Shown here: one piece after another, positions 1-64,000 of the stretch
Layout: each line of letters begins with the position of its first letter
Position numbering within the stretch: position 1 is the stretch's first letter
Assembly: GCA_003278545.1 (NCBI GenBank)
Contig: QCEF01000006.1
Coordinates: forward strand, 19,272-83,271
Length of the DNA: 64,000 bases
Direction: 5' to 3'
Origin: Prochlorococcus sp. AG-355-N16
Lineage (GTDB): Bacteria > Cyanobacteriota > Cyanobacteriia > PCC-6307 > Cyanobiaceae
Notes under the pieces: model-generated
What the model was told of the DNA's origin: nothing
The model's input: only the letters and a program-made list of their open reading frames with translations
Databases searched by the model: none
Translations under genes and position numbers: made by a program

Positions 1-379
1 AATAAATCATCCCGCCAGCGCAAGCCCAAGAAGTTTGTGAATAAAAATTTATGTCTCGAAAAAAAACTAAATTTGTGCTTTCATCAACCTCGAATCTTTT
101 ATTTAACTTTAATCCAATATCAAAGTACCACCCACCCATTTCATATAAAATACAAAATCTTGCGAAATCAGATTTATAAGAAAATGGAACTAAAGCTTGA
201 TATGTATTTAAAATATAAGATTCATAATATTTACTAAGAAAACTTTTTATTAAATCATCATCAAAAAGTTTGTAACTATAATCAGGATATAAGTCTTTTA
301 CCTTATTACAGTTTTCCTGTAAATCATTGCTAAGACCATAGCCTCCTTCACTAATAAATATTTGGGCAATGTTGGACAT
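1..379 (-). CDS. Sugar transferase with DXD-type motif, partial (3' end outside window)
   Basis: The minus strand reads open from an ATG at 377-379 to the window edge, giving about 126 residues of an N-terminal region. It contains NPDY-like PDYSYKLFDDD, then SDFARFCILYEMGGWYFDIG, the hallmark of the Gly_transf_sug / OCH1-like family (a GT-A fold enzyme whose DxD-type motif follows a GG pair; here FDIG). These enzymes add a sugar from a nucleotide donor to a surface glycan. The catalytic C-terminal half lies outside the window. Its ATG overlaps the start of the divergent gene at 369 by 11 bases, so one of the two starts may be wrong, although both N-termini look natural. Family call is fairly secure; donor and acceptor are unknown. 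Confidence 0.75.
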   Translation of the reverse strand, partial: MSNIAQIFISEGGYGLSNDLQENCNKVKDLYPDYSYKLFDDDLIKSFLSKYYESYILNTYQALVPFSYKSDFARFCILYEMGGWYFDIGLKLNKRFEVDESTNLVFFRDINFYSQTSWACAGGMIY

Positions 380-1487
380 TTTTTTTAAGTCTTTAGAATA
401 TTCTAATAAAATTTTTAAATTTACATTTCCATATATATTTTTATTATTAAATTTAACTGCTTTTGCAGATAGCAAAAAAAATCAAAATGAAAATAGTCAA
501 AATAATAATCAATTAAAATGGGAAAAAGTTAAAACTCAATTAAAAAATCAAAAATCAAAAATTAAATGGGAAAAATATCATAATCAATCTGATAAAGAAA
601 ACTATCAACTAGGGAATATAAAACAAAAAAATTACAATGATAAAACCAATTTATTATTGAATGAAAAATTCATAAATAACTCTGTTAATAGTTTTAATCG
701 TTCAATAGTTATAAATGAAGAAGATGTTGGACCAGATATTTCATTTCTTGTTCCAATAGGCTTGAAATCTTCAGATCAAATGAATATAGATTTTTCCATT
801 CGAGGATGGAGCAGAAGACCAAAAGATTCAAATTTATTTGCTTGGAATAACGGAGATGCAGTGGGACAAGTATTTCTAAATATTTTCAAAAATCCAAAAT
901 ATAGCGTTGGTTTGAATTTAGGGGTTAGAAGTCTATATTCAGGTTCTCAATTTATTGGGGGATCAAGTGCTATTGGGGAAGGGGTATCTATGGGTTTTAG
1001 ATTTGACCGAGCTCTTTCAGATTCTTCAGGACTAGCATTGGGTGCAGAACAGTTAATACATTTTGATGATCTAACTGATACTGGAAGAGATATTTATATT
1101 ACGTACTCGAAAGCTTTCTGGAATAAAAAAGATGAAAATGTTTTTCCCTTAACTGTTCTAACTGGTGGTATAGGAACAGGTTATTTAGCATTATGGGAAG
1201 ATACTAAATTTGCATGTTCTGATCTAATGGGAGGTGCGGCAGTAAGTATTAATAAATATCATCCGCTATGTTGGGGACCATTTGGTGCTGTTTCATTCGT
1301 ATTTAATGATAAATTTTCATCATTCATTGAATATAATAATTACTCATTTATGATAGGAAGTTCACTTGCACCAACTAATAAAATCAGATTCACATTTGGT
1401 TTTACTTTAGCTGAATCTTTCGATGATTATAAATTTAAGAATTTTGATGAATTAAGATGGTTTAGTAGAATTAGTTTAGGATTTTAA
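369..1487 (+). CDS. Predicted outer-membrane beta-barrel protein, unknown function
   Basis: The 372-residue product starts with a signal-peptide-like segment (basic residues, then FPYIFLLLNLTAFA, probable cleavage before DSKK near residue 34). A polar Asn/Lys/Gln-rich stretch of about 80 residues follows. From about residue 115 to the end the sequence alternates aromatic and glycine residues and ends in RISLGF, a C-terminal Phe as used by the BAM machinery to recognise barrels. No enzyme motif is visible and I do not recognise the family. Being next to polysaccharide genes it could be a porin-like or surface-anchoring protein; that is inference. The ATG at 369 was kept because a later ATG would remove the signal peptide. 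Confidence 0.7.
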   Translation: MLDIFFKSLEYSNKIFKFTFPYIFLLLNLTAFADSKKNQNENSQNNNQLKWEKVKTQLKNQKSKIKWEKYHNQSDKENYQLGNIKQKNYNDKTNLLLNEKFINNSVNSFNRSIVINEEDVGPDISFLVPIGLKSSDQMNIDFSIRGWSRRPKDSNLFAWNNGDAVGQVFLNIFKNPKYSVGLNLGVRSLYSGSQFIGGSSAIGEGVSMGFRFDRALSDSSGLALGAEQLIHFDDLTDTGRDIYITYSKAFWNKKDENVFPLTVLTGGIGTGYLALWEDTKFACSDLMGGAAVSINKYHPLCWGPFGAVSFVFNDKFSSFIEYNNYSFMIGSSLAPTNKIRFTFGFTLAESFDDYKFKNFDELRWFSRISLGF

Positions 1488-1506
1488 TTATTTGATGATA
1501 TTTTTT

Positions 1507-2991
1507 CTAAAGTTTTGAGTAAAATCTAGCTAATTGATTGGAAAAATTATCTAAAATTTTATTAGATATTTCTTTATATCTTTTTATTCTGTTAAATCTT
1601 TTTTCTTCTGCATCAAGAATATTAACATAACCTTTCTTTAAAAAAATATTGGTCCATTGAATTTCAGATTCTGGTGAGTATAGTTCCAAATAAGAATTAA
1701 AATCATACAATTCTAAAATTTCTTTATGTGATAAACAATTGCTTGCGAAACAAGGCAACCCTAAGCAACATGCATCTAATACTGGAATTCCAAATCCTTC
1801 AATTATTGATGGGCTAAGAAGACATAATGCATTTAGATATAAAGTGCTTTTTAAAGTTTCACTTATGTAATCCGTTAATATAATTCCAGGATTATTAATA
1901 ATAATTTTCTTTAATTTTTTGCTGTATGAATCATTCTTTAGTTTTCCAGTTATAACCAAGCAAATACCATCCTTCTGTAAATTAGAATTCTGGTAAGCAT
2001 TAACTAATAGAAAAACATTTTTCCTTGAATCTATACTTGCATTAAAAAGAAAATATTTAAATGGTTTAATAGGTAACTTTTTTACTTTATTTATAGTATT
2101 TAATATATTTTCATAGATAATTTGATCTTCAATTTCCTCAAATAATAAAGTTGGAGGTTGAGTAATGACAGTATCTTCTAAAATATCATTTTTAAAATTT
2201 CTAGCATTAGGTGATTTACTAAACATATTAAATTTAAATTTATTTCTTGAAATTCCCGATACGAAAATGTTATTTGAATATATGCAACTTTTTAGCATTT
2301 TTGAAAAGGAATTTACCATTATTTTATTAGGTTCATATTCAAGAGGAATAAGATCATGGATTGTTTGTATAAGAATCTTATTTCTAGAATTTTTACAGAG
2401 ATTTAGATTTAAAGGTGCAGATGTAATTATTGAGTCAAAGTTTTCTAAATCAATTTTAATTTGATTATTAAATGGAAGTAAAGATGAAAATTTACAATTT
2501 TCGTAAATATAAGGCGCTAAATAAAAACCCTCAACATGTCTTAAATACGAAGTTCTTTCTACATTAATATAAGGATTGTCTTTTTTATTAGAAAAAATTA
2601 CTTTTAGAGAATTAGATGGAGTATATGATTTATAAAAGAAAATAATTTTAAAAATAAAAATTAGATTTATATAATTTTGATATAAAAAATCAATTATTTT
2701 TAAAAATTTATTTCTTCTAAATTCTATTTTTAAATTAGGTTTTTTTTCTACACCTTTACTTAAATAATCAGAAATAAAAGTGGAAATTATACTATTTTTA
2801 AAATTTTCATTATATTTTTTGAACTTTAATTTATTAAAATCCATACCAACCAACAACCAAATTTCGGCTTCAGCTTTATTGAGGGCTAGTATTAATGATT
2901 TTGTATAAGATGCAATTCCTCTATGCTCTTTATTTTCAAGTTCTTGAATGGTAACTAATATTTTTTTTCCCTTTAATGAGCTCATAGTCAA
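1507..2991 (-). CDS. Glycosyltransferase family 4 (GT-B fold)
   Basis: The 494-residue protein has the two-domain GT-B layout. The N-terminal acceptor half starts with KILVTIQELENKEHRGIASY (glycine after a basic stretch) and has a TIHDLIPL motif near the middle. The donor half contains FNASIDSRKN and the nucleotide-sugar site EGFGIPVLDACCLG (from about residue 398). The usual second glutamate of the EX7E motif is replaced by aspartate (E398...D406). It probably transfers a hexose or deoxyhexose from a nucleotide donor to a growing surface glycan at the cytoplasmic face. It converges on the barrel-protein gene and lies just downstream of the type I exporter genes on the same strand, separated by about 70 bases. 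Substrate is not predictable. Confidence 0.85.
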   Translation of the reverse strand: MTMSSLKGKKILVTIQELENKEHRGIASYTKSLILALNKAEAEIWLLVGMDFNKLKFKKYNENFKNSIISTFISDYLSKGVEKKPNLKIEFRRNKFLKIIDFLYQNYINLIFIFKIIFFYKSYTPSNSLKVIFSNKKDNPYINVERTSYLRHVEGFYLAPYIYENCKFSSLLPFNNQIKIDLENFDSIITSAPLNLNLCKNSRNKILIQTIHDLIPLEYEPNKIMVNSFSKMLKSCIYSNNIFVSGISRNKFKFNMFSKSPNARNFKNDILEDTVITQPPTLLFEEIEDQIIYENILNTINKVKKLPIKPFKYFLFNASIDSRKNVFLLVNAYQNSNLQKDGICLVITGKLKNDSYSKKLKKIIINNPGIILTDYISETLKSTLYLNALCLLSPSIIEGFGIPVLDACCLGLPCFASNCLSHKEILELYDFNSYLELYSPESEIQWTNIFLKKGYVNILDAEEKRFNRIKRYKEISNKILDNFSNQLARFYSKL

Positions 2992-3063
2992 AGATGATTG
3001 AATATATAATACTTTATGATGGGTTTTACTAATTTAAGAAAATTAATCATTAATTCTCTTAAA

Positions 3064-4224
3064 TTAAAGTTGTTGAATTGATCTAGATTTATCTGTAAAA
3101 AGATTAAATAATAATTGTAAATAACTTAGCCTTCTTAACTTTATATTTGCAGAAAGAGACATTCCTGGCTTCAAAGGTAAATTCTTGCCTGAATTTAATT
3201 CTATAAGTTGATTATTTAAAGTAACTTTTACTTCATAAAAAAGATTATTATCTCTATCATCAATTTTCCTAGAATTTGCACTTATAAAGCTAATTATCCC
3301 CTCAACCCCTCCAAAATCTGCTGCTGGATAGGAATCTATGTTTAATTCTACTTCCTGTCCTGTAAGAATAAAGCCTATATCTTTTGAATTTATAAAAACT
3401 AAAGCCTCTAAATTTTCCTGAGGTACTATCTTAAGAATATCTTGATTTGCGCCTATCACAAATCCCTTATCCTTTGCATTTATATCGTAAACATAGCCAG
3501 ATATTGGACTTTTTATTATCGAGTATTTAAGAATATCTTCTATTTCTTCTAATTGAGTTTTGTAATTAAAAAGATTATCTTGAATAAATTTAATTTCTTG
3601 ACTTAATTCGGATGTTTTAACTTTAATAAGGACTTTTTTATTCCTTAGATCATTTAAATAATTTAAAACTTTTATTTTTTGCGCATCGTAATCAATCTTA
3701 GAGATTGCCCCTTCATCATAAACACTTGAAAATTTATCTAAATTATCTCTTTCTATTGAAAGAACTGAATTAATTTCATTTATTTCATTTTTTAAAATAA
3801 GAACAGAATTTTCTAATTCGGATTTTTTTAATTTTAATTCTTCTTCTTTTAACAAAATTTTTTCTATTAAATTTTGCTTTGTTTCTATATTTAAATCATC
3901 ATTAATTTTCAACAATTTTTCATCTTTCTCTACTAGATTTCCTTCATTAACATATACCTCTTCAACAACACCTGAAATTGGTAATTTTATTGATCTTACT
4001 CTAGTGGTTGGTTGTAATTCACCATTAGCAATAACTATTTGATCAGTCTTAGCAAAAATCAACCAAAAAAAAGTTAATCCGCTTAAACCTATAATGGACA
4101 AAGTAATAGTATTTGCAATTTTTTTACTTTGTTCTAAATGTAGGTTTTGGTAATTATTTTCTTCATCATGACTAGTTGATATAAATCTTCTATATTTACT
4201 TTTTAAATATTTAAAGATATTCAT
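3064..4224 (-). CDS. HlyD-family membrane fusion protein of a type I secretion system
   Basis: The 386-residue protein has a cytoplasmic N-terminus, one membrane segment at about residues 38-58 (ITLSIIGLSGLTFFWLIFA) and a periplasmic part. That part holds the first half of a lipoyl-like domain (SIKLPISGVVEEVYVNEG), a long Lys/Glu/Leu-rich alpha-hairpin coiled coil (about 120-215) and the second lipoyl half (SPISGYVYDINAKDKG). A barrel domain and PGMSLSANI near the C-terminus complete the fold. This is the adaptor that links an inner-membrane ABC exporter to an outer-membrane channel. Its ATG overlaps the stop of the upstream ABC gene (TAATG), so the two are translationally coupled. No TolC homologue is present in the window. 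Confidence 0.93.
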   Translation of the reverse strand: MNIFKYLKSKYRRFISTSHDEENNYQNLHLEQSKKIANTITLSIIGLSGLTFFWLIFAKTDQIVIANGELQPTTRVRSIKLPISGVVEEVYVNEGNLVEKDEKLLKINDDLNIETKQNLIEKILLKEEELKLKKSELENSVLILKNEINEINSVLSIERDNLDKFSSVYDEGAISKIDYDAQKIKVLNYLNDLRNKKVLIKVKTSELSQEIKFIQDNLFNYKTQLEEIEDILKYSIIKSPISGYVYDINAKDKGFVIGANQDILKIVPQENLEALVFINSKDIGFILTGQEVELNIDSYPAADFGGVEGIISFISANSRKIDDRDNNLFYEVKVTLNNQLIELNSGKNLPLKPGMSLSANIKLRRLSYLQLLFNLFTDKSRSIQQL

Positions 4225-7118
4225 TATTCAAATTTATTTTCAATAGACATTGCGTAAAAAAGGCCTCTTTGATTTATTAGCTTAGAGAAATTTCCCTCTT
4301 CAACAATTTGCCCATTAGACATTAAAAGAATCTTTTCAACATTTACCAAATTTGTAATTCTGTGAGTAACAAAAATAACAGTACAATTTTCATTCATTTT
4401 ATAAATATTTCTTAAAACCTCTTTCTCTGTTATAAAATCTAGTGCACTAGTTGCTTCATCTAAAATTAATATTTTTGGCTTATTTATTAAAGCTCTTGCA
4501 ATAGCAATTCTTTGTTTTTGGCCTCCTGATAAAGATCCTCCTCTTTCTTCAATATGTGTACTATAACCATTCTCTAAATTCATAATAAATTCATGCGCAC
4601 ACGCTCTCTTTGCTGCCTCTACTATTTCATTTTTATTAATTCCTGGATCAGAAATACTTATGTTTTCTAAAACGGTTCCAGTTATTAGATTAGGTTCTTG
4701 TGAAACAAATCCAATCTGTCTTCTTAGAGAAGATAATTCAACTTTTTGAATATCAATATCATCAATTAATATTCTCCCATTATTTGGCTTATAAAGCCTT
4801 GCTAGCAGTTTAACAAATGTACTTTTGCCACTTCCACTTCTCCCTACTATCCCAATTAAAGATTTACTTTTTAGTTCCACATTAATATTATCTAATATCT
4901 TATTTCCATTACCATGATATGTATAATCGACCTTCTGATATTTAATTTCACCTTTAATTTCTGGCATTGAAATATTATTTTTATCCAAAACATTTGATTC
5001 TGCTTCTTGATTAATTACATCCCCAAGCCTCTCAAAAGATACTTTAAGTTCTTCAAATCTTTGTGATAAGGAAGAAAGCCTAAGAATTGGTTGAGTAACG
5101 TAACCAGAAATAATTCTAAAAGCGATTAATTGTCCCAACGTTAATTGTCCCTTAAGCACCATTGAAGCTCCAACCCATAAAACAATAATTTGAGATATTT
5201 TTTGCAGTAAAGATGAACTTTCGGAGAGTATTGTTCCTGTAATTGTTTTATTGAAAATCTTTTGTATAAAATTTGTATAATTTTCAAACCATTTTTTAAA
5301 TGTATTATTTTCAATATTTTGAGTTTTTATTGTTTGAATAACATTCATTGATTCAATCAAATGATTTTGAGTATTTGCATTTGATTCGGCGACTTTACGA
5401 TATTGGTTTTTAAATAATGGAACCCCTAAAATGGTAATTACTATTTGTATTGGCAATACTGATAATGCAATAAGAGTTAAAATCCAACTATAAATTAACA
5501 TTATGCATATATAAATAATTGAGAATAAAGCATCTATAATTGTTGTTAAAGTTTGTCCAGTAAAAAAATCTCTAATTTTTTCTAATTCAGAAATTTTTGT
5601 ACTTAATTCTCCCACTCTCCTTTTTGAGAAAAAATTTAGTGGTAATTTAAATAAATGAGAAATAATCTCACTTCCTAAATCCAAATCAATTCTATTTGTG
5701 GTATCAACTAATAAAAAAGTTCTTAATGATCTTAGAATAGATTCAAAAATAGTAACAAGAAAAAGAGCTACGCCAATAATTTGCAAAGTATTCAAACTTC
5801 TTTGACTTATCACTTTATCAATGATTACTTGTATTAAAAGAGGGTTAGCCAAAGAAAGTAATTGAACTACAAAAGAAGCAAGCAAAAGTTTTATAAAAAT
5901 ATTTCTATATTTTTTTAAAAATGGAATAATCCAATTAATTCCAAATTTATTTATATGACTTTTCATACTTCTTTTTGGAATAAGAACATTACTTATTTCT
6001 GGGAAAGAATTTTCTAATTGCGATTTTTTTATAACTACTTTTCCAAATTTTGGAGATATTAAAACAAATTTTTCAACATTGGCTTCGCTTACAATGCATA
6101 TATGTTCTTTGTAAAAAATTAAGCTATTTTTTTTTAACCTAAGGAGATTATTTCTATTTACATATGCATCTCCAATTATAAATCCATTTTGCAAAAGAAT
6201 TTCACCTAAAATTTCTAAAGTTAAGATATTTTTTTTTGATAATTTTTTTGCAAGAACTTCATCTAAAGATTCATAAGAGAATTTAACTTTATATTGCTTA
6301 CAAATCATTTTTAAACAAGCCAAGCCTTCTTCAAAGGGGCCATCTCCATTAATGTATATTTCTTCATTTTTCAATCCGCCAAGATTAATTGCCGAAGGTA
6401 AAGGTAATATTGGTGAATTATTTTCATCAGTAATTTCAGTATTAATATCATCTAATATCTTGTATAAAATATTTCTATTAATTTCTAATATTCTTAAGTC
6501 TATCTTATCTATATATTTTTTTCTTAAATCGTTAGAATTTATTTGGTCTCCAATTATTTTTTGTTTTACATTATTTGAACCTAGAATATAGATATTATCT
6601 TTATCACAAGATCTTTCTAAATTATTTTTAAGTTTAATATTATTTTTTAATTTTTTGGATGATTCAAAAATTTTATTAAAGTCGTTATCCTCAGATTTAT
6701 TTAACTTTAATATAAGATCTATAACCTCTATAAGTTGAATACCAATAGTAAATTTCTGATTTTTATTATTGTTAATAATCTTAATTATTAATTCATCAGG
6801 AATGCATAATAATTTAATTTCTGTTATTGCGATTACCTCTTCAATTGGTGAATTTCTTAAATAAGAAATTAATCCAATCCAATCAAATTTTTTTAACTTT
6901 TCTATTGTATAAAAATCATTTTTATAATTAAATGTAATCCTTGCATTGCCTTCTAGAATAAAAAATACTTCTGACTGGATATTTTCCTTATTAGAAAGAA
7001 TTGTTCCTGGTTTAAATTTTTTTATAGAAGTTGATTCTTTTATTTCTAAAATTAATTCTTTATCAAGACTTTTTATCCAGTTAAGCTTAAATATATCTTC
7101 CCAATCTTTTTTATTCAT
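4224..7118 (-). CDS. Type I secretion ABC exporter with cyclic-nucleotide-binding-like and inactive C39-like domains
   Basis: The 964-residue protein has four parts. A cyclic-nucleotide-binding-like beta-roll spans about residues 25-125 (KPGTILSNKE, FFILEGNARI). A C39-peptidase-like domain spans about 245-375, six membrane helices about 400-690, and an ABC ATPase about 725-955. The ATPase is intact: Walker A GRSGSGKST (759-767), LSGGQ (863-867), Walker B ILILDE (883-888), H-loop His919. In the C39 domain the usual catalytic cysteine position is glutamate (E264 in EEGLACL) although His339 remains. It should therefore bind rather than cleave its cargo, as in HlyB. It forms an operon with the downstream HlyD gene (one-base overlap). 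Cyanobacterial exporters of this layout are known next to parvulin-like genes, and such a gene lies at 10085. Confidence 0.93.
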   Translation of the reverse strand: MNKKDWEDIFKLNWIKSLDKELILEIKESTSIKKFKPGTILSNKENIQSEVFFILEGNARITFNYKNDFYTIEKLKKFDWIGLISYLRNSPIEEVIAITEIKLLCIPDELIIKIINNNKNQKFTIGIQLIEVIDLILKLNKSEDNDFNKIFESSKKLKNNIKLKNNLERSCDKDNIYILGSNNVKQKIIGDQINSNDLRKKYIDKIDLRILEINRNILYKILDDINTEITDENNSPILPLPSAINLGGLKNEEIYINGDGPFEEGLACLKMICKQYKVKFSYESLDEVLAKKLSKKNILTLEILGEILLQNGFIIGDAYVNRNNLLRLKKNSLIFYKEHICIVSEANVEKFVLISPKFGKVVIKKSQLENSFPEISNVLIPKRSMKSHINKFGINWIIPFLKKYRNIFIKLLLASFVVQLLSLANPLLIQVIIDKVISQRSLNTLQIIGVALFLVTIFESILRSLRTFLLVDTTNRIDLDLGSEIISHLFKLPLNFFSKRRVGELSTKISELEKIRDFFTGQTLTTIIDALFSIIYICIMLIYSWILTLIALSVLPIQIVITILGVPLFKNQYRKVAESNANTQNHLIESMNVIQTIKTQNIENNTFKKWFENYTNFIQKIFNKTITGTILSESSSLLQKISQIIVLWVGASMVLKGQLTLGQLIAFRIISGYVTQPILRLSSLSQRFEELKVSFERLGDVINQEAESNVLDKNNISMPEIKGEIKYQKVDYTYHGNGNKILDNINVELKSKSLIGIVGRSGSGKSTFVKLLARLYKPNNGRILIDDIDIQKVELSSLRRQIGFVSQEPNLITGTVLENISISDPGINKNEIVEAAKRACAHEFIMNLENGYSTHIEERGGSLSGGQKQRIAIARALINKPKILILDEATSALDFITEKEVLRNIYKMNENCTVIFVTHRITNLVNVEKILLMSNGQIVEEGNFSKLINQRGLFYAMSIENKFE

Positions 7119-7265
7119 TATTATTGGTAAATAAAATTTTATAAACTATCAATTAATTTTCCAATTATATAAAATACTTGTACAAATACCAACCCATCTA
7201 GAAAAACCTTTACTCAATTCTGTAGTAGAATAAAATCATATTAATTAAAACAATAAATATATTAA
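7119..7265. promoter_or_regulatory. Divergent intergenic region with candidate promoters
   Basis: This 147-base gap separates the exporter operon (minus) from a GT4 gene (plus). On the plus strand TAGAAT at 7226-7231 lies 35 bases before the GTG start and is a plausible -10 element. On the minus strand TATAAA-type sequences precede the exporter start. No convincing -35 boxes or operator symmetry were seen. Confidence 0.3.
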
Positions 7266-8348
7266 GTGCTAAAAAATCGAATCATTTTTAATGGTAGTTA
7301 TTTTTCAAAAAAACCTAATGGTATTTCTTTAGTTTCTCGTGAGTTAGCAAAGTCTATAAATCCGAATTTAATGACTCTATTAGCGCCATTCTCTGACAAC
7401 CAAACTAATTTTCAAAAGATATCTGATAAACTTTCCCCTGATTTTGGTCTTTACTCCCATGCTAGAAGATTATTCTGGAACCAATTCCATCTAGGTAATT
7501 ATCTAAAAAAAGAAAAAGATTCAATTCTCCTTTCACCTCTACCAGAAGCTCCTATCTTTAGAGGTATTCAATCAATAGTCTTGGTGCATGATCTTCTCCC
7601 ATTAAGAATACCCTACTTAACACCTTTGCTTCCTTATCATTTATTCTACGTTCCAATAGTTTTAAAAAATGCCACAAAAGTACTCTGCAACTCTTTAGCG
7701 ACAGCAACTGAAGTTCATGAAAAATTAAATATTTCGCATAAAAAAATTGAAATTGTAAAATTAGGGTTCAATCGCAATACTCTGAAACCGCTTAAAAGAG
7801 TTAAAGAAAATTTTTTTCTAATTATTGCAAGACATGCTCCACATAAAAACATTCCAAGAATTTTAAAGGCATTCTGCAATTTAAAGAAGTTCAACAAATC
7901 AACAAAAGATTTAAGATTAAAAATTGTTGGACAATATAATAAGAAATTCACCCCAAGTTACATTAAATTATCTTATAAGCTTGGTATAGAAAAATATTGC
8001 GATTGGATATATTTGATTTCTGAAAATGAAAAACTTGAATTATTGAACAGATGTCAGGCATTAATCATAGCAAGTCTTTGGGAAGGCTTTGGATTGCCTG
8101 CTTTAGAGGCAATGGCTTGTGGTACTTTAGTTATTGCATCTAACAAAGGAGCACTTCCAGAAATATTAAATAATAATGGAATATTAATTGATCCTAATAA
8201 TTTATCTTCAATAGAAGCTGGTATGAAAAGGGCTTTAAATGATGAATTACTTAGAGATGAATTTAGAGCAACTGGCCCGTTAATTGCTAATAAGTTTTGT
8301 TGGAAAACTACTGCAAAACAAATTGAAGAAATCATATCTGAGATTTAA
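7266..8348 (+). CDS. Glycosyltransferase family 4
   Basis: The 360-residue GT-B protein starts with GTG (7266). It has NGSYFSKKPNGISLVSRELA at the N-terminus, VHDLLP near residue 115, RHAPHKNIPRIL as the start of the donor domain, and a full EX7E motif (E273 and E281 in EGFGLPALEAMACG). The family moves a sugar from an activated donor to an acceptor lipid or glycan in the cytoplasm. It stands alone on the plus strand between the exporter operon and the Wzm/Wzt-type transporter, and it converges on the latter. It may build the polymer that transporter exports. Donor sugar is unknown. Confidence 0.88.
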   Translation: MLKNRIIFNGSYFSKKPNGISLVSRELAKSINPNLMTLLAPFSDNQTNFQKISDKLSPDFGLYSHARRLFWNQFHLGNYLKKEKDSILLSPLPEAPIFRGIQSIVLVHDLLPLRIPYLTPLLPYHLFYVPIVLKNATKVLCNSLATATEVHEKLNISHKKIEIVKLGFNRNTLKPLKRVKENFFLIIARHAPHKNIPRILKAFCNLKKFNKSTKDLRLKIVGQYNKKFTPSYIKLSYKLGIEKYCDWIYLISENEKLELLNRCQALIIASLWEGFGLPALEAMACGTLVIASNKGALPEILNNNGILIDPNNLSSIEAGMKRALNDELLRDEFRATGPLIANKFCWKTTAKQIEEIISEI

Positions 8349-8399
8349 GCTGGGAAGTATTATTAATATTTAAATTAATTTTAAGAGATTATTTTATCC

Positions 8400-9200
8400 T
8401 TACAAAAGAAATGGAATCTTTGATCTCAATCTATTTAAATAAAGAAGTGAAAAAATAACTCCAAAAAAATTCATCAATAAGACACTTATTAGTGGAAATA
8501 AATTTAGGTTTCCTTCTATAATTGAGTCTCTTAACTGACTTATTACTAAATAGATAGGATTTAAATTTACAATCCAAATCAAATTACCCAAGTTTTCTTT
8601 CATATATAAAATTGGTGAAAGAAGAAAAGTTAATTGCAAAAGAATAGGAACTAATTGATATATATCTCTGAAACGTACTCCTAGTAGGCAAATCAAAAGT
8701 GGACACCAAAACATAAAAATTAGAAAATTTATAAGAGGTAAAACTGAAATGAAGAGATTTATAAATATTGATTTATCAAAAAATATAAGAGCAAAAAAGA
8801 CTATAAAAAAAGACTGTATAAAGTTATGAAGTTGAAAAGACCATTCTTCAAATGGATAAAAAAGAATATTTAAATTTGTATTTTTTATTTTAATTTCATT
8901 TTGAATAAGAAGATTAGGAGCAGATCCTATAGAAGTACTAATCGAGGACCATAAAACCATGCCCAAACCAAGATAAACAACATACTTATTAAAATTATCC
9001 ACTTTAAATACTGTTCCGTATACAACTGACAATAAAGATATGGATAATAAATTTGAAAGCCCTAACCAAAAACTTCCTAAGGATGTCCTAGCAAATCGCT
9101 CTTCAGTTCTAGACCATGCAGTAAACCACCATACCTTTCGAAGTTTTATAGCTTCAAAAAGAATATTCAATATTTGTATTTTTTTTTTATTTTTAATCAT
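8400..9200 (-). CDS. wzm: ABC-2 type polysaccharide transporter permease (Wzm/KpsM-like)
   Basis: The 266-residue integral membrane protein has about six hydrophobic segments. It starts with a cytoplasmic stretch (FEAIKLRKVWWFTAWSRTEE) typical of the ABC2_membrane family, and RTSLGSFWLGLSNLL precedes the first helix. Such permeases export finished O-antigen or capsule chains from the cytoplasm to the periplasm. The start overlaps the stop of the upstream ATPase gene by four bases (ATGA), so both subunits are made together. Family is clear; whether the cargo is O-antigen, capsule or teichoic-acid-like polymer cannot be told. Confidence 0.9.
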   Translation of the reverse strand: MIKNKKKIQILNILFEAIKLRKVWWFTAWSRTEERFARTSLGSFWLGLSNLLSISLLSVVYGTVFKVDNFNKYVVYLGLGMVLWSSISTSIGSAPNLLIQNEIKIKNTNLNILFYPFEEWSFQLHNFIQSFFIVFFALIFFDKSIFINLFISVLPLINFLIFMFWCPLLICLLGVRFRDIYQLVPILLQLTFLLSPILYMKENLGNLIWIVNLNPIYLVISQLRDSIIEGNLNLFPLISVLLMNFFGVIFSLLYLNRLRSKIPFLL

Positions 9201-9958
9201 ATTTTTTCTTCATAAAAATTTAGAGCTTTTTCAATAGGACCATCATATGCGATTGCACCTTTTTCAAAAACCAAACCTCTTTTGCAGAATCTTATAAGCA
9301 ATTCATTGGAATGAGAAGCTAAAAATAATGTTCCTGAATTAGAGATAAAATCAGTCAATCTGTTATATGCTTTTTTTTGAAAATCTATATCCCCAGTCGC
9401 AAAACCTTCATCTAATGCTAAGCACTCATGAGAACATCCAGTCAAAATTGCAAATTGCAATCTAGAGAGCATTCCTTGACTATATGTTTTTAAGGGTAAA
9501 TATATATATTCTCCTAAACCAGAAAAATCTATTACATTTATACAAAAATTCTCAAATCCCTTAAGATTTTGATTTATTAAAAGGTAATGTGCCTTCATTG
9601 CTTTAATTCCGCTTAATTCTTCACTTGTCAAAAGACTTTTATGTATCATTGGATATATTTTTGATCTTGTTTTAATTGTTCCTTTAGACAAGCTATATAT
9701 GCCTGATATTAATCTTAGGAAAGTTGTTTTACCAGCTCCATTATGGCCAATAAGTCCAACTCTCTCACCTTCTAAAAATTTTATATTTAGATTATTTAAT
9801 GCATTTATGTAAGTAATATTTTTAATCTTTTTAAATTTTCCTCCTGTTAAAGAATTGATAAAAGAAGATTTCAAAGTTCTGTTTGTATTATGAAATAAAG
9901 GTATATCTAATGAAGCTGATTTTAATTCCAATATGATTTTGTTTTTTTTCTTAGTCAT
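9197..9958 (-). CDS. wzt: ABC transporter ATPase for polysaccharide export (Wzt/KpsT-like)
   Basis: The 253-residue ATPase has Walker A GHNGAGKTT (about 71-79), a KpsT/TagH-type signature YSQGMLSRLQF, Walker B LALDEGFATGD and a switch histidine in LASHSNE. It ends soon after the nucleotide-binding domain. The C-terminal carbohydrate-binding module found in Wzt proteins of O-antigen types O8/O9a is therefore absent, which puts it with the KpsT-type group. It is the first gene of a two-gene operon with the permease. The plus-strand parvulin-like gene diverges from it across about 125 bases. Confidence 0.9.
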   Translation of the reverse strand: MTKKKNKIILELKSASLDIPLFHNTNRTLKSSFINSLTGGKFKKIKNITYINALNNLNIKFLEGERVGLIGHNGAGKTTFLRLISGIYSLSKGTIKTRSKIYPMIHKSLLTSEELSGIKAMKAHYLLINQNLKGFENFCINVIDFSGLGEYIYLPLKTYSQGMLSRLQFAILTGCSHECLALDEGFATGDIDFQKKAYNRLTDFISNSGTLFLASHSNELLIRFCKRGLVFEKGAIAYDGPIEKALNFYEEKI

Positions 9959-10043
9959 CTAAATAAATATTTTCCTCATATAAAATTGCATTTTAAATAA
10001 GATATTTACAAGAAATTAACTTAAATAATTGCCGAAGTCAATA

Positions 10044-10049
10044 TATAAT
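10044..10049 (+). promoter_or_regulatory. Candidate -10 element for the parvulin-like gene
   Basis: A perfect TATAAT lies 36 bases before the ATG at 10085; the matching -35 (TTAAAT, 17 bases upstream) is weak. Transcription from here would begin near 10056, almost on top of the in-frame TTG at 10058. That argues for the ATG at 10085 as the true translation start. Confidence 0.4.
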
Positions 10050-10084
10050 ATCATTATTTGCGAATAGTTAATTTGATTTTAAAA

Positions 10085-10789
10085 ATGGAATATAAAGTAC
10101 TTGAGGAGTTATCAAAATATGGCTTATTAATTGAATTCTTAAAATCAAAAATTTTAGAAAACAAAATAAAAGATATTAATTTAAGTGAAGATGAAAAAGC
10201 TGATGCTAGAAATCACTATACAAAATTTTTTTCTCTTAAAAATGAAATCCTAATAGAAGAACATAGAAAAAAAAATTTATTAAGTAGAGAAAATTTAATT
10301 TATAGAATGAATTTAAATAAAAAAGTCCAAAAATATTGCGAAGACAAATATGATGAATTTATTGGGAAGGAATACCTTTCAAATAAAGAAAAAATGGATA
10401 TTGTCAAATACAGTATGCTTCGAGTGAAAGAATATGGATTAGCTATGGAGTTATATTTAAAAATAAAAGATGATAATGAAGATTTTAATAAATTAGCTGG
10501 AATTCATTCTATAGGAATTGAAAAAAAAACTAATGGAGTAATTGGACCATTACCACTTGAGAGAATTAATGAACTAATGAGGCCAAAACTTAGCAAAAAT
10601 AAATTAAATATTTTAAATAAACCGTTTAAAATTAATAATGAATGGATACTTTGCAGATTAGAGGAATACAAAGAATCTAAATTAGATGATAAGACAGTGA
10701 TGAATTTAAAAAGTAAGATACTTGACAATGAGATAGAGCGTGAAATTCTGAATGTTTATAATAAAGAATTGAATACAATTTTAAATTGA
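10085..10789 (+). CDS. Parvulin-like (PpiC-type) protein associated with type I secretion
   Basis: The 234-residue soluble protein is rich in Lys and Glu. An N-terminal helical region (about 1-130) resembles the SurA/PpiC-associated helical part. A C-terminal section reads NGVIGPLPLERINE, then PFKINNEWILCRLEEYKESKLDD, the pattern of the last half of a parvulin peptidyl-prolyl isomerase domain. The domain looks shortened, so enzyme activity is doubtful and a chaperone or leader-like role is as likely. In cyanobacteria such genes sit beside cyclic-nucleotide-binding-domain ABC exporters and HlyD genes, as at 3064-7118 here. The TTG at 10058 would add nine residues; ATG chosen because of the promoter position. 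There is no signal peptide. Confidence 0.6.
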   Translation: MEYKVLEELSKYGLLIEFLKSKILENKIKDINLSEDEKADARNHYTKFFSLKNEILIEEHRKKNLLSRENLIYRMNLNKKVQKYCEDKYDEFIGKEYLSNKEKMDIVKYSMLRVKEYGLAMELYLKIKDDNEDFNKLAGIHSIGIEKKTNGVIGPLPLERINELMRPKLSKNKLNILNKPFKINNEWILCRLEEYKESKLDDKTVMNLKSKILDNEIEREILNVYNKELNTILN

Positions 10790-11007
10790 TTTTGAAAAAT
10801 AACTATTTTTTATTTTTATTTACAATTTTTGTAAGTACTTCTTTTTCATTATCTTTCTATTTAATTAAAGATTTAGTTAGAAAGGGAAATTGCATTGAAG
10901 TAAAAAGTGAGGAATTTCTTTCTTCAAGAAAATTTGATTTAAGAAATACCTCAACAAAAAAAATAAAGAAAATTGTTAGTGCTGAAGCTTATAAATTATG
11001 TAATTAA
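10786..11007 (+). CDS. Small single-pass membrane protein, unknown
   Basis: A 73-codon frame opens with TTG overlapping the TGA of the parvulin-like gene (TTGA) and encodes a hydrophobic helix at about residues 6-28 (YFLFLFTIFVSTSFSLSFYLI). A 45-residue charged tail with two cysteines follows. No ATG is available in frame near the beginning. Position between the parvulin-like gene and the secreted protease suggests a part in secretion, perhaps as a membrane-anchored helper. I recognise no family. Translational coupling by stop-start overlap is the best support that it is a gene. Confidence 0.5.
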   Translation: MILKNNYFLFLFTIFVSTSFSLSFYLIKDLVRKGNCIEVKSEEFLSSRKFDLRNTSTKKIKKIVSAEAYKLCN

Positions 11008-11038
11008 AATAATTTTCATCTTTAAGATAAAAATTATT
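11008..11038 (+). repeat. AT-only inverted repeat upstream of the secreted protease gene
   Basis: AATAATTTT (11008-11016) and AAAATTATT (11030-11038) are perfect inverted copies. The space between them is itself nearly palindromic (ATCTTTAAGAT at 11018-11028), so a long hairpin with one C/A mismatch can form. It sits directly after the small membrane gene and 42 bases before the protease ATG. No U-run follows, so it is not a standard terminator. It could be an RNA-processing or stability element. Confidence 0.4.
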
Positions 11039-11079
11039 AAAATAAAATGTAAATCAAATTTTGATATTCATTTTCACTC

Positions 11080-14000
11080 ATGTGTAAATACTGCGTATCG
11101 ATTTCCTCAGAATTTGAATATGTTGATTTATCAGACTCGCTTTCCTCAATTGGGGCTGATAATAATAGATCCCCTAATTCTAATTTAGACAGAGTTGATC
11201 CTAATTTGCTCGTTAGTGCTTATTTTGGAGATGTTTTAGCAGGACATATTAATTGGTCTGGAGGGAATGAAACTGTTAAATACTTCATCTATGATCAAGC
11301 GGACACATTAAATATAAATGTTTGGAATTATGATGGAACATCTCAAACTGGAACTGAAACAGCTACAACAATCGCTCATAATAATGATTCTGAAAGTTTT
11401 ATTAGAAATATATTTAATACATTAGATTCTCTTGTTGATATTGATTTTGAAGAGGTCAACTCTTTTGATGATTCAGATTTAGATATTATCTCTGTTTCTG
11501 ACTACTCATCTTGGTCTTCAGGTGTTGTAGGTCAAGTTGAAAACGGAGCAGATGAATGGAATATTTTATGGAAAAATACCAATATTGGCGGATCTTTAAG
11601 TGATTTTGATAAAAATACAATCGTTCATGAAATAGGGCACGCTCTAGGTCTATCTCATCCAAATGAAGACCCTTACAATGCTGCATGGAATACAGTTGAA
11701 GACACTGTAATGTCCTACAACTCTAATTCAGGAACTTGGGGTTATGACTTTACACAGGATGATAATTCTGCTTTAGCTTCTATTTGGAATTCAGAAAACG
11801 ACGATACCGCTGCTCCTACATTTTCCTCCGCAGCAACAAACTCTGCCGGCACAAAGGTAATTCTTACTTACAACGAGGCTTTATCTTCTACTACTGCAGC
11901 AACTTCTGCTTTCTCAGTTACATCAGGGGGTTCCAGTAATAGCGTTACTGCAGTAGCGATATCTGGATCAACTGTAGAACTTACACTTACAACAATTGTT
12001 AAAAATGATGAGGCAGTTACCGTTGCTTACACTGATCCTTCCAGCAGTAATGACTCTAATGCAATCCAGGATTCTTCTGGTAATGATGCTATTTCTTTAA
12101 GCTCTACCAACGTTACCAATAATTCGACAGTAGCCTCTAGTAGCGGAGCAATATTAGGAACTAATTATTATAAAGTAGTCAATGGCTATGAATGGACTAC
12201 TGCAAGGACAAATGCGCAGAACTTAGGGGGAGATCTAGTAGTAATAGACGACTCAACAGAAAATACATTTCTTATAGATAACTTTCGGAGTCAGATCGTA
12301 ATTGATGATTGGGGTGGCGGAGCTAGAGGTGGTGCATGGATAGGTCTACACCAAAACACCACAAGAGCTGATAGAGCATGGGTAGATGGTACAACTATCA
12401 GCTATACAAATTATGGAACAAGCCAAGACAAGGCGTCTTTGCCCTACCACGGCGGATATTTAATTTTAATGAAGCAAGGTGGTAATAATGATGATACGTG
12501 GTGGGTAGAGCCTGTAGACCCACTAACTTATTACAATCTTAGTGAAAGTGCTTGGGCTTACAGATATGGAATTGCTGAAGTACCCTTATCATATTTTTCA
12601 ATAAGTGATCTTAGTATCGACGAGGGCAGCACCGGTTCAGTAACTATTAGTAGGACTGGAGGCTCAGATTCTGTTCAGAATATCGTTGTCAGTTCAAATA
12701 ATGCAACTGCATCTAATTCTGATTACACCTCTATTAGCCAAACTATTACTTTTGCCACAGGTGAAACATCAAAAACATTTAACTTTTCTGCATCCTCTGA
12801 TTCTTTGTCAGAATCAAACGAGACATTAACTATCAGCATTTCAGGATCAAGCTCAGATGATATCCCAGCTCAATTTACAGATAGTTCTTCAACAATTACG
12901 ATTCGGAATATCGATTCAACTGCTCCTACATTTTCTTCTGCTGCTACCAATACTGCCGGGACAAAAGTAATCCTTACCTATAACGAGGCGTTATCTTCTA
13001 CAACTGCAGCAACTTCTGCTTTTGCCGTAACCACTGGTGGGTCCAGTAATGCCGTTACTAACGTAGCAATTTCAGGGTCAACCGTAGAACTAACTCTGAC
13101 AACAACCGTTAAAAATGATGAGACTGTTACCGTTGCTTACACTGATCCTTCCAGCAGTAATGACTCTAACGCAATCCAGGATTCTGCTGGTAATGATGCT
13201 ATTTCCTTAAGCTCTACCAGCGTTACCAATAATTCAACTGTTGCAGGGACTGCTCCTACATTTTCTTCTGCTGCTACCAATACTGCCGGTACAAAAGTAA
13301 TCCTTACCTATAACGAGGCGTTATCTTCTACAACTGCAGCAACTTCTGCTTTTGCCGTAACCACTGGTGGGTCCAGCAATAGCGTTACTAACGTAGCAAT
13401 TTCAGGGTCAACCGTAGAACTAACTCTGACAACAACAGTTAAAAATGATGAGACTGTTACTGTTGCCTATACAGATCCATCTAGCGGTAATGACTCTAAT
13501 GCAATCCAGGATTCTTCTGGTAATGATGCTATTTCTTTAAGCTCTACCAGCGTTACTAATAATTCAACTGTAGAGAATACCTCAAGTTCTTCTGATTCAT
13601 CTGATTCTTCTAGTTCTTCTGATTCTTCAAGTTCATCTGGGTCCTCAAATCCAACATTATCAAGCTCCTCCCCTTCAGATAATTCTTCAGCAGTTGCAGT
13701 AGGAAGTAATATTGTACTGAACTTTTCAGAAGTTGTTTATACCTCAAATGAAGATACAAATATATTCATATATAAATCATCGGATGATTCTATTGCAGAA
13801 ATGATCCCAATAAGTGACGACAGAATTACTGGTAGTGGAACCGAGCAAATAACAATTAATCCAGCCTCCGATTTGCTTGAAGACACAGATTATTATGTAA
13901 TGATAACGCCGGTATCTTTTAAAGACTTAGCAGGAAATTTTTATCAAGGCATTCTTGATAGCACCAGCCTCAATTTTAAAACTGCATCATCTAGTTCTGC

Positions 14001-14805
14001 AGGTTCTTCTAGTTCATCTGATTCTTCTAGTTCATCTAGTTCTTCCTCATCCACTCCGATTACAGATGGTGTTGAGGTGGCACAAGTTAACTCTTCATAT
14101 TCTGCAGATTCCAATGGATTTTCTAGTGTAAGTGGTTCTGCTCCAGTTACCATTACTACCTATACCATTGGTCAGGAAACAACTCTTGATTCCATAAAAG
14201 ATTATGATGGCTTCCTACATGCCGGAGATAATTTAGCTGCAACCGCATCATCTTATAAATACCAGGGGATGTTAGATGTAAATGGAGATGGCGTCTTTTC
14301 AGCTATCTTCACTAATAAATCATCTAAAAGATGGGTAACAGCAAAGGTTGATTCCACAACTGGTCAAATTGATTTTGATGATAATGGTAAAGGCGGCGGG
14401 ACCAGAGTTGTTGGAATCTACGCAGATCCACTAATTGCAGAAGGTGAAAAATACGGTGGGTTTTTATCAGATGGAACAACTCCAGCTCCTGCAAACTTCG
14501 GAGTTTCTGATGCAGATAGATATGTGGTAGTTAACGGAGAAAGAATTGATCGTTTAGCTCTTAATAGTCAGGTAAGATTCCAGAATGATTTAGAAATAGA
14601 CAATTTAGTGGCTAAACATGCTGGAGATTATGATTCTGACGGCGTGCATGAGGTTTACTGGAAAACAGCTGATGGCAGTGCTTATCTAAGATCATTAATG
14701 CATGCTGATGGAAATATTAGATATGCTAATTACCAAAGTGAAACTCAAATGCGGGAATATTTAACTTCTAACGGTGATGAATCTGCAATAAATGATATTG
14801 TTTAA
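11080..14805 (+). CDS. Large mosaic secreted metzincin protease with C-type lectin, Calx-beta and SWM-type repeats
   Basis: The 1241-residue protein has no Sec signal peptide. In order: a metzincin domain with HEIGHALGLSH (His183, Glu184, His187, His193) and a Met-turn in DTVMSYNS (Met211); SWM-type repeat 1 (about 245-352); a C-type-lectin-like domain (about 357-500); a Calx-beta domain (about 503-612); SWM-type repeats 2 and 3 (615-723 and 725-833); a Ser/Asp linker; a Big_5-like Ig domain (about 863-966); another Ser linker; and a 250-residue C-terminal domain rich in Asp/Gly (DVNGDGVFS, DYDSDGVHEV). Lack of a signal peptide, the acidic Gly/Asp-rich C-terminus and a nearby type I exporter make it a likely type I substrate. 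It should act outside the cell, binding a glycan or surface and cutting protein. Its repeats are visibly richer in G+C than neighbouring genes. Confidence 0.85.
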   Translation: MCKYCVSISSEFEYVDLSDSLSSIGADNNRSPNSNLDRVDPNLLVSAYFGDVLAGHINWSGGNETVKYFIYDQADTLNINVWNYDGTSQTGTETATTIAHNNDSESFIRNIFNTLDSLVDIDFEEVNSFDDSDLDIISVSDYSSWSSGVVGQVENGADEWNILWKNTNIGGSLSDFDKNTIVHEIGHALGLSHPNEDPYNAAWNTVEDTVMSYNSNSGTWGYDFTQDDNSALASIWNSENDDTAAPTFSSAATNSAGTKVILTYNEALSSTTAATSAFSVTSGGSSNSVTAVAISGSTVELTLTTIVKNDEAVTVAYTDPSSSNDSNAIQDSSGNDAISLSSTNVTNNSTVASSSGAILGTNYYKVVNGYEWTTARTNAQNLGGDLVVIDDSTENTFLIDNFRSQIVIDDWGGGARGGAWIGLHQNTTRADRAWVDGTTISYTNYGTSQDKASLPYHGGYLILMKQGGNNDDTWWVEPVDPLTYYNLSESAWAYRYGIAEVPLSYFSISDLSIDEGSTGSVTISRTGGSDSVQNIVVSSNNATASNSDYTSISQTITFATGETSKTFNFSASSDSLSESNETLTISISGSSSDDIPAQFTDSSSTITIRNIDSTAPTFSSAATNTAGTKVILTYNEALSSTTAATSAFAVTTGGSSNAVTNVAISGSTVELTLTTTVKNDETVTVAYTDPSSSNDSNAIQDSAGNDAISLSSTSVTNNSTVAGTAPTFSSAATNTAGTKVILTYNEALSSTTAATSAFAVTTGGSSNSVTNVAISGSTVELTLTTTVKNDETVTVAYTDPSSGNDSNAIQDSSGNDAISLSSTSVTNNSTVENTSSSSDSSDSSSSSDSSSSSGSSNPTLSSSSPSDNSSAVAVGSNIVLNFSEVVYTSNEDTNIFIYKSSDDSIAEMIPISDDRITGSGTEQITINPASDLLEDTDYYVMITPVSFKDLAGNFYQGILDSTSLNFKTASSSSAGSSSSSDSSSSSSSSSSTPITDGVEVAQVNSSYSADSNGFSSVSGSAPVTITTYTIGQETTLDSIKDYDGFLHAGDNLAATASSYKYQGMLDVNGDGVFSAIFTNKSSKRWVTAKVDSTTGQIDFDDNGKGGGTRVVGIYADPLIAEGEKYGGFLSDGTTPAPANFGVSDADRYVVVNGERIDRLALNSQVRFQNDLEIDNLVAKHAGDYDSDGVHEVYWKTADGSAYLRSLMHADGNIRYANYQSETQMREYLTSNGDESAINDIV
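11812..12133 (+). repeat. SWM-type repeat unit 1 (coding)
   Basis: This is the first of three copies of a roughly 110-codon unit that begins APTFSSAATN and ends near TNNSTV. It is the most diverged of the three at DNA level and is separated from the other two by the lectin and Calx-beta domains. Confidence 0.85.
12922..13245 (+). repeat. SWM-type repeat unit 2 (coding)
   Basis: Second copy, 330 bases before copy 3. Its first 180 bases differ from copy 3 at only a handful of positions, including third-codon positions, which points to recent duplication or gene conversion. Confidence 0.88.
13252..13575 (+). repeat. SWM-type repeat unit 3 (coding)
   Basis: Third copy, in tandem with copy 2. 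The 3' third diverges from copy 2 (for example in the codons of TVAYTDPSSGN) and resembles copy 1 near its end (AIQDSSGNDAISL), which suggests mosaic exchange among copies. Confidence 0.88.
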
Positions 14806-14927
14806 AAATTAGAGCTATATTCAATATTATTTTTATTTTCACCCCAACCAATTTCTGACTCAATAAATTCTTCATAAAAATTATCTATTGTTAAATTAAA
14901 TTTACTTTTAAGTAGAAAAAATAACAT
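14802..14927 (-). CDS. Possible small protein (41 residues)
   Basis: An ATG-started frame on the minus strand encodes a peptide beginning MLFFLLKSKFNL and ending NIEYSSNF. Its last four bases overlap the end of the protease gene. The peptide has a short hydrophobic start and an acidic middle (FYEEFIESEIGWGE). There is no recognised family and no clear ribosome-binding site. It could equally be chance in AT-rich DNA. Confidence 0.22.
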   Translation of the reverse strand: MLFFLLKSKFNLTIDNFYEEFIESEIGWGENKNNIEYSSNF

Positions 14928-15115
14928 GTTTGGATTTTATTAATTGCCTTGTTGTAGCAACCCATTTTGGAGATTTCATTTCTGCAACAAAAAAAATACT
15001 TCTAAGAGCATTTTAGAGAGCAGAATTGCATAAACAAGCTTGGACAAGTACGTACAAAAGTTATGTTATTACTAAACGCCGTCTGAAAACTGTTGGTATG
15101 AATGGAAAAATTCAA
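14806..15115. other. Gene-poor interval next to tRNA-Ala
   Basis: The 310 bases hold the possible minus-strand 41-residue frame and a short plus-strand stretch around 15020-15110. That stretch reads as RAELHKQAWTSTYKSYVITK but has an in-frame stop just before it and no start. It may be a decayed gene fragment. Nothing else is convincing. Confidence 0.35.
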
Positions 15116-15188
15116 TGGAGCCAAGGGGATTTGAACCCCTGACCCCCTGCATGCCATGCAGGTGCTCTACCAGCTGAGCTATGGCCCC
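15116..15188 (-). tRNA. tRNA-Ala (anticodon GGC)
   Basis: The reverse complement folds as a 73-nt cloverleaf: acceptor GGGGCCA pairs with TGGCTCC (one G-U), and the D-arm contains AGCTGGTAGA. The anticodon stem is CCTGC/GCAGG with a seven-base loop ATGGCAT, giving anticodon GGC. The T-arm is AGGGG TTCAAAT CCCCT and the discriminator base is A. CCA is not encoded. A TATAAA at 15200-15205 on the same strand is a possible -10. Confidence 0.96.
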
Positions 15189-15679
15189 ATGATAATTTTT
15201 TTATAGCATTCCATTTATGCGAGACTCACCTATACAAGTATCAAAATTATTTTCAGACTTTAGTGTTATATCTAATTTATGCAAAATAATCTGCACAAGA
15301 TTGATTTACAAAAAGCAATGGATAATAATTAAGATTAGTTAATCATATTGCCTCAGAAAAGTATTCTATTCTTTAATGGCAAAGGATAGGGTATTTAAGG
15401 CATTAAGTCTGGCAAACAAAAAAACTTTAAATAACTCACATGATCGTTGATGATTTTCAGGTTGAAAATATCGAATTAATCCTAACATCTATAGAATTTG
15501 AAAAAAAAATTTTTTCTTTTTTATAAATATTTATTAAAAAGTTTTAAAAACTTAATTTACCAACGAAAAGTATTATTAACCGATACTTATAAAATTTCTA
15601 TAGAGAAAAGTTAATTAAAATTAAAATTTAATTTAAATTAAAGAATAAATATTTACATCAAATAATTTGGGTATTAAAC

Positions 15680-15715
15680 AAACCTTTAAAATAATGTTAA
15701 AGATAATAAAGGTTT
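15680..15715 (+). repeat. Inverted repeat with a start codon in its loop
   Basis: AAACCTTTA (15680-15688) and TAAAGGTTT (15707-15715) form a perfect 9-bp stem with an 18-base loop containing the ATG (15694) of a 37-codon frame. If transcribed, the hairpin could control access to that start codon. It has no U-tract, so a terminator role is unlikely. Confidence 0.35.
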
Positions 15716-15807
15716 TAAATAAGCTATTAGGATCTTATAAATATTCTTTTGGAAATTTATTAGGTTTAGTAGACGTTGTTAATTTTTTTCTTAATTTAGG
15801 TTTATAG
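15694..15807 (+). CDS. Possible small protein (37 residues)
   Basis: The frame starts with ATG, stops with TAG and encodes a peptide beginning MLKIIKVLNKLLGSYKY and ending NFFLNLGL. It is basic at the start and hydrophobic in the second half, so it could form an amphipathic or membrane-associated helix. The ATG lies in the loop of an inverted repeat. No family is known to me. Chance is a real alternative in this composition. Confidence 0.22.
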   Translation: MLKIIKVLNKLLGSYKYSFGNLLGLVDVVNFFLNLGL

Positions 15808-15876
15808 TTATTTTTTTTATTTATAAAAATAGTAAATTTATAGTATGAATAGCTAATTTTTAATAAAATTAACGAA

Positions 15877-16389
15877 ATGAGAATAAGTAAAGGCTATTGG
15901 ATATGGGGATTATTCTCATCAAAAGATACTTATTTTTTAAATCAAATTAAAGCTAAAGTTCAAAGTAAACTAAAAAGTCCATTTTTTCAAACCCACCTAA
16001 CTCTTTCAGGACCTTATTTAAACATAAGTGATATTTTTTTAAACAAATTAAAAAATTTTGCAAAAGATAATTCTGCTATTAGTTTAAATGTTGATGGATA
16101 CGATTTTAGACAAGAAATATATAAATCATTTTTTATTGCAATTAAAAACTCTTGCAGTTTAAAGGAACTAAGAAGAAATATTTATAATTTAAGTAAATTT
16201 GATTTAGAAAATAATTATTCTCCACATATTAGTTTATCTTATGGAAATCATGAATTAAAAGAAAAAAAAGAGTTGATTTCAAAATTATCTAAAATTAATA
16301 AATCTATTACACTATCAAAAATCGCATTGGTTTTTGTTGATGAGAATATAAATCTTTGGAAAATTATAGAAAGTTTTGACTTAAATTAA
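15877..16389 (+). CDS. 2H phosphoesterase superfamily protein (2'-5' RNA ligase / cyclic phosphodiesterase-like)
   Basis: The 170-residue protein shows the two signature motifs of the family: H40-L-T42 (in THLTLSGPY) and H117-I-S119 (in PHISLSYGN). They are spaced as expected for the two lobes of the fold. Members hydrolyse or form 2',3'- or 2',5'-phosphodiester bonds in RNA or small nucleotides. The length fits the compact cyclic-phosphodiesterase branch. It is a lone gene flanked by long gaps, with its own hairpin terminator, so it is not obviously part of the polysaccharide operons. Substrate cannot be assigned. Confidence 0.82.
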   Translation: MRISKGYWIWGLFSSKDTYFLNQIKAKVQSKLKSPFFQTHLTLSGPYLNISDIFLNKLKNFAKDNSAISLNVDGYDFRQEIYKSFFIAIKNSCSLKELRRNIYNLSKFDLENNYSPHISLSYGNHELKEKKELISKLSKINKSITLSKIALVFVDENINLWKIIESFDLN

Positions 16390-16413
16390 AAAAATTAATT
16401 AGTCAATTTTTTT
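16376..16413 (+). terminator. Intrinsic-type terminator of the 2H phosphoesterase gene
   Basis: TTGACT (16376-16381) pairs with AGTCAA (16401-16406), with further AATTAA/TTAATT pairing across a small bulge, and seven T residues follow (16407-16413). The left arm overlaps the last codons of the gene. Confidence 0.6.
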
Positions 16414-16571
16414 ATTATTGAAAACTTACTTAAAAAACAAAAAGATCAAACTTTTTAGTGCTATTTTTTTTTCTATAGACTTAAATTTAAATATGTTTTA
16501 GCGGTACTATCTATCGTAATTAATCTATGAAAATAGGCTGGGAAAATTAAAATCCATACTAATAAAATAAA

Positions 16572-17480
16572 TTATTTAATAGTTTTAAATAATAGAGTAT
16601 GAACTTTATTTGAGATGAAAAGTTTAAATTTTCTAAACGGATCAAATAAATTTAATTTATCTAAAATTTCATAAAATTTGTTTTTGTATATAGCTTTATG
16701 ACTTCCGAAATGTGCTACTACAGGTTTGCTAAGAAAACCACCGTAGAGATATAGTGGGTATTTTTTTTTGAAATTGGAAATCGATAAATTGAAATGATCC
16801 TGAAAAATTTTTTGAATAACAGGACCCTCTATGAATCCGCCAAACAATCCATTCCAATTTGGGATTTGAAAGTTAACATCGTTCCATAAATCTTGGCAAT
16901 AGTTTTTTTCAGCTAGAAATGGTCCATTATCATAGTAAGGGAAATAAAGTAAATTCTTATCGAAAACACAAGTTTCTGGATATTGTTTCACTCTTTCAAT
17001 TAAATGATGATGCGGATACGAATTTTTTCTGTTTATATCTCTATTGAAACGTAACATCTTCCCATTGGCTTTGAAACAATTTTTTATTGTATCCCAATTA
17101 ATTTTTTCTACAAAAAGATGATCATGTTCCCAAAATAATAAATAATCCTTAGATAAGTTTTTTAAACCTAATTTAAAGGCAAGAGATGCTGAAAGTTGAG
17201 ATGGCATTCTAATTGAAGTTGGCGAAACAATTAAATTTATGCCGCTGATATTCTGAAGTATTTCCTGATAATTTTGAGAGTATATAGAATCAAATTTGTA
17301 GTCATGCACAATTGTAAAATTAACTATTTGAGTTTTTGATTTTATATTATTTATTACATTTGTCATGAAATCGGATTTATCGATTCCTCTAGGAGTCAAT
17401 AACATGCCTCCCCTCATCTCAGAAACATTTCTTATCGCTGAGGTGACTATTAAAGCTTCTGTATTATTAGGATCGATCAT
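16572..17480 (-). CDS. Putative GT-A type glycosyltransferase in the heptose cluster
   Basis: The 302-residue soluble protein has an N-terminal half that looks like a nucleotide-sugar-binding Rossmann-type region. A short hydrophobic strand ends in acidic residues, YLLFWEHDHLFVEK near residues 123-136, in the place of a DXD motif. Later it has NWNGLFGGFIEGP and ends in a basic helix (FKLFISNKVHTLLFKTIK) that could touch the membrane. No named family is recognised. Being the last gene of a minus-strand set that makes GDP-heptose, it may be the transferase that uses it. That is inference from position. Confidence 0.5.
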   Translation of the reverse strand: MIDPNNTEALIVTSAIRNVSEMRGGMLLTPRGIDKSDFMTNVINNIKSKTQIVNFTIVHDYKFDSIYSQNYQEILQNISGINLIVSPTSIRMPSQLSASLAFKLGLKNLSKDYLLFWEHDHLFVEKINWDTIKNCFKANGKMLRFNRDINRKNSYPHHHLIERVKQYPETCVFDKNLLYFPYYDNGPFLAEKNYCQDLWNDVNFQIPNWNGLFGGFIEGPVIQKIFQDHFNLSISNFKKKYPLYLYGGFLSKPVVAHFGSHKAIYKNKFYEILDKLNLFDPFRKFKLFISNKVHTLLFKTIK

Positions 17481-17565
17481 ATATTTTTCATGGATTCTAA
17501 TTTAATTATTTATCAATAACTAAACTACAAAATAACATAAAATAATCTTGCATAGTTTAATCTTT

Positions 17566-18828
17566 TTAAGAATCTAATTGATCAACATTAATAAATCGCA
17601 TTCTGCAAAGATTTGATGAGAATTCATCTCTCCAAGAATCTCCTATTAAACATGACTCTTCTAAATTGATATTCCTTTCAAATGCTGCTTCCATAAACAT
17701 ACCAGGTGATGGTTTTCTGCAAAAACAATTTGATTTAAGACTTTTTATTTCATGATCAAAACCTTTATGAGGATGATGAGGACATATATAAAAAGCCGAA
17801 ATATTTAGACCCATTTTTTGACAAGCTTTAATTAAATAGCCATTTATTTCAATTACTTTTTGCCACTCAACAAAACCCATAGCAATTTGAGGCTGATTTG
17901 AAGCTATGATCGCAATATCATAATTTGTAAGAATTTTAATAATTTTTTTTATTCTTTTTGTAAAAAGTTTAATTTGGCTTAATTCTGTAATGTATTTCCC
18001 TTCTTTACATTTTATAAGGGTGTTGTCTCTATCTAAAAATAAAGCTCTTTGCTTATTTAAATAACACTTTCTGCTAATTAAGCCGTTTTTGATATCTTTT
18101 TCTACACTTAATAATCTTTCTGGAGTTCCCATATCTTTGAGATATTCAGAAGTATTGTAACTAAAAACCTTAAAACCTTTTTCATAAGAATTTATTATGA
18201 AATCTTTAAAAATACTTAACTGTGAATTTTTACAAATATCTGAATTTTTTATTCTTGAAACTACTTTTTTCTTTAAAACCGCAATTCCTGCAAATCCTAA
18301 AAACATACCATTAATATTAAGTTTCTGCGTTTTTAACTTATATCTATTAATTGATAATTCTGGGGTTTCAATAATACAATCTGAGTCCTCCGGATGGTTT
18401 GTTAAGTGGGTTATAAAAGTAATATCAGCATTATTTTTTATATGAAAGAGATTGATTCTTTTTAGGTCAATTTCAAAAATAATATCTCCATTTATAAAAA
18501 TAAAATTATCTTTTAATTTTTCTTCAATAAATAGTAGACTTCCTGCTTCGCCTTTAGGCTCTTCTTCCTTATAAATAAAAATTTTTATATTAAACTTTTT
18601 TGATAACTTAATAGACTGCTCTTCAAAAATGTTAGCCTTATAACCTACTAAAAATATAAATTCTTTAATTCCCTGTTTATTCAGAAATTCTACTGTTCTT
18701 TCAAGTGTATGCTTTCCTAAAATTGGCCAAAGAGGTTTTGGTACTTTATCAGTAATAGAACTTAAACGTGTGCCTTTCCCACCAAGAGTAATAATAGCTT
18801 GCGATATATTATTAATTAAATCACCCAA
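17566..18828 (-). CDS. Fused heptose-1-phosphate nucleotidyltransferase (HddC-like) and heptose-1,7-bisphosphate phosphatase (GmhB-like)
   Basis: The 420-residue protein joins two enzymes. Residues 1-250 are a nucleotidyltransferase (GGKGTRLSSITDKVPKPL at 16-33, later INGDIIFEIDL) matching the HddC group that makes GDP-D-glycero-D-manno-heptose. Residues 262-420 are a HAD phosphatase of the GmhB group with nucleophile motif DRDNT (D266, D268) and a likely zinc site (C349, H351 or H352, C368, C370 in CPHHP and CFCRKP). The acid motif is GDSWRDEF (D397). They would remove the 7-phosphate and add the nucleotide in one polypeptide. The start overlaps the end of the heptose kinase gene by 13 bases, so the set is coupled. 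GDP rather than ADP is inferred from the partner kinase type. Confidence 0.85.
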   Translation of the reverse strand: MGDLINNISQAIITLGGKGTRLSSITDKVPKPLWPILGKHTLERTVEFLNKQGIKEFIFLVGYKANIFEEQSIKLSKKFNIKIFIYKEEEPKGEAGSLLFIEEKLKDNFIFINGDIIFEIDLKRINLFHIKNNADITFITHLTNHPEDSDCIIETPELSINRYKLKTQKLNINGMFLGFAGIAVLKKKVVSRIKNSDICKNSQLSIFKDFIINSYEKGFKVFSYNTSEYLKDMGTPERLLSVEKDIKNGLISRKCYLNKQRALFLDRDNTLIKCKEGKYITELSQIKLFTKRIKKIIKILTNYDIAIIASNQPQIAMGFVEWQKVIEINGYLIKACQKMGLNISAFYICPHHPHKGFDHEIKSLKSNCFCRKPSPGMFMEAAFERNINLEESCLIGDSWRDEFSSNLCRMRFINVDQLDS

Positions 18829-19805
18829 GATTCACATCCCTCTGCATGAATATTCACTGGTATTAAATCAAAAGAACAATTTTTTAATTTCTTTTTATCT
18901 CTTTCTAAATTTTCTCCTTGGTATTTTATCAGAATATAGCCTCCACCTCCTGCTCCAAGAATTTTCACAGTTTTGAAATTTGCTAAATTTATATTTTCTT
19001 CTATTTTTAAAATATTATCATTCATTACACCTCTTATACTTTTTTTTATTTCCCACGAAGCTGAAATGGCTGACTCTAAATTATTAACAATTTGATCTAT
19101 ATCATTTAATTCCCTTGAATCTGATAAAAATTTGCTAGCAATATTTAATATATTTTCTATTTGCATAAATGATTTATCTTTATTTTTTATATTTAAAAGC
19201 TGTTTATTTGCAGATCTAGAAATATAAGTATTTAATAGAAACAATTTTTCTGTATATTTAGAAATCGCTTTTGTAATATTTGGATAATTTTTTATGTTTA
19301 CTTTGTTGTCTTTTTGGAACTCAAGATAATTGACTCCTCCGAGCGCACAAAGATACTGATCTTGTCTACCTATAGGACTATTGAGATTATTTATTTCTAT
19401 TTCGCATGCAAGATGCGCCGCTTCAGAATTTTTAATTTTTTTTCCTTCCAAATTATATATTGCTTTTATCATCGCGACTGTAAAAGATGAAGAACTGGCT
19501 AATCCACCCCCCATTAATGCATCTCCAAAAGAGGCCATTTCGATTGGTTTTTTAATTGAAAACTTTGTGAGACAAGCCCGTATAATTGGATGAGAAATTG
19601 ATTCAATTTCCAAATATTCTTCTCTTGAGCTGTAATTTAATAATCCTCTATTATTATTACTACGAAATCCGATAGCAACTCTCGAAAAAATTGGAATTGA
19701 GAATCCAATTGTCAAACCATATCCAAGTTTTTTAACGAACCATTCTAGATCTGAGCCTCCACCTAGAAGTGAAATTCTGCAAGGGCATTTTGATACTACG
19801 ATCAT
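18816..19805 (-). CDS. hddA: D-glycero-D-manno-heptose 7-phosphate kinase (GHMP family)
   Basis: The 329-residue GHMP kinase has N-terminal CPCRISLLGGGSDLEWF, the ATP-binding motif MGGGLASSSSF (98-108) and a C-terminal KILGAGGGGYILI. This matches HddA, which phosphorylates heptose 7-phosphate at C1 with alpha configuration in the GDP-heptose route. The ADP-heptose route uses an unrelated PfkB-type kinase (HldE). The ATG overlaps the stop of gmhA by four bases. Product and neighbours agree, so the call is strong. Confidence 0.9.
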   Translation of the reverse strand: MIVVSKCPCRISLLGGGSDLEWFVKKLGYGLTIGFSIPIFSRVAIGFRSNNNRGLLNYSSREEYLEIESISHPIIRACLTKFSIKKPIEMASFGDALMGGGLASSSSFTVAMIKAIYNLEGKKIKNSEAAHLACEIEINNLNSPIGRQDQYLCALGGVNYLEFQKDNKVNIKNYPNITKAISKYTEKLFLLNTYISRSANKQLLNIKNKDKSFMQIENILNIASKFLSDSRELNDIDQIVNNLESAISASWEIKKSIRGVMNDNILKIEENINLANFKTVKILGAGGGGYILIKYQGENLERDKKKLKNCSFDLIPVNIHAEGCESWVI

Positions 19806-20437
19806 GCGATTAAATCTTCCCCTACTCTTTTAATATATTTAGCCATTGGTGCAGCATCCTTAGATAATAATTTGTATAGTTTTTGTTTTACAAAGTGAAA
19901 AGTTGCAATTTGAGCATCCTCCGCAATTTCCATATCATTAACATTTACATGTATTGGAATATCAACTAAATCTCTTAAAGCTCCGCCAGAGTACCCCAGG
20001 ATCGCAGCCGATGTTATCATTTTGGTTTTAGCAATTCGGGCTGATTTTACTAAGTTCATTGAATTACCACTTCCTGAAAGGAAAATTATTAAATCATTTT
20101 TTCTTACTCTAGAATTAATTAATAGTTCAAATACTTCTGAATAATCTAAATCGTTCGAAACAGCTGTTATGTAACAAGAATTGTCTGCTAAAGAATACAT
20201 ATTTATACATTTACCTATCATCGCAAAAGTTTTAGAATAATCCCCAACAATATGGTGAGCATTGGCAGCACTACCACCATTTCCAATTAAAAAAATTTGG
20301 TCAATTGTACCAATCCTATTAAAGATTTCTTCTTTTAGCTTATTTACTAAAGATTCGTCTATTGTTTCTAATGCCTTTGCAAGGGTGTTTCCATAATCTT
20401 TGAGATTTTTATAATCCAAAATTAAACTATTACCCAA
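19802..20437 (-). CDS. gmhA: Sedoheptulose 7-phosphate isomerase (GmhA, SIS family)
   Basis: The 211-residue SIS-domain protein has IGNGGSAANAHHIVGDYSKT (51-70) and SGSGNSMNLVKSA, both phosphosugar-binding loops. It converts sedoheptulose 7-phosphate to heptose 7-phosphate, the first step of nucleotide-heptose synthesis. Near the C-terminus AEDAQIATFH aligns by eye with IQEIHIKVIH of E. coli GmhA. The catalytic histidine would then be glutamine here, although the second histidine is kept; this alignment is uncertain. It overlaps hddA by four bases and follows a transferase gene by 28 bases on the same strand. Confidence 0.85.
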   Translation of the reverse strand: MGNSLILDYKNLKDYGNTLAKALETIDESLVNKLKEEIFNRIGTIDQIFLIGNGGSAANAHHIVGDYSKTFAMIGKCINMYSLADNSCYITAVSNDLDYSEVFELLINSRVRKNDLIIFLSGSGNSMNLVKSARIAKTKMITSAAILGYSGGALRDLVDIPIHVNVNDMEIAEDAQIATFHFVKQKLYKLLSKDAAPMAKYIKRVGEDLIA

Positions 20438-20465
20438 GGTTATAGTCTCATTATAGATTTACTTA

Positions 20466-21596
20466 TTAGCAAGGGAAACTATTAAGGCATTTTCTCTTAA
20501 TACTTTTTGCATAAGCTAATAATAATTTACTTATGATTATTATCTCCCAAGGTATATCGATCAAAAACGCTTTCAACTCCTTAAGAAATGAATTATTTTG
20601 TGGATTTAAACAAAGTTTTTTAAATTTATTCATTACATTTTCTGGCTCATAATCTCTATAACCATTCCAATCAATCCTAGAATTTTTAATATTACTAAAG
20701 TTTTTAAAGATTTTAATTAAGTCACCTTCGTTCTCATACAAAATTGCTTTCTGATTAAGTATTTTAATATGTTCTCTATCTTTAGATAGGTTAAAAGTAA
20801 TTACAGGCTTGTTAGCTGCTGAAAACTCAGCTGGAGCTAAACCAAATGTCTCGCCATCTTTTCTTGCATGTATCATACCGTCACAAGTATCTATAAATGC
20901 ATTTAATTCTTTATCATCTAAAAAATTATCAATAAAAATTATATTTTTATGATTAGAAAATTTTTTTGTATTTAAAAAAAGGAAGTAAATATTTTTATTA
21001 TTTTGGACGTATTTATTTATTGCATTTTTTACAAAATTAATATCAAAAGTATCTTTGCCCCCATGTCTTCCTATTACCTGAGCATCAGAAGGAATATTAT
21101 ATTTATCTCTAAAATTTCCATAATATCTATGTTTTCTTACAATTGGTGAAAGAACTGGAATTTCTTTTCTATATCTTTTATTAAGGTAATCACCCACTAC
21201 CAACCTTTTTTTCGAAGATTGTCTTGCCATAGGTCCAAATGCACATTGATAAATTGTTTCGCAATTACCCCAAATCTTATGATTATTGAATTTAAAAATA
21301 TCTCTATGAAAACCATGCGATTGAACAAAAAAATGTGTGATTTTATATTTTTTTAAAATTGTTTTTAAATCTTCTATTTGTAAGATCTCAATTAATTTGA
21401 ATCTTTCTTGATATTTTTTTTTGACTTTGGCATTATTTTTGGCTAAACCTTTTTTTTGTAAAATAATATCGGAAAAACAAATTATTATTGATTCATTTTT
21501 AAGAATACTTTCATTAAAGTCAGCATAATCATAAGTAGTTTTGTCAGTACCCCTCTCTGTAAAATGTTTTGCAAAGAAAGCAATTTTATGTTTCAT
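20466..21596 (-). CDS. GT4-like glycosyltransferase at the head of the heptose operon
   Basis: The 376-residue protein has a GT-B look: KIAFFAKHFTERGTDKTTYD at the N-terminus, GRHGGKDTFDINFVKNAI at the start of the second domain, and DGMIHARKDGETFGLAPAEF as the nucleotide-sugar site (E...E). A hydrophobic C-terminal stretch (IPWEIIIISKLLLAYA) could bind the membrane face. As the first gene of the gmhA-hddA-hddC/gmhB operon it is a candidate heptosyltransferase, but it is not of the GT9 family that makes LPS core heptose links. Family moderately sure, donor inferred. Confidence 0.7.
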   Translation of the reverse strand: MKHKIAFFAKHFTERGTDKTTYDYADFNESILKNESIIICFSDIILQKKGLAKNNAKVKKKYQERFKLIEILQIEDLKTILKKYKITHFFVQSHGFHRDIFKFNNHKIWGNCETIYQCAFGPMARQSSKKRLVVGDYLNKRYRKEIPVLSPIVRKHRYYGNFRDKYNIPSDAQVIGRHGGKDTFDINFVKNAINKYVQNNKNIYFLFLNTKKFSNHKNIIFIDNFLDDKELNAFIDTCDGMIHARKDGETFGLAPAEFSAANKPVITFNLSKDREHIKILNQKAILYENEGDLIKIFKNFSNIKNSRIDWNGYRDYEPENVMNKFKKLCLNPQNNSFLKELKAFLIDIPWEIIIISKLLLAYAKSIKRKCLNSFPC

Positions 21597-21768
21597 GATA
21601 AAACTAGAATTAATCTTTAAATTTCAGTATTATATCAATGTCCATAATCTCATTATTAAGTATTTTAAGATATTCTCTAAAATTAAATATTACGCCGTTA
21701 TCATGAGCTAAAAATGTTAATGGCTTCTTATTTATTATTATTAAAAGCAGGCTTTGAACTCCTATCAT

Positions 21769-22668
21769 ATGGAATTAAGTAGAAAAGGGATAATCTTAGC
21801 TGGGGGATATGGCACAAGATTAGCTCCATTAACTAATTCGGTAAGCAAGCAATTAATGCCTGTTTATGATAAACCAATGATTTATTATCCATTAAGTACT
21901 TTAATGCTTTTTGGCATAAAAGAAATAATGATCATAACTACTAAAAAGGACCTCAATTCATTTAAGAATTTATTAAGTGATGGAAGTCAGTTTGGAGTGA
22001 ATATTGAATATCAAATTCAAGAAAAACCTGATGGTATTGCTCAAGCTTTTTTAATTGCTCGCAAATTTATTGGAAATTCTCCAGTAGTATTAATACTTGG
22101 GGATAATATTTTTTATGGCAGTAATTTAGTTAAATCTCTTAAAGAAGCAGACGCTAATAAAGACTTTGCAACGATTTTTGCATACAGGGTAAAGGACCCA
22201 GAAAGATATGGAGTGGTTGATTTTGATCAATCTTTAAAAATTTTAAGCATAGAAGAAAAACCTAAAGAACCAAAAACTTTTTATGCAGTCACAGGAATTT
22301 ATTTTTACAATAATACAGTATTAGAAAAGGTTTTGAGTTGCAAACCATCTCCTCGAGGTGAATTAGAGATTTCTTCTATCAATGAAGAATTCTTAAAAGA
22401 AAAAAAATTAAAACTAAAAATTCTTGGGAGGGGCACTGCTTGGCTAGATACAGGAACATTTGATTCTTTACATGAAGCTGGGTCTTTTATAAGGACTATT
22501 GAACAGAGACAAGGATTTAAAGTGGGATGTCCCGAAGAAATAGCTTGGAGAAAAGGTTGGATAACTAATAAAAAATTAGAAAATTTAAGTAAAAAATTAA
22601 TGAAAAGTGGATATGGTGAATATTTAATTAATCTACTAAAAGATAAAAGTAAGATTTCCTCTCTTTAA
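21769..22668 (+). CDS. rfbA: Glucose-1-phosphate thymidylyltransferase
   Basis: The 299-residue enzyme has GIILAGGYGTRLAPLTNSVS near the start, the uridylyl/thymidylyl-type KQLMPVYDKPMIYYPLSTLM, GDNIFYG and IEEKPKEPK. All are diagnostic for RmlA/RfbA, which makes dTDP-glucose from dTTP and glucose 1-phosphate. An in-frame TTG at 21754 would add five residues; the ATG at 21769 fits the family start better. It is followed after 15 bases by rfbB. No rfbC or rfbD is in the window, so dTDP-rhamnose is not completed here. See the 2,3-dehydratase at 24837. Confidence 0.95.
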   Translation: MELSRKGIILAGGYGTRLAPLTNSVSKQLMPVYDKPMIYYPLSTLMLFGIKEIMIITTKKDLNSFKNLLSDGSQFGVNIEYQIQEKPDGIAQAFLIARKFIGNSPVVLILGDNIFYGSNLVKSLKEADANKDFATIFAYRVKDPERYGVVDFDQSLKILSIEEKPKEPKTFYAVTGIYFYNNTVLEKVLSCKPSPRGELEISSINEEFLKEKKLKLKILGRGTAWLDTGTFDSLHEAGSFIRTIEQRQGFKVGCPEEIAWRKGWITNKKLENLSKKLMKSGYGEYLINLLKDKSKISSL

Positions 22669-22683
22669 TAAATAAAAAATCCA

Positions 22684-23784
22684 ATGTCAAATTTATCAGA
22701 GAATTTTAAGAATATTTTAGTTACTGGAGGAGCTGGATTTATTGGAGGAGCTGTAATTCGACAGTTACTAATTAATTCATGCGCAAATATTTTTAATATT
22801 GATAAGCTTGGTTATGCAAGCGATTTGAGTGGGATTAATGAAACCTTATCAAAGCTTAAATTATCTAATCAAAAAAGATACTCTCAACTCCATTTTAATC
22901 TTTCAAATTTTAGTGAAATTGAAGAGTTAATCAACAAAATAAAACCTGATCTTATTCTACATTTAGCAGCAGAAACTCATGTAGATAGATCAATCGAAAA
23001 CCCCAGGGAATTTATAGATAGTAATATAGTTGGCACATTTAATTTGTTAGAAGCCACTAGAAACTTCCTAAAAAATTCTTCTGTAGATAAGAAAAATATA
23101 TTCAAATTTATTCATGTTAGTACTGATGAGGTATTTGGATCTCTTGGGGAAAATGGTATGTTTTCTGAGAAGTCTAATTATGACCCTAGGAGTCCGTATT
23201 CCTCAACTAAGGCAGCAAGTGATCATTTGGTCTCTTCTTGGTTTCACACATACAATTTTCCAGCTATCATTACAAATTGCAGTAATAATTATGGACCTTG
23301 GCAATTTCCTGAGAAGCTCATACCGCTTGTTATTAATAAAGTTTTGAATAAGGAACCTATACCTATGTATGGCGATGGTAAGAATATTAGAGATTGGCTA
23401 TATGTTGAAGATCATGCTGAAGCGATTATTTTGGTTGCGAATAAAGGCTTAGTAGGTGAAAGATTTTGTATAGGAGGTAATACAGAAAAAACAAATAAAG
23501 AATTAATAATATCAATCTGCGAATTTATGGATAAAATTCTTAATAGAGAGATATCTTCAACTGAATTAATTTCAAGTGTCCCTGATAGACCTGGTCACGA
23601 TTTCAGATATGCAATGGATACGAGATTAATAAATCAAAAGTTAGGCTGGAAGCCAAGTCATAATTTTAATGAAGGCTTAGAAAAAACAATTTTATGGTAC
23701 TTAAATAACAAAGTTTGGACCAAAAATGTTTTACAAAAATCTAATTACAATAGTGAAAGAATAGGCTTAATAAAGGAAAAATAA
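22684..23784 (+). CDS. rfbB: dTDP-glucose 4,6-dehydratase
   Basis: The 366-residue extended SDR has [10 protein letters not shown] for NAD binding, HLAAETHVDRSIENP and HVSTDEVFGSLGE (Thr and the Asp-Glu pair of the dehydratase subfamily). YSSTKAASDHLV supplies the catalytic Tyr and Lys. It makes dTDP-4-keto-6-deoxyglucose, the branch point for all 6-deoxysugars of the dTDP series. It converges on the minus-strand ketoreductase/2,3-dehydratase pair, a layout that puts the four enzymes of one predicted pathway side by side. Confidence 0.95.
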   Translation: MSNLSENFKNILVTGGAGFIGGAVIRQLLINSCANIFNIDKLGYASDLSGINETLSKLKLSNQKRYSQLHFNLSNFSEIEELINKIKPDLILHLAAETHVDRSIENPREFIDSNIVGTFNLLEATRNFLKNSSVDKKNIFKFIHVSTDEVFGSLGENGMFSEKSNYDPRSPYSSTKAASDHLVSSWFHTYNFPAIITNCSNNYGPWQFPEKLIPLVINKVLNKEPIPMYGDGKNIRDWLYVEDHAEAIILVANKGLVGERFCIGGNTEKTNKELIISICEFMDKILNREISSTELISSVPDRPGHDFRYAMDTRLINQKLGWKPSHNFNEGLEKTILWYLNNKVWTKNVLQKSNYNSERIGLIKEK

Positions 23785-23848
23785 TTTTTATACCAATAGA
23801 AATATAATAACTATCTATTAAAAAATTTAATCTTATGGGAATTTAATA

Positions 23849-24850
23849 TTATTCATTACTTTTTTCTCTAATTTCTTCAATTAATCTTGCTTGCTCAAGT
23901 ATGTAATTTGATTCTTCAAGAAATAACTTTTCATTTGATAATGTTTCATAAAAATAAAGCATTAAGTTTTTGAAATGATCATCTTTACCAATAACTATTG
24001 TTTCTGATGATCCATTTATTTCCAGATCTAATTTAGTAACCAAATCTGATGGAGAAGTGAAAATTCTGTTAGTTTTAATTTTTCCTTTAGAACCCCATAT
24101 CTCAATATCACACTTGTAGTAATTATCGAATCCAAATGATATTTGAGAATTAACTTTTTTATTAATGTCTACAAAATGAGCAGCGCCCCACATATCAATA
24201 TTTAATTCATGATTTTTAATCAAAGATGCAGATTTAACTTTTAGCCCCAATCCATTTAATAAACTTACTATCTTAGTGGGGTAAACACCTGAATCAAAAA
24301 GAGACCCACCTCCATATTTATTTTGATACCTGATATTTTCAGGGAAATTTATTTTTGGGAATCCAAAAGAAGAATTAATATTTCTCAAATCCCCAATTTT
24401 ATTTTCCTTTATAATTTGTTTAATAAATTTAAATTGTTTATGAAAACGAAATTGAAAAGTCTCTACTATTGATAATTGATTTTTTTTAGCAATATTTATT
24501 AATTCCTGGGTTTCTTTAAAGGAACAAGTACAAGGTTTTTCAACTAAAACATTTATTCCTCTTTGAAGACACTCTTTTGACCAATGATAATGAAGAGAAT
24601 TAGGAAGAGGAATATAGATTGCATCAAGATTTTCATTATCTAATAATTTGTAATAGTCATCATAAAATTTGCAGTTATATTCTGTTAAAGAATTAAAATC
24701 AGTTTTTCCCTTTGATGCAATGCCAACTAAATTAAATTTATCTTGCAAATTTAATAAAGAGGGTATAACTTTTCTTGTGGCAATTGAAGCCAATCCAAGA
24801 ATCCCTATTTTGAATAACTCCTGCTTATTGGAGATTTTAGAAAAGTGCAA
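23849..24850 (-). CDS. Gfo/Idh/MocA oxidoreductase, probable NDP-hexose 3-ketoreductase
   Basis: The 333-residue protein has an N-terminal NAD(P) fold (GILGLASIATRKVIPSL), EKP at 104-106 with the conserved lysine, and GGGSLFDSGVYPT (180-192) with the Asp/Tyr pair typical of the family. This is the family of KijD10- and TylC1-type NDP-hexose 3-ketoreductases. The gene overlaps the 2,3-dehydratase gene by 14 bases, the natural partner whose unstable 3,4-diketo product must be reduced at once. The specific reaction is inferred from this pairing; the family itself is certain. Confidence 0.82.
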   Translation of the reverse strand: MHFSKISNKQELFKIGILGLASIATRKVIPSLLNLQDKFNLVGIASKGKTDFNSLTEYNCKFYDDYYKLLDNENLDAIYIPLPNSLHYHWSKECLQRGINVLVEKPCTCSFKETQELINIAKKNQLSIVETFQFRFHKQFKFIKQIIKENKIGDLRNINSSFGFPKINFPENIRYQNKYGGGSLFDSGVYPTKIVSLLNGLGLKVKSASLIKNHELNIDMWGAAHFVDINKKVNSQISFGFDNYYKCDIEIWGSKGKIKTNRIFTSPSDLVTKLDLEINGSSETIVIGKDDHFKNLMLYFYETLSNEKLFLEESNYILEQARLIEEIREKSNE

Positions 24851-26234
24851 TTAAATTCCTCAATTGTATATTTAAGATATTATTAAATTGATTCAAAAAA
24901 GAAAGTTGGTATAAATCAATCCATATATATCCAGGTAAAAGTTCTTCGTCAAAATCATCATTTGCTAAAGCAAAAATATTTCTATTTTGTTCGTTTAAGA
25001 ATCTACCACCCTCTTCCGATTGAATTGTATCAATTAAGATTTGTTTATTTTTAGAACTAATTATAAAGTCATAATATTTATCTTTTTTTTCTAAAGGCTT
25101 ATTTATATATTGAAAAGTAGGACCTAATTCAGCGATATCAAATATTCCTACTTCAGGCATTATCTTTACTATTACATGTAATTTATTTTTAATGATTTTA
25201 CCAATAAGACCAAAAATCCCAATTCCATTTTGATAAATTATTGGCTGATCCCAATTAAATACTTCTCTTGTTCTTATGTTTGAAGATATTCCAACAAATT
25301 TAAATTCGGAATTACTTTTTTTTTCTATACAATCAGAATCTAAATTCCATCCCCTTAAATTATTAAGAGGAATAAATTTTGTATTTATAAAATTGTTTGA
25401 TTTAAATTTCATGAAAATCTTTATTATATCTTCAATATTATTTTTAGAATCACCTATACCTGACAGCGAATTTAAATAGATAGATCCATTAGATATTATT
25501 TCTATAAATTTTTTATAATTTTTTTTATCAACTGAATTAACTTTAATATCATTAAATCTAATTAAAGATATTACAGACCTCGCGCACATATTTACGAGAT
25601 TATCATATCCCATGCATATCTTTAGTTGTCTTAGTGTCATCCATTTATAATTATCTTTTAATTCAATTTCTTCATCGACATTAATTATTATGTTTCTATT
25701 CCTTTTCTTATAAAAGCGAGATGAATGTTCAGATTGCAAACTATCAAATAATATATTTTTATTTTCTACTTTAAGAAAATATGATAAATAATCTGGCTCT
25801 TTCCCCCCATGTTTTCGAGTATAATTACTTTTAGTAGCTTGAAGTGTTGGCGATAATTGTACGAAATTAATATTTCCTGGCTCAATTTTTGCTTGGACTA
25901 GAAAATAAAGTAAACCATTAATTTTTTTTACGATAAAACCAAGAATCCCAACTTCTTTTTGCAAAATTATAGGCTGATCTAAATTATTTAACTGACTAAA
26001 ACTAGATTCGATTTGTAATCCCTTAATTGAAAAAAAACTATTCTTTGAGTGTTGAATTGAATTATATTCATCGGTGAGTTTCCAATTTTCTAAATCGCTA
26101 AGTGGTTTTATTTTTACTTCCGAAAAAGAATTATCTCGAATTTTTTTTATCCACAATAATATACTTTCAATATTTTCAAATGTTTCATCTGATGATGTAT
26201 AACTTTCAAGAAAATCTAAATATCTTATTTCCAA
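24837..26234 (-). CDS. NDP-hexose 2,3-dehydratase
   Basis: The 465-residue protein carries two copies of the PF03559-type domain. In the first copy: FFSIKGL, LDQPIILQKEVGILGF, QAKIEPGN (114-121), SPTLQATKSNYT (128-139), and WMTLRQL with NLVNMCARS. In the second: WDQPIIYQNGIGIFGL, ELGPTFQYI and QSEEGGRFLNEQNRN. Length and double layout match enzymes such as EvaA and TylX3. They remove water from dTDP-4-keto-6-deoxyglucose to open the 2,6-dideoxysugar route used in macrolide and glycopeptide sugars. The second copy lacks the SNYT motif, as is usual. It is first in an operon with the 3-ketoreductase and has a good promoter upstream. Confidence 0.9.
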   Translation of the reverse strand: MEIRYLDFLESYTSSDETFENIESILLWIKKIRDNSFSEVKIKPLSDLENWKLTDEYNSIQHSKNSFFSIKGLQIESSFSQLNNLDQPIILQKEVGILGFIVKKINGLLYFLVQAKIEPGNINFVQLSPTLQATKSNYTRKHGGKEPDYLSYFLKVENKNILFDSLQSEHSSRFYKKRNRNIIINVDEEIELKDNYKWMTLRQLKICMGYDNLVNMCARSVISLIRFNDIKVNSVDKKNYKKFIEIISNGSIYLNSLSGIGDSKNNIEDIIKIFMKFKSNNFINTKFIPLNNLRGWNLDSDCIEKKSNSEFKFVGISSNIRTREVFNWDQPIIYQNGIGIFGLIGKIIKNKLHVIVKIMPEVGIFDIAELGPTFQYINKPLEKKDKYYDFIISSKNKQILIDTIQSEEGGRFLNEQNRNIFALANDDFDEELLPGYIWIDLYQLSFLNQFNNILNIQLRNLIALF

Positions 26235-26544
26235 AGAATTAATAAGGCTATTATTTGAAAAAATTATAATACTAAATCATGTATTGCTCAAATTTTTATT
26301 TAAGGTAAGTTAATTTTTGAGTTGTTTAAATTCTTTTAATAAAGTAGAAGTTTTAAAGTAAATTTTTTTTATTTATAGCTTAGATATTTTTCTATAAAAA
26401 ATTGCTCCTATTTTTTTAATGGCCATGAAATGATGAAATTCATGAAAATGAAAAATTAAATTACTAAAACTTCTTAACAAAATTATTCAGATGTAGTATC
26501 TTGAACGAATATTTGAAAATTCTAAAAAATCAAAAAAATAACCA
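26235..26544. other. 310-base divergent intergenic region
   Basis: It separates the dideoxysugar operon (minus) from a GT-A gene (plus). Apart from the minus-strand promoter at 26263-26291, only AT-rich sequence is seen. No plus-strand promoter stands out. Confidence 0.4.
26263..26291 (-). promoter_or_regulatory. Sigma-70-type promoter of the 2,3-dehydratase operon
   Basis: On the minus strand TTGAGC (26286-26291) and a perfect TATAAT (26263-26268) are separated by exactly 17 bases, and the ATG lies 28 bases past the -10 element. Spacing and sequence fit a standard housekeeping promoter. Confidence 0.55.
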
Positions 26545-27321
26545 ATGAAAAATGTAAAGTTTCAAAATAGTAAAATCAATTTAATAACTTTTGTAGATTC
26601 GAAGTATAAATATACAGCTAAAAAGCTTATTAAAGTAGCAAATAAAAAAAATATTTTTGACTCAACTAAAATCATTTTTAAGAAAGATCTTGATTTAAAG
26701 TTTGTAAATGATTTTAAGAATATCCTTAATTTAAAAAAAGGCTCTGGATATTATATTTGGAAGCCTTTTGTGATTAACCAAGAATTACAAAAAATTCGGG
26801 AGGGCGATTTCCTTTTATATTTAGATGCTGGATGTACATTTAATAATTCCGGTTTAGAGAGATTTTATGAATATTTGGAGATCATAAAAGATTCCGAAGC
26901 TGGCATTATCTCATTTGTTTTAAAAGAACCTGAGTGCTTTTGGACAAGTAGAGCTGCCTTTGAATATTTTGGAAAAATGCCAGAATCAGATAAATCTGGA
27001 CAAATTCATGCGAGCGTTTTATTTATGCAGAAAACAAAAGTCTTGTTAGAACAAGTAAATTTATGGTTAAAAACCTTATATGAAAACCCCTTGTTGTTTA
27101 CAGATGATTTCTTAGGAGATGAAATTAAAGGTTTTTGTGCGCATAAATATGATCAAAGTATTTTTAGTTTAATAAGAAAACAATTTAATCCATGCCTAAT
27201 AGAAGATGAAACTTATTTTGAGGAATTTAATAATAATATTTCCTTAAAGTATCCTTTTTGGGCTACAAGGCATGCAGACAATAGGCTTTCCTTTCTTAAA
27301 TATTATTTAAATCTTAATTAA
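26545..27321 (+). CDS. Putative GT-A glycosyltransferase
   Basis: The 258-residue protein has INLITFVDSKYKYTAKKLIK at the N-terminus, then GSGYYIWKPFVI and GDFLLYLDAGCTF near residues 87-99. The strand ends in an Asp that replaces the DXD motif. FLGDEIKGFCAHKYDQSIFS near the C-terminus is a pattern I associate with capsule-type GT-A proteins. It has no membrane segment. It stands upstream of a large membrane transferase gene with an 82-base gap. Acceptor and donor are unknown, and the EC-level function is not claimed. Confidence 0.6.
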   Translation: MKNVKFQNSKINLITFVDSKYKYTAKKLIKVANKKNIFDSTKIIFKKDLDLKFVNDFKNILNLKKGSGYYIWKPFVINQELQKIREGDFLLYLDAGCTFNNSGLERFYEYLEIIKDSEAGIISFVLKEPECFWTSRAAFEYFGKMPESDKSGQIHASVLFMQKTKVLLEQVNLWLKTLYENPLLFTDDFLGDEIKGFCAHKYDQSIFSLIRKQFNPCLIEDETYFEEFNNNISLKYPFWATRHADNRLSFLKYYLNLN

Positions 27322-27403
27322 TAATATTATTGTCGTATTAAAATATATGTTGAATAGATTTTGAATAAATTATAAATATTACAATAGATTATTTTTTAAA
27401 AAT

Positions 27404-29080
27404 ATGATATTAAGCAAAATAAATAAAGAAAAAAAAATAATAATATTTTTTTGTTTAGCAATAATAATTATTCATTCTTTTTTTTCAAGATTTCATTTCC
27501 ATGAAACCGATTCTGCGATTGTATTCTATAAATTAAATTTAGACTCTAATGATTTTTTCTTTAATATAAAAGGCCATGTTGAGAAAACTTCTTTAATAAT
27601 TTTTTATCCAATAAGATTTTTTTTAGGGATATTAAGTGATTATCTTCCCTTGCAACCTCTTAGGTCTGCAATAAGATTATCTTTAACTACAACCTATCCG
27701 TTTTTGCAGGGTTTTATCTATGGAATTTATAATCCTAGGTCATTTGAATATTTTTATAGATACTCCTCTCTTGTAAACATAATTTGCTTATTAATTTCAC
27801 TTTATTTACTTTATTTGTCAAATAAAAGATTTGGAAATCTAAATTTAATTTCTTTTTTATTTTCTTTCGGATCTTTTTTCTTATACCAGGTAAATGCTTA
27901 TTCTTATCATTTAGGATCAACCAACTGGTATTTTTGTGCATCATGCTTGAGCATTTATAGCATTATTTTTTTAAAAGGTATTAGAAAAGATCTTTTTCTA
28001 ATGGTTTCAATTCTCTCAAGCTATCCAAACTTATTATTTTGGATAATAAATTTTATAAATGATTATATAAATAGATCAAAGCATAAATTTATTTTAAAAT
28101 CAGAAAATCATCGTTTCAATATTCTTAAAGATCTTTTAGCTGAATATAAATATTCTTGTTTCACTTTTATCTCAACAATTATACTTTTTTACCCTTTTGG
28201 AGAGAATCAGAGAGGAATATTTGATTGGAGAGGAATATTTACACCTTTTTCATTTCTCCCTTTATATACAAAAATTGATTTGTGGACTTATTTTACTGCA
28301 ATAATTTTAATTTCACTTTTTTTTATCGCTGCTGTAATTTTAATATTTAGGCTACATAATTCTGAAGAAATAGATTCAAAGCAAAAACAGCAAAATATAT
28401 TATTAATAATGGTTACTTATTTATTGGTAATATTTTTGTTAATCTCAATAAACACTCTTACTTTATCTACGACAAGACACCTTTTATTTATCCTTCCATA
28501 TTTTTTATTTTTAACAAATTACAGTGCACAAAGAATTTTAAAAAAAATTTATTTGAATTTTAAATTATTAGTTAATGCTTTTTTAATAGCTTTGCTCACG
28601 ATAATGTTTTTTCTATCTACATATAGTACTTTTTTAAGACTAGATCCACTTAAAGTAAAAGCATTACCTCAAGAAATTATCAACTTTCAATTAAACTCAA
28701 CTAATGATAATTCTATTTCTGCTATAGAAGGCGGAATACATCTGCAGTACAATGATTTTACTAATTTCAGAGCAACATATAATAAATCTGAGCCATATAA
28801 AATTTTACCTCTTACCACTGAGGGTAAAAGATTAATTGTTGCTCAAAGACCATCTGAAGCGATTTTAAATTACAAGGATGATCTACGAAAAGGTGATTAC
28901 TTGAAAACTAGATTTGAAAAATTAGAAATTAAATTAATGGAAAACCCATTTGTAGTAGAAAACAAAATATATTTTGATAGTCTAAATTTTGATAAAGATA
29001 CACCTGATAATCAAAGTAATGGCTATTCAAGACCAAATAGCATATTTATATATCCTGTTCAAATAAAGTTATTAAATTAA
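27404..29080 (+). CDS. Integral membrane protein, probable GT-C glycosyltransferase (PMT/ArnT-like)
   Basis: The 558-residue protein has a first helix at about residues 11-28, then a periplasmic loop with HFHETDSAIVFY. An acidic motif in this loop is the catalytic site of GT-C enzymes. Ten or so further helices follow up to about residue 405, and a 150-residue periplasmic C-terminal domain ends the protein. GT-C enzymes use polyprenyl-phosphate sugars and act outside the cytoplasmic membrane, for example modifying lipid A or side branches. Neighbours are glycan genes. Family call is from topology and loop motif, so moderate. Confidence 0.6.
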   Translation: MILSKINKEKKIIIFFCLAIIIIHSFFSRFHFHETDSAIVFYKLNLDSNDFFFNIKGHVEKTSLIIFYPIRFFLGILSDYLPLQPLRSAIRLSLTTTYPFLQGFIYGIYNPRSFEYFYRYSSLVNIICLLISLYLLYLSNKRFGNLNLISFLFSFGSFFLYQVNAYSYHLGSTNWYFCASCLSIYSIIFLKGIRKDLFLMVSILSSYPNLLFWIINFINDYINRSKHKFILKSENHRFNILKDLLAEYKYSCFTFISTIILFYPFGENQRGIFDWRGIFTPFSFLPLYTKIDLWTYFTAIILISLFFIAAVILIFRLHNSEEIDSKQKQQNILLIMVTYLLVIFLLISINTLTLSTTRHLLFILPYFLFLTNYSAQRILKKIYLNFKLLVNAFLIALLTIMFFLSTYSTFLRLDPLKVKALPQEIINFQLNSTNDNSISAIEGGIHLQYNDFTNFRATYNKSEPYKILPLTTEGKRLIVAQRPSEAILNYKDDLRKGDYLKTRFEKLEIKLMENPFVVENKIYFDSLNFDKDTPDNQSNGYSRPNSIFIYPVQIKLLN

Positions 29081-29245
29081 ATAATTAAGATATAAATTTT
29101 GTTCAAAAAAGATTCTATTTTTCAATAATTTTTTTTTATTAACTTTAATAAGTAAAGTAAAAAATTTTGATTTTTTAAAATTAATGGCATAAAAAGTTTG
29201 ATACTATTAACAACTAATAGATTTCTTTAATTAAGAATATAATTC

Positions 29246-30394
29246 ATGAGAAATAATAAATCACGAAAAAAAGCATTAATAACTGGAATTAATGGGCAAG
29301 ATGGTAGTTATCTGGCTGAATATCTACTAGAAAAGAATTATGAAGTGCATGGTATCAAAAGGAGAAGTAGTCTTTTCAATACACAAAGAATTGATCATTT
29401 ATATCAAGATCCTCACGATAGTGATCAAGCCTTTATTTTGCATTATGGTGATTTGACTGATAGTTGCAATATAGTAAAAATAATACAAGAAGTACAACCT
29501 GATGAAATATATAATTTAGGAGCACAAAGTCATGTTGCTGTAAGCTTTGAGTCTCCAGAATATACTGCTAATTGTGATGCAATCGGCACATTAAGAATAT
29601 TAGAAGCTATTAGATTATTGAACTTACAAAAAAAGACAAGAATTTATCAAGCTAGTACAAGTGAATTATTTGGAAAAGTTCAAGAAATTCCTCAAAAAGA
29701 AACAACCAGTTTTTATCCCAGAAGCCCCTATGCTGTCGCAAAGATGTATGCCTACTGGATAACAGTTAACTATAGAGAAGCATATGGAATGTATGCCTGT
29801 AATGGAATTTTGTTTAACCATGAAAGCCCGAGACGTGGAGAAACTTTCGTCACAAGAAAAATAACAAGAGGATTATCCAGAATTGATGAGGGCTTAGAAA
29901 AATGTTTATATATGGGAAATATTGATTCATTAAGGGATTGGGGGCATGCTAGAGATTACGTTGAAATGCAATGGTTGATGTTGCAACAAGATAAGCCTGA
30001 AGACTTTGTCATTGCTACTGGAAGGCAAGAAACTGTTAGAAAATTTATTGAACTGTCGGCAATTGAATTAGGATGGGACAAAAATCAAAAAGGAGTGCCA
30101 ATAAAATGGAAAAATAAGGGAGTTGAGGAAATTGGTATTAGATGTGATACAGGAGAAGTTGTGATAAGGATTGATCATAGATATTTTAGGCCTACAGAAG
30201 TGGAAACATTACTTGGTGATCCATCCAAAGCAAAAGAGAAACTAGGATGGACACCAAAAATTTCTCTAGAAGAATTAGTAAAAGAAATGGTAAGATTCGA
30301 TAAAGAGGAAGCTAAGAAAGAAGCCTTATTAAAAAAGAAAGGATTTGATGTCTATGGTTCAATTGAAAATCCTCCAAATTCAATAAAAAATTAA
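29246..30394 (+). CDS. gmd: GDP-mannose 4,6-dehydratase
   Basis: The 382-residue SDR has [19 protein letters not shown] for NADP binding and [31 protein letters not shown] supplies the Tyr/Lys pair and [15 protein letters not shown] follows. All are highly conserved in Gmd, which makes GDP-4-keto-6-deoxymannose. It is the first gene of a tight plus-strand set with GDP-fucose synthase (12-base gap) and an ABC exporter. manC at 54742 supplies GDP-mannose. Confidence 0.97.
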
Positions 30395-30406
30395 TAAAAA
30401 CCACAG

Positions 30407-31402
30407 ATGTCTTTAATAAACTTAAATGATAAAATATTTATATGCGGTCATAATGGAATGGTCGGAAGTGCAATATTGAGAGCTTTAACAAAAAAAAATT
30501 ATCAAAATATACTTACAATCTCTAGGAAACAATTAGATTTATCTTGTCAAGAAGCTGTAAATCAATGGTTTGTCTCTAACAAACCAGATGTTGTTATTTT
30601 GGCAGCAGCAAAAGTGGGTGGAATAATGGCTAATAATATTTATCCAACTGAATTTTTATTAGAAAATCTACAAATCCAAAATAATGTAATTGAATCAGCT
30701 TGGAGAAATAACGTTAAAAGACTTCTTTTCTTAGGCAGCAGTTGTATTTATCCAAAATTTGCTAAACAACCTATAACTGAAGATTCATTATTGACTGGGG
30801 AACTTGAGAGCACCAATGAATTTTATGCAATTGCAAAAATTTCTGGAATTAAATTATGTGAGGCTTTAAGAAAACAATATGGATTTGATTCAATATGTTT
30901 AATGCCAACTAATTTATATGGTCCTGGCGATAACTATAATCTAAAAAACAGCCATGTTTTGCCCGCTTTAATTAGAAAATTTTATGAGGCGAAGTTAAAA
31001 GATAGAGAAAGTGTTACATGTTGGGGGACTGGAAAACCACTCAGAGAGTTTTTACATGTTGATGATCTTGGTGATGCATGTGTATTTTCTCTTGAAAATT
31101 GGAATCCAGACAACCCAGATTCTCCAGTAGATAGAAATGGGAAAAAATTAACTTTCTTAAATGTTGGAAGCGGTAAAGATATTTCTATAAAAAACTTGGC
31201 TGAAATCATAAGCAAAGAAATTAAATATGAAGGACAAATAATTTGGGATGATAATTTACCCGATGGCACTCCTAGAAAATTATTAGATGTTAGAAAAATT
31301 TCGAGTTTAGGATGGACTCCTAAAATTGACTTAAAAATGGGCATCTCCAAAACAATTGAAGACTTCACTTACAAAATCAAAAATAAACAATTAAGACAAT
31401 AA
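30407..31402 (+). CDS. fcl: GDP-L-fucose synthase
   Basis: The 331-residue enzyme has FICGHNGMVGSAILRAL, AAAKVGGIMANN, LGSSCIYPKFAKQPI and FYAIAKISGIKLCEAL (catalytic Tyr/Lys), plus NLYGPGDNY. These are hallmarks of Fcl/WcaG, which epimerises and reduces the Gmd product to GDP-L-fucose. It ends two bases before the ABC exporter gene. The GT10 and GT11-like transferases at 33205 and 43062 are the obvious users of the product. Confidence 0.96.
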   Translation: MSLINLNDKIFICGHNGMVGSAILRALTKKNYQNILTISRKQLDLSCQEAVNQWFVSNKPDVVILAAAKVGGIMANNIYPTEFLLENLQIQNNVIESAWRNNVKRLLFLGSSCIYPKFAKQPITEDSLLTGELESTNEFYAIAKISGIKLCEALRKQYGFDSICLMPTNLYGPGDNYNLKNSHVLPALIRKFYEAKLKDRESVTCWGTGKPLREFLHVDDLGDACVFSLENWNPDNPDSPVDRNGKKLTFLNVGSGKDISIKNLAEIISKEIKYEGQIIWDDNLPDGTPRKLLDVRKISSLGWTPKIDLKMGISKTIEDFTYKIKNKQLRQ

Positions 31403-31404
31403 TT

Positions 31405-33198
31405 ATGAATAGGAAAGTAGGAGAACGAAATTTATACCAAATATATAGACAATTGTGGATCCTATTGAGTTTTAGAAGAAAAAGGCAGGTATTATGCGCA
31501 TTTATTTTAATTATTTCATCTGCGCTTGCGGAAATGCTTAGTATTTTAAGTATTTATCCTCTTTTAAGAATAATTACATCCCAGAAAGATATATTAGAAG
31601 ATAGATTAATCTCAAACTTTTCTAATTTTTTATCTTCTTACGATAGTAATAATTTAATAGTTATATTTACTATATTTTTTGTTGTTTCAGTTATCTTTAA
31701 CGCGATACTAAAATTATCTAATATATATTACAACGCAAGATTAATTGCAGCTCTAGGAGACGATTTAGGTTCATTTGTTTTTGACAAAACAATACATAGT
31801 TCATTTGAAGAGAAAGTTAAACAAAATTCTGCAGAAACAATTGCTTCAATAAACTCACATGTGCCAAGTACTATTACAGGTGTTGAGGTAGGTTTAAATA
31901 TTATTTCATTTGGAATTACATCCTTATTTATTTTATTTGGGATGACGATAATCAGTTGGAAAATAACATGTGTTTCTTTATTTTTATTTTCGTTTGTATA
32001 TTTTGTAATTCTTAGTTTGCTCAGGAAGAGGGTATTTATTTATGGAAAAATGATATCTGAGGCTAATATTTCAATAGTTAAATTTGTTCAAGAATCTTTT
32101 GGCTCAATAAGGGAGATAATAATAGATAATACTTTTCTTTTTCACAAAAAAAGATTCAAGCATATAAATAAATTGAGATACGTTTTAAATGCCAGATCAA
32201 CTTTTTTAACATCCTCTCCTAGATATTTTATTGAGACAGTTACTCTTTCTTCAATAGCATTATTTGCTTTTTATTATTCAAAAAATAGTTCAACTTCTAA
32301 TTATTTTATACCTGCTTTAGGATCATTAGCCCTTGGTATGCAGAAATTATTACCCGCTCTTCAGCAGTTATACGCATCCTTTATGAATTTTTCTGTACAA
32401 AATTATCCTGCAAATATGACATTGGATGTTCTTGAAGGAGCCCAAAAAACTTATACTGAAGATTTCAATAAAGAAGAACTAGTATTCCAAAATAAATTAA
32501 CATTCAAAAATGTTTCTTTCGAATATGATAAAAATAATTCTGTTTTACGGAATCTAAATTTTGAAATAATTAAGGGTCAAAAAATTGGAATTGTTGGTGA
32601 AACTGGTAGTGGTAAAAGTACTTTAATAGATCTTATTTTAGGTTTATTAACTCCAACAAAAGGAAATATCTACATTGATGGAGAAAGACTACATTATGAA
32701 AATAAACAGTTCTTGGTTAATTGGAGATCTATTATTTCTCATGTTTCGCAACAAATTTATTTGTCTGATACAAATTATGCTGAAAATATAGCTTTTGGAA
32801 TGCACATTAATCAAATAGATATGGATAAGGTAAAAAAAGTTTCGGAAATAGCCTTAATTAAAGACTTTATAGAATCTTCTAAATATAAATTTCTTAGTCC
32901 AGTTGGAGAAAGAGGTATTCAACTTAGTGGTGGGCAATTGCAAAGAATAGGTATAGCTAGAGCAATATATAAGAATTCTCAAGTTTTAGTTTTAGATGAA
33001 GCCACCAGTGCTTTAGACAATAAGACCGAAAAGAAATTAATGAATTCAATAATTACCAATTTCCCAAATCTCACTTATATAATTATTGCTCATAGGCTTT
33101 CTACTTTATCTGATTGTGATCTATTGATTCACATTAAAAACGGTGAAATTTTTAATATAGATAAGCCAAGCGAAATAATTCCTGATCTAAGCAGATAG
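31405..33198 (+). CDS. ABC exporter half-transporter, possible lipid-linked glycan flippase (PglK/MsbA-like)
   Basis: The 597-residue protein has six membrane helices up to about residue 330 and an intact ATPase: Walker A GETGSGKST (398-406), LSGGQ (507-511), Walker B VLVLDE (527-532), H-loop His563. The layout equals MsbA or PglK. It follows fcl after two bases, inside a glycan operon. The window has no Wzx protein, so flipping of lipid-linked oligosaccharides across the inner membrane is the best guess. Export of another substrate cannot be excluded. Confidence 0.85.
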   Translation: MNRKVGERNLYQIYRQLWILLSFRRKRQVLCAFILIISSALAEMLSILSIYPLLRIITSQKDILEDRLISNFSNFLSSYDSNNLIVIFTIFFVVSVIFNAILKLSNIYYNARLIAALGDDLGSFVFDKTIHSSFEEKVKQNSAETIASINSHVPSTITGVEVGLNIISFGITSLFILFGMTIISWKITCVSLFLFSFVYFVILSLLRKRVFIYGKMISEANISIVKFVQESFGSIREIIIDNTFLFHKKRFKHINKLRYVLNARSTFLTSSPRYFIETVTLSSIALFAFYYSKNSSTSNYFIPALGSLALGMQKLLPALQQLYASFMNFSVQNYPANMTLDVLEGAQKTYTEDFNKEELVFQNKLTFKNVSFEYDKNNSVLRNLNFEIIKGQKIGIVGETGSGKSTLIDLILGLLTPTKGNIYIDGERLHYENKQFLVNWRSIISHVSQQIYLSDTNYAENIAFGMHINQIDMDKVKKVSEIALIKDFIESSKYKFLSPVGERGIQLSGGQLQRIGIARAIYKNSQVLVLDEATSALDNKTEKKLMNSIITNFPNLTYIIIAHRLSTLSDCDLLIHIKNGEIFNIDKPSEIIPDLSR

Positions 33199-33204
33199 TT
33201 TTAT

Positions 33205-34290
33205 TTATAAAATAAATTGAGATAAGCTTTTTTTCATTTTTGCTATTATTTCATTCTTGAAATTTAAAACTTTATTTTCTTCTAATAAGGCAGGCACAAA
33301 AACCTTATTATTTTCATTTGTAATAGAAAGTACTTTATCTAAAATCAAATCGTATGATTGATCTGGATTTATATTTACAAATAATGGATGATCATTAAAA
33401 GGAGAATATTCTCGAGAACCCCAATATATAGTTTTCGAACCTCCAAGGAAAGCATGCATTCCTTTTTCTGTTATGTATCCAGGATAAATAGAATTTTCCA
33501 TCGCTAAAGTACCCTTATATTTACTTATCAGACTGATTTTGTCTTTAATAGGTTTAGTATGAGAGCCAAATCTATCTATCTTTATTTTATTGTCTTGTAT
33601 CTCTTGTATTATACTCTCTCTAAAAGGTTCAGAATTATTCCCTATATAAACAATACCTGACTCTCTTTTTGAAAAGTCTATAATTCTACTCTTACAAAAA
33701 TTATTAATATTATAAACTTTTCTATCTGGATAATCTTGCCCTCTTTTAAAAAGATCTATTTCAAATAGCCATAAAGGAAGATAAATATTTCTACCTCTGT
33801 ATGTATTTATGTCAGAAGAAATACTTAAATCATAATTACTGAAATATGGTCTTAAATTTTCTCCAAGAAAAAGAATTTTAAAACAATGATTATATTTTCT
33901 TGAAATTGGATTATTTCTTCCTAAGCATGAACTAATAAGTATGTCAGCTTTACCTGAATTGTTAGTAACTAAAAATTCCTCATCTGGTAAACTTTCCTTT
34001 AAAAAATCTAGTATTTGACAATCTTTAGAATTCATATCAGGCCAAAATCCCTCCCACATTAAAAAGATAGGTGGCTTAACTCCTGTAAGAATGTATTTCT
34101 TTTTTCTTTTTGATATATTTTTTAACCTCTTCTCCATTCTTTTCCAATAATCTGTGTTTTTAGAATTGCTATTTTTAATAATATTTAAACATTTATCAAT
34201 ATTTCTTTTAGATATTTCTTTCTCAAAGATTAAAGCATCATTACTTAATCCCTCTTGAGAGGCTTCAGAAAACCATTGTTTTTCAAACAT
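33205..34290 (-). CDS. Glycosyltransferase family 10, probable alpha-1,3/1,4-fucosyltransferase
   Basis: The 361-residue protein has the GT10 signature ENSIYPGYITEK (265-276), followed by GGSKTIYWG. This is the GDP-fucose binding motif of alpha-1,3-fucosyltransferases. Upstream is RFGSHTK, which matches the conserved GxC/S-type region. About 90 extra N-terminal residues precede the usual GT10 core. The gene converges on the ABC exporter with only six bases between them, and GDP-fucose genes lie just beyond. Acceptor is unknown; GT10 enzymes often act on GlcNAc. Confidence 0.85.
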   Translation of the reverse strand: MFEKQWFSEASQEGLSNDALIFEKEISKRNIDKCLNIIKNSNSKNTDYWKRMEKRLKNISKRKKKYILTGVKPPIFLMWEGFWPDMNSKDCQILDFLKESLPDEEFLVTNNSGKADILISSCLGRNNPISRKYNHCFKILFLGENLRPYFSNYDLSISSDINTYRGRNIYLPLWLFEIDLFKRGQDYPDRKVYNINNFCKSRIIDFSKRESGIVYIGNNSEPFRESIIQEIQDNKIKIDRFGSHTKPIKDKISLISKYKGTLAMENSIYPGYITEKGMHAFLGGSKTIYWGSREYSPFNDHPLFVNINPDQSYDLILDKVLSITNENNKVFVPALLEENKVLNFKNEIIAKMKKSLSQFIL

Positions 34291-34369
34291 ATATTATTAT
34301 TGCTTTTATTGATAATGTTATATTAATATGAGACTTATTGTTGTTCAAATAAATTTGAGATATTACTAA

Positions 34370-36013
34370 ATGAATTCAGAAAAGATTGGTAATGAAACGG
34401 AGCTTGATGTTGATTTAGGCAATATAAAAAAAATAATTCAAAAGTATATCTATTTAATTCTAATATCTACATCCCTTTCTTTTTTTGTTGGATATCTCAG
34501 AGGAAAAACGTTACCTAAAATTTGGCAAGGCCAGTTTCAAATAGTTTTAAATTCAAGTGACAAAGCATCTTCTACAAATAATATTGAAGCAAGTTTGAAA
34601 TCTCTTTTAGGAAAATCAACTTCAAGTACTGATCTGTCTACGCAATTGGAAATTATGAATAGTCCTCTTGTTTTAATACCAACTTATGAGAATATATTAA
34701 AGTTAAATGAATTTAAAAAGCTTGATATTAAAGAATTTAGTTTTGGAGATATAAAATCAAATCTCAAATCAAAGTTTAAAGATGGAACAACAGTACTAAA
34801 TATAAAATTTAATAATACAAACAAAGAATTAATACCTATTGTTCTTAAAGAGATATCTAAAACATATCAAGCTTTTTCTTATAGAGACAGACAATCTAAT
34901 TTAGATAAAGGAATTAAATTCTTACAAACACAACAAAATATTTATAAAGATAAATTAATGAAATCTACAAAAGAATTAAAAGAATTTAGTAGAGAAAATA
35001 ATTTATCATTCGAAGTTATTGGGGATGAAATAATAATAAATACTGAGGTTCAAAGAATGAAATCAGCAAATGAAATTAGAATCTTAGAACAAAGAATATC
35101 TTTACTGAAATCTTTGGATAATGAGGAGGAATTTATCTATGCAGCAAAGATTTATAATCCTAATTCACAAATTTTGGAAGAAATTCAATCAATTGAAAAG
35201 TCATTGGTAGTTAATAGCCTTGTATACGCAGAAACTGATAAATTGATGATCTTGCTAAGGGATGCAAAAGCGAATTTATATGAAAGTTTGCGAAGAGATT
35301 TATTAGCATTTTTAGAGTCAGAGAAAGATGCAAAAGAAGCTGAAATGATTTCAGCTGAGAGGCCTATTAAGGTATTATCTGAATACGCTAGATTAATTAG
35401 AGAAAACAAAAGAACAAATTCTTTTTTAACTAAATTTGAACAAATTAAAAATGAAATTTCTTTAGAACTTGCCAAGGCTAAAGATCCATGGGAAATAATA
35501 ACAAATCCGAAAGTTTTTGATACTCCAATAGGCCCAGATTTGAAAAAAATATCATTTATTTATACATTTGTAGGTTTTTTTGGGAGCATTATTTTATTTT
35601 TGATTTATGAAATACGTAAAGGTATCGTTTTAACTTCATCAGAAGCAAAAAAAATTCTTAATCTTCCAAATTTATTAGACACCCCTCCTTATCTTGATAA
35701 TAACAATTTCAAAGAAGCCTTAACTCTTTTAATAAATTCTTATCTTGGGATTAAAAATAAAGAAGAATTAGTTTTTTTATTTATGGGTGATGAAGATAAT
35801 CAAACTATAATAAATTTCAAATCAACTTTAAATAATCTATTTAAAAATAAAATAACTATATCCAATAATCTTTCAGAAGCAAATAAATATAAAAGTCAAA
35901 TTATCGTTGTAATTTTGGGATATAATAATAAATCAGAACTCCAAAATCTCAAATTTAACATGAAAATGCAAAGACTTGATAATACAGGATTCATTGCATT
36001 AAATAATAATTAG
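34370..36013 (+). CDS. Wzz/Wzc-like chain-length determinant with degenerate kinase-like tail
   Basis: The 547-residue protein has a first membrane helix at about residues 27-45 and a periplasmic coiled-coil Wzz domain to about residue 390. A second helix (SFIYTFVGFFGSIILFLIYE) and a cytoplasmic tail of about 130 residues follow. The tail has the strand pattern of a BY-kinase domain (LVFLFMGDEDNQT, IIVVILGYNN), but the Walker A glycine-lysine pattern is missing and there is no Tyr cluster. It should set polymer length as a Wzc-type co-polymerase without phosphorylation. It is followed after nine bases by the Wza-like gene. Confidence 0.82.
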   Translation: MNSEKIGNETELDVDLGNIKKIIQKYIYLILISTSLSFFVGYLRGKTLPKIWQGQFQIVLNSSDKASSTNNIEASLKSLLGKSTSSTDLSTQLEIMNSPLVLIPTYENILKLNEFKKLDIKEFSFGDIKSNLKSKFKDGTTVLNIKFNNTNKELIPIVLKEISKTYQAFSYRDRQSNLDKGIKFLQTQQNIYKDKLMKSTKELKEFSRENNLSFEVIGDEIIINTEVQRMKSANEIRILEQRISLLKSLDNEEEFIYAAKIYNPNSQILEEIQSIEKSLVVNSLVYAETDKLMILLRDAKANLYESLRRDLLAFLESEKDAKEAEMISAERPIKVLSEYARLIRENKRTNSFLTKFEQIKNEISLELAKAKDPWEIITNPKVFDTPIGPDLKKISFIYTFVGFFGSIILFLIYEIRKGIVLTSSEAKKILNLPNLLDTPPYLDNNNFKEALTLLINSYLGIKNKEELVFLFMGDEDNQTIINFKSTLNNLFKNKITISNNLSEANKYKSQIIVVILGYNNKSELQNLKFNMKMQRLDNTGFIALNNN

Positions 36014-36022
36014 AAGAAGTTA

Positions 36023-37252
36023 ATGAGAAGTAGAATTAAAACTATTTTTAAAGTTAAAAAAATTAAAAATTTCTCTTTATTTTTTTTGTTTTTATCTTTT
36101 CCTCTTTTTGTAAATAGTATAAAAAGTGAAAATCTAAAAAATTATAATAATATTCTTTCTCAAAGTTATTTTGATAAAAAAGGATCTATTGATTATATAG
36201 TTGGCGTCGGAGATATATTAGCAATAAGCTTTGTAGATGGTTCTGGCTTAAAACCCAACAGTTTGATTTTAGATTTAGATATCTATAAAGATTTCACGGT
36301 TGAGGGTGATGGAACTTTATTTGTGCCTCGTTTTAAAAAACTATATGTAGAAGGATTAACTTTAAATGAATTGACTCTTTTACTTAACGAAAAATACAAA
36401 GAAGTTTTTATAAATCCTAACGTGAAAATTAAAGTAAAAAAATATAGATCAATTCAGGTATTTGTTGATGGCGAGGTAGAAAATCCTGGGTTATACACTT
36501 TCAGTGGTAGAGGGGGGAGTGAGTTTTATGAAATAAATCCATCTAATTCAGATCAAATTGTGGGGACTTACAGATCTAATCAAATTAGAAAGCAAAAGGT
36601 GAATCTCACAAATAATAATACAGAACCAACTGAAAGATTTCCAGATTTATATTCAGTTTTGAAAAAGGCAGGAGGTATAACAGCGTTTAGTGATTTATCA
36701 AATATTCAAGTAATAAGGAAAAATTCTATTTCAAAGGGTGGAGGGAAAATAAAGGCTGAGATAAATTTTATTGATGTTATTCAGTTGTCCGATAATTCAA
36801 ACAATATAAGAATACTAGATGGAGATAAAATTTTTGTAAAAAGAAGTCCCATAGAATTAACTAAGCAATTAAGTAAAGCTGTTCAAACTAATTTAAATTC
36901 AAAATTCATTAATGTAATTGTTAGTGGAAGGGTAGAAAATGAAGGAACATTAACTGTTGCAAAAAATTCGACATTGAACGATGTTTTAAAAATGGCTGGC
37001 GGTACAAAGATTTTAAAAGGTGCTATTGAATTTACTAGATTTAGAAATAATGGTGAAGTGGTGTCTAGAAAGTTCAATTATTCACCAAATGCAGCTAGAG
37101 GTGGACGAAAAAACCCATTTATGAAGTCAGGTGATATAGTTACAGTTAATAAAGGTGCAATTATTGCAACTAAAGATGTAATTACTGAAGTTACATCTCC
37201 CTTTATTGGTATTTATTCAACATACGCAGTCTTAGATTCAATACTTAATTGA
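36023..37252 (+). CDS. Wza-like outer-membrane polysaccharide export protein
   Basis: The 409-residue protein has an N-terminal signal segment (KKIKNFSLFFLFLSFPLFVN) without a lipobox cysteine. A Poly_export domain follows (DYIVGVGDILAISF, then PRFKKLYVEGLTLNELTLLL), with SLBB domains (VFVDGEVENPGLYTF; VIVSGRVENEGTLTV with LNDVLKMAGG). This is the Wza/KpsD/GumB family that carries capsule or exopolysaccharide across the outer membrane. Operon position directly after the Wzz/Wzc-like gene agrees. Lack of lipid anchoring differs from E. coli Wza but is common in cyanobacteria. Confidence 0.9.
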   Translation: MRSRIKTIFKVKKIKNFSLFFLFLSFPLFVNSIKSENLKNYNNILSQSYFDKKGSIDYIVGVGDILAISFVDGSGLKPNSLILDLDIYKDFTVEGDGTLFVPRFKKLYVEGLTLNELTLLLNEKYKEVFINPNVKIKVKKYRSIQVFVDGEVENPGLYTFSGRGGSEFYEINPSNSDQIVGTYRSNQIRKQKVNLTNNNTEPTERFPDLYSVLKKAGGITAFSDLSNIQVIRKNSISKGGGKIKAEINFIDVIQLSDNSNNIRILDGDKIFVKRSPIELTKQLSKAVQTNLNSKFINVIVSGRVENEGTLTVAKNSTLNDVLKMAGGTKILKGAIEFTRFRNNGEVVSRKFNYSPNAARGGRKNPFMKSGDIVTVNKGAIIATKDVITEVTSPFIGIYSTYAVLDSILN

Positions 37253-37376
37253 TACTAAATTTTGAATATTAAAAAATTTATTAAAGATAGCTAGTGTGAA
37301 TTTTATAATTATTATGTGAATTTCAAAAATAAAATTAATCAAAATGCTAAAATTTCTAAATTAGTTTATCAATAAA

Positions 37377-38321
37377 GTGCAAAAATTTAATATAAAAAAT
37401 TTAGTTACTGGTGGTGCAGGATTCATCGGCTCACATCTTATAGATAGATTAATGGATAAAGGAGAAGAAGTAATTTGTTTAGATAATTTTTATACAGGTG
37501 TAAAATCTAATTTAGACAAATGGTATACCAATCCTAGATTTGAATTAATAAGGCATGATGTCACAGAGCCAATAACAATTGAAATTGATAGGATATGGCA
37601 TTTAGCTTGTCCAGCGTCTCCTGTTCATTACCAACGTAATCCTATAAAAACATCTAAAACGAGTTTTTTAGGTACCTACAACATGCTTGGATTAGCAAAA
37701 AGATTAAATGCCGAAATATTATTTGCATCTACTAGTGAAATTTATGGAGATCCTGAGGTAAGTCCTCAAAGAGAGGACTACAAAGGATCTGTAAATCCCA
37801 TTGGTATTAGGTCTTGTTACGACGAAGGTAAGAGAATTGGAGAAACATTATGTTTTGATTATCATCGAAAACATCTAACTAAAATTAAAGTAATGCGTAT
37901 TTTTAATACATACGGACCGAGGATGTCGCCTGATGACGGAAGGGTAGTTAGTAATTTTATTGTTCAAGCTTTGAGAGGCGAGAACTTAACAATTTATGGC
38001 GATGGTAGCCAGACAAGAAGCTTCTGCTATGTTGATGATCTTGTTGATGGAATGCAAAGATTAATGGAAAGCAAGCTTATAGGCCCTGTAAATATTGGTA
38101 ATGATGAAGAGTTTACTATTTATGAACTTGCTAAAGTTATAATAAAAAAAATAAATCCAGAGCTTGAAATTATATTTAAGCCTTTGCCCGAAGATGACCC
38201 GCATCAAAGAAAACCATTTTTAGAAATTGCTAAAAAAGAACTCAAATGGTATCCCAATATAAGATTAAATGAAGGTTTAGATAAAACAATAGACTACTTC
38301 AGGTCTATCAAAATAACTTAA
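37377..38321 (+). CDS. uxs: UDP-glucuronate decarboxylase (UDP-xylose synthase)
   Basis: The 314-residue SDR starts with GTG. It has [48 protein letters not shown] and [12 protein letters not shown] (Tyr/Lys pair), the diagnostic string for UXS. It makes UDP-xylose from UDP-glucuronate with loss of CO2. The next gene, six bases on, makes UDP-glucuronate. Product sugar xylose, or arabinose after epimerisation, is thus likely a component of the surface glycan. Confidence 0.95.
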
Positions 38322-38326
38322 CAAAA

Positions 38327-39742
38327 ATGGTCGAAAAGTTTAAAAAAAAAATTAAAAATATTTGTTGCATTGGTGGAGGCTATGTAGGAGGTCCAACAAT
38401 GGCTGTAATAGCTGATAACTGTCCTGATATAAATGTAACTGTTGTGGACAAAAATGTCGAACGAATAAAATCATGGAACGATGGGGATCTTACTAAATTG
38501 CCTGTATTTGAACCTGGCTTAGAAGAAATCATTAAAAGAGTAAGAAATAAAAATTTATTTTTCAGTTCAGATGTAGATATAAATATTAGTAAAGCGGATA
38601 TTATATTTTTATCTGTAAATACTCCTACAAAAACAAAAGGTATTGGTTCTGGTCAAGCTAGTGATCTGACATGGATAGAAGCTTGCGCTAGGCAAGTTGC
38701 TGATGCTGCTAAAGGACATACAATTGTGGTTGAGAAAAGTACAATTCCTGTTAGAACTGCAGAAACGGTAAAGAAGATTCTTGAATCTAATAATAAAGAT
38801 AATTCATTCTCAGTTTTATCAAATCCTGAGTTCCTTGCAGAGGGTACAGCAATAAATGACTTAGAGATGCCAGATCGCATTTTAATAGGTGGAGAGGATC
38901 ATGTTGCTATTGAATTATTAAGTGATATATATAGGAAATGGGTTGATGAAACAAAGATTCTTAAAACTAATATTTGGAGCAGTGAATTATCAAAATTAAT
39001 TGCTAATGCTTTTTTAGCCCAAAGAGTAAGCTCAATTAATTCTGTATCTGCTATCTGTGAAGTAACAGGAGCTAATGTTCAAGAAGTATCAAAAGCTGTT
39101 GGATTCGATTCAAGAATTGGGAACAAATTTTTAAATCCTGGCCCAGGATTCGGGGGGAGCTGTTTTAAAAAGGACATACTAAATTTAATCTATCTATGTA
39201 ATTATTATGGTTTAAGTGAAGTAGCTAAGTACTGGGAGCAGGTTATAAATATTAATAATTGGCAGCAAGATCGAATTTACAAAACTGTAGTTGATAAATT
39301 GTTTGGGACTGTATACAAAAAGAAAATAATAATTTTAGGTTTTTCGTTTAAAGCTAATACAAACGATACCAGAGAATCAACATCAATATCAATATCAAAA
39401 AATTTGATTAATGAAGGAGCTCATTTGTTAATTCATGATCCAAAAGTATCATCAAAGCAAATTGCTAAAGACTTAGAAAAAGAACCACTGACTGAAAATT
39501 CAAACTCAGCGGAAGTTAACAATTATGGCACATGGGAATATATTACTAACTTAGAAAATGCATTTATAAACGTTGATGCAGTTATAGTTCTGACTGATTG
39601 GAAAGTTTATAGAAATTTGGATTGGAATGAAATATCTAATCAAATTAGACCCCCTGCATGGGTATTTGATACAAGATTAATTTTAAATAAAAATAAAATT
39701 ATTTCTTCAAATTTAAATTATTGGGGACTAGGGATCGGTTAG
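38327..39742 (+). CDS. ugd: UDP-glucose 6-dehydrogenase, eukaryotic-type
   Basis: The 471-residue enzyme has CCIGGGYVGGPTMAVIADNC for NAD binding, SVNTPTKTKG, EKSTIPVRTAETV, LSNPEFLAEGTAI and the catalytic cysteine in GPGFGGSCFKKDI. Length and the GQASDLTWIEACAR segment match the animal/plant-like branch rather than the shorter proteobacterial one. It oxidises UDP-glucose twice to UDP-glucuronate, the substrate of the uxs product encoded just upstream. Confidence 0.95.
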   Translation: MVEKFKKKIKNICCIGGGYVGGPTMAVIADNCPDINVTVVDKNVERIKSWNDGDLTKLPVFEPGLEEIIKRVRNKNLFFSSDVDINISKADIIFLSVNTPTKTKGIGSGQASDLTWIEACARQVADAAKGHTIVVEKSTIPVRTAETVKKILESNNKDNSFSVLSNPEFLAEGTAINDLEMPDRILIGGEDHVAIELLSDIYRKWVDETKILKTNIWSSELSKLIANAFLAQRVSSINSVSAICEVTGANVQEVSKAVGFDSRIGNKFLNPGPGFGGSCFKKDILNLIYLCNYYGLSEVAKYWEQVININNWQQDRIYKTVVDKLFGTVYKKKIIILGFSFKANTNDTRESTSISISKNLINEGAHLLIHDPKVSSKQIAKDLEKEPLTENSNSAEVNNYGTWEYITNLENAFINVDAVIVLTDWKVYRNLDWNEISNQIRPPAWVFDTRLILNKNKIISSNLNYWGLGIG

Positions 39743-39767
39743 AGTTAAAGAATATTAAAAAAGTTTT

Positions 39768-40733
39768 GTGGCATTTCATACACCTATTCTTTTAATTACT
39801 TGGAAAAGACCTAAAGAGACTTTAAGGGTAATAAAAGCTTTGAGTATTATAAAGCCCTCCAAAATATATATTTCCAGCGATGGAGCTAGATTAAACCATA
39901 AAGATGAATTTAAAAAAGTCAATGATACAAGGGAAATAGTTGAAAAGTATATTAATTGGAACGCAAATATTAAGACCTTGTATCATAAAAAAAATAATGG
40001 ATGTATGAGGGGTGTAAGTATTGCAATAAATTGGTTTTTTGATAATGAAGATGAAGGGATCATACTTGAGGATGATTGTGTTCCACATCCTGACTTTTTT
40101 CCTTTTTGCGAAGAGCTTTTGCAAAAATATAGAGATGATAAGAGAATTTGGTGTATAACAGGGAATAATTTACAAGGTAATAAATGGATAGGTAAAAGCT
40201 CTTATTATTTCAGTAGATACAATCATTGCTGGGGATGGGCAAGTTGGAAAAGATGTTGGAGTAATTACGATGTACTAATGAAAGATTGGCCAAATTTCTA
40301 TAAATCAGGTTTATTCGAGTCACTATTCTTCCATAAAAAAGAATTAAAACATTGGAAAAGTACTTTTGACTCAATTTATTATTTTGGAAAACCTGATACA
40401 TGGGATTATCAATGGACTTATACTTGTTTCATCAATAGTGGATTAACTGCAATTCCTAATAAGAATTTAATAGAAAATATTGGTTTTAATGAAGAGGGAA
40501 CTCATACAAAAAAAGGCAATTCACCAGCAATATTAGAAAATCATGAAAAAGGAAAGAGTGGTATTTTGCCTTTATCTCATCCAGAATATATTATCAGATC
40601 TGAAGATGCTGATAGGTATACAGAACTAATGTATTTTTCTGGACCGAATCGTTTCTCTTTGCTTTATTTATTTAAACTATTTAAAAGAATTTTTAACAGG
40701 TTAAAAATTATTAGATCCTCTTTAAAAGGTTAG
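39768..40733 (+). CDS. GT2-like (GT-A) glycosyltransferase
   Basis: The 321-residue protein starts with GTG. It has TPILLITWKRPKETLRVIKA at the N-terminus, IYISSDGARL, EGIILEDDCVPHPDFF near residues 101-116 (the EDD acidic site that binds metal and donor) and RYNHCWGWASWKRCW. This matches a family of HlpA-like GT-A transferases found in surface-glycan clusters. It has no membrane helix. Gap of 25 bases after ugd and nine bases before the next GT4 gene support one operon. Confidence 0.75.
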   Translation: MAFHTPILLITWKRPKETLRVIKALSIIKPSKIYISSDGARLNHKDEFKKVNDTREIVEKYINWNANIKTLYHKKNNGCMRGVSIAINWFFDNEDEGIILEDDCVPHPDFFPFCEELLQKYRDDKRIWCITGNNLQGNKWIGKSSYYFSRYNHCWGWASWKRCWSNYDVLMKDWPNFYKSGLFESLFFHKKELKHWKSTFDSIYYFGKPDTWDYQWTYTCFINSGLTAIPNKNLIENIGFNEEGTHTKKGNSPAILENHEKGKSGILPLSHPEYIIRSEDADRYTELMYFSGPNRFSLLYLFKLFKRIFNRLKIIRSSLKG

Positions 40734-40742
40734 TTTTTAAGA

Positions 40743-41990
40743 ATGTTAGTACTTCATATATCTACTTCTGACATTGAGGGTGGTGCCGCAAGAGCATCAT
40801 TTAGATTAAATCAAGCTCTTAATAATAATAAAAAACTTGATATTAAAAGTTCAATGAGAGTTTTAAATATGAGAAGTGATGACAAAACAGTGTTTACTTC
40901 TAAATCCAAAATAGAAAAATATAAATCAAAAATGAAGAATATTGCGAGTATAAAGATTCAAAGATTACAAAAATCAACAAATAATATATTACATTCATCA
41001 TCAATTTTTTCTTCAAGTATTTTGCATGAAATAAACAATTCAAAAGCAGATATTATTCATCTACACTGGATTCAAGGAGAGATGCTTTCAATAGAAGATA
41101 TTGGTAAAATTAATAAAAAAATTATTTGGACTTTCCATGATGCTTGGCCATTTTGTGGGTCAGAACATTATCCAAATGGATTAGAAGATAAAAGATATGT
41201 TGAAGGTTATTTTAAAAATAATAGAAATTCTCTTCATTCTGGAATTGATTTAGATAAAAGGGCCTGGGAAAGGAAAAGAAAATACTGGAAAAGAAAAAAT
41301 ATGATTGTTTGTCCAAGTCAATGGCTTAAGTCCTGCGTAAAGAGTTCCAAATTGATGTCGAAATGGCCAGTTTATTTAATCCCACATGCCTTACCATTAA
41401 ATATCTATAAACCTATGTCAAGAGAATTTTCTCGAGAAATATTCAATTTACCTAAAGATAAAATATTAATTTTATTTGGGGCACTTAATGCTACAAGCGA
41501 TAAAAGGAAGGGATGGAGTCTTCTTACAAAAGCGCTAGAAAAGATTAGTCATGAATATTCATCCTATGAGGCAGTGGTATTTGGTTCGTCAGCACCAGTT
41601 GAACCACTCAAAATTGGAATGCCAATAAATTATGTAGGTAGAATTTATGATGATCAAACATTAGCTCTACTTTATTCTGCGGCTGATGTAATGGTTGTAC
41701 CCTCTTATATGGAATCTTTTGGACAAACTGCAAGTGAGGCTCAATCATGTGGATTGCCTGTTGTAGCATTTGATTCTACTGGTCTTAAAGATATCGTTTT
41801 ACATAAGAAAACTGGTTATTTAGCGAAGCCTTACTATTGGGAAGATATTTACAAAGGAATAAAATGGGTTGTTTTGAATGATGATATACAAAACATCAGA
41901 AAAAAATCTAGATTAAGATCTGAAGAATTATGGTCTCCCGATTTGGTCTCTGGCCAATACTATGATCTTTATAAAAAATTATTAAGTTGA
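40743..41990 (+). CDS. Glycosyltransferase family 4 (WcaC-like)
   Basis: The 415-residue GT-B protein has LHISTSDIEGGAARASFRLN at the start, DIIHLHWIQGE, WTFHDAWPFCGSEHYPNG and MESFGQTASEAQSCGLPVVA as the donor site. The HDxWPfCG string and EGGAARAS start are typical of the WcaC/colanic-acid type group. It should add a hexose or fucose at the cytoplasmic face. It lies in a tight plus-strand run from uxs onward. Confidence 0.87.
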   Translation: MLVLHISTSDIEGGAARASFRLNQALNNNKKLDIKSSMRVLNMRSDDKTVFTSKSKIEKYKSKMKNIASIKIQRLQKSTNNILHSSSIFSSSILHEINNSKADIIHLHWIQGEMLSIEDIGKINKKIIWTFHDAWPFCGSEHYPNGLEDKRYVEGYFKNNRNSLHSGIDLDKRAWERKRKYWKRKNMIVCPSQWLKSCVKSSKLMSKWPVYLIPHALPLNIYKPMSREFSREIFNLPKDKILILFGALNATSDKRKGWSLLTKALEKISHEYSSYEAVVFGSSAPVEPLKIGMPINYVGRIYDDQTLALLYSAADVMVVPSYMESFGQTASEAQSCGLPVVAFDSTGLKDIVLHKKTGYLAKPYYWEDIYKGIKWVVLNDDIQNIRKKSRLRSEELWSPDLVSGQYYDLYKKLLS

Positions 41991-42019
41991 TAAACTTGTT
42001 ATTTATTAAATAATGAATT

Positions 42020-43057
42020 ATGGATAGATTAATTATCTTTTTTGATAATGCACCAAGTATACATAAAGAAGGGATTATTCAAGATTTCTCATCATATAAT
42101 GATATCTTGATAATTCACTTTCCATTATTTTCAGATGAAAAACATTTCTCAGAGATTTCTATGAAAAATTTATCTTTTGAAAATTCAAGATTAAAGTTAA
42201 TACCCAATGTTTCAAAAAAGGAAAATCTTATAAAAATTGAAAATTTTATTAATAAGAAAATCAACAATAAAAACTATAAAAAGATATCGATTTTACATTC
42301 TTTTTTAGATATTTATAGATTGGGTTTTGTCGTAAAGTTAAAAACTTTATGTCAATTTTCCTGTAATTTCATTTATACAATTCCACTTTTAGAACCAATA
42401 AGACTTAATGATATTTACATTTTGCCTAGATTAATAAGATTATTTATTAGCTTAACTTATCAGAAAATTTATTTAGATAGTAATAAAATTTTTGTTTTTG
42501 CTTCTTTAAATTCTTTTATTTACAAATTATTTTTCAGAAAAGTTAATTTATTACCATATAAAAAAATAAAAAATAAAATTTTCTCTAATAAAGAAGTTAA
42601 TAATCTAAATATTAAACATAAGAAACTCAGAATTTTATTTATAGGAAAATTAATTGATAGAAAAAATCCAATGATTCTAATAAATGCTTTTAAAAATTTA
42701 AAATTTGATGCTCAACTTACAATTGTTGGAGAAGGATACATGGCTGACAAAATAAAAAATAAATGTAAGAAAATAATGGATTTTTCAGATTCTCATATTA
42801 AAATTTTTAATCGATTAGATAATCAACAAGTTAATGATTTAATGTCTGAGCATGATGTCTTAGTTCTTCCAAGCAAATTCGATGGGTTTGGATTTGTAGT
42901 TTCTGAAGCTATTGATTCAAAAGTATATGTAATAGTTAGCAATAAAGTAGGTTCTAAAGATTTAATACATAATGGCAAAATAGGAGCAGTTTTTAAAAAT
43001 AATTCTCTTTCGGAACTACAAAATTTATTAAATTTGCATTATCTGAGATCTATATAG
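42020..43057 (+). CDS. Glycosyltransferase family 4
   Basis: The 345-residue protein has a diverged N-terminal half and a clear donor half: ILFIGKLIDRKNPMILINAF, TIVGEGYMADKIKNK, and SKFDGFGFVVSEAIDSKVYV. In the last, the first Glu of EX7E is replaced by Asp (DGFGFVVSE). It ends five bases before the GT11-like gene. Member of the main transferase run; donor unknown. Confidence 0.8.
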   Translation: MDRLIIFFDNAPSIHKEGIIQDFSSYNDILIIHFPLFSDEKHFSEISMKNLSFENSRLKLIPNVSKKENLIKIENFINKKINNKNYKKISILHSFLDIYRLGFVVKLKTLCQFSCNFIYTIPLLEPIRLNDIYILPRLIRLFISLTYQKIYLDSNKIFVFASLNSFIYKLFFRKVNLLPYKKIKNKIFSNKEVNNLNIKHKKLRILFIGKLIDRKNPMILINAFKNLKFDAQLTIVGEGYMADKIKNKCKKIMDFSDSHIKIFNRLDNQQVNDLMSEHDVLVLPSKFDGFGFVVSEAIDSKVYVIVSNKVGSKDLIHNGKIGAVFKNNSLSELQNLLNLHYLRSI

Positions 43058-43061
43058 TTAT

Positions 43062-43898
43062 ATGAGTCAGGCAAAATATTACCTACCTTTAATACATAAT
43101 TCAAAGGTTTCCATTTATCCATACTTTAGATTAGGGGGCTTTGGGTTGGGCAATATATTATTTCCTTTTTGTAGGGCACTATGTCAATCTTTAAAAAATG
43201 GAGCTAATTTGCTTCATCCACATTCTAATCAAATTCAACCAAGGAATTTTTTAAGAGAATTGAATGTAAAATCATTGCGCAATTATTCATATGACTTTAA
43301 CAAATTAAAATGGATATCTTTACCTCAAAATAAATCTGCTTTTATATTTTATTTAAATAAATTTAAAGATGAAACTCATATTGGTTCTTATAAATATATT
43401 TATTTTGAGGGATTAAAAAATTATTTTTATGATCTTTACGAATATAGAGAAATCATAAGAAAATTCTTTTATTATTCTCTTCAAAGAAATTTAAAAATAG
43501 AGTATAACACTGTTGCATTTCATATCAGGTTGGGAGATTTCTTGATAAATAATCAAAGTATTTCTCCTGAGAAAATACGTTTTTCTATTGAGTTCTTCTT
43601 AAAAAGATCATATAAGATAAAAATATTTTCAGATACTAATCTCTCACAATTAAAGGATTATATTGAACTTTCAGAATTACCTAAAAACGTTAGCTTAGTG
43701 AGATCTGAATCTCCATTAATTGATATTATTGAAATGTCTCAAGCTGAATTTATTTGTGGATCGCCTCAGTCAACTTTTGTTGAATGGGCTAGATTTCTCA
43801 GAATTAGAAAATATGATATTAATTCTTATTCCCTTTTAAGTAGAAGAAAATATGAAGAAATTGATATTTCTCCATCCAAGTGGAATCATTTTATATGA
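43062..43898 (+). CDS. GT11-like fucosyltransferase family protein
   Basis: The 278-residue protein has GGFGLGNILFPFCRALCQSL at 25-44, which corresponds to the GGLGNQLFQ-type start of alpha-1,2-fucosyltransferases. HIRLGDF (154-160) is the HxRxGD donor-binding motif shared by GT11, GT23 and related families. CGSPQSTFVEWARFL matches the third conserved region. With gmd and fcl in the same island, GDP-fucose is the likely donor. Identity to true GT11 enzymes looks low, so the linkage is uncertain. Confidence 0.7.
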   Translation: MSQAKYYLPLIHNSKVSIYPYFRLGGFGLGNILFPFCRALCQSLKNGANLLHPHSNQIQPRNFLRELNVKSLRNYSYDFNKLKWISLPQNKSAFIFYLNKFKDETHIGSYKYIYFEGLKNYFYDLYEYREIIRKFFYYSLQRNLKIEYNTVAFHIRLGDFLINNQSISPEKIRFSIEFFLKRSYKIKIFSDTNLSQLKDYIELSELPKNVSLVRSESPLIDIIEMSQAEFICGSPQSTFVEWARFLRIRKYDINSYSLLSRRKYEEIDISPSKWNHFI

Positions 43899-44989
43899 TT
43901 AAAAAAAAAGACAATAAAATTTTTATTTTTGCTGAAATAGGAAAATCAAATTTATCTTCAAAAGCTAGTGAAGATTTATTAAATGATTTAGCTATTAGAT
44001 TAAATCAAAAATATAAAAAAAATATTGTTAATATTTATTATTATCCTATTTATAGTATTAAAAATAAACTCAATTGGATTATTTCTTTTAATAAAGAATC
44101 AAAAAATAAACAAACAAAATATTTACTTTCAACAAGTATTAAATTATTGAGGGACTTGCTTTACATATTAACTTCAATAATAACTATAAATAATCTAAAG
44201 CCAAAATTTTCTTTCTTTTATAATTTAAATAAACTTCAAATATCTATTTTGTCATTTATAAAAATATTTATTAAAATTAATATAAATATTATTCAGGCTG
44301 ATGGATACTTATTGGATAAAAACTATATAAATTTATTTGATAATATTATTGTCTTTTCAAACTATACTTATAAAGTATATAAAAGAAATATTGCTACCAA
44401 AATATATTTTGCATATCCATTTATAAATAAAAAAAATAATCAAAAATTTATATCGAAAATTAAAAATAAGGATTTCAATTTATTACATGCAGGCTCTATA
44501 TCAAAATATAATGTATGTGAAGAATCAATAAATAAACTATATAAATTTTGTGAATTATACCCTAAATGTAAAGTTTATTTCACAACAAGCCAAAAAAACA
44601 TTCCTGAATATTTTAAATTATTATTGCAAAGAAAACCAAATAATTTCATATATAAGGGATTTATGAATAAATATGAGTTTGATATATTTATCAAAAAAAT
44701 ACATTTTGGTATTGATTTAAGAAACTTTCTTAACTTGGAAAGTGATAATAATAAATGTGATTTTCCTAGTAAAATATTATTTTATATAAGAAATAATCTT
44801 TTTGTATTATCTACAAAATCAATATCAATTCCTGAAAATTTACGTAACTGGCTAATTCCTATAGAAGATATTAATTATATAAGTGATATAGATTATAATG
44901 AAAAAGAAATTTTAATTAATAACCTAACAGATAATATTAATGCCCAATCAATTGATTCTATTATTATTAAAAACTTTAATTGCGATTAA
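43895..44989 (+). CDS. Diverged GT-B glycosyltransferase-like protein
   Basis: The 364-residue protein starts with an ATG that overlaps the previous stop (ATGA); a GTG 15 bases upstream is less likely. It is very rich in Lys, Asn and Ile. A hydrophobic stretch near residues 85-100 (LRDLLYILTSIITI) and a second domain with FNLLHAGSISKYNVCEESIN and CDFPSKILFYIRNNLFVLST resemble a GT-B donor domain, with Ser-Lys in place of the usual Glu motif. Membership of the transferase run supports the call; the family is not certain. Confidence 0.55.
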   Translation: MIKKKDNKIFIFAEIGKSNLSSKASEDLLNDLAIRLNQKYKKNIVNIYYYPIYSIKNKLNWIISFNKESKNKQTKYLLSTSIKLLRDLLYILTSIITINNLKPKFSFFYNLNKLQISILSFIKIFIKININIIQADGYLLDKNYINLFDNIIVFSNYTYKVYKRNIATKIYFAYPFINKKNNQKFISKIKNKDFNLLHAGSISKYNVCEESINKLYKFCELYPKCKVYFTTSQKNIPEYFKLLLQRKPNNFIYKGFMNKYEFDIFIKKIHFGIDLRNFLNLESDNNKCDFPSKILFYIRNNLFVLSTKSISIPENLRNWLIPIEDINYISDIDYNEKEILINNLTDNINAQSIDSIIIKNFNCD

Positions 44990-44991
44990 AT

Positions 44992-46116
44992 ATGATTTCA
45001 TTTGTCATAGTTATTATTTTATTTTTAAGTAAGTTATTAGGATTAAATCTAATTTATAATTTTTTGTTTATTCCTTTTTTAATTTTTCTATTTTTTTCAG
45101 ACTCTAAATATTTAATAAGAAAGAATATTTTCTATAGAATTTTCTTTATATTATTAGGCTCAATATTTTTTATTTTTTTTATTTTAAGCTCGGGAGAAGA
45201 ATCTCTACCTTTTTTATTCTTTAGGGCTACTTCTTTGTCTCTTTTCTATTTGATGCTTTTTGGATTAATCCCATTTAATATAAAACTTTTTGATTTTCTT
45301 AAATATCCTCTTATTGCTTCAATTCCAGCTATCTTTTTTATTTTTAATCCTCCATTCTTTTATAGTTACTCTTCAAGCGGATCAGACTATATTGGCTCGC
45401 ATGGATTATTTAATGCTTTTTCAATAAGTGGTTTATTTCCTACTAGTTTATATTTTGCAAAATTATTAACAGCTTTTCTTCTACTTTATAATTCTTTACC
45501 AAACTTATCTAAAAAGATTCATATACCTTTTATTTCTCCAGGTCTTAATAAATTATTAGCATTTATTTTATTATTGTTTACTAATAGAAAAGCCTATGTA
45601 TTTGTTTTTGTTATTTACCCATTAGTGAACATCTTAAATACCTTTTTATCAATACTTAATAATTTTAATTTAAATTCCAAATTAATTTCAAAATTTTTAA
45701 TTACTTTATTTGCATTTTTAATTGGATATTTTGTCTTGCAATTGGGGGTTGGTGGTGGTGACTATAATCTAGAAAAAATATATGAAGAGTCTTTTGAGAG
45801 AATTATTTTTTATAGTCAATTTGCATTTAACCCTAATAATTTCACTTTCGCAGAAACTGGGATTATGATGATAAATAAGTTAGGAGGATATTATTTATAT
45901 CTATTTACTTTTTTTGCTTTGGTTTGTTCAATAACTATTTCTTTAATAAAATTTCAGTTTAAAAATTTGCGCATTTTTTTAATAACTTATTCTTTTATTT
46001 TTCTATTTCTATTCAAAGAGCCTCATACAATTTTTTCACCAAGTCCTTCTTCTCTTGTACTTTTTATGATACTTTCTTATTTTATGAGCACACTACATTA
46101 CTCAATAAAAGATTAA
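44992..46116 (+). CDS. Multi-pass membrane protein, candidate Wzy-type polymerase
   Basis: The 374-residue protein has about ten hydrophobic helices and one larger loop (PPFFYSYSSSGSDYIGSHGLF near residue 125 onward) that could face the periplasm. Polymerases of the Wzy type have little sequence conservation and are called from topology and place, as here: it sits in the middle of a transferase run next to Wzz/Wza-type genes. ATG at 44992 preferred over an in-frame TTG 12 bases earlier. Alternatively it could be a flippase, but it has too few helices for Wzx. Confidence 0.55.
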   Translation: MISFVIVIILFLSKLLGLNLIYNFLFIPFLIFLFFSDSKYLIRKNIFYRIFFILLGSIFFIFFILSSGEESLPFLFFRATSLSLFYLMLFGLIPFNIKLFDFLKYPLIASIPAIFFIFNPPFFYSYSSSGSDYIGSHGLFNAFSISGLFPTSLYFAKLLTAFLLLYNSLPNLSKKIHIPFISPGLNKLLAFILLLFTNRKAYVFVFVIYPLVNILNTFLSILNNFNLNSKLISKFLITLFAFLIGYFVLQLGVGGGDYNLEKIYEESFERIIFYSQFAFNPNNFTFAETGIMMINKLGGYYLYLFTFFALVCSITISLIKFQFKNLRIFLITYSFIFLFLFKEPHTIFSPSPSSLVLFMILSYFMSTLHYSIKD

Positions 46117-46132
46117 ATTTATTAATAAAATT

Positions 46133-47344
46133 ATGAATAATAAAATATCAATCATTCAATGCGTTAGCGATTTAAATTTATCTTCAGGAGGTCCTTCTAA
46201 AACAGTTACTGCACTATCTTCAAATTTATCAAAGTTAAATATCGAAGTTAATATATGTAGTCAAATTTATGAAGAAAATAAAAATGTATCAGAAATTAAA
46301 AAGTTAAATAAAAACATATCATTCTTAAATTTTAGTAACCATAAAAGATTTACTGTTAATCCTTTAATTAATCAGAATTTATTAAAAAAATTAATATTCG
46401 AAAATAAAAATAAAAATAAAAAGAATGTTGTTATTCATGATAATGGTATTTGGTTGCCTTTCAATAATACAATTACTACTTTTTCTAGAATATCTTCTAT
46501 ACCTTTAATCATTAGTCCACATGGGATGTTAGAACCTTGGTCACTAAAATATAATTTTTTAAAGAAAAAATTTGCTTGGTATCTATATCAAAGAAAGTCA
46601 CTTAATTCCGCATCTGTTTTACATGCTACTTCTATTATGGAGGCTAATAATTTAGATAGATTAAAGTTAGGTTTACCTATTGCTGTAATCCCAAATGGTA
46701 TAGAAAAACCAAGTACAAAAGAACTTTTAGGACAATACAACTTAAATGATTTGGGTATTAATATTAATAATGAGAAAATTTACCTTTATTTAGGAAGAAT
46801 TCACCCCAAGAAAGGGCTTTTAAACCTTTTAAAGGCGTGGAATTGTTGTTTTAAAAACAATAATGAATGTAAGTTAATAATTGCAGGATTTCCAGAACTT
46901 AATTATTTAAATGAACTTAAAGAGTTTACAAAAAGGAATAAGTTAAATGATAATGTTATTTACCTTGGACCAGTGGAAGGTAAAGATCTAGTTACTCTCT
47001 ATAGAAATGCTTACGTTTTTGTTTTGCCTACTTTTAGTGAGAATTTTGGAATGGTTGTTGCAGAAGCATTGAGTTATGGTGTACCAGTTATTACAACCAC
47101 TTGCGCGCCTTGGGAAACCCTTGAAAAATGTAAATGTGGTTGGTTTGTAGAACCAAAAATAGATGATTTAAAAAAAGCTCTCTTAAAGTCTTTTGTTCTT
47201 GATAAAAATGAATATGAATTAATGAGTAAAAATGCGATTAACTTATCAAAAGCTTTTGATTGGGAAAAAATTGCTAAAAGTTTTTTAAATTTGTATCTTT
47301 GGGTTTTAGGTGAAAAAAGTAAACCATCTAATATTTTAAATTAA
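46133..47344 (+). CDS. Glycosyltransferase family 4
   Basis: The 403-residue protein has the N-terminal GGPSKTVTALSSNLSKLNIE (glycine-rich acceptor-side loop) and ISPHGMLEPWSLKYN. Its donor domain has YLGRIHPKKGLLNLLKAW and the EX7E site ENFGMVVAEALSYG. The HGMLEPW string is typical of a widespread GT4 group in O-antigen clusters. It lies in the same run as its neighbours with 16 bases before its ATG. Donor cannot be told. Confidence 0.88.
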   Translation: MNNKISIIQCVSDLNLSSGGPSKTVTALSSNLSKLNIEVNICSQIYEENKNVSEIKKLNKNISFLNFSNHKRFTVNPLINQNLLKKLIFENKNKNKKNVVIHDNGIWLPFNNTITTFSRISSIPLIISPHGMLEPWSLKYNFLKKKFAWYLYQRKSLNSASVLHATSIMEANNLDRLKLGLPIAVIPNGIEKPSTKELLGQYNLNDLGININNEKIYLYLGRIHPKKGLLNLLKAWNCCFKNNNECKLIIAGFPELNYLNELKEFTKRNKLNDNVIYLGPVEGKDLVTLYRNAYVFVLPTFSENFGMVVAEALSYGVPVITTTCAPWETLEKCKCGWFVEPKIDDLKKALLKSFVLDKNEYELMSKNAINLSKAFDWEKIAKSFLNLYLWVLGEKSKPSNILN

Positions 47345-47393
47345 AAAAAATTATTATTAGTTTTGATATAGTTAGATAAATTAAGAAAGTATT

Positions 47394-47954
47394 TTGAATA
47401 ATCAAAAACCTTTAAATATAAAATTGTGTAGAAAAAAAAGAAATTATAAATTAACTGAGTATTTTGCAAGATTTTTGTGGGACTTTATTAATCCTATTTT
47501 TAGGTTTAGTCCAAGAAATTTTTTTTCATGGAGAAATTTCCTTCTCAGATTATTTGGAGCCAAGATTGGAAAAAATGTTCATATTTATCCCAGTGTAAAT
47601 ATTTTTATTCCATGGAATCTAACTATTGGAGATTATTCTTCCATAGGAGATTGGGCACTAATATACAATTTAGGAAAGGTTAGCTTGGGAAATTCAGTAA
47701 CAATTTCGCATAAAGCACATATATGCTCTGGAACACATATTTATACAAAAGAAGACTTACCTCTTCAAAAAAAAGAAATAATAATAAATGACTATGCCTG
47801 GATTTGTGCAGAGGCTTATTTATCACCAGGGGTTATAATAGGTAAAGGATCTGTTATTGGTGCCCGGTCAGTTGTCTTATCTAATATCAAAGATTGGGAA
47901 GTGGTTGGCGGAAATCCTGCAAGATTTTTAAAAAAAAGAATTTTTGAAGATTAA
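47394..47954 (+). CDS. WcaF-like sugar O-acetyltransferase (left-handed beta-helix)
   Basis: The 186-residue protein starts with TTG (47394). It has RNFFSWRNFLLRLFGAKIGK and hexapeptide repeats (IGKNVHIYPSVNIFIPWNLT, IGDYSSIGDW, VSLGNSVTISHKAHICSGTH), and ends with GGNPARFLKK. This is the colanic-acid WcaF group, trimeric enzymes that add acetyl from acetyl-CoA to a glycan sugar. The PW-N-L and GTHIY segments match the group well. Target sugar unknown. Confidence 0.87.
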   Translation: MNNQKPLNIKLCRKKRNYKLTEYFARFLWDFINPIFRFSPRNFFSWRNFLLRLFGAKIGKNVHIYPSVNIFIPWNLTIGDYSSIGDWALIYNLGKVSLGNSVTISHKAHICSGTHIYTKEDLPLQKKEIIINDYAWICAEAYLSPGVIIGKGSVIGARSVVLSNIKDWEVVGGNPARFLKKRIFED

Positions 47955-47985
47955 AAAATATGTTTTATAAAATGATGTATGTTAA

Positions 47986-48888
47986 ATGAAAATAATAGCA
48001 ATAATACTAACCTTTAATGAAGAAATTCATTTAGAAAGATGTCTTATCAATATTAAAAATTATTTTAATGATATATATATAATTGACAGTTTTTCTAATG
48101 ACAAAACTAAAGAAATAGCTCTTAAATATAATGTTAAATTCTTAGAAAACAAATTTATTAATCATGCAAAACAATTCAATTGGGCATTAACTCAAATAGA
48201 TAATGATGTTGATTGGATCTTCAGGATAGATGCAGATGAGATATTAACAAAAAGCCTCAAAACAGAATTATTTTATAAACTACCAAGATTAGATGCCTCT
48301 ATAAAGGGCATCTCTTTAAATAGATACATTTTTTTTCAAGGAAAATTATTAAAATTTGGAGGAGTTTTTCCAAATAAAATTATAAGAATATTTAGAAAAG
48401 GGTTTGGTTTTTATGAAAATAAATGGATGGATGAGAGATTAACTATTAATGGAAAAATAATTTCTTTTAAATCAAATATTATTGACCATAATTTGAAGCC
48501 TTTGAATTGGTGGATTAAAAAACATAACATCTATTCTAATAAAGAGGCTTTGGAATTATTCAAAAAAAATTATCCTTTAATTACAAAAGAATCTCTTAAT
48601 AATGTAAAAGATACAAATTACAATTTATTTAATTTAAAAAAGATTTATTCCCTTAGTCCTTTAATTATAAGATCTTTCTTATATTTTTTATATAGATATT
48701 TTATAAGATTTGGTTTCTTAGATGGATATCCAGGTCTTTGTTTTCATTTATTACAGGGTTTTTGGTATAGGCTTTTGGTAGATGCAAAATATATTGAATT
48801 GGAAAATAAAGTAAAAGAGAATTCAAATTTAAAAGATTCAATTTTAAAAGTTCTAGATATTGAAGTTAGTGAAAAAGAAGATTTTTAG
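47986..48888 (+). CDS. Glycosyltransferase family 2 (WaaE/KdtX-like)
   Basis: The 300-residue GT-A protein has IIAIILTFNEEIHLERCL, YIIDSFSNDKT and IFRIDADEIL (DXD as DAD). Later it has KWMDERL and a positively charged C-terminal segment with a helix pair (LSPLIIRSFLYFLYRYFI) that probably lies on the membrane. This is the WaaE/KdtX-type group which adds glucose to lipid-linked acceptors or LPS core. Substrate is not known. Confidence 0.85.
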   Translation: MKIIAIILTFNEEIHLERCLINIKNYFNDIYIIDSFSNDKTKEIALKYNVKFLENKFINHAKQFNWALTQIDNDVDWIFRIDADEILTKSLKTELFYKLPRLDASIKGISLNRYIFFQGKLLKFGGVFPNKIIRIFRKGFGFYENKWMDERLTINGKIISFKSNIIDHNLKPLNWWIKKHNIYSNKEALELFKKNYPLITKESLNNVKDTNYNLFNLKKIYSLSPLIIRSFLYFLYRYFIRFGFLDGYPGLCFHLLQGFWYRLLVDAKYIELENKVKENSNLKDSILKVLDIEVSEKEDF

Positions 48889-48945
48889 GCACTTTATTCT
48901 AGTAATATTAAATATGATTTAAATAATTTTCATATTACAATACAC

Positions 48946-49740
48946 ATGAAAGAAATAAATTTATTGATAATCGTTCCTACTTTAAATAGTTATAAATTAT
49001 TAAATGAATTAATTAAATCTTTAAAAAAGCAGACCTTCAAAAACTGGAAACTTCTATTTATAGATGGTGGATCTAATTTTAAACATATAGAGTTTCTTAA
49101 AGAGAATTCTAATAAAGACGAGAGAATATCTTGGGTAAAGCAAAAAAAGGAATACAAAGGTATTTATGGAGCAATGAATCAAGGAATACTATATTCAAAA
49201 AAAAATGATTGGGTATTATTTTGGGGATCTGATGATAAAGCAGCTAGCAAAAATTCTTTACATTGGATTTGTGAAACTATAAAGAAAAAAAATAAATTAA
49301 GACCATATTTACTTGTTAGTAATGGAAGATACTTTAATAATGATACTTTTATTACTTCAAGAGATTCGTTTTTTCTAAATAATAAAATTACAAAAATAAT
49401 TAATAATAAATATTTTGCATTTTTGTTATTTGTTGGATATTCCCCTCCTCATCAAGGAACAATATTTAGTCCTGAAGCTTTATTAGATAAAAGAATATTT
49501 GATGAAAATTATGATATTGCTGCAGACATTAAATACTTTCTTAGATTGAGCTCAAAAAAAGAAGCTAAAATTTGTTGTTTAAACAAAATTACAGTATTAA
49601 TAGGTAATGGTGGATTTAGTTCTATTTATACAAAAAGAAAAATTAAACAAGTTTTAAAAGCTTATTATTTACGTTTTGGTTTCTTAAGTTTGATACCCTT
49701 CTTATTAAGATACTTTCGAAAACTTATGACTCTTTTTTAA
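48946..49740 (+). CDS. Glycosyltransferase family 2 (WcaA-like)
   Basis: The 264-residue GT-A protein has LLIIVPTLNSYKLLNELIKS, FIDGGSNFKH, YGAMNQGI and FWGSDDKAA (the acidic donor site). Near the middle PPHQGTIFSP matches the PPHQA/T string of the WcaA-like group in colanic and capsule loci. Its stop lies three bases before the next gene. It is a cytoplasmic enzyme; donor unknown. Confidence 0.85.
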   Translation: MKEINLLIIVPTLNSYKLLNELIKSLKKQTFKNWKLLFIDGGSNFKHIEFLKENSNKDERISWVKQKKEYKGIYGAMNQGILYSKKNDWVLFWGSDDKAASKNSLHWICETIKKKNKLRPYLLVSNGRYFNNDTFITSRDSFFLNNKITKIINNKYFAFLLFVGYSPPHQGTIFSPEALLDKRIFDENYDIAADIKYFLRLSSKKEAKICCLNKITVLIGNGGFSSIYTKRKIKQVLKAYYLRFGFLSLIPFLLRYFRKLMTLF

Positions 49741-49743
49741 ATT

Positions 49744-50637
49744 ATGAATATACATATATTCGGAAGTTCTAATCCATCTGGACAAGCACTTATAAACTTA
49801 ATTTCAAATAAATTACCTTCATCTAAAGTCTTTATTTTCTCAAGAAAAAATAAAACTAATTTTGTTGATTTAGATAATGCCTCTTCATACAAACCTGATA
49901 TTAATGAGGATTATGTTTTAGTATCATTTGCACCGATATGGAAAATAGCTTATTTTTTAGATCAATTGCTTATTAAAAAAAGTTCTAGTTTGAAAAAGAT
50001 AAAAGGATTAATTATTTGCTCTTCTTCCTCAGTAATGACAAAAAGATTTTCTTCTAATAAATTTGATAAAGATCTTTATTGTAAAATATATGATTCTGAA
50101 GATAAAATTTTGAATTTTTCTAAAAAGCTAAAAAAGCCATTGATAATTGTTCAGCCAACATTAATCTATGGAAATGTTGGTGAATTTAAGGATAGGAATA
50201 TAAATTTAATTATTTCTATAATGAGAAAAATACCATTTGTTTTTCTTCCATCTAATTCTGGAATGAGACAACCTATTCACGCCTCTCAATTGGCTGAATT
50301 TGTTTTCCTGAAATTTCTTTCGATGAAAAAAGAAAATTTTAAAAGAAATCAAAAAATCCTTTTAGGTGGTGATTTTATTTTTTCATACGAAGTTATGTTA
50401 AAGAAGATTCAAGAAGCATTACCTGAAAATGACAAAGCAAAAAGGTGTAAGATAATTATCATAAATCAAAGATTATTCTTTTTTTTAATTTCCCCAATAA
50501 ATTTGATTTCTCCAAAATGGTTTGAGTCTTTATTTAGGATTAATTCAGATTTAGCTGGTTTTGAAAAGGTTTCTAAACTAATTAAAAAGAAAAAGTTTCA
50601 ATTCCCAGGGGATCAAAAATATTTTATAAAAAATTAA
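49744..50637 (+). CDS. NAD-dependent sugar epimerase/dehydratase-like protein (WbpV/WbpK-like place), with altered motifs
   Basis: The 297-residue protein resembles extended SDRs. It has IHIFGSSNPSGQALINLI at the start (the middle glycine of GXXGXXG is Asn), then IICSSSSVMTKRF, LIIVQPTLIYGNVGEF and GMRQPIHASQLAEF. The usual YXXXK cannot be clearly placed (KDLYCKIYDSED), so activity is in doubt or the site is unusual. Upstream of WbpL-like and WbpM-like genes, this spot is taken by the C4 reductase WbpV/WbpK in Pseudomonas. I infer the same role: making UDP-QuiNAc or UDP-FucNAc. Confidence 0.65.
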   Translation: MNIHIFGSSNPSGQALINLISNKLPSSKVFIFSRKNKTNFVDLDNASSYKPDINEDYVLVSFAPIWKIAYFLDQLLIKKSSSLKKIKGLIICSSSSVMTKRFSSNKFDKDLYCKIYDSEDKILNFSKKLKKPLIIVQPTLIYGNVGEFKDRNINLIISIMRKIPFVFLPSNSGMRQPIHASQLAEFVFLKFLSMKKENFKRNQKILLGGDFIFSYEVMLKKIQEALPENDKAKRCKIIIINQRLFFFLISPINLISPKWFESLFRINSDLAGFEKVSKLIKKKKFQFPGDQKYFIKN

Positions 50638-50695
50638 AATGATTTTTATAAACTTAAAGTTTATATTTAGATACTATTTCATAATTGAATAAAAA

Positions 50696-51643
50696 TTGTT
50701 AATTTACATACTTTCATTAATTAGTTTTTTAATTACTTATCTTTTTTTAAAGATATTAATTCCTATATTTTCAAAAAATTTTTTAGATAGTCCTAATGAA
50801 AGAAGCTCTCATAAAATAGCAATACCTACCGGAGGAGGTATTTCTTTTGTTTTAGTAAGTACTATTGCTTGCATTTTATTCAACTTCTGGATGCCACTGA
50901 CATGTATTCCTTTATCAATTATTGGATTTATTGACGATAGAAAGAGTATATCATCGATTAAAAGATATATTGTACAAATTTTTACTGTAATATTTTTAAT
51001 TATGCAATCTAGTTTATATAAAACTTTAATAAGGTTAGATTTAAATTTTTCAGAAGAAATTGTAATTTTTCTTTTTTTAATCATTGTTGGTACTGCAATT
51101 ATTAATTTTATAAATTTTATGGATGGTTTAGATGGATTTTTAGGTTTGAATTTAGTAATAATATTTTTTGCAGCGATCTTATTAGGACAGTTGGCTATTA
51201 TGCCTATAGTATTTGGCTTGATAGGTTTTTTAATTTGGAATTGGTCTCCAGCTAAAATTTTTATGGGAGATGTGGGAAGTACATTCTTGGGTGCAATTTA
51301 TTTTGCTATTATCATAAATTTTGAAAGTACTAATGATTTTTTTTCAATGCTCGTAATTGGATCCCCTTTGCTGGGTGATGCACTTATTTGTATAGTTAGA
51401 AGATTCTTTAACCGAGAGAATATATTTGTTCCCCATAAATCTCATTTATACCAAAGATTAAATCAAGCGGGTATTTCACATCAGAATGTAAGTTTGATTT
51501 ATGCTTCTTTGACATTTATTACATGTTTATATATATTTGTATTTAAACTTGCATATTTACCCGTTTATATTTTTTTATTAATCCTGGTTTATATATATAT
51601 GGATAAATTTTTAGCTATTCCTTTGAAAGAAAGAAGAAAATAA
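50696..51643 (+). CDS. Polyprenyl-phosphate N-acetylhexosamine-1-phosphate transferase (WecA/WbpL type)
   Basis: The 315-residue membrane protein starts with TTG. It has DSPNERSSHKIAIPTGGGIS, GFIDDRKSIS (the DD pair of the MraY/WecA family), NFMDGLDGF and MGDVGSTFLGAIYF, plus a cytoplasmic HxH-type loop PHKSHLYQRL. It moves an N-acetylated 6-deoxyhexosamine 1-phosphate to undecaprenyl phosphate, starting a glycan chain. The WbpV-like and WbpM-like genes on either side match the Pseudomonas trio that makes and uses UDP-QuiNAc/FucNAc. Confidence 0.92.
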   Translation: MLIYILSLISFLITYLFLKILIPIFSKNFLDSPNERSSHKIAIPTGGGISFVLVSTIACILFNFWMPLTCIPLSIIGFIDDRKSISSIKRYIVQIFTVIFLIMQSSLYKTLIRLDLNFSEEIVIFLFLIIVGTAIINFINFMDGLDGFLGLNLVIIFFAAILLGQLAIMPIVFGLIGFLIWNWSPAKIFMGDVGSTFLGAIYFAIIINFESTNDFFSMLVIGSPLLGDALICIVRRFFNRENIFVPHKSHLYQRLNQAGISHQNVSLIYASLTFITCLYIFVFKLAYLPVYIFLLILVYIYMDKFLAIPLKERRK

Positions 51644-51644
51644 T

Positions 51645-53573
51645 ATGAATAATTTAAATTACTTTTTATACCCTGTTAAAAAAATAAATGAATTATTCAA
51701 AATAATTATTAAATCAAAGTTCAAAAGAAGAACTGTATTAGTTTTTCTAGATTTAAATATTATTTTATGGGCATTTATTTTTTCGTTTTTAATAAGATAT
51801 GAATTTAATTTTATTTATTACATAAAAGAAGCAATATGGCTCTTAAAAACTCAATGTATTATTTCAATTCCAGTATATCTGTTTACTGGTCAATATTCTT
51901 CGCTCTCTACTTTTTTTGAATTAAAAATAATCTTTAAAATTATTCAGAGAAATATACTAATTAGCTTATTAACTTTATTAATTGGAAATATATTTTCATT
52001 TAATTCGCCAACAGCTTCAGTTTGGATTTTGATGATTTCAATTTCATCTATTCTAAATTTATTTACTAGAGCACTAATAAAGAAATTATATAATTATTAC
52101 ATTTTTTCTAAGTTCAAAACTGAATCAAGAATAAATGTAGCTATTTATGGAGCAAGTTATTCAGGTGCAAATCTATCTTCACTTTTAAGGCTTAATCCAA
52201 AATATCAAATTAAATATTTTCTTGATGATAATAAAAACTTATGGGGACGCAATATTTCAGGTATAGCTATTAAATCCTCAAATCCATCTGGAATTTATAA
52301 AGAAATCGATCAAGTTTTAGTATGTATAGAAAGTATTAATAAGAGGAAAAGAATTGAAATTGTAACTAAATTTAAGAAATTTGGAATACCCGTTTTAGTT
52401 ATTCCCTCTATTGATGATATTTTTAATGGTAAAACAAAATTTGATGAACTGAATGCTATTAACATTAATGATTTATTAGGAAGAAAAAAAATAGATCAAG
52501 AAAATAAGGACTTATCAAAATTAATAAAAGGTAAAAATATTTTTGTTTCTGGAGCAGGTGGTTCAATTGGAGCTGAATTATGTGAACAAATTTTGAGTTA
52601 TGAACCCTCTATGTTGATACTTTTTGAAATAAGCGAGATAAGTCTTTATACAATTAATAGTAAATTAACTTCTTTAAATAATTTAGATATCGAATTAATA
52701 CCAATACTAGGAAGTGCAACTGATCAGAAGTTAATTGAAAAGATATTTAAAGAAAAAAATGTGAATATGGTTTTTCATGCATCAGCTTATAAGCATGTTC
52801 CTTTAGTAGAAGTTAATCCATTACAGGGACTTATAAATAATGTATTGTCTACTAAAGTTTTATGTGAAGTTTCTTCTAATTCTTCTGTAGAGAAATTCTG
52901 TTTGATATCAACAGATAAGGCAGTAAGACCAACAAATATTATGGGAGCCTCAAAGAGATTAGCCGAATTAATAGTACAATCTTATTCCTATAAACAATTA
53001 GAAAAAAGTAAAGTCAAATCAAATTTATATGCAAGAACAAAATTTTTTATGGTTAGATTTGGAAATGTACTTAATTCATCTGGATCTGTTGTACCTTTAT
53101 TTCAAAAACAAATTCTTCAAGGTGGTCCAGTAACGATAACTCATAAAAAAGTAACAAGGTATTTTATGACTATTTCAGAAGCAGTTTTATTAGTACTTAA
53201 TGCGGCATGTTTTGCAAATGGAGCGGAAGTTTTTTTATTGGATATGGGATCACCAGTTTTGATAAAGGATCTTGCCACTCAAATGATCAAATTGAGTGGA
53301 TTATCAGTAAAAGATATTGCAAATCAAGATGGCGATATAGAAATTGTTTATACAGGATTAAGACCTGGTGAAAAACTTTTTGAAGAGTTGCTTATAGATG
53401 CAGAAGCTTTAAAAACTGAACATAAAAAAATATTTAAAGCTACCGAAAAATCCTCATTCAAAAATATTTCTGAACAAAAGATAGAAGAATTAATTAATTT
53501 CTCTAAAGAATATAATCTTGATAGATCATTAAAATTATTAAAAGAGTTAGTGCCTGAATGGAATGGTACTTAA
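51645..53573 (+). CDS. Membrane-bound UDP-GlcNAc 4,6-dehydratase (WbpM/CapD-like)
   Basis: The 642-residue protein has four N-terminal membrane helices, a first Rossmann domain (NVAIYGASYSGANL near 165-180) and an SDR domain with FVSGAGGSIGAELCEQIL. It has HASAYKHVPLVE and STDKAVRPTNIMGASKR (422-438), where the usual catalytic Tyr is Met433, as in WbpM. The family converts UDP-GlcNAc to the 4-keto-6-deoxy form. ATG lies one base after the WbpL-like stop. Length and Ser/Met/Lys triad fit well. Confidence 0.92.
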   Translation: MNNLNYFLYPVKKINELFKIIIKSKFKRRTVLVFLDLNIILWAFIFSFLIRYEFNFIYYIKEAIWLLKTQCIISIPVYLFTGQYSSLSTFFELKIIFKIIQRNILISLLTLLIGNIFSFNSPTASVWILMISISSILNLFTRALIKKLYNYYIFSKFKTESRINVAIYGASYSGANLSSLLRLNPKYQIKYFLDDNKNLWGRNISGIAIKSSNPSGIYKEIDQVLVCIESINKRKRIEIVTKFKKFGIPVLVIPSIDDIFNGKTKFDELNAININDLLGRKKIDQENKDLSKLIKGKNIFVSGAGGSIGAELCEQILSYEPSMLILFEISEISLYTINSKLTSLNNLDIELIPILGSATDQKLIEKIFKEKNVNMVFHASAYKHVPLVEVNPLQGLINNVLSTKVLCEVSSNSSVEKFCLISTDKAVRPTNIMGASKRLAELIVQSYSYKQLEKSKVKSNLYARTKFFMVRFGNVLNSSGSVVPLFQKQILQGGPVTITHKKVTRYFMTISEAVLLVLNAACFANGAEVFLLDMGSPVLIKDLATQMIKLSGLSVKDIANQDGDIEIVYTGLRPGEKLFEELLIDAEALKTEHKKIFKATEKSSFKNISEQKIEELINFSKEYNLDRSLKLLKELVPEWNGT

Positions 53574-53662
53574 TTATTGCTTTAAATATATAAGAAACTA
53601 GTTACAATTCTTTAAAATTCATAATTATAAAAATGTTATTATGAATCTAATTAAAATGTATA

Positions 53663-54715
53663 ATGAGCCATATATTGGTTACTGGAGGAACTGGTTATAT
53701 TGGAAGTCATACTTGTCTCCAAATGTTATTATCTGGGTTTGAAATATCAATAATAGATTCTTACGTAAATAGTTCTACAAAAGTATTAGATTCTCTAATT
53801 AAATTAGGAAAAGAATATAATAAAGATTTTCTTGAAAAGATTAATTTCTTTAAAGGAGATATCAGAGATGAATTATTATTAGATTCTATTTTCAAAAAAA
53901 GCAGGATAAATTCAAAACCTATCAGCTCAGTTATACATTTCGCGGGATTTAAGGCGGTTGGAGAATCATTCAATTATCCGCTTAAATACTGGCAAAATAA
54001 TTTAAACGGATCAATATCCTTATTTAAAGTTATGAATCAAAATAACTGTAGAAATATTATTTTTAGCAGCAGTGCTACGGTTTATTGTCAAACAAATTCT
54101 TTCCCTGTTTCTGAGGAAGGTATAGTCGCTGCTAGCAATCCATATGGGCAAACAAAACTTGCAATCGAAAAGCTTTTGCGTGATCTTACAAATTCAGATG
54201 AAAGATGGAGAATTATTGCATTGCGATATTTTAATCCTGTTGGGGCTCATCCATCAGGAACTATTGGCGAAGATCCCGTTGGAATACCAAATAATTTGTT
54301 CCCCATCATATGTCAGGTAGCCTCTGGTAGGATTGATAGATTAAAAGTATTTGGTAAAAATTGGCCTACTAAAGATGGCACTTGTTTGAGGGATTATATA
54401 CATGTTATGGATTTAGCAGAGGCTCATAAAGCATCTATAGAATTACTATTTGATAATACGCAAGATAATTTTTTAGTTTTAAATATTGGAAACGGAATAG
54501 GAATAAGTGTTTTAGAAGCAATAAATAAGTTTCAAGAAATTAATAAATGTAATATCTCATACTCTTTTGTTGAAAGAAGAAATGGAGACTTACCTATTAT
54601 TATTGCAGATAATAAGAAAGCGCTTTCTCTATTAAATTGGAAACCAAATAGAGATTTAAACCAAATGTGCAGCGATGCATGGAATTGGCAGAAAAAAAAC
54701 CCAAATGGTTACTAA
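53663..54715 (+). CDS. galE: UDP-glucose 4-epimerase
   Basis: The 350-residue SDR has ILVTGGTGYIGSHTCLQML, HFAGFKAVGESFNYPLKYW, FSSSATVYCQTNSFPVSE and NPYGQTKLAIEKLL (Tyr/Lys pair). LRYFNPVGAHPSGTIGEDP completes the standard GalE set. It interconverts UDP-glucose and UDP-galactose and gives galactose for the glycans. It ends the plus-strand run and converges on manC with a 26-base gap. Confidence 0.95.
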   Translation: MSHILVTGGTGYIGSHTCLQMLLSGFEISIIDSYVNSSTKVLDSLIKLGKEYNKDFLEKINFFKGDIRDELLLDSIFKKSRINSKPISSVIHFAGFKAVGESFNYPLKYWQNNLNGSISLFKVMNQNNCRNIIFSSSATVYCQTNSFPVSEEGIVAASNPYGQTKLAIEKLLRDLTNSDERWRIIALRYFNPVGAHPSGTIGEDPVGIPNNLFPIICQVASGRIDRLKVFGKNWPTKDGTCLRDYIHVMDLAEAHKASIELLFDNTQDNFLVLNIGNGIGISVLEAINKFQEINKCNISYSFVERRNGDLPIIIADNKKALSLLNWKPNRDLNQMCSDAWNWQKKNPNGY

Positions 54716-54741
54716 TAATTTTAAATTTAGCTAACTATACC

Positions 54742-56172
54742 TTAACGTCCATATTTGTCTTCAAACCTTACAATATCATCCTCCCCTACATAAGAACCAC
54801 TTTGAACTTCTATAAGAGTTAAATTTATTTTTCCTGGATTTGATAATCTATGTTTTGAACCTAAGGGTATATAAATACTTTGGTTCTCGCATAAGATCTC
54901 CAATTTATTATCAACCTCTACCCTTGCAGTACCACTTACTACTACCCAATGTTCAGATCTGTGATGATGCATTTGTAAAGATAACTTTTCCCCAGGTTTA
55001 ACTTGTATCAATTTTACCTGCCATCTATTATTCTCTACCACTGAAAGGTAATGTCCCCATGGCCTATAAACCTTTGTATGAGAATGACCTTCTGGAATTT
55101 TACTTTTTTTTAAATAATTAACTATATTTTTTACTTTTTGTGAGGAATTTTTTTTAGAAATTAAAATTGCATCTCTTGTATCTACTACTACTAAGTCATC
55201 AAGATCTATACCTACAATTAGTCTATTTTCACTTCTTAGATACGAGTTTTTTGAATTTTCTAATATGACCTTACCTTCTGTAAAATTACCTTTTATATCT
55301 TTTTTTGAAGTCTCCCAAACCACCTCCCAACTTCCTACATCGCTCCATCCTACATCAAGTGGAATTACTAAACCCTTAGATGTTTTTTCCATTACCGCAA
55401 CATCAATTGAAACCTCCTCACACTTTGCAAAAGAATCTTTATCTAATCTTTGAAAATCAAGATCGATAATGCTTTTCTTTAAAGTCTTTTTGCATACTTC
55501 TAAAATATGCGGAGAAAATTTATCAATCTCTTTTATTATTTCTTTTGCTTTAAACATAAACATTCCACTATTCCAAGTGAATCTATTATCTTTTATTAAT
55601 TCTTTTGCCGTTTCTAAATCAGGTTTCTCAAGAAAACTTTCTATATCAATTCCTTCTAATTTATTGCATAAGGGCTTTGATGCTTTTATGTATCCGTATC
55701 CAATTTCAGGGGAAGTTGGTACTATTCCAAATGTTACTAATTTATCTTCTTCAGTGTATTCAATGCCTTTTTCAAGGAGAGTTAGAAATTTTTTGACATT
55801 TTGAATTTCATGGTCTGAAGATAAAACTAATAAAATTGGATCTTTCTCAAGTTCAAGTGCCTTTAAAGCTGCAAGTGTAATAGCAGGAGCAGTATTCCTT
55901 CCAAATGGTTCAAGCAATATAACGAAGTCTTCAATATTTAATTCACGCATTTGTTCAGAAACTATAAATCTATGCTGTTCATTACATACCAATATTGGCT
56001 TTTGAATATTTTTTAAAGGGATTATTCTTTGAATAGTTTTTTGTAATAAGCTTAAATTGTCTTCTTTCTTTAGTGATAAAAATTGCTTAGGATATGACTC
56101 TCTTGAAAGAGGCCAGAGTCTTGTGCCTGAACCTCCGCATAAAATTAAAGGAAAAATAGATCGCGTTGCCAT
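54742..56172 (-). CDS. manC: Mannose-1-phosphate guanylyltransferase / mannose-6-phosphate isomerase
   Basis: The 476-residue type II enzyme has LCGGSGTRLWPLSRESYPKQ at 12-31, FGRNTAPAITLAAL, FLEKPD and NSGMFMFKA in the GMP domain. A cupin isomerase domain follows at about 350-476 (VYRPWGHYLSVV, LQMHHHRSEHWVVVSGTA). It makes mannose 1-phosphate's activated form GDP-mannose, which feeds gmd and fcl. A phosphomannomutase gene is absent from the window. The gene stands alone on the minus strand between galE and a plus-strand transferase. Confidence 0.96.
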   Translation of the reverse strand: MATRSIFPLILCGGSGTRLWPLSRESYPKQFLSLKKEDNLSLLQKTIQRIIPLKNIQKPILVCNEQHRFIVSEQMRELNIEDFVILLEPFGRNTAPAITLAALKALELEKDPILLVLSSDHEIQNVKKFLTLLEKGIEYTEEDKLVTFGIVPTSPEIGYGYIKASKPLCNKLEGIDIESFLEKPDLETAKELIKDNRFTWNSGMFMFKAKEIIKEIDKFSPHILEVCKKTLKKSIIDLDFQRLDKDSFAKCEEVSIDVAVMEKTSKGLVIPLDVGWSDVGSWEVVWETSKKDIKGNFTEGKVILENSKNSYLRSENRLIVGIDLDDLVVVDTRDAILISKKNSSQKVKNIVNYLKKSKIPEGHSHTKVYRPWGHYLSVVENNRWQVKLIQVKPGEKLSLQMHHHRSEHWVVVSGTARVEVDNKLEILCENQSIYIPLGSKHRLSNPGKINLTLIEVQSGSYVGEDDIVRFEDKYGR

Positions 56173-56375
56173 AATTACTATTATTAACCTTAGGAATTTA
56201 TTTTATAATACTGTATTTTATAAATTTACTAATTTCTAAAAATAGTATTAATATTATTACTATTTTCAAATAAATAATCATATTTTGTTTAAAAAGATAA
56301 AGTTGTTTTTAAAGACGTAATATAAAAATTTTTTTATCAAAAATTAATTATAATTTTAAAGTTCGGCAATGTTAT

Positions 56376-57479
56376 ATGAAATTAAAAAGCAAGATACATT
56401 TGTTGATGATCTCCTCTAATGCGGATCTGGGAGGAGGCCCCAAACAGATGTTTTCGCTAGGAAAAAACTTAAATGATAATTTCGAGGTTTTCTATGCATT
56501 ACCCAAGAATAGTAATTATTTAATTTATTTAAACTCAAAAAATTATATTCAAATCTCTGAAAGAAAAATTAATATAAAAGATGTTTTTAATTTAATAAGA
56601 TTTATCCAGAAAAATAATATACAAATTATTCATGCACATGGAAAAGGTGCAGGAGTTTTATCTCGAATTACTAATCTTTTTTTACAAAAAAAACTTATTT
56701 ATACTTTTCATGGAATTCATATCAAATGTCATAATTTTTTTACTAATTGCGTTTATTTGATTTATGAAAATATCTTTGGAAGGTTTGACTCTCATAAAAT
56801 ATTTGTTGGAGAGAGCGAGAAATTATATGCAAAAAGATCAAATGTTTTTGTTTCTAATAATATAAGTGTTATTAATAATGGAGTCGAAAACAAATTAATT
56901 AAAGAAAAGAAAACTTATTTAGGTAATTCTCAAGATAAGGAAAATATCTCTAGGATAAATGTTATTTCAGTTTGTAGATTCGTTGAGCAAAAAAATATCA
57001 AAGATATTTTAAAAATTGCGAAAAGAATTCCCGAAATTGATTTTAAGATAGTTGGTTATGGAAAACTTTGGAAGGATATTAAACAACTTATCTTTGAATT
57101 GGAAATTGAAAATGTTCAATTAATTGGTATGAAGAAAAATGTTTTTAAATACCTATATTATTCTGATATATTTTTGTCAACATCTCTATATGAAGGCCTG
57201 CCATTAAGTATTTTAGAAGCAATGTCAGTTGGTCTTCCAATAATTGCAAGTAATGTAGTTGGCAATAAAGATACTATTGAGAATGGGATTTCTGGATATT
57301 TATATGATTTAAAAGATTTAAGTATTGCTATAAAATACTTAAAAGAATTAGCCCTAAATGAAAAGCTTAGAAATTTAATGGGATATAATTCATTTAAACG
57401 ACAAAGGAAGTTTTTTTCTGAGCAAAAAATGATATCTAAGTATGAAAATTTATATACTAAAGTTCTTATGGAAATGTAG
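56376..57479 (+). CDS. Glycosyltransferase family 4
   Basis: The 367-residue GT-B protein has LMISSNADLGGGPKQMFSLG at the start, IHAHGKGAGVLSRI, YTFHGIHIKCH, then VCRFVEQKNIKDILKIA. YEGLPLSILEAMSVG is the EX7E donor site. The GGGPKQ and HGKGAG motifs are typical of the group. It is a single gene flanked by minus-strand genes, with a 203-base gap upstream. It likely adds one sugar of the main repeat unit. Confidence 0.88.
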   Translation: MKLKSKIHLLMISSNADLGGGPKQMFSLGKNLNDNFEVFYALPKNSNYLIYLNSKNYIQISERKINIKDVFNLIRFIQKNNIQIIHAHGKGAGVLSRITNLFLQKKLIYTFHGIHIKCHNFFTNCVYLIYENIFGRFDSHKIFVGESEKLYAKRSNVFVSNNISVINNGVENKLIKEKKTYLGNSQDKENISRINVISVCRFVEQKNIKDILKIAKRIPEIDFKIVGYGKLWKDIKQLIFELEIENVQLIGMKKNVFKYLYYSDIFLSTSLYEGLPLSILEAMSVGLPIIASNVVGNKDTIENGISGYLYDLKDLSIAIKYLKELALNEKLRNLMGYNSFKRQRKFFSEQKMISKYENLYTKVLMEM

Positions 57480-57498
57480 TTTTAAAAAAATTTTTACT

Positions 57499-59319
57499 TT
57501 AAAAAAGATTTTCATTAATTTTATTTGCGTTTATCATCTCTTTAAAACTTTTGGAATTTTTTATTAAATCTTGATAGTTTCCACATGATTTTATTTCACC
57601 ATTTTGAAATTCATAAATGTAGTCGCACTTTTTAATTGTTGATAATCTATGGGCAATGAAAATAATTGTAATTTTATTATTTATTTTTAAAAGTGATTTC
57701 ATCAGCTCTGATTCTGTGATGTTGTCCAAACCTGATGTTGCCTCATCTAGAACTAATAAGGATGTATCTCTATAAAAAGCTCGTGCAATAGCAATCCTTT
57801 GCCTTTGTCCCCCAGAGAGCATTATTCCATTTTCTCCTAATTGTGTGTTTAAACCGGCAGGTAGTGAATAAATAAGTTCTTCTAACTGTGCTGCAACAAT
57901 TGCATCCCAAACCTTTGAATCATTCACTTCAAAATCATTTAAACCATAAGCTACATTAGTCCTAATATCTCCATTTAATAAATTGATTGATTGAGGTACA
58001 TAAGAACAAATTGATTGCCATGAAGAAATTTGATTATTTTTTAGTTCTTTCCCGTCTAATAATATTTTTCCTTTAGAGGGTCTAAGTAAACCAACTATCT
58101 GGTTTACAAAAGTACTCTTTCCACTCCCTGTTTTTCCTACAATTGCTATTTTTGAGCCAGTCTTAATAGTTAAATTAATATTTTTTAAAGCAAAATTATC
58201 TTTAGTTGGATACTTATAACTTAGATTATAAATCTGTAGATTTTTCTTAGGAGCTTTAAAGTTATTATTTTTTCTAATGACTGAATAATTTCTCGTGTTG
58301 GGAAGCTCTAATATTTTTAAGGCTTCTTCTAAATCTGGGATCCCTGCTCGTAAAGCTGTAATGCCTCTAAAAAAATCTTGCAATGGTGGTGTAAGCTTTA
58401 AAGAGGAAACTGCAATTGTTGCTAAAAAAGGAATAATTTCTAAAAGAGTACTCGGATCTCTATCTTGTAAATAGGGGAATAGTCCAATAGCAAAGATAAG
58501 TGTAATTCCAAAGGGCTCAACTAATGACCTTGGAAATTCAGGAAAAGTTTCAGCCTTCCATAAATATGGAAAAGCTCTTTGGCTAGCTTTTTTATATCGA
58601 TTTTCGAAATATTTTTCTGATCCAGTTAAATGAACATCAATTATAGTTCTCATGGATTCATTAATAACTTTGTTTATTTCTTTCTCCAGAATTATCTTTT
58701 GTCTTGAAGCGGCTCTTATGAAAGGCGTAACACTTAAGGAGATTAATGTATAGCCAGTAACTAAACTAATTATTAAAATAAAAGAATTAATTTTTGCAAA
58801 ACTAAAAATAGCTAAAAATATAAAAATAATAATAAAAAAACCACTTATTATTTCTAAAATAGGCCTTATAAATTTTTCCGATACCCTTGAAATATTTAAT
58901 AGAATTTTTGAACTTATATTTTCGCTTTTATCAGTAAGAAAAAATTCATACTTTTGATGAAAGATTTTTTTTTGGATATTTTCTGATAAGTCAATAAATA
59001 TTTCAGCTTTTAATTTCTCTTGGAAAGCTCTAAGAAATAATTTTAAAAATGAAGCAAGCCAATTAAATAATATATAGATTGAAACAATAATGATTAACTT
59101 AGTAAATGGATCTGTTGAAATTAGTTCTGAAAAGGGTATTGAGGGTCTATTTTCTTTTTGAACAACTATTACAAATAGTCTTGAAACTAATCCCACCACC
59201 AAAACATCAGCTAATCCAGTAATTATTGCTAGAGGAATAATTTTATAAAAAGATGCTTTTCTTTCTTTTGAAAGAATTTTTAAAAGACGTATAAGTAAAT
59301 TTATTGTTTTGCTGTACAT
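57499..59319 (-). CDS. ABC exporter half-transporter, second flippase candidate
   Basis: The 606-residue protein has six membrane helices to about residue 325 and an ATPase with Walker A GKTGSGKST (395-403), LSGGQ (501-505) and Walker B LLVLDE (521-526). IAHRLS holds the H-loop. It is related in layout to the exporter at 31405 and to PglK/MsbA. It lies upstream of nothing but glycan genes and next to a WbaP-type initiating transferase. That pairing suggests it flips the glycan that transferase starts. Other lipid substrates are possible. Confidence 0.85.
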   Translation of the reverse strand: MYSKTINLLIRLLKILSKERKASFYKIIPLAIITGLADVLVVGLVSRLFVIVVQKENRPSIPFSELISTDPFTKLIIIVSIYILFNWLASFLKLFLRAFQEKLKAEIFIDLSENIQKKIFHQKYEFFLTDKSENISSKILLNISRVSEKFIRPILEIISGFFIIIFIFLAIFSFAKINSFILIISLVTGYTLISLSVTPFIRAASRQKIILEKEINKVINESMRTIIDVHLTGSEKYFENRYKKASQRAFPYLWKAETFPEFPRSLVEPFGITLIFAIGLFPYLQDRDPSTLLEIIPFLATIAVSSLKLTPPLQDFFRGITALRAGIPDLEEALKILELPNTRNYSVIRKNNNFKAPKKNLQIYNLSYKYPTKDNFALKNINLTIKTGSKIAIVGKTGSGKSTFVNQIVGLLRPSKGKILLDGKELKNNQISSWQSICSYVPQSINLLNGDIRTNVAYGLNDFEVNDSKVWDAIVAAQLEELIYSLPAGLNTQLGENGIMLSGGQRQRIAIARAFYRDTSLLVLDEATSGLDNITESELMKSLLKINNKITIIFIAHRLSTIKKCDYIYEFQNGEIKSCGNYQDLIKNSKSFKEMINANKINENLF

Positions 59320-59370
59320 AATATTTTTCTTGGTTTACTTAAAACAAATATAAATATTCATAAATTTCTT

Positions 59371-60021
59371 TTAATATGCACCTCTATCCATGGGAAATAA
59401 TAAAACCCCAAATGTTCTAATAATTATCCTCAAATCCATTATAAAATTAAAACTATCTACATATAATGAGTCGAGATATACTCTTTTTTTGTAACTCAAA
59501 TTATTCCTTCCGCTAACTTGCCAAAGTCCAGTTATACCAGGATTTATTGAAAGCACTTTGTTTATTTGATTTCCATATTTTGTTATTTCTTTTTCTACAA
59601 TTGGACGTGGTCCTACAACACTCATATCCATTTTTAAAACATTTAAAAATTGAGGCAATTCATCTAAGCTTGTTTTTCTTAAGAATTTGCCAATTGTAGT
59701 TATTCTCGGGTCATTTTTAAGCTTATGTGTTTTTTCAAATTCTTCTTTTATCTCCTCATTTTTTTCTAATAAATTATTGAAAATATCATCAGCTTCTGGA
59801 TGCATAGTCCTAAATTTTATACAATAAAAAGTTTTAAAATTTTTACCAACTCTTTTGTGGTAATAAAATATTGGTCCACGTGAACTAAATTTAATCAATA
59901 TTGCAATAAACAAAAACAATGGTGAACCCAATATTATTACTGTTAAAGAAAAAATAAAATCAAATAAGGTTTTGAATAAAAGGTAAATATTTTTCTTAAA
60001 AGTTATTTTAAAAAATTTCAC
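59371..60021 (-). CDS. Undecaprenyl-phosphate hexose-1-phosphate transferase (WbaP/WcaJ catalytic-core type)
   Basis: The 216-residue protein has one hydrophobic segment (IFSLTVIILGSPLFLFIAILI, about 23-43) and the short-form PHPT core: FYYHKRVGKNFKTFYCIKFR, DPRITTIGKFLRKTSLDELP (Asp-Glu pair), VVGPRPIVEKE and PGITGLWQVSGRN. It adds hexose 1-phosphate, often glucose or galactose, to undecaprenyl phosphate to start repeat units. It lacks the extra N-terminal domain of full-length WbaP. This is the second and unrelated initiating enzyme in the window. Confidence 0.93.
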   Translation of the reverse strand: MKFFKITFKKNIYLLFKTLFDFIFSLTVIILGSPLFLFIAILIKFSSRGPIFYYHKRVGKNFKTFYCIKFRTMHPEADDIFNNLLEKNEEIKEEFEKTHKLKNDPRITTIGKFLRKTSLDELPQFLNVLKMDMSVVGPRPIVEKEITKYGNQINKVLSINPGITGLWQVSGRNNLSYKKRVYLDSLYVDSFNFIMDLRIIIRTFGVLLFPMDRGAY

Positions 60022-60053
60022 TTTAAAAATTACAATAAAATATAATTATTTAT

Positions 60054-61238
60054 TTACTTAAACTTATATTTTTGAAACTTAGTCCAAGATTTATCAATAA
60101 AAGTTTTAAATTTCGTTTTAAATTTTTCTTGCGAAAATTCTTGGGCGAATTTATTTTGTATTTCAGGATTAAATTTTCTCCAAATTTTTTTATCCTCAAA
60201 CCACATTACTGTATCAATAATATTTGATACATTTTGCTCTTTAAATAAGATGCCTGTGGAAATTTTATTTTTTTTGTCATTAGTTAAGCAATTTACAGTG
60301 TCTAACAATCCTCCTTTTGCCAAGGCTATTACTGGAGCACCAGAAGCCATTGCTTCAATAGGAGCTATACCAAAGTCTTCAATACCAGCATAAACAAAAG
60401 CTCTACAGGTGCTCATCAATTTCTCCACATTTGAATTTGTTTCATTTCCATAAAATTTAATATTAGGATGGGCAATTTTTTTTAAATTTGATTTTTCAGG
60501 ACCATCTCCTATTATCATTAATGGTAACCCTAATTTATTGAATGCTTTGATGATTAGGTCAACTCTTTTATTTGGCACAAGTCTGCATACACTAAGATAA
60601 AAGTTTTCTCTTTCTAGATTAAATTTAAATCTCTGTACATTAACAGGAGGATAAATAACTTCTGAATTTAGACCCCAATATTTTTTAATTCTCTTTGATG
60701 TAAAGGTTGAATTGGCTATCAAGTAGTCAGGCCTTTGTCCACTTATAAAATCCCACTCTCTTAATTTAAATAATAAATATCTTAAAGGTAACTCTAATCC
60801 GTATTTTTTTAAAGATGACTTATTTACATAAGTATTCATTTGATCCCATGCGTATCTCATAGGAGTGTGGATATAACTTATATGAAGTTGATCAGGGGAA
60901 GTTAATACTCCTTTTGCAGCTAAATGGCTAGAACTAATTATCAAGTCGTAAAGGCTTAAATCTAATTGTTCGGTAGCAAAAGGTATTATTGGCAAATATT
61001 TTTGAACCCTGTCTCTTCCAAAAGGTAGTTTTTGAATAAAACTTGTATTAATTTTTCTATCTCCAAATATATTTTTATTCTCAAGACTAATGTTTTCAGT
61101 CAATGCAAATAATTCTGGCATAGAGTAGTTATTAGATAACAATTCATCAATAATAAAAGTTACTTTTTCGGCACCTCCAATTGATTTTCTTAAGTACCAA
61201 TCGTGTATTAAGGCTATATTTGCATTTTTTATATTCAT
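60054..61238 (-). CDS. Glycosyltransferase family 4
   Basis: The 394-residue GT-B protein has IALIHDWYLRKSIGGAEKVT at the start, DLIISSSHLAAKGV, YIHTPMRYAWD, SVCRLVPNKRVDLIIKAF, and EDFGIAPIEAMASGAPVIAL as donor site. The HTPMRYAWD string marks a well-known group often found beside WbaP-type transferases. It is likely the second enzyme acting on the lipid-linked sugar. A purine-rich AGAAAGG precedes its ATG, a better than usual ribosome-binding site for this window. Confidence 0.9.
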   Translation of the reverse strand: MNIKNANIALIHDWYLRKSIGGAEKVTFIIDELLSNNYSMPELFALTENISLENKNIFGDRKINTSFIQKLPFGRDRVQKYLPIIPFATEQLDLSLYDLIISSSHLAAKGVLTSPDQLHISYIHTPMRYAWDQMNTYVNKSSLKKYGLELPLRYLLFKLREWDFISGQRPDYLIANSTFTSKRIKKYWGLNSEVIYPPVNVQRFKFNLERENFYLSVCRLVPNKRVDLIIKAFNKLGLPLMIIGDGPEKSNLKKIAHPNIKFYGNETNSNVEKLMSTCRAFVYAGIEDFGIAPIEAMASGAPVIALAKGGLLDTVNCLTNDKKNKISTGILFKEQNVSNIIDTVMWFEDKKIWRKFNPEIQNKFAQEFSQEKFKTKFKTFIDKSWTKFQKYKFK

Positions 61239-61356
61239 TAATTCTTACCTTTCTAGTTATATTTTACTGTTTTTTGTATCAGTATAAATAATTACTTTTA
61301 GGATTAAAATTAACTTTTAAAAATTTAAGAAAGAATTTCATAAGCAGCTGCAAATT

Positions 61357-61589
61357 TTAAATTGATAATCTTAACAAAACTACTTCTAGGATATTTAATA
61401 TTTGCTTACTCTCAGAAGATTTATTATAAATTTTTACCTTATTGATTGCTTCTTGTTCTTCTTTAGTTTTATTAAGTATGTATTTATTATGGCTTTTTTT
61501 TAATATATATTTCCATTTATTTTCTCCAGATTCAATATTCTATTAATTGTTTTTAAAGCATTTTCGACTTTTTTTTAAGTAATATGCAT
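61357..61589 (-). pseudogene. Probable decayed small gene downstream of the O-antigen-polymerase-family gene
   Basis: The minus strand reads as coding-like sequence in pieces. An ATG at 61587-61589 is followed by four codons and a stop next to an eight-A run. A second frame gives VENALKTINRILN, and a third gives ENKWKYILKKSHNKYIL up to LEVVLLRLSI and a stop at 61357. The three pieces would form one roughly 75-residue basic helical protein after two frame changes. No family is recognised. It fills most of the 365-base gap between the two flanking genes. Confidence 0.35.
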
Positions 61590-61603
61590 TTAATTAATAT
61601 TTT

Positions 61604-62905
61604 TTAAATTCCACTATCCTTTTCAATTATCTTTTTTAAAGATGCAATCAAAATCCAAGCAATAATGCTTATTTTCCCATCAAAATATTGTATATCAACT
61701 AATTGAGATAAAAAGAAAAAGAAAACAGATGCCCAACATGCTCTCTCAAAATAATCTATACTTTTTAAATTCCTCAAAAAGATAGCATAGTAGGAAACAG
61801 CTAGAATACTTAATATAGTTAAGGCAAATATTATTGTTACTGGAAGACCATAACTTATTGCTAATTCAGTTAATAAATTATGAGAGTGGCCTTTATAAAA
61901 ATTAGTCTCAAGCTCATATATTGCAGTGAACGAAGCTGCTCCTATTCCTAATAAAGGACTACTATTTATAATATCTAAAGCGCTTTTAAAAATTTCTAGT
62001 CTTGTTACATCTAAGTTTTTATAACCTTCTTGAGAAAACTCTAGTATAATTTTATTTAGAATTAGTTCTCTTAATATATTTTGAAGCTCACTTGAAAAAA
62101 TTGGTGAAATTAAAATGATTATTATTGAGGCGCTGATTAGAAAAAATATTAATAACCAAAGAAAGGCTTGTTGAGTTATTACCAGAGGAAAAGCAATTAA
62201 AAATCCTACCCAAGCATTTCTTGAAAAAGTCAATAGAATTGCTAATCCAATAGTAACCAAAAAACAAATATAGATGCTTTTATTATATAAATTTTTGGTT
62301 CTTTCAAAAATTAAGGCTATGCAAAATGGCCATACTAAATTCAACCAAGATCCAGCATAATTTTGATTATTAAATAATCCGCTTAAGCCCCCAGGAGAAA
62401 TTATTGGTCTTTGGTACCAAATGATTAATCCATTTAAAGTTTCAAAAGGACCTGTCCATCCAAAAAAATATTGACCGAAACCTGTAACCAATAATGGGAA
62501 TGTCCCAGAGATAAGAACTAATGCAAATTTTTTCCTTTTTTCTTTAGTATTAATAAAAGGTTGGCAAGCCCAAAAAATCCAAAAAAAGGGTATCCAATTT
62601 GCCATTCCTAGTAATGATAAGTTTGGATCCCAAATTTCTGGTATGTTGTTTGGGAGAACAAATTTTTGTATTAAAGCACTTAAAACTATCAATAAACCAC
62701 ACAAAAAGAAAGGTAAATTCCATCTATCTTTAAAGAAATTAATTTTTTTACTTTGAATAAAGCTCCCAAAAACAAACGCCATTAAAAGTAATAATCCGCC
62801 AATAAATAAGGAAGAGCATAAAAAAAAAGTTCCAATTAGAAATAATATCTCTCCTAATTTATTAATGTCTGTTTTTCTAGATAATAATAATTTTAAATAA
62901 TACAT
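61604..62905 (-). CDS. O-antigen ligase/polymerase family membrane protein (Wzy_C type)
   Basis: The 433-residue protein has about ten helices and the family's large periplasmic loop between about residues 280 and 340. In that loop are RLEIFKSALDIINSSPLLGI and GHSHNLLTELAISYGLP, the latter with the conserved His and Asn-Leu. FNNQNYAGSWLNLVWPF earlier matches the NPN-type motif. Members join sugar chains outside the cytoplasmic membrane, as WaaL ligase or Wzy polymerase; cyanobacterial IctB is also related. Next to a WbaP-type enzyme and ABC flippase, polymerase or ligase is likelier than bicarbonate transport. Confidence 0.82.
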   Translation of the reverse strand: MYYLKLLLSRKTDINKLGEILFLIGTFFLCSSLFIGGLLLLMAFVFGSFIQSKKINFFKDRWNLPFFLCGLLIVLSALIQKFVLPNNIPEIWDPNLSLLGMANWIPFFWIFWACQPFINTKEKRKKFALVLISGTFPLLVTGFGQYFFGWTGPFETLNGLIIWYQRPIISPGGLSGLFNNQNYAGSWLNLVWPFCIALIFERTKNLYNKSIYICFLVTIGLAILLTFSRNAWVGFLIAFPLVITQQAFLWLLIFFLISASIIIILISPIFSSELQNILRELILNKIILEFSQEGYKNLDVTRLEIFKSALDIINSSPLLGIGAASFTAIYELETNFYKGHSHNLLTELAISYGLPVTIIFALTILSILAVSYYAIFLRNLKSIDYFERACWASVFFFFLSQLVDIQYFDGKISIIAWILIASLKKIIEKDSGI

Positions 62906-62926
62906 ATATTAACTTTGATTTTCTTA

Positions 62927-63000
<74 letters not shown>

Positions 63001-63008
63001 ATTTTTTT

Positions 63009-63037
63009 ATTATATCCGACGCTATAAGCCTATACAA
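63009..63037 (-). promoter_or_regulatory. Promoter of tRNA-Arg
   Basis: On the minus strand TTGTAT (63032-63037) and a perfect TATAAT (63009-63014) are exactly 17 bases apart. The first tRNA base is nine bases beyond the -10 box, which fits a transcription start at or just before the tRNA. Confidence 0.7.
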
Positions 63038-63136
63038 TGTAAGTAAATTCTTTTTATGATTTTTAGTAAAAATCTTTTTTATTTATTTTTTTTCAGTAAG
63101 AAATCGCATAAAATTGAAAAATAATGCATTTTTATC

Positions 63137-63817
63137 TTGACCAAAAGACTTACGGATAAACAAAAAAAAGAGATAGTGAAAGGCTTTAAAAATGGAATCA
63201 ATATAGATGCTTTGGCACAACAATATTCTTGTACTAATACAACAATAATCAGAAATCTTAAAAAAAATCTTGGAGATTTAAAATATAAGGAGTTATTTAA
63301 AAATAGTAAATCTTACAAAGAAAAATCTAAAACAATAAACGAAGAAAATGATTTAAGAGAATCAAATTCTACTGATAAAGATTCGAAAAACAAATCTGAT
63401 AATTTTAAATTCTTAAATGTCGACTCGTTCGCCTCAAGTTTTGCTCCAATCGACTCTTTTTTTGAAATTCCTCCTATAGACCATGAAATTAATAGTGCAT
63501 CTCGAAAAGAATTATCTTCAGTCCCTTTATTAGAGGTAGAGTTCCCTAAAGTTGTTTATATGATTGTGGATAAGAAAATTGAGTTAGAGATAAAACTTTT
63601 AAAAGATTTTCCAGAATGGGAATTCTTACCACATGAAGATTTAAATAGAAAAACTTTAGAATTATTTATTGATTTAAATATTGCTAAAAGATCTTGTAAT
63701 AAAGAGCAAAAGGTACTTAAAGTCCCAAATACTGATGTATTTAGAATCGCAGCACCTTTTCTTATAGCGAAAGGAATATCAAGAATAGTTTGTGCTGAAA
63801 ATCTAATAGCTCTTTAA
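63137..63817 (+). CDS. Cyanobacterial helix-turn-helix protein, possible regulator
   Basis: The 226-residue protein starts with TTG (63137). Its first 45 residues form a resolvase/Hin-like HTH: RLTDKQKKEIVKGFKNGINI, then LAQQYSCTNTTIIRNLK. A charged linker (about 55-90) follows, and a C-terminal domain of about 100 residues begins FLNVDSFASSFAPID with a later VEFPKVVYMIVDKKIELEIK. The start was chosen because it gives the full first helix. Such proteins are widespread in cyanobacteria and belong to ordinary chromosome. DNA binding is likely, target unknown. The last codons lie in a two-way terminator. Confidence 0.75.
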   Translation: MTKRLTDKQKKEIVKGFKNGINIDALAQQYSCTNTTIIRNLKKNLGDLKYKELFKNSKSYKEKSKTINEENDLRESNSTDKDSKNKSDNFKFLNVDSFASSFAPIDSFFEIPPIDHEINSASRKELSSVPLLEVEFPKVVYMIVDKKIELEIKLLKDFPEWEFLPHEDLNRKTLELFIDLNIAKRSCNKEQKVLKVPNTDVFRIAAPFLIAKGISRIVCAENLIAL

Positions 63818-63830
63818 GCTATTAGATTTT
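63798..63830. terminator. Two-way intrinsic terminator between convergent genes
   Basis: AAAATCTAATAGC-type arm at 63798-63810 and its exact reverse complement at 63818-63830 form a 13-bp stem with a seven-base loop TCTTTAA. A-rich and T-rich flanks serve both directions. The stem covers the last codons of the plus-strand HTH gene and the stop codon of the minus-strand gene. Confidence 0.7.
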
Positions 63831-64000
63831 ATTATCCATATTGAAAACAAAAACACTGCCTAAAATAGATCCCAATATAAAACTAGACCCCATTATAAAA
63901 CTAATTGGAAGCTCAATAGTTTCATCTATTAGTAAGTCAACTTTACTTTTGTTTGAACTATTTTGTATGCCAATAAGTAAAAGCATAAATAAACAAGAAT
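63822..64000 (-). CDS. LapA-like (DUF1049-type) small membrane protein, partial
   Basis: The minus strand is open from the window edge to a TAA at 63822-63824, giving 59 residues. GIQNSSNKSKVDLLI, then IELPISFIMGSSFILGSILG and a short tail, match the QN(s/T)-x-PV-x-LPL-x-hydrophobic pattern of the LapA domain. In this family two helices flank a short strand region. The N-terminal helix lies at or beyond the edge. In other bacteria LapA helps LPS assembly control; in cyanobacteria its role is not known to me. Confidence 0.6.
   Translation of the reverse strand, partial: SCLFMLLLIGIQNSSNKSKVDLLIDETIELPISFIMGSSFILGSILGSVFVFNMDNKI

Follow-up and report, generated by a model that had tools for sequence, protein, structure and literature searches.

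A predicted dTDP-4-keto-2,6-dideoxyglucose pathway with an EvaA-type 2,3-dehydratase in a surface-glycan region of Prochlorococcus

The window analysed here is the whole 64,000-nucleotide stretch taken from contig QCEF01000006.1 of Prochlorococcus sp. AG-355-N16. It carries four adjacent genes for nucleotide-sugar enzymes, which raises the question of what sugar they would make, how its synthesis would end and whether the pathway is of antibiotic type.

21754..22668, plus strand: rfbA/rmlA, glucose-1-phosphate thymidylyltransferase (TIGR01207, 450.4 bits against a cut-off of 360.65)
22684..23784, plus strand: rfbB/rmlB, dTDP-glucose 4,6-dehydratase (TIGR01181, 409.9 bits against a cut-off of 365.1)
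23849..24850, minus strand: predicted Gfo/Idh/MocA C3-ketoreductase, KijD10/TylC1-like (PF01408 and PF22725; best PDB match 3rbv)
24837..26234, minus strand: predicted NDP-hexose 2,3-dehydratase, EvaA/TylX3 type, two repeats (PF03559, EvaA match and predicted fold)

All four frames were recovered at the coordinates given in the first-pass annotation, in the convergent layout it described: rfbA and rfbB face the reductase and dehydratase, with rfbB and the reductase 64 bp apart. The latter two open reading frames overlap by 14 bases; since both start at TTG, the exact overlap rests on the choice of start. The in-frame ATG at 21769 is the likely real start of rfbA, which is the sole copy listed above the TIGR01207 cut-off in the whole assembly. 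The rfbB product contains the TDEVFG and YSSTK motifs.

The product of 24837-26234 is an NDP-hexose 2,3-dehydratase of EvaA type, with 2,3-dehydration itself predicted from sequence and model. It matches PF03559 with 403.7 bits (gathering cut-off 25, E 1.5e-121) in two stretches that correspond to both repeats. Given this score and the two Rfb models above their cut-offs, a chance origin of the four matches is excluded. EvaA is the best match among sequences of solved structure (E 2.3e-76), and the predicted model superposes on EvaA (4j7h) with TM 0.86/0.89 in the two-repeat fold, at 29-30% identity in the structural alignment. E118 and E169 align with E139 and E190 in pocket A of EvaA and do not vary in any of the 17 aligned dehydratase rows, one of which is the window copy. 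PMC8987622 names E139 and E190 of EvaA as likely catalytic. The profile search and the EvaA comparison proposed as checks in the first-pass annotation both agree with its assignment, and the loss of PF03559 or of key residues, which it had considered, did not arise. The window enzyme resembles EvaA of Amycolatopsis orientalis and TylX3-type enzymes in its two-repeat fold, its likely catalytic glutamates and its presumed substrate, dTDP-4-keto-6-deoxyglucose, but no antibiotic cluster was seen around it.

The product of 23849-24850 is a two-domain Gfo/Idh/MocA C3-ketoreductase (PF01408 and PF22725) whose activity is predicted. Along almost its full length it matches the sugar 3-ketoreductase 3rbv, which we take to be KijD10, better than any other solved protein; 3rbv and its variants score E 3.6e-43 to 2.4e-42 in the PDB sequence search, and the next different protein 2.1e-20. 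Among solved proteins KijD10 is thus the nearest. In the alignment, K105 and Y190 fall at positions where 3rbv, 3rcb and 3rc7 differ from one another, entries that are presumably KijD10 active-site mutants at K102 and Y186. The aligned lysine and tyrosine and the near-full-length match are shared with KijD10/TylC1-type enzymes; the window reductase, in contrast, sits in a surface-glycan region.

We propose that the four genes probably convert glucose-1-phosphate into dTDP-4-keto-2,6-dideoxy-D-glucose, a likely surface-glycan building block, with C4 then reduced by an unlinked SDR. By analogy with characterised relatives, RfbA would form dTDP-glucose, RfbB would turn it into dTDP-4-keto-6-deoxyglucose, the dehydratase would remove the C2 hydroxyl to give a 3,4-diketo-2,6-dideoxy sugar and the Gfo/Idh enzyme would reduce C3. 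Reduction of the C4 ketone by the putative SDR would give a D-olivose- or D-oliose-like sugar. The enzyme identities and the order of chemistry up to the 4-keto sugar in the first-pass annotation are upheld by family, fold and residue matches.

RmlA and RmlB are common to this locus and the dTDP-L-rhamnose pathway (RmlABCD), which was weighed and rejected along with other RmlC products. RmlC (PF00908) has no match in the whole assembly of the window, while the control matched in 11 of 14 genomes. The earlier statement that rhamnose is not completed here now extends, for RmlC, from the window to the genome. L-rhamnose or an RmlC-dependent L-dideoxysugar is therefore not expected, and the sugar is predicted to keep its D configuration. 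With the assembly at 95.5% completeness, a pathway gene may have escaped notice. The absence of RmlC is not special to this genome, as 26 of 93 genomes of the genus with RmlA above cut-off also lack a match. PF04321 has five matches above cut-off in the genome (rfbB, fcl, gmd, the SDR at 37377 and the C17 SDR); these appear to be other sugar SDRs, scoring 29-53 bits where listed for TIGR01214 (RmlD) against a cut-off of 224. A 3-amino sugar of Fdt/Qdt type was likewise rejected, FdtA not being found.

The pair has many counterparts elsewhere. In the dehydratase family comparison 7,693 of 7,998 scored proteins match. Scanning genomes with just the window protein as query recovered no relative; an alignment-based scan did, and the best 80 of 487 GTDB relatives were kept, 78 of them with a dehydratase frame. 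Of these 78 loci, most of them Bacteroidota according to their titles, 64 have the reductase directly downstream of the dehydratase and 72 have it within three genes. The adjacent genes overlap in 27 of the 64 and overlap or lie within 10 bases in 55. The same order is seen in 14 of 16 viral loci, which include identical copies; named phage records gave no match. A third gene, missed in the first-pass annotation and absent from the window, often lies near the pair: in 40 of the 78 loci a DegT is no more than three genes away from the dehydratase, and in 20 an SDR is close by. DegT flanks the pair in all four other picocyanobacteria found with it. Eight loci are Firmicutes by title; six have dehydratase, reductase and SDR, four of those six also RmlC, and the eighth (L105) has DegT and RmlC matches. 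Among the Firmicutes rows listed, rfbA and rfbB follow in three (L093, L095, L115) and rfbA in two more (L079, L111). The window shares the adjacent pair with the dehydratase-reductase-DegT and dehydratase-reductase-SDR sets of Bacteroidota, Firmicutes and others (L044-L123), but has neither DegT nor SDR beside it; its pair instead faces the convergent rfbA and rfbB.

How the C4 ketone would be handled is the point at which readings divide. The first-pass annotation had conceded that it lacked a 4-ketoreductase, and a genome search found no dedicated one. The profile of the linked SDR family gave weak matches only in the genome, the best (83.6 bits) being the C17 SDR on another contig; this protein was rejected, as its best NCBIfam models, for 4,6-dehydratases and epimerases, stay below cut-off. 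PF01370 has 17 matches in the genome, none assignable to the 4-keto step. One protein encoded in the window is a weak candidate for C4 reduction on the basis of its predicted structure:

49744..50637, plus strand: weak candidate for the 4-keto step, extended-SDR-like predicted fold

It has no Pfam or NCBIfam match. The model (pLDDT 92.9) finds mostly SDR epimerases and reductases as best PDB matches, at TM about 0.5-0.6, and YxxxK is not among the invariant columns.

A DegT encoded elsewhere could instead act at C4, giving dTDP-4-amino-2,4,6-trideoxyhexose. The gene order in about half of the relatives (the 40 of 78 loci above) suggests such an ending, and DegT stands beside the pair in G031, G207, G094 and G514. 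The DegT of locus L027 has its top score with the DesI model, short of that model's cut-off, and its nearest PDB entry is 2po3, annotated as a 4-dehydrase and presumably DesI itself. Against this, PF01041 has no match on the contig of the window, and the only full-length DegT of the genome lies on contig C1 among genes that look like housekeeping genes by sequence and is 31-32% identical to cassette DegTs over 245-281 residues. We regard an amino-sugar ending as unlikely.

The main alternative for the last step of the route we favour is that a glycosyltransferase uses the 4-keto-2,6-dideoxy sugar directly, in which case a 4-ketoreductase would be unneeded. As this would predict, the window has no linked third gene of the usual kinds; 4-keto sugars are reactive, however, and we know of no case of 4-keto-2,6-dideoxy transfer in a surface glycan. 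A title on ketoolivosyl-tetracenomycin C among the references of PMC12409901 offers a possible precedent, and direct transfer still seems to us very unlikely. The missing third gene, together with the rarity of PF03559 in the genus (2 of 266 genomes), could also mark a decaying import that has lost its last gene and makes no 2,6-dideoxy sugar. Against such decay stand two full-length genes, conserved active-site residues and copies in other sequences that are 96% (P0001), 93% (P0002) and 93% (P0121) identical, and we consider it improbable. Reduction by an unlinked SDR stays our preferred ending.

The label 'antibiotic type' given to the pathway earlier holds for the chemistry and fails for the nearest relatives. 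In a careful tree, seven Streptomyces dehydratases stand apart and the window copy lies outside their group; the nearest starred set to the window clade adds only L026. A quick tree of 110 rows, which included one wrong open reading frame (L031), had placed a Firmicutes group as sister to the window clade. The careful tree did not uphold this; a test of the grouping gave p-AU 0.276, so it may yet be real. For the careful tree 13 rows were left out (wrong frame, long branches, viral copies), 24 more were thinned and four Streptomyces sequences added. The earlier view that the pathway is exceptional outside antibiotic clusters is not supported either, the pair recurring in Bacteroidota, Firmicutes, Proteobacteria and others. 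The pair is rare among relatives of the window, and because it occurs in many other bacteria the predicted chemistry is unusual in this cyanobacterial group rather than new.

The surface-glycan setting proposed earlier is borne out by the neighbours: Gmd, which exceeds its cut-off, a protein resembling GDP-fucose synthase (30407-31402) that falls short of its own, and a GT10 fucosyltransferase. Further glycosyltransferase- and transporter-like frames lie nearby, judged from their sequences. A 2,6-dideoxyhexose, digitoxose, is reported in the S-layer O-glycan of Tannerella forsythia, a bacterium of another phylum, in PMC6388019 and PMC4030854. In the open-licence PMC literature, where the comma-bearing names '2,3-dehydratase' and '2,6-dideoxy' are unsearchable as such, the family or sugar was not found in polysaccharide, O-antigen or cyanobacterial contexts beyond these Tannerella reports and the review PMC8987622.

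A broader and more doubtful proposal is that bacteria make 2,6-dideoxyhexoses chiefly for surface glycans, using a mobile dehydratase-ketoreductase cassette that moves among glycan islands and even T4-like phages and whose final enzyme, an aminotransferase or a reductase, is exchangeable. The picocyanobacterium would have acquired the cassette, joined it to rfbA-rfbB and displayed a neutral D-2,6-dideoxyhexose or 4-keto sugar that alters phage-receptor chemistry. If so, there would be a wide pool of such cassettes, with antibiotic pathways one branch of it. For the numerous unassigned 2,3-dehydratases found outside actinomycetes, DegT beside the pair would predict a 4-amino-2,4,6-trideoxy sugar, an SDR a neutral 2,6-dideoxyhexose and RmlC the L form. 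The gene set also occurs on a phage contig, which suggests a phage may use it to modify the glycans of its host or virion. Should the product be made, an ocean-common cyanobacterial type would bear a class of surface sugar known mostly from antibiotic tailoring.

Four complete reading frames make up the locus, in the convergent arrangement that the first-pass annotation had described:

21754-22668, plus strand, rfbA
22684-23784, plus strand, rfbB, 15 bp from rfbA
23849-24850, minus strand, reductase, TTG start
24837-26234, minus strand, dehydratase, TTG start

The minus-strand pair, an NDP-hexose 2,3-dehydratase and a Gfo/Idh/MocA-type 3-ketoreductase overlapping by 14 bases, faces rfbA-rfbB across the 64 bp that separate rfbB from the reductase. 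Lengths are the same in close database relatives (P0001, 465 residues, for the dehydratase; P0121, 333 residues, for the reductase). The genes are 24-31% G+C and the window 27%, thus base composition does not mark them as recent imports.

The enzyme assignments are strong. Both checks proposed for the dehydratase bore it out: the frame at 24837-26234 matched PF03559 over both repeats (E 1.5e-121), and its structure model (built from 17 sequences, pLDDT 88.2) retrieved EvaA chains as the four best Foldseek matches, with the best predicted superposition at TM 0.86/0.89. EvaA is also its sole PDB sequence match (2.3e-76); no model matched in the NCBIfam scan. The likely catalytic residues of EvaA, E139 and E190 according to the review PMC8987622, align with E118 and E169, which are invariant in 17/17 aligned rows. 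The review also counts EvaA as a Nudix superfamily member; a search of the window dehydratase for the classical Nudix motif did not find it. The reductase carries PF01408 and PF22725, and among proteins of solved structure it is nearest to the sugar 3-ketoreductase 3rbv (3.6e-43, the next other protein following at 2.1e-20). K105 and Y190 align with the positions at which the deposited entries of that enzyme vary; we take the enzyme to be KijD10 and the variants presumably to be its K102 and Y186 mutants.

The four enzymes would likely lead to dTDP-4-keto-2,6-dideoxy-D-glucose. The window spans C6:19272-83271 of an assembly of 1.65 Mb, 95.5% complete. No RmlC was found in that assembly, which extends beyond the window the absence of rfbC noted earlier, and FdtA was not found there either. 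RfbA exceeds its curated cut-off in one copy. PF04321, the RmlD family, does so in five proteins (rfbB, fcl, gmd, an SDR at 37377 and an SDR on contig C17), which score, where listed, 29-53 bits with the RmlD model TIGR01214 against a cut-off of 224. The one full-length DegT lies on contig C1 among genes that look like housekeeping genes by sequence. For processing of the C4 ketone, a profile built from SDRs linked to the pair elsewhere gave only weak matches in this genome, and several of its 17 PF01370 matches can be assigned to other sugar pathways (gmd, fcl, rfbB, galE-like). The weak candidate at 49744-50637 has an extended-SDR-like predicted fold (pLDDT 92.9, TM about 0.5-0.6) and no YxxxK among its invariant columns; its family comprises 129 proteins found, and the three listed entries that name an organism are picocyanobacterial. 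It directly precedes two ORFs that we take from their sequence to be WecA- and WbpM-like, so that a part in making a 6-deoxy-HexNAc sugar is no less likely for it than the C4 step.

Other features of the window include a set of minus-strand genes at 17566-20437 that resembles a GDP-D-glycero-D-manno-heptose pathway: its nucleotidyltransferase fused to a HAD phosphatase, its HddA-like kinase and its GmhA-like isomerase all score under the NCBIfam equivalog cut-offs listed. The large repeat protein encoded at 11080-14805 shares 49-65% identity, over about 213-242 residues, with several related copies, found on its own contig (L033) and on C17 (L034).

PF03559 occurs in 2/266 genomes of the genus (1/87 among the good ones) and in 8/400 sampled genomes of the family, the window's own counted. 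Within the genus (n=266), RmlA exceeds its cut-off in 93 genomes and RmlC is found in 85; in 26, which include both PF03559 genomes, RmlA occurs without RmlC. All four other picocyanobacterial genomes found to carry the pair have DegT with it, whereas the window does not. In G031, a member of the same family as the window, and in G207 and G094 the aminotransferase lies alongside, and those of G031 and G094 exceed the cut-off of the dTDP-4-amino-4,6-dideoxygalactose transaminase model. In G514, of the same genus, the dehydratase appears split across two short contigs, one with reductase and DegT, the other with rfbA and rfbB. That rfbB (L140:2894-3971, on the contig with rfbA and the N-terminal half of the dehydratase) is broken into two frames of 132 and 231 residues, through a frameshift or an error in sequencing. 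A different genus contributes three genomes (G072, G099, G121) whose PF03559 protein is divergent, with about 28% identity, and is adjoined in 3/3 by a sigma-70 gene; tblastn at 1e-5 over 19.9 kb around it found no such reductase, DegT, rfbA or rfbB. In G072 an opposite-strand frame overlaps this gene (L031:9099-10427, place checked by tblastn). G230 has a PF03559 fragment.

Beyond picocyanobacteria the pair is common. Protein searches returned 7,693 dehydratase relatives among 7,998 scored candidates and 1,871 listed reductase relatives among 3,917. The 120 listed dehydratase relatives are 38-96% identical, and the few that are named include Prochlorococcus, Adhaeribacter, Leeuwenhoekiella and Prevotella/Segatella copri. 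GTDB loci were taken for the best 80 of 487 relatives (55/80 Bacteroidota by record titles; 78 with a usable ORF). The reductase directly follows the dehydratase in 64/78, with DegT next in line in 33 of the 64. Counting up to three genes from the dehydratase, reductase is present in 72, DegT in 40, SDR in 20 and RmlC in 6 of the 78. Pfam assigned the adjacent SDRs that were checked to PF01370 or PF04321, and other genes after the pair include methyltransferases and a formyltransferase. Six of eight Firmicutes loci (L079, L093, L095, L104, L111, L115) hold dehydratase, reductase and SDR, not adjacent in L079, L104 and L111, and four of the six also RmlC; among the BLAST matches listed, rfbA is in at least five and rfbB in at least three, and Pfam confirmed Glf in L095. 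By gene content these are apparently complete dTDP-2,6-dideoxyhexose sets. Of the remaining two, L094 ends inside the reductase and L105 has DegT, an RmlC match, rfbA and rfbB. Seven Streptomyces plasmid loci were fetched of 85 records: a Gfo/Idh gene lies directly after the dehydratase in two and two genes on in one, DegT directly after in two and directly before in one, and in 3/7 the annotation places polyketide synthase or acyl-carrier genes nearby. An IMG/VR contig (L124:669-16844) carries dehydratase, KijD10-like reductase and DegT consecutively with overlapping ends, as well as phage genes for terminase large subunit, tail sheath and topoisomerase II; neither its dehydratase nor its reductase matches a PHROG family, and the window dehydratase had no match among named phage records.

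In a careful dehydratase tree (77 rows, after removal of an L031 frame, 11626-13056, that was not the PF03559 gene), the window protein groups with seven metagenome or genome proteins (100/100), and the MIT 1341 protein joins them (100/99). Seven Streptomyces rows form one side of a branch (100/100), and the two remaining cyanobacterial rows are placed elsewhere on long branches. Patchy distribution and this placement suggest repeated horizontal transfer.

A glycan containing a 2,6-dideoxyhexose has precedent: PMC6388019 and PMC4030854 report digitoxose, which belongs to this sugar class, from the S-layer glycan of Tannerella forsythia, and 'Dig' appears in glycan compositions of that species in PMC6120980. 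As general background, PMC11898729 says that phage receptor-binding proteins have the O-chain among their major targets and draws a comparison with Prochlorococcus. For the window, we infer the end product and its placement in a glycan. The claim that the pathway is unusual stands for the genus, with PF03559 in 2/266 genomes, and does not extend to the pair itself, given the 64/78 loci among the best 80 of 487: the pathway is rare within its genus, yet drawn from a widespread gene pair.
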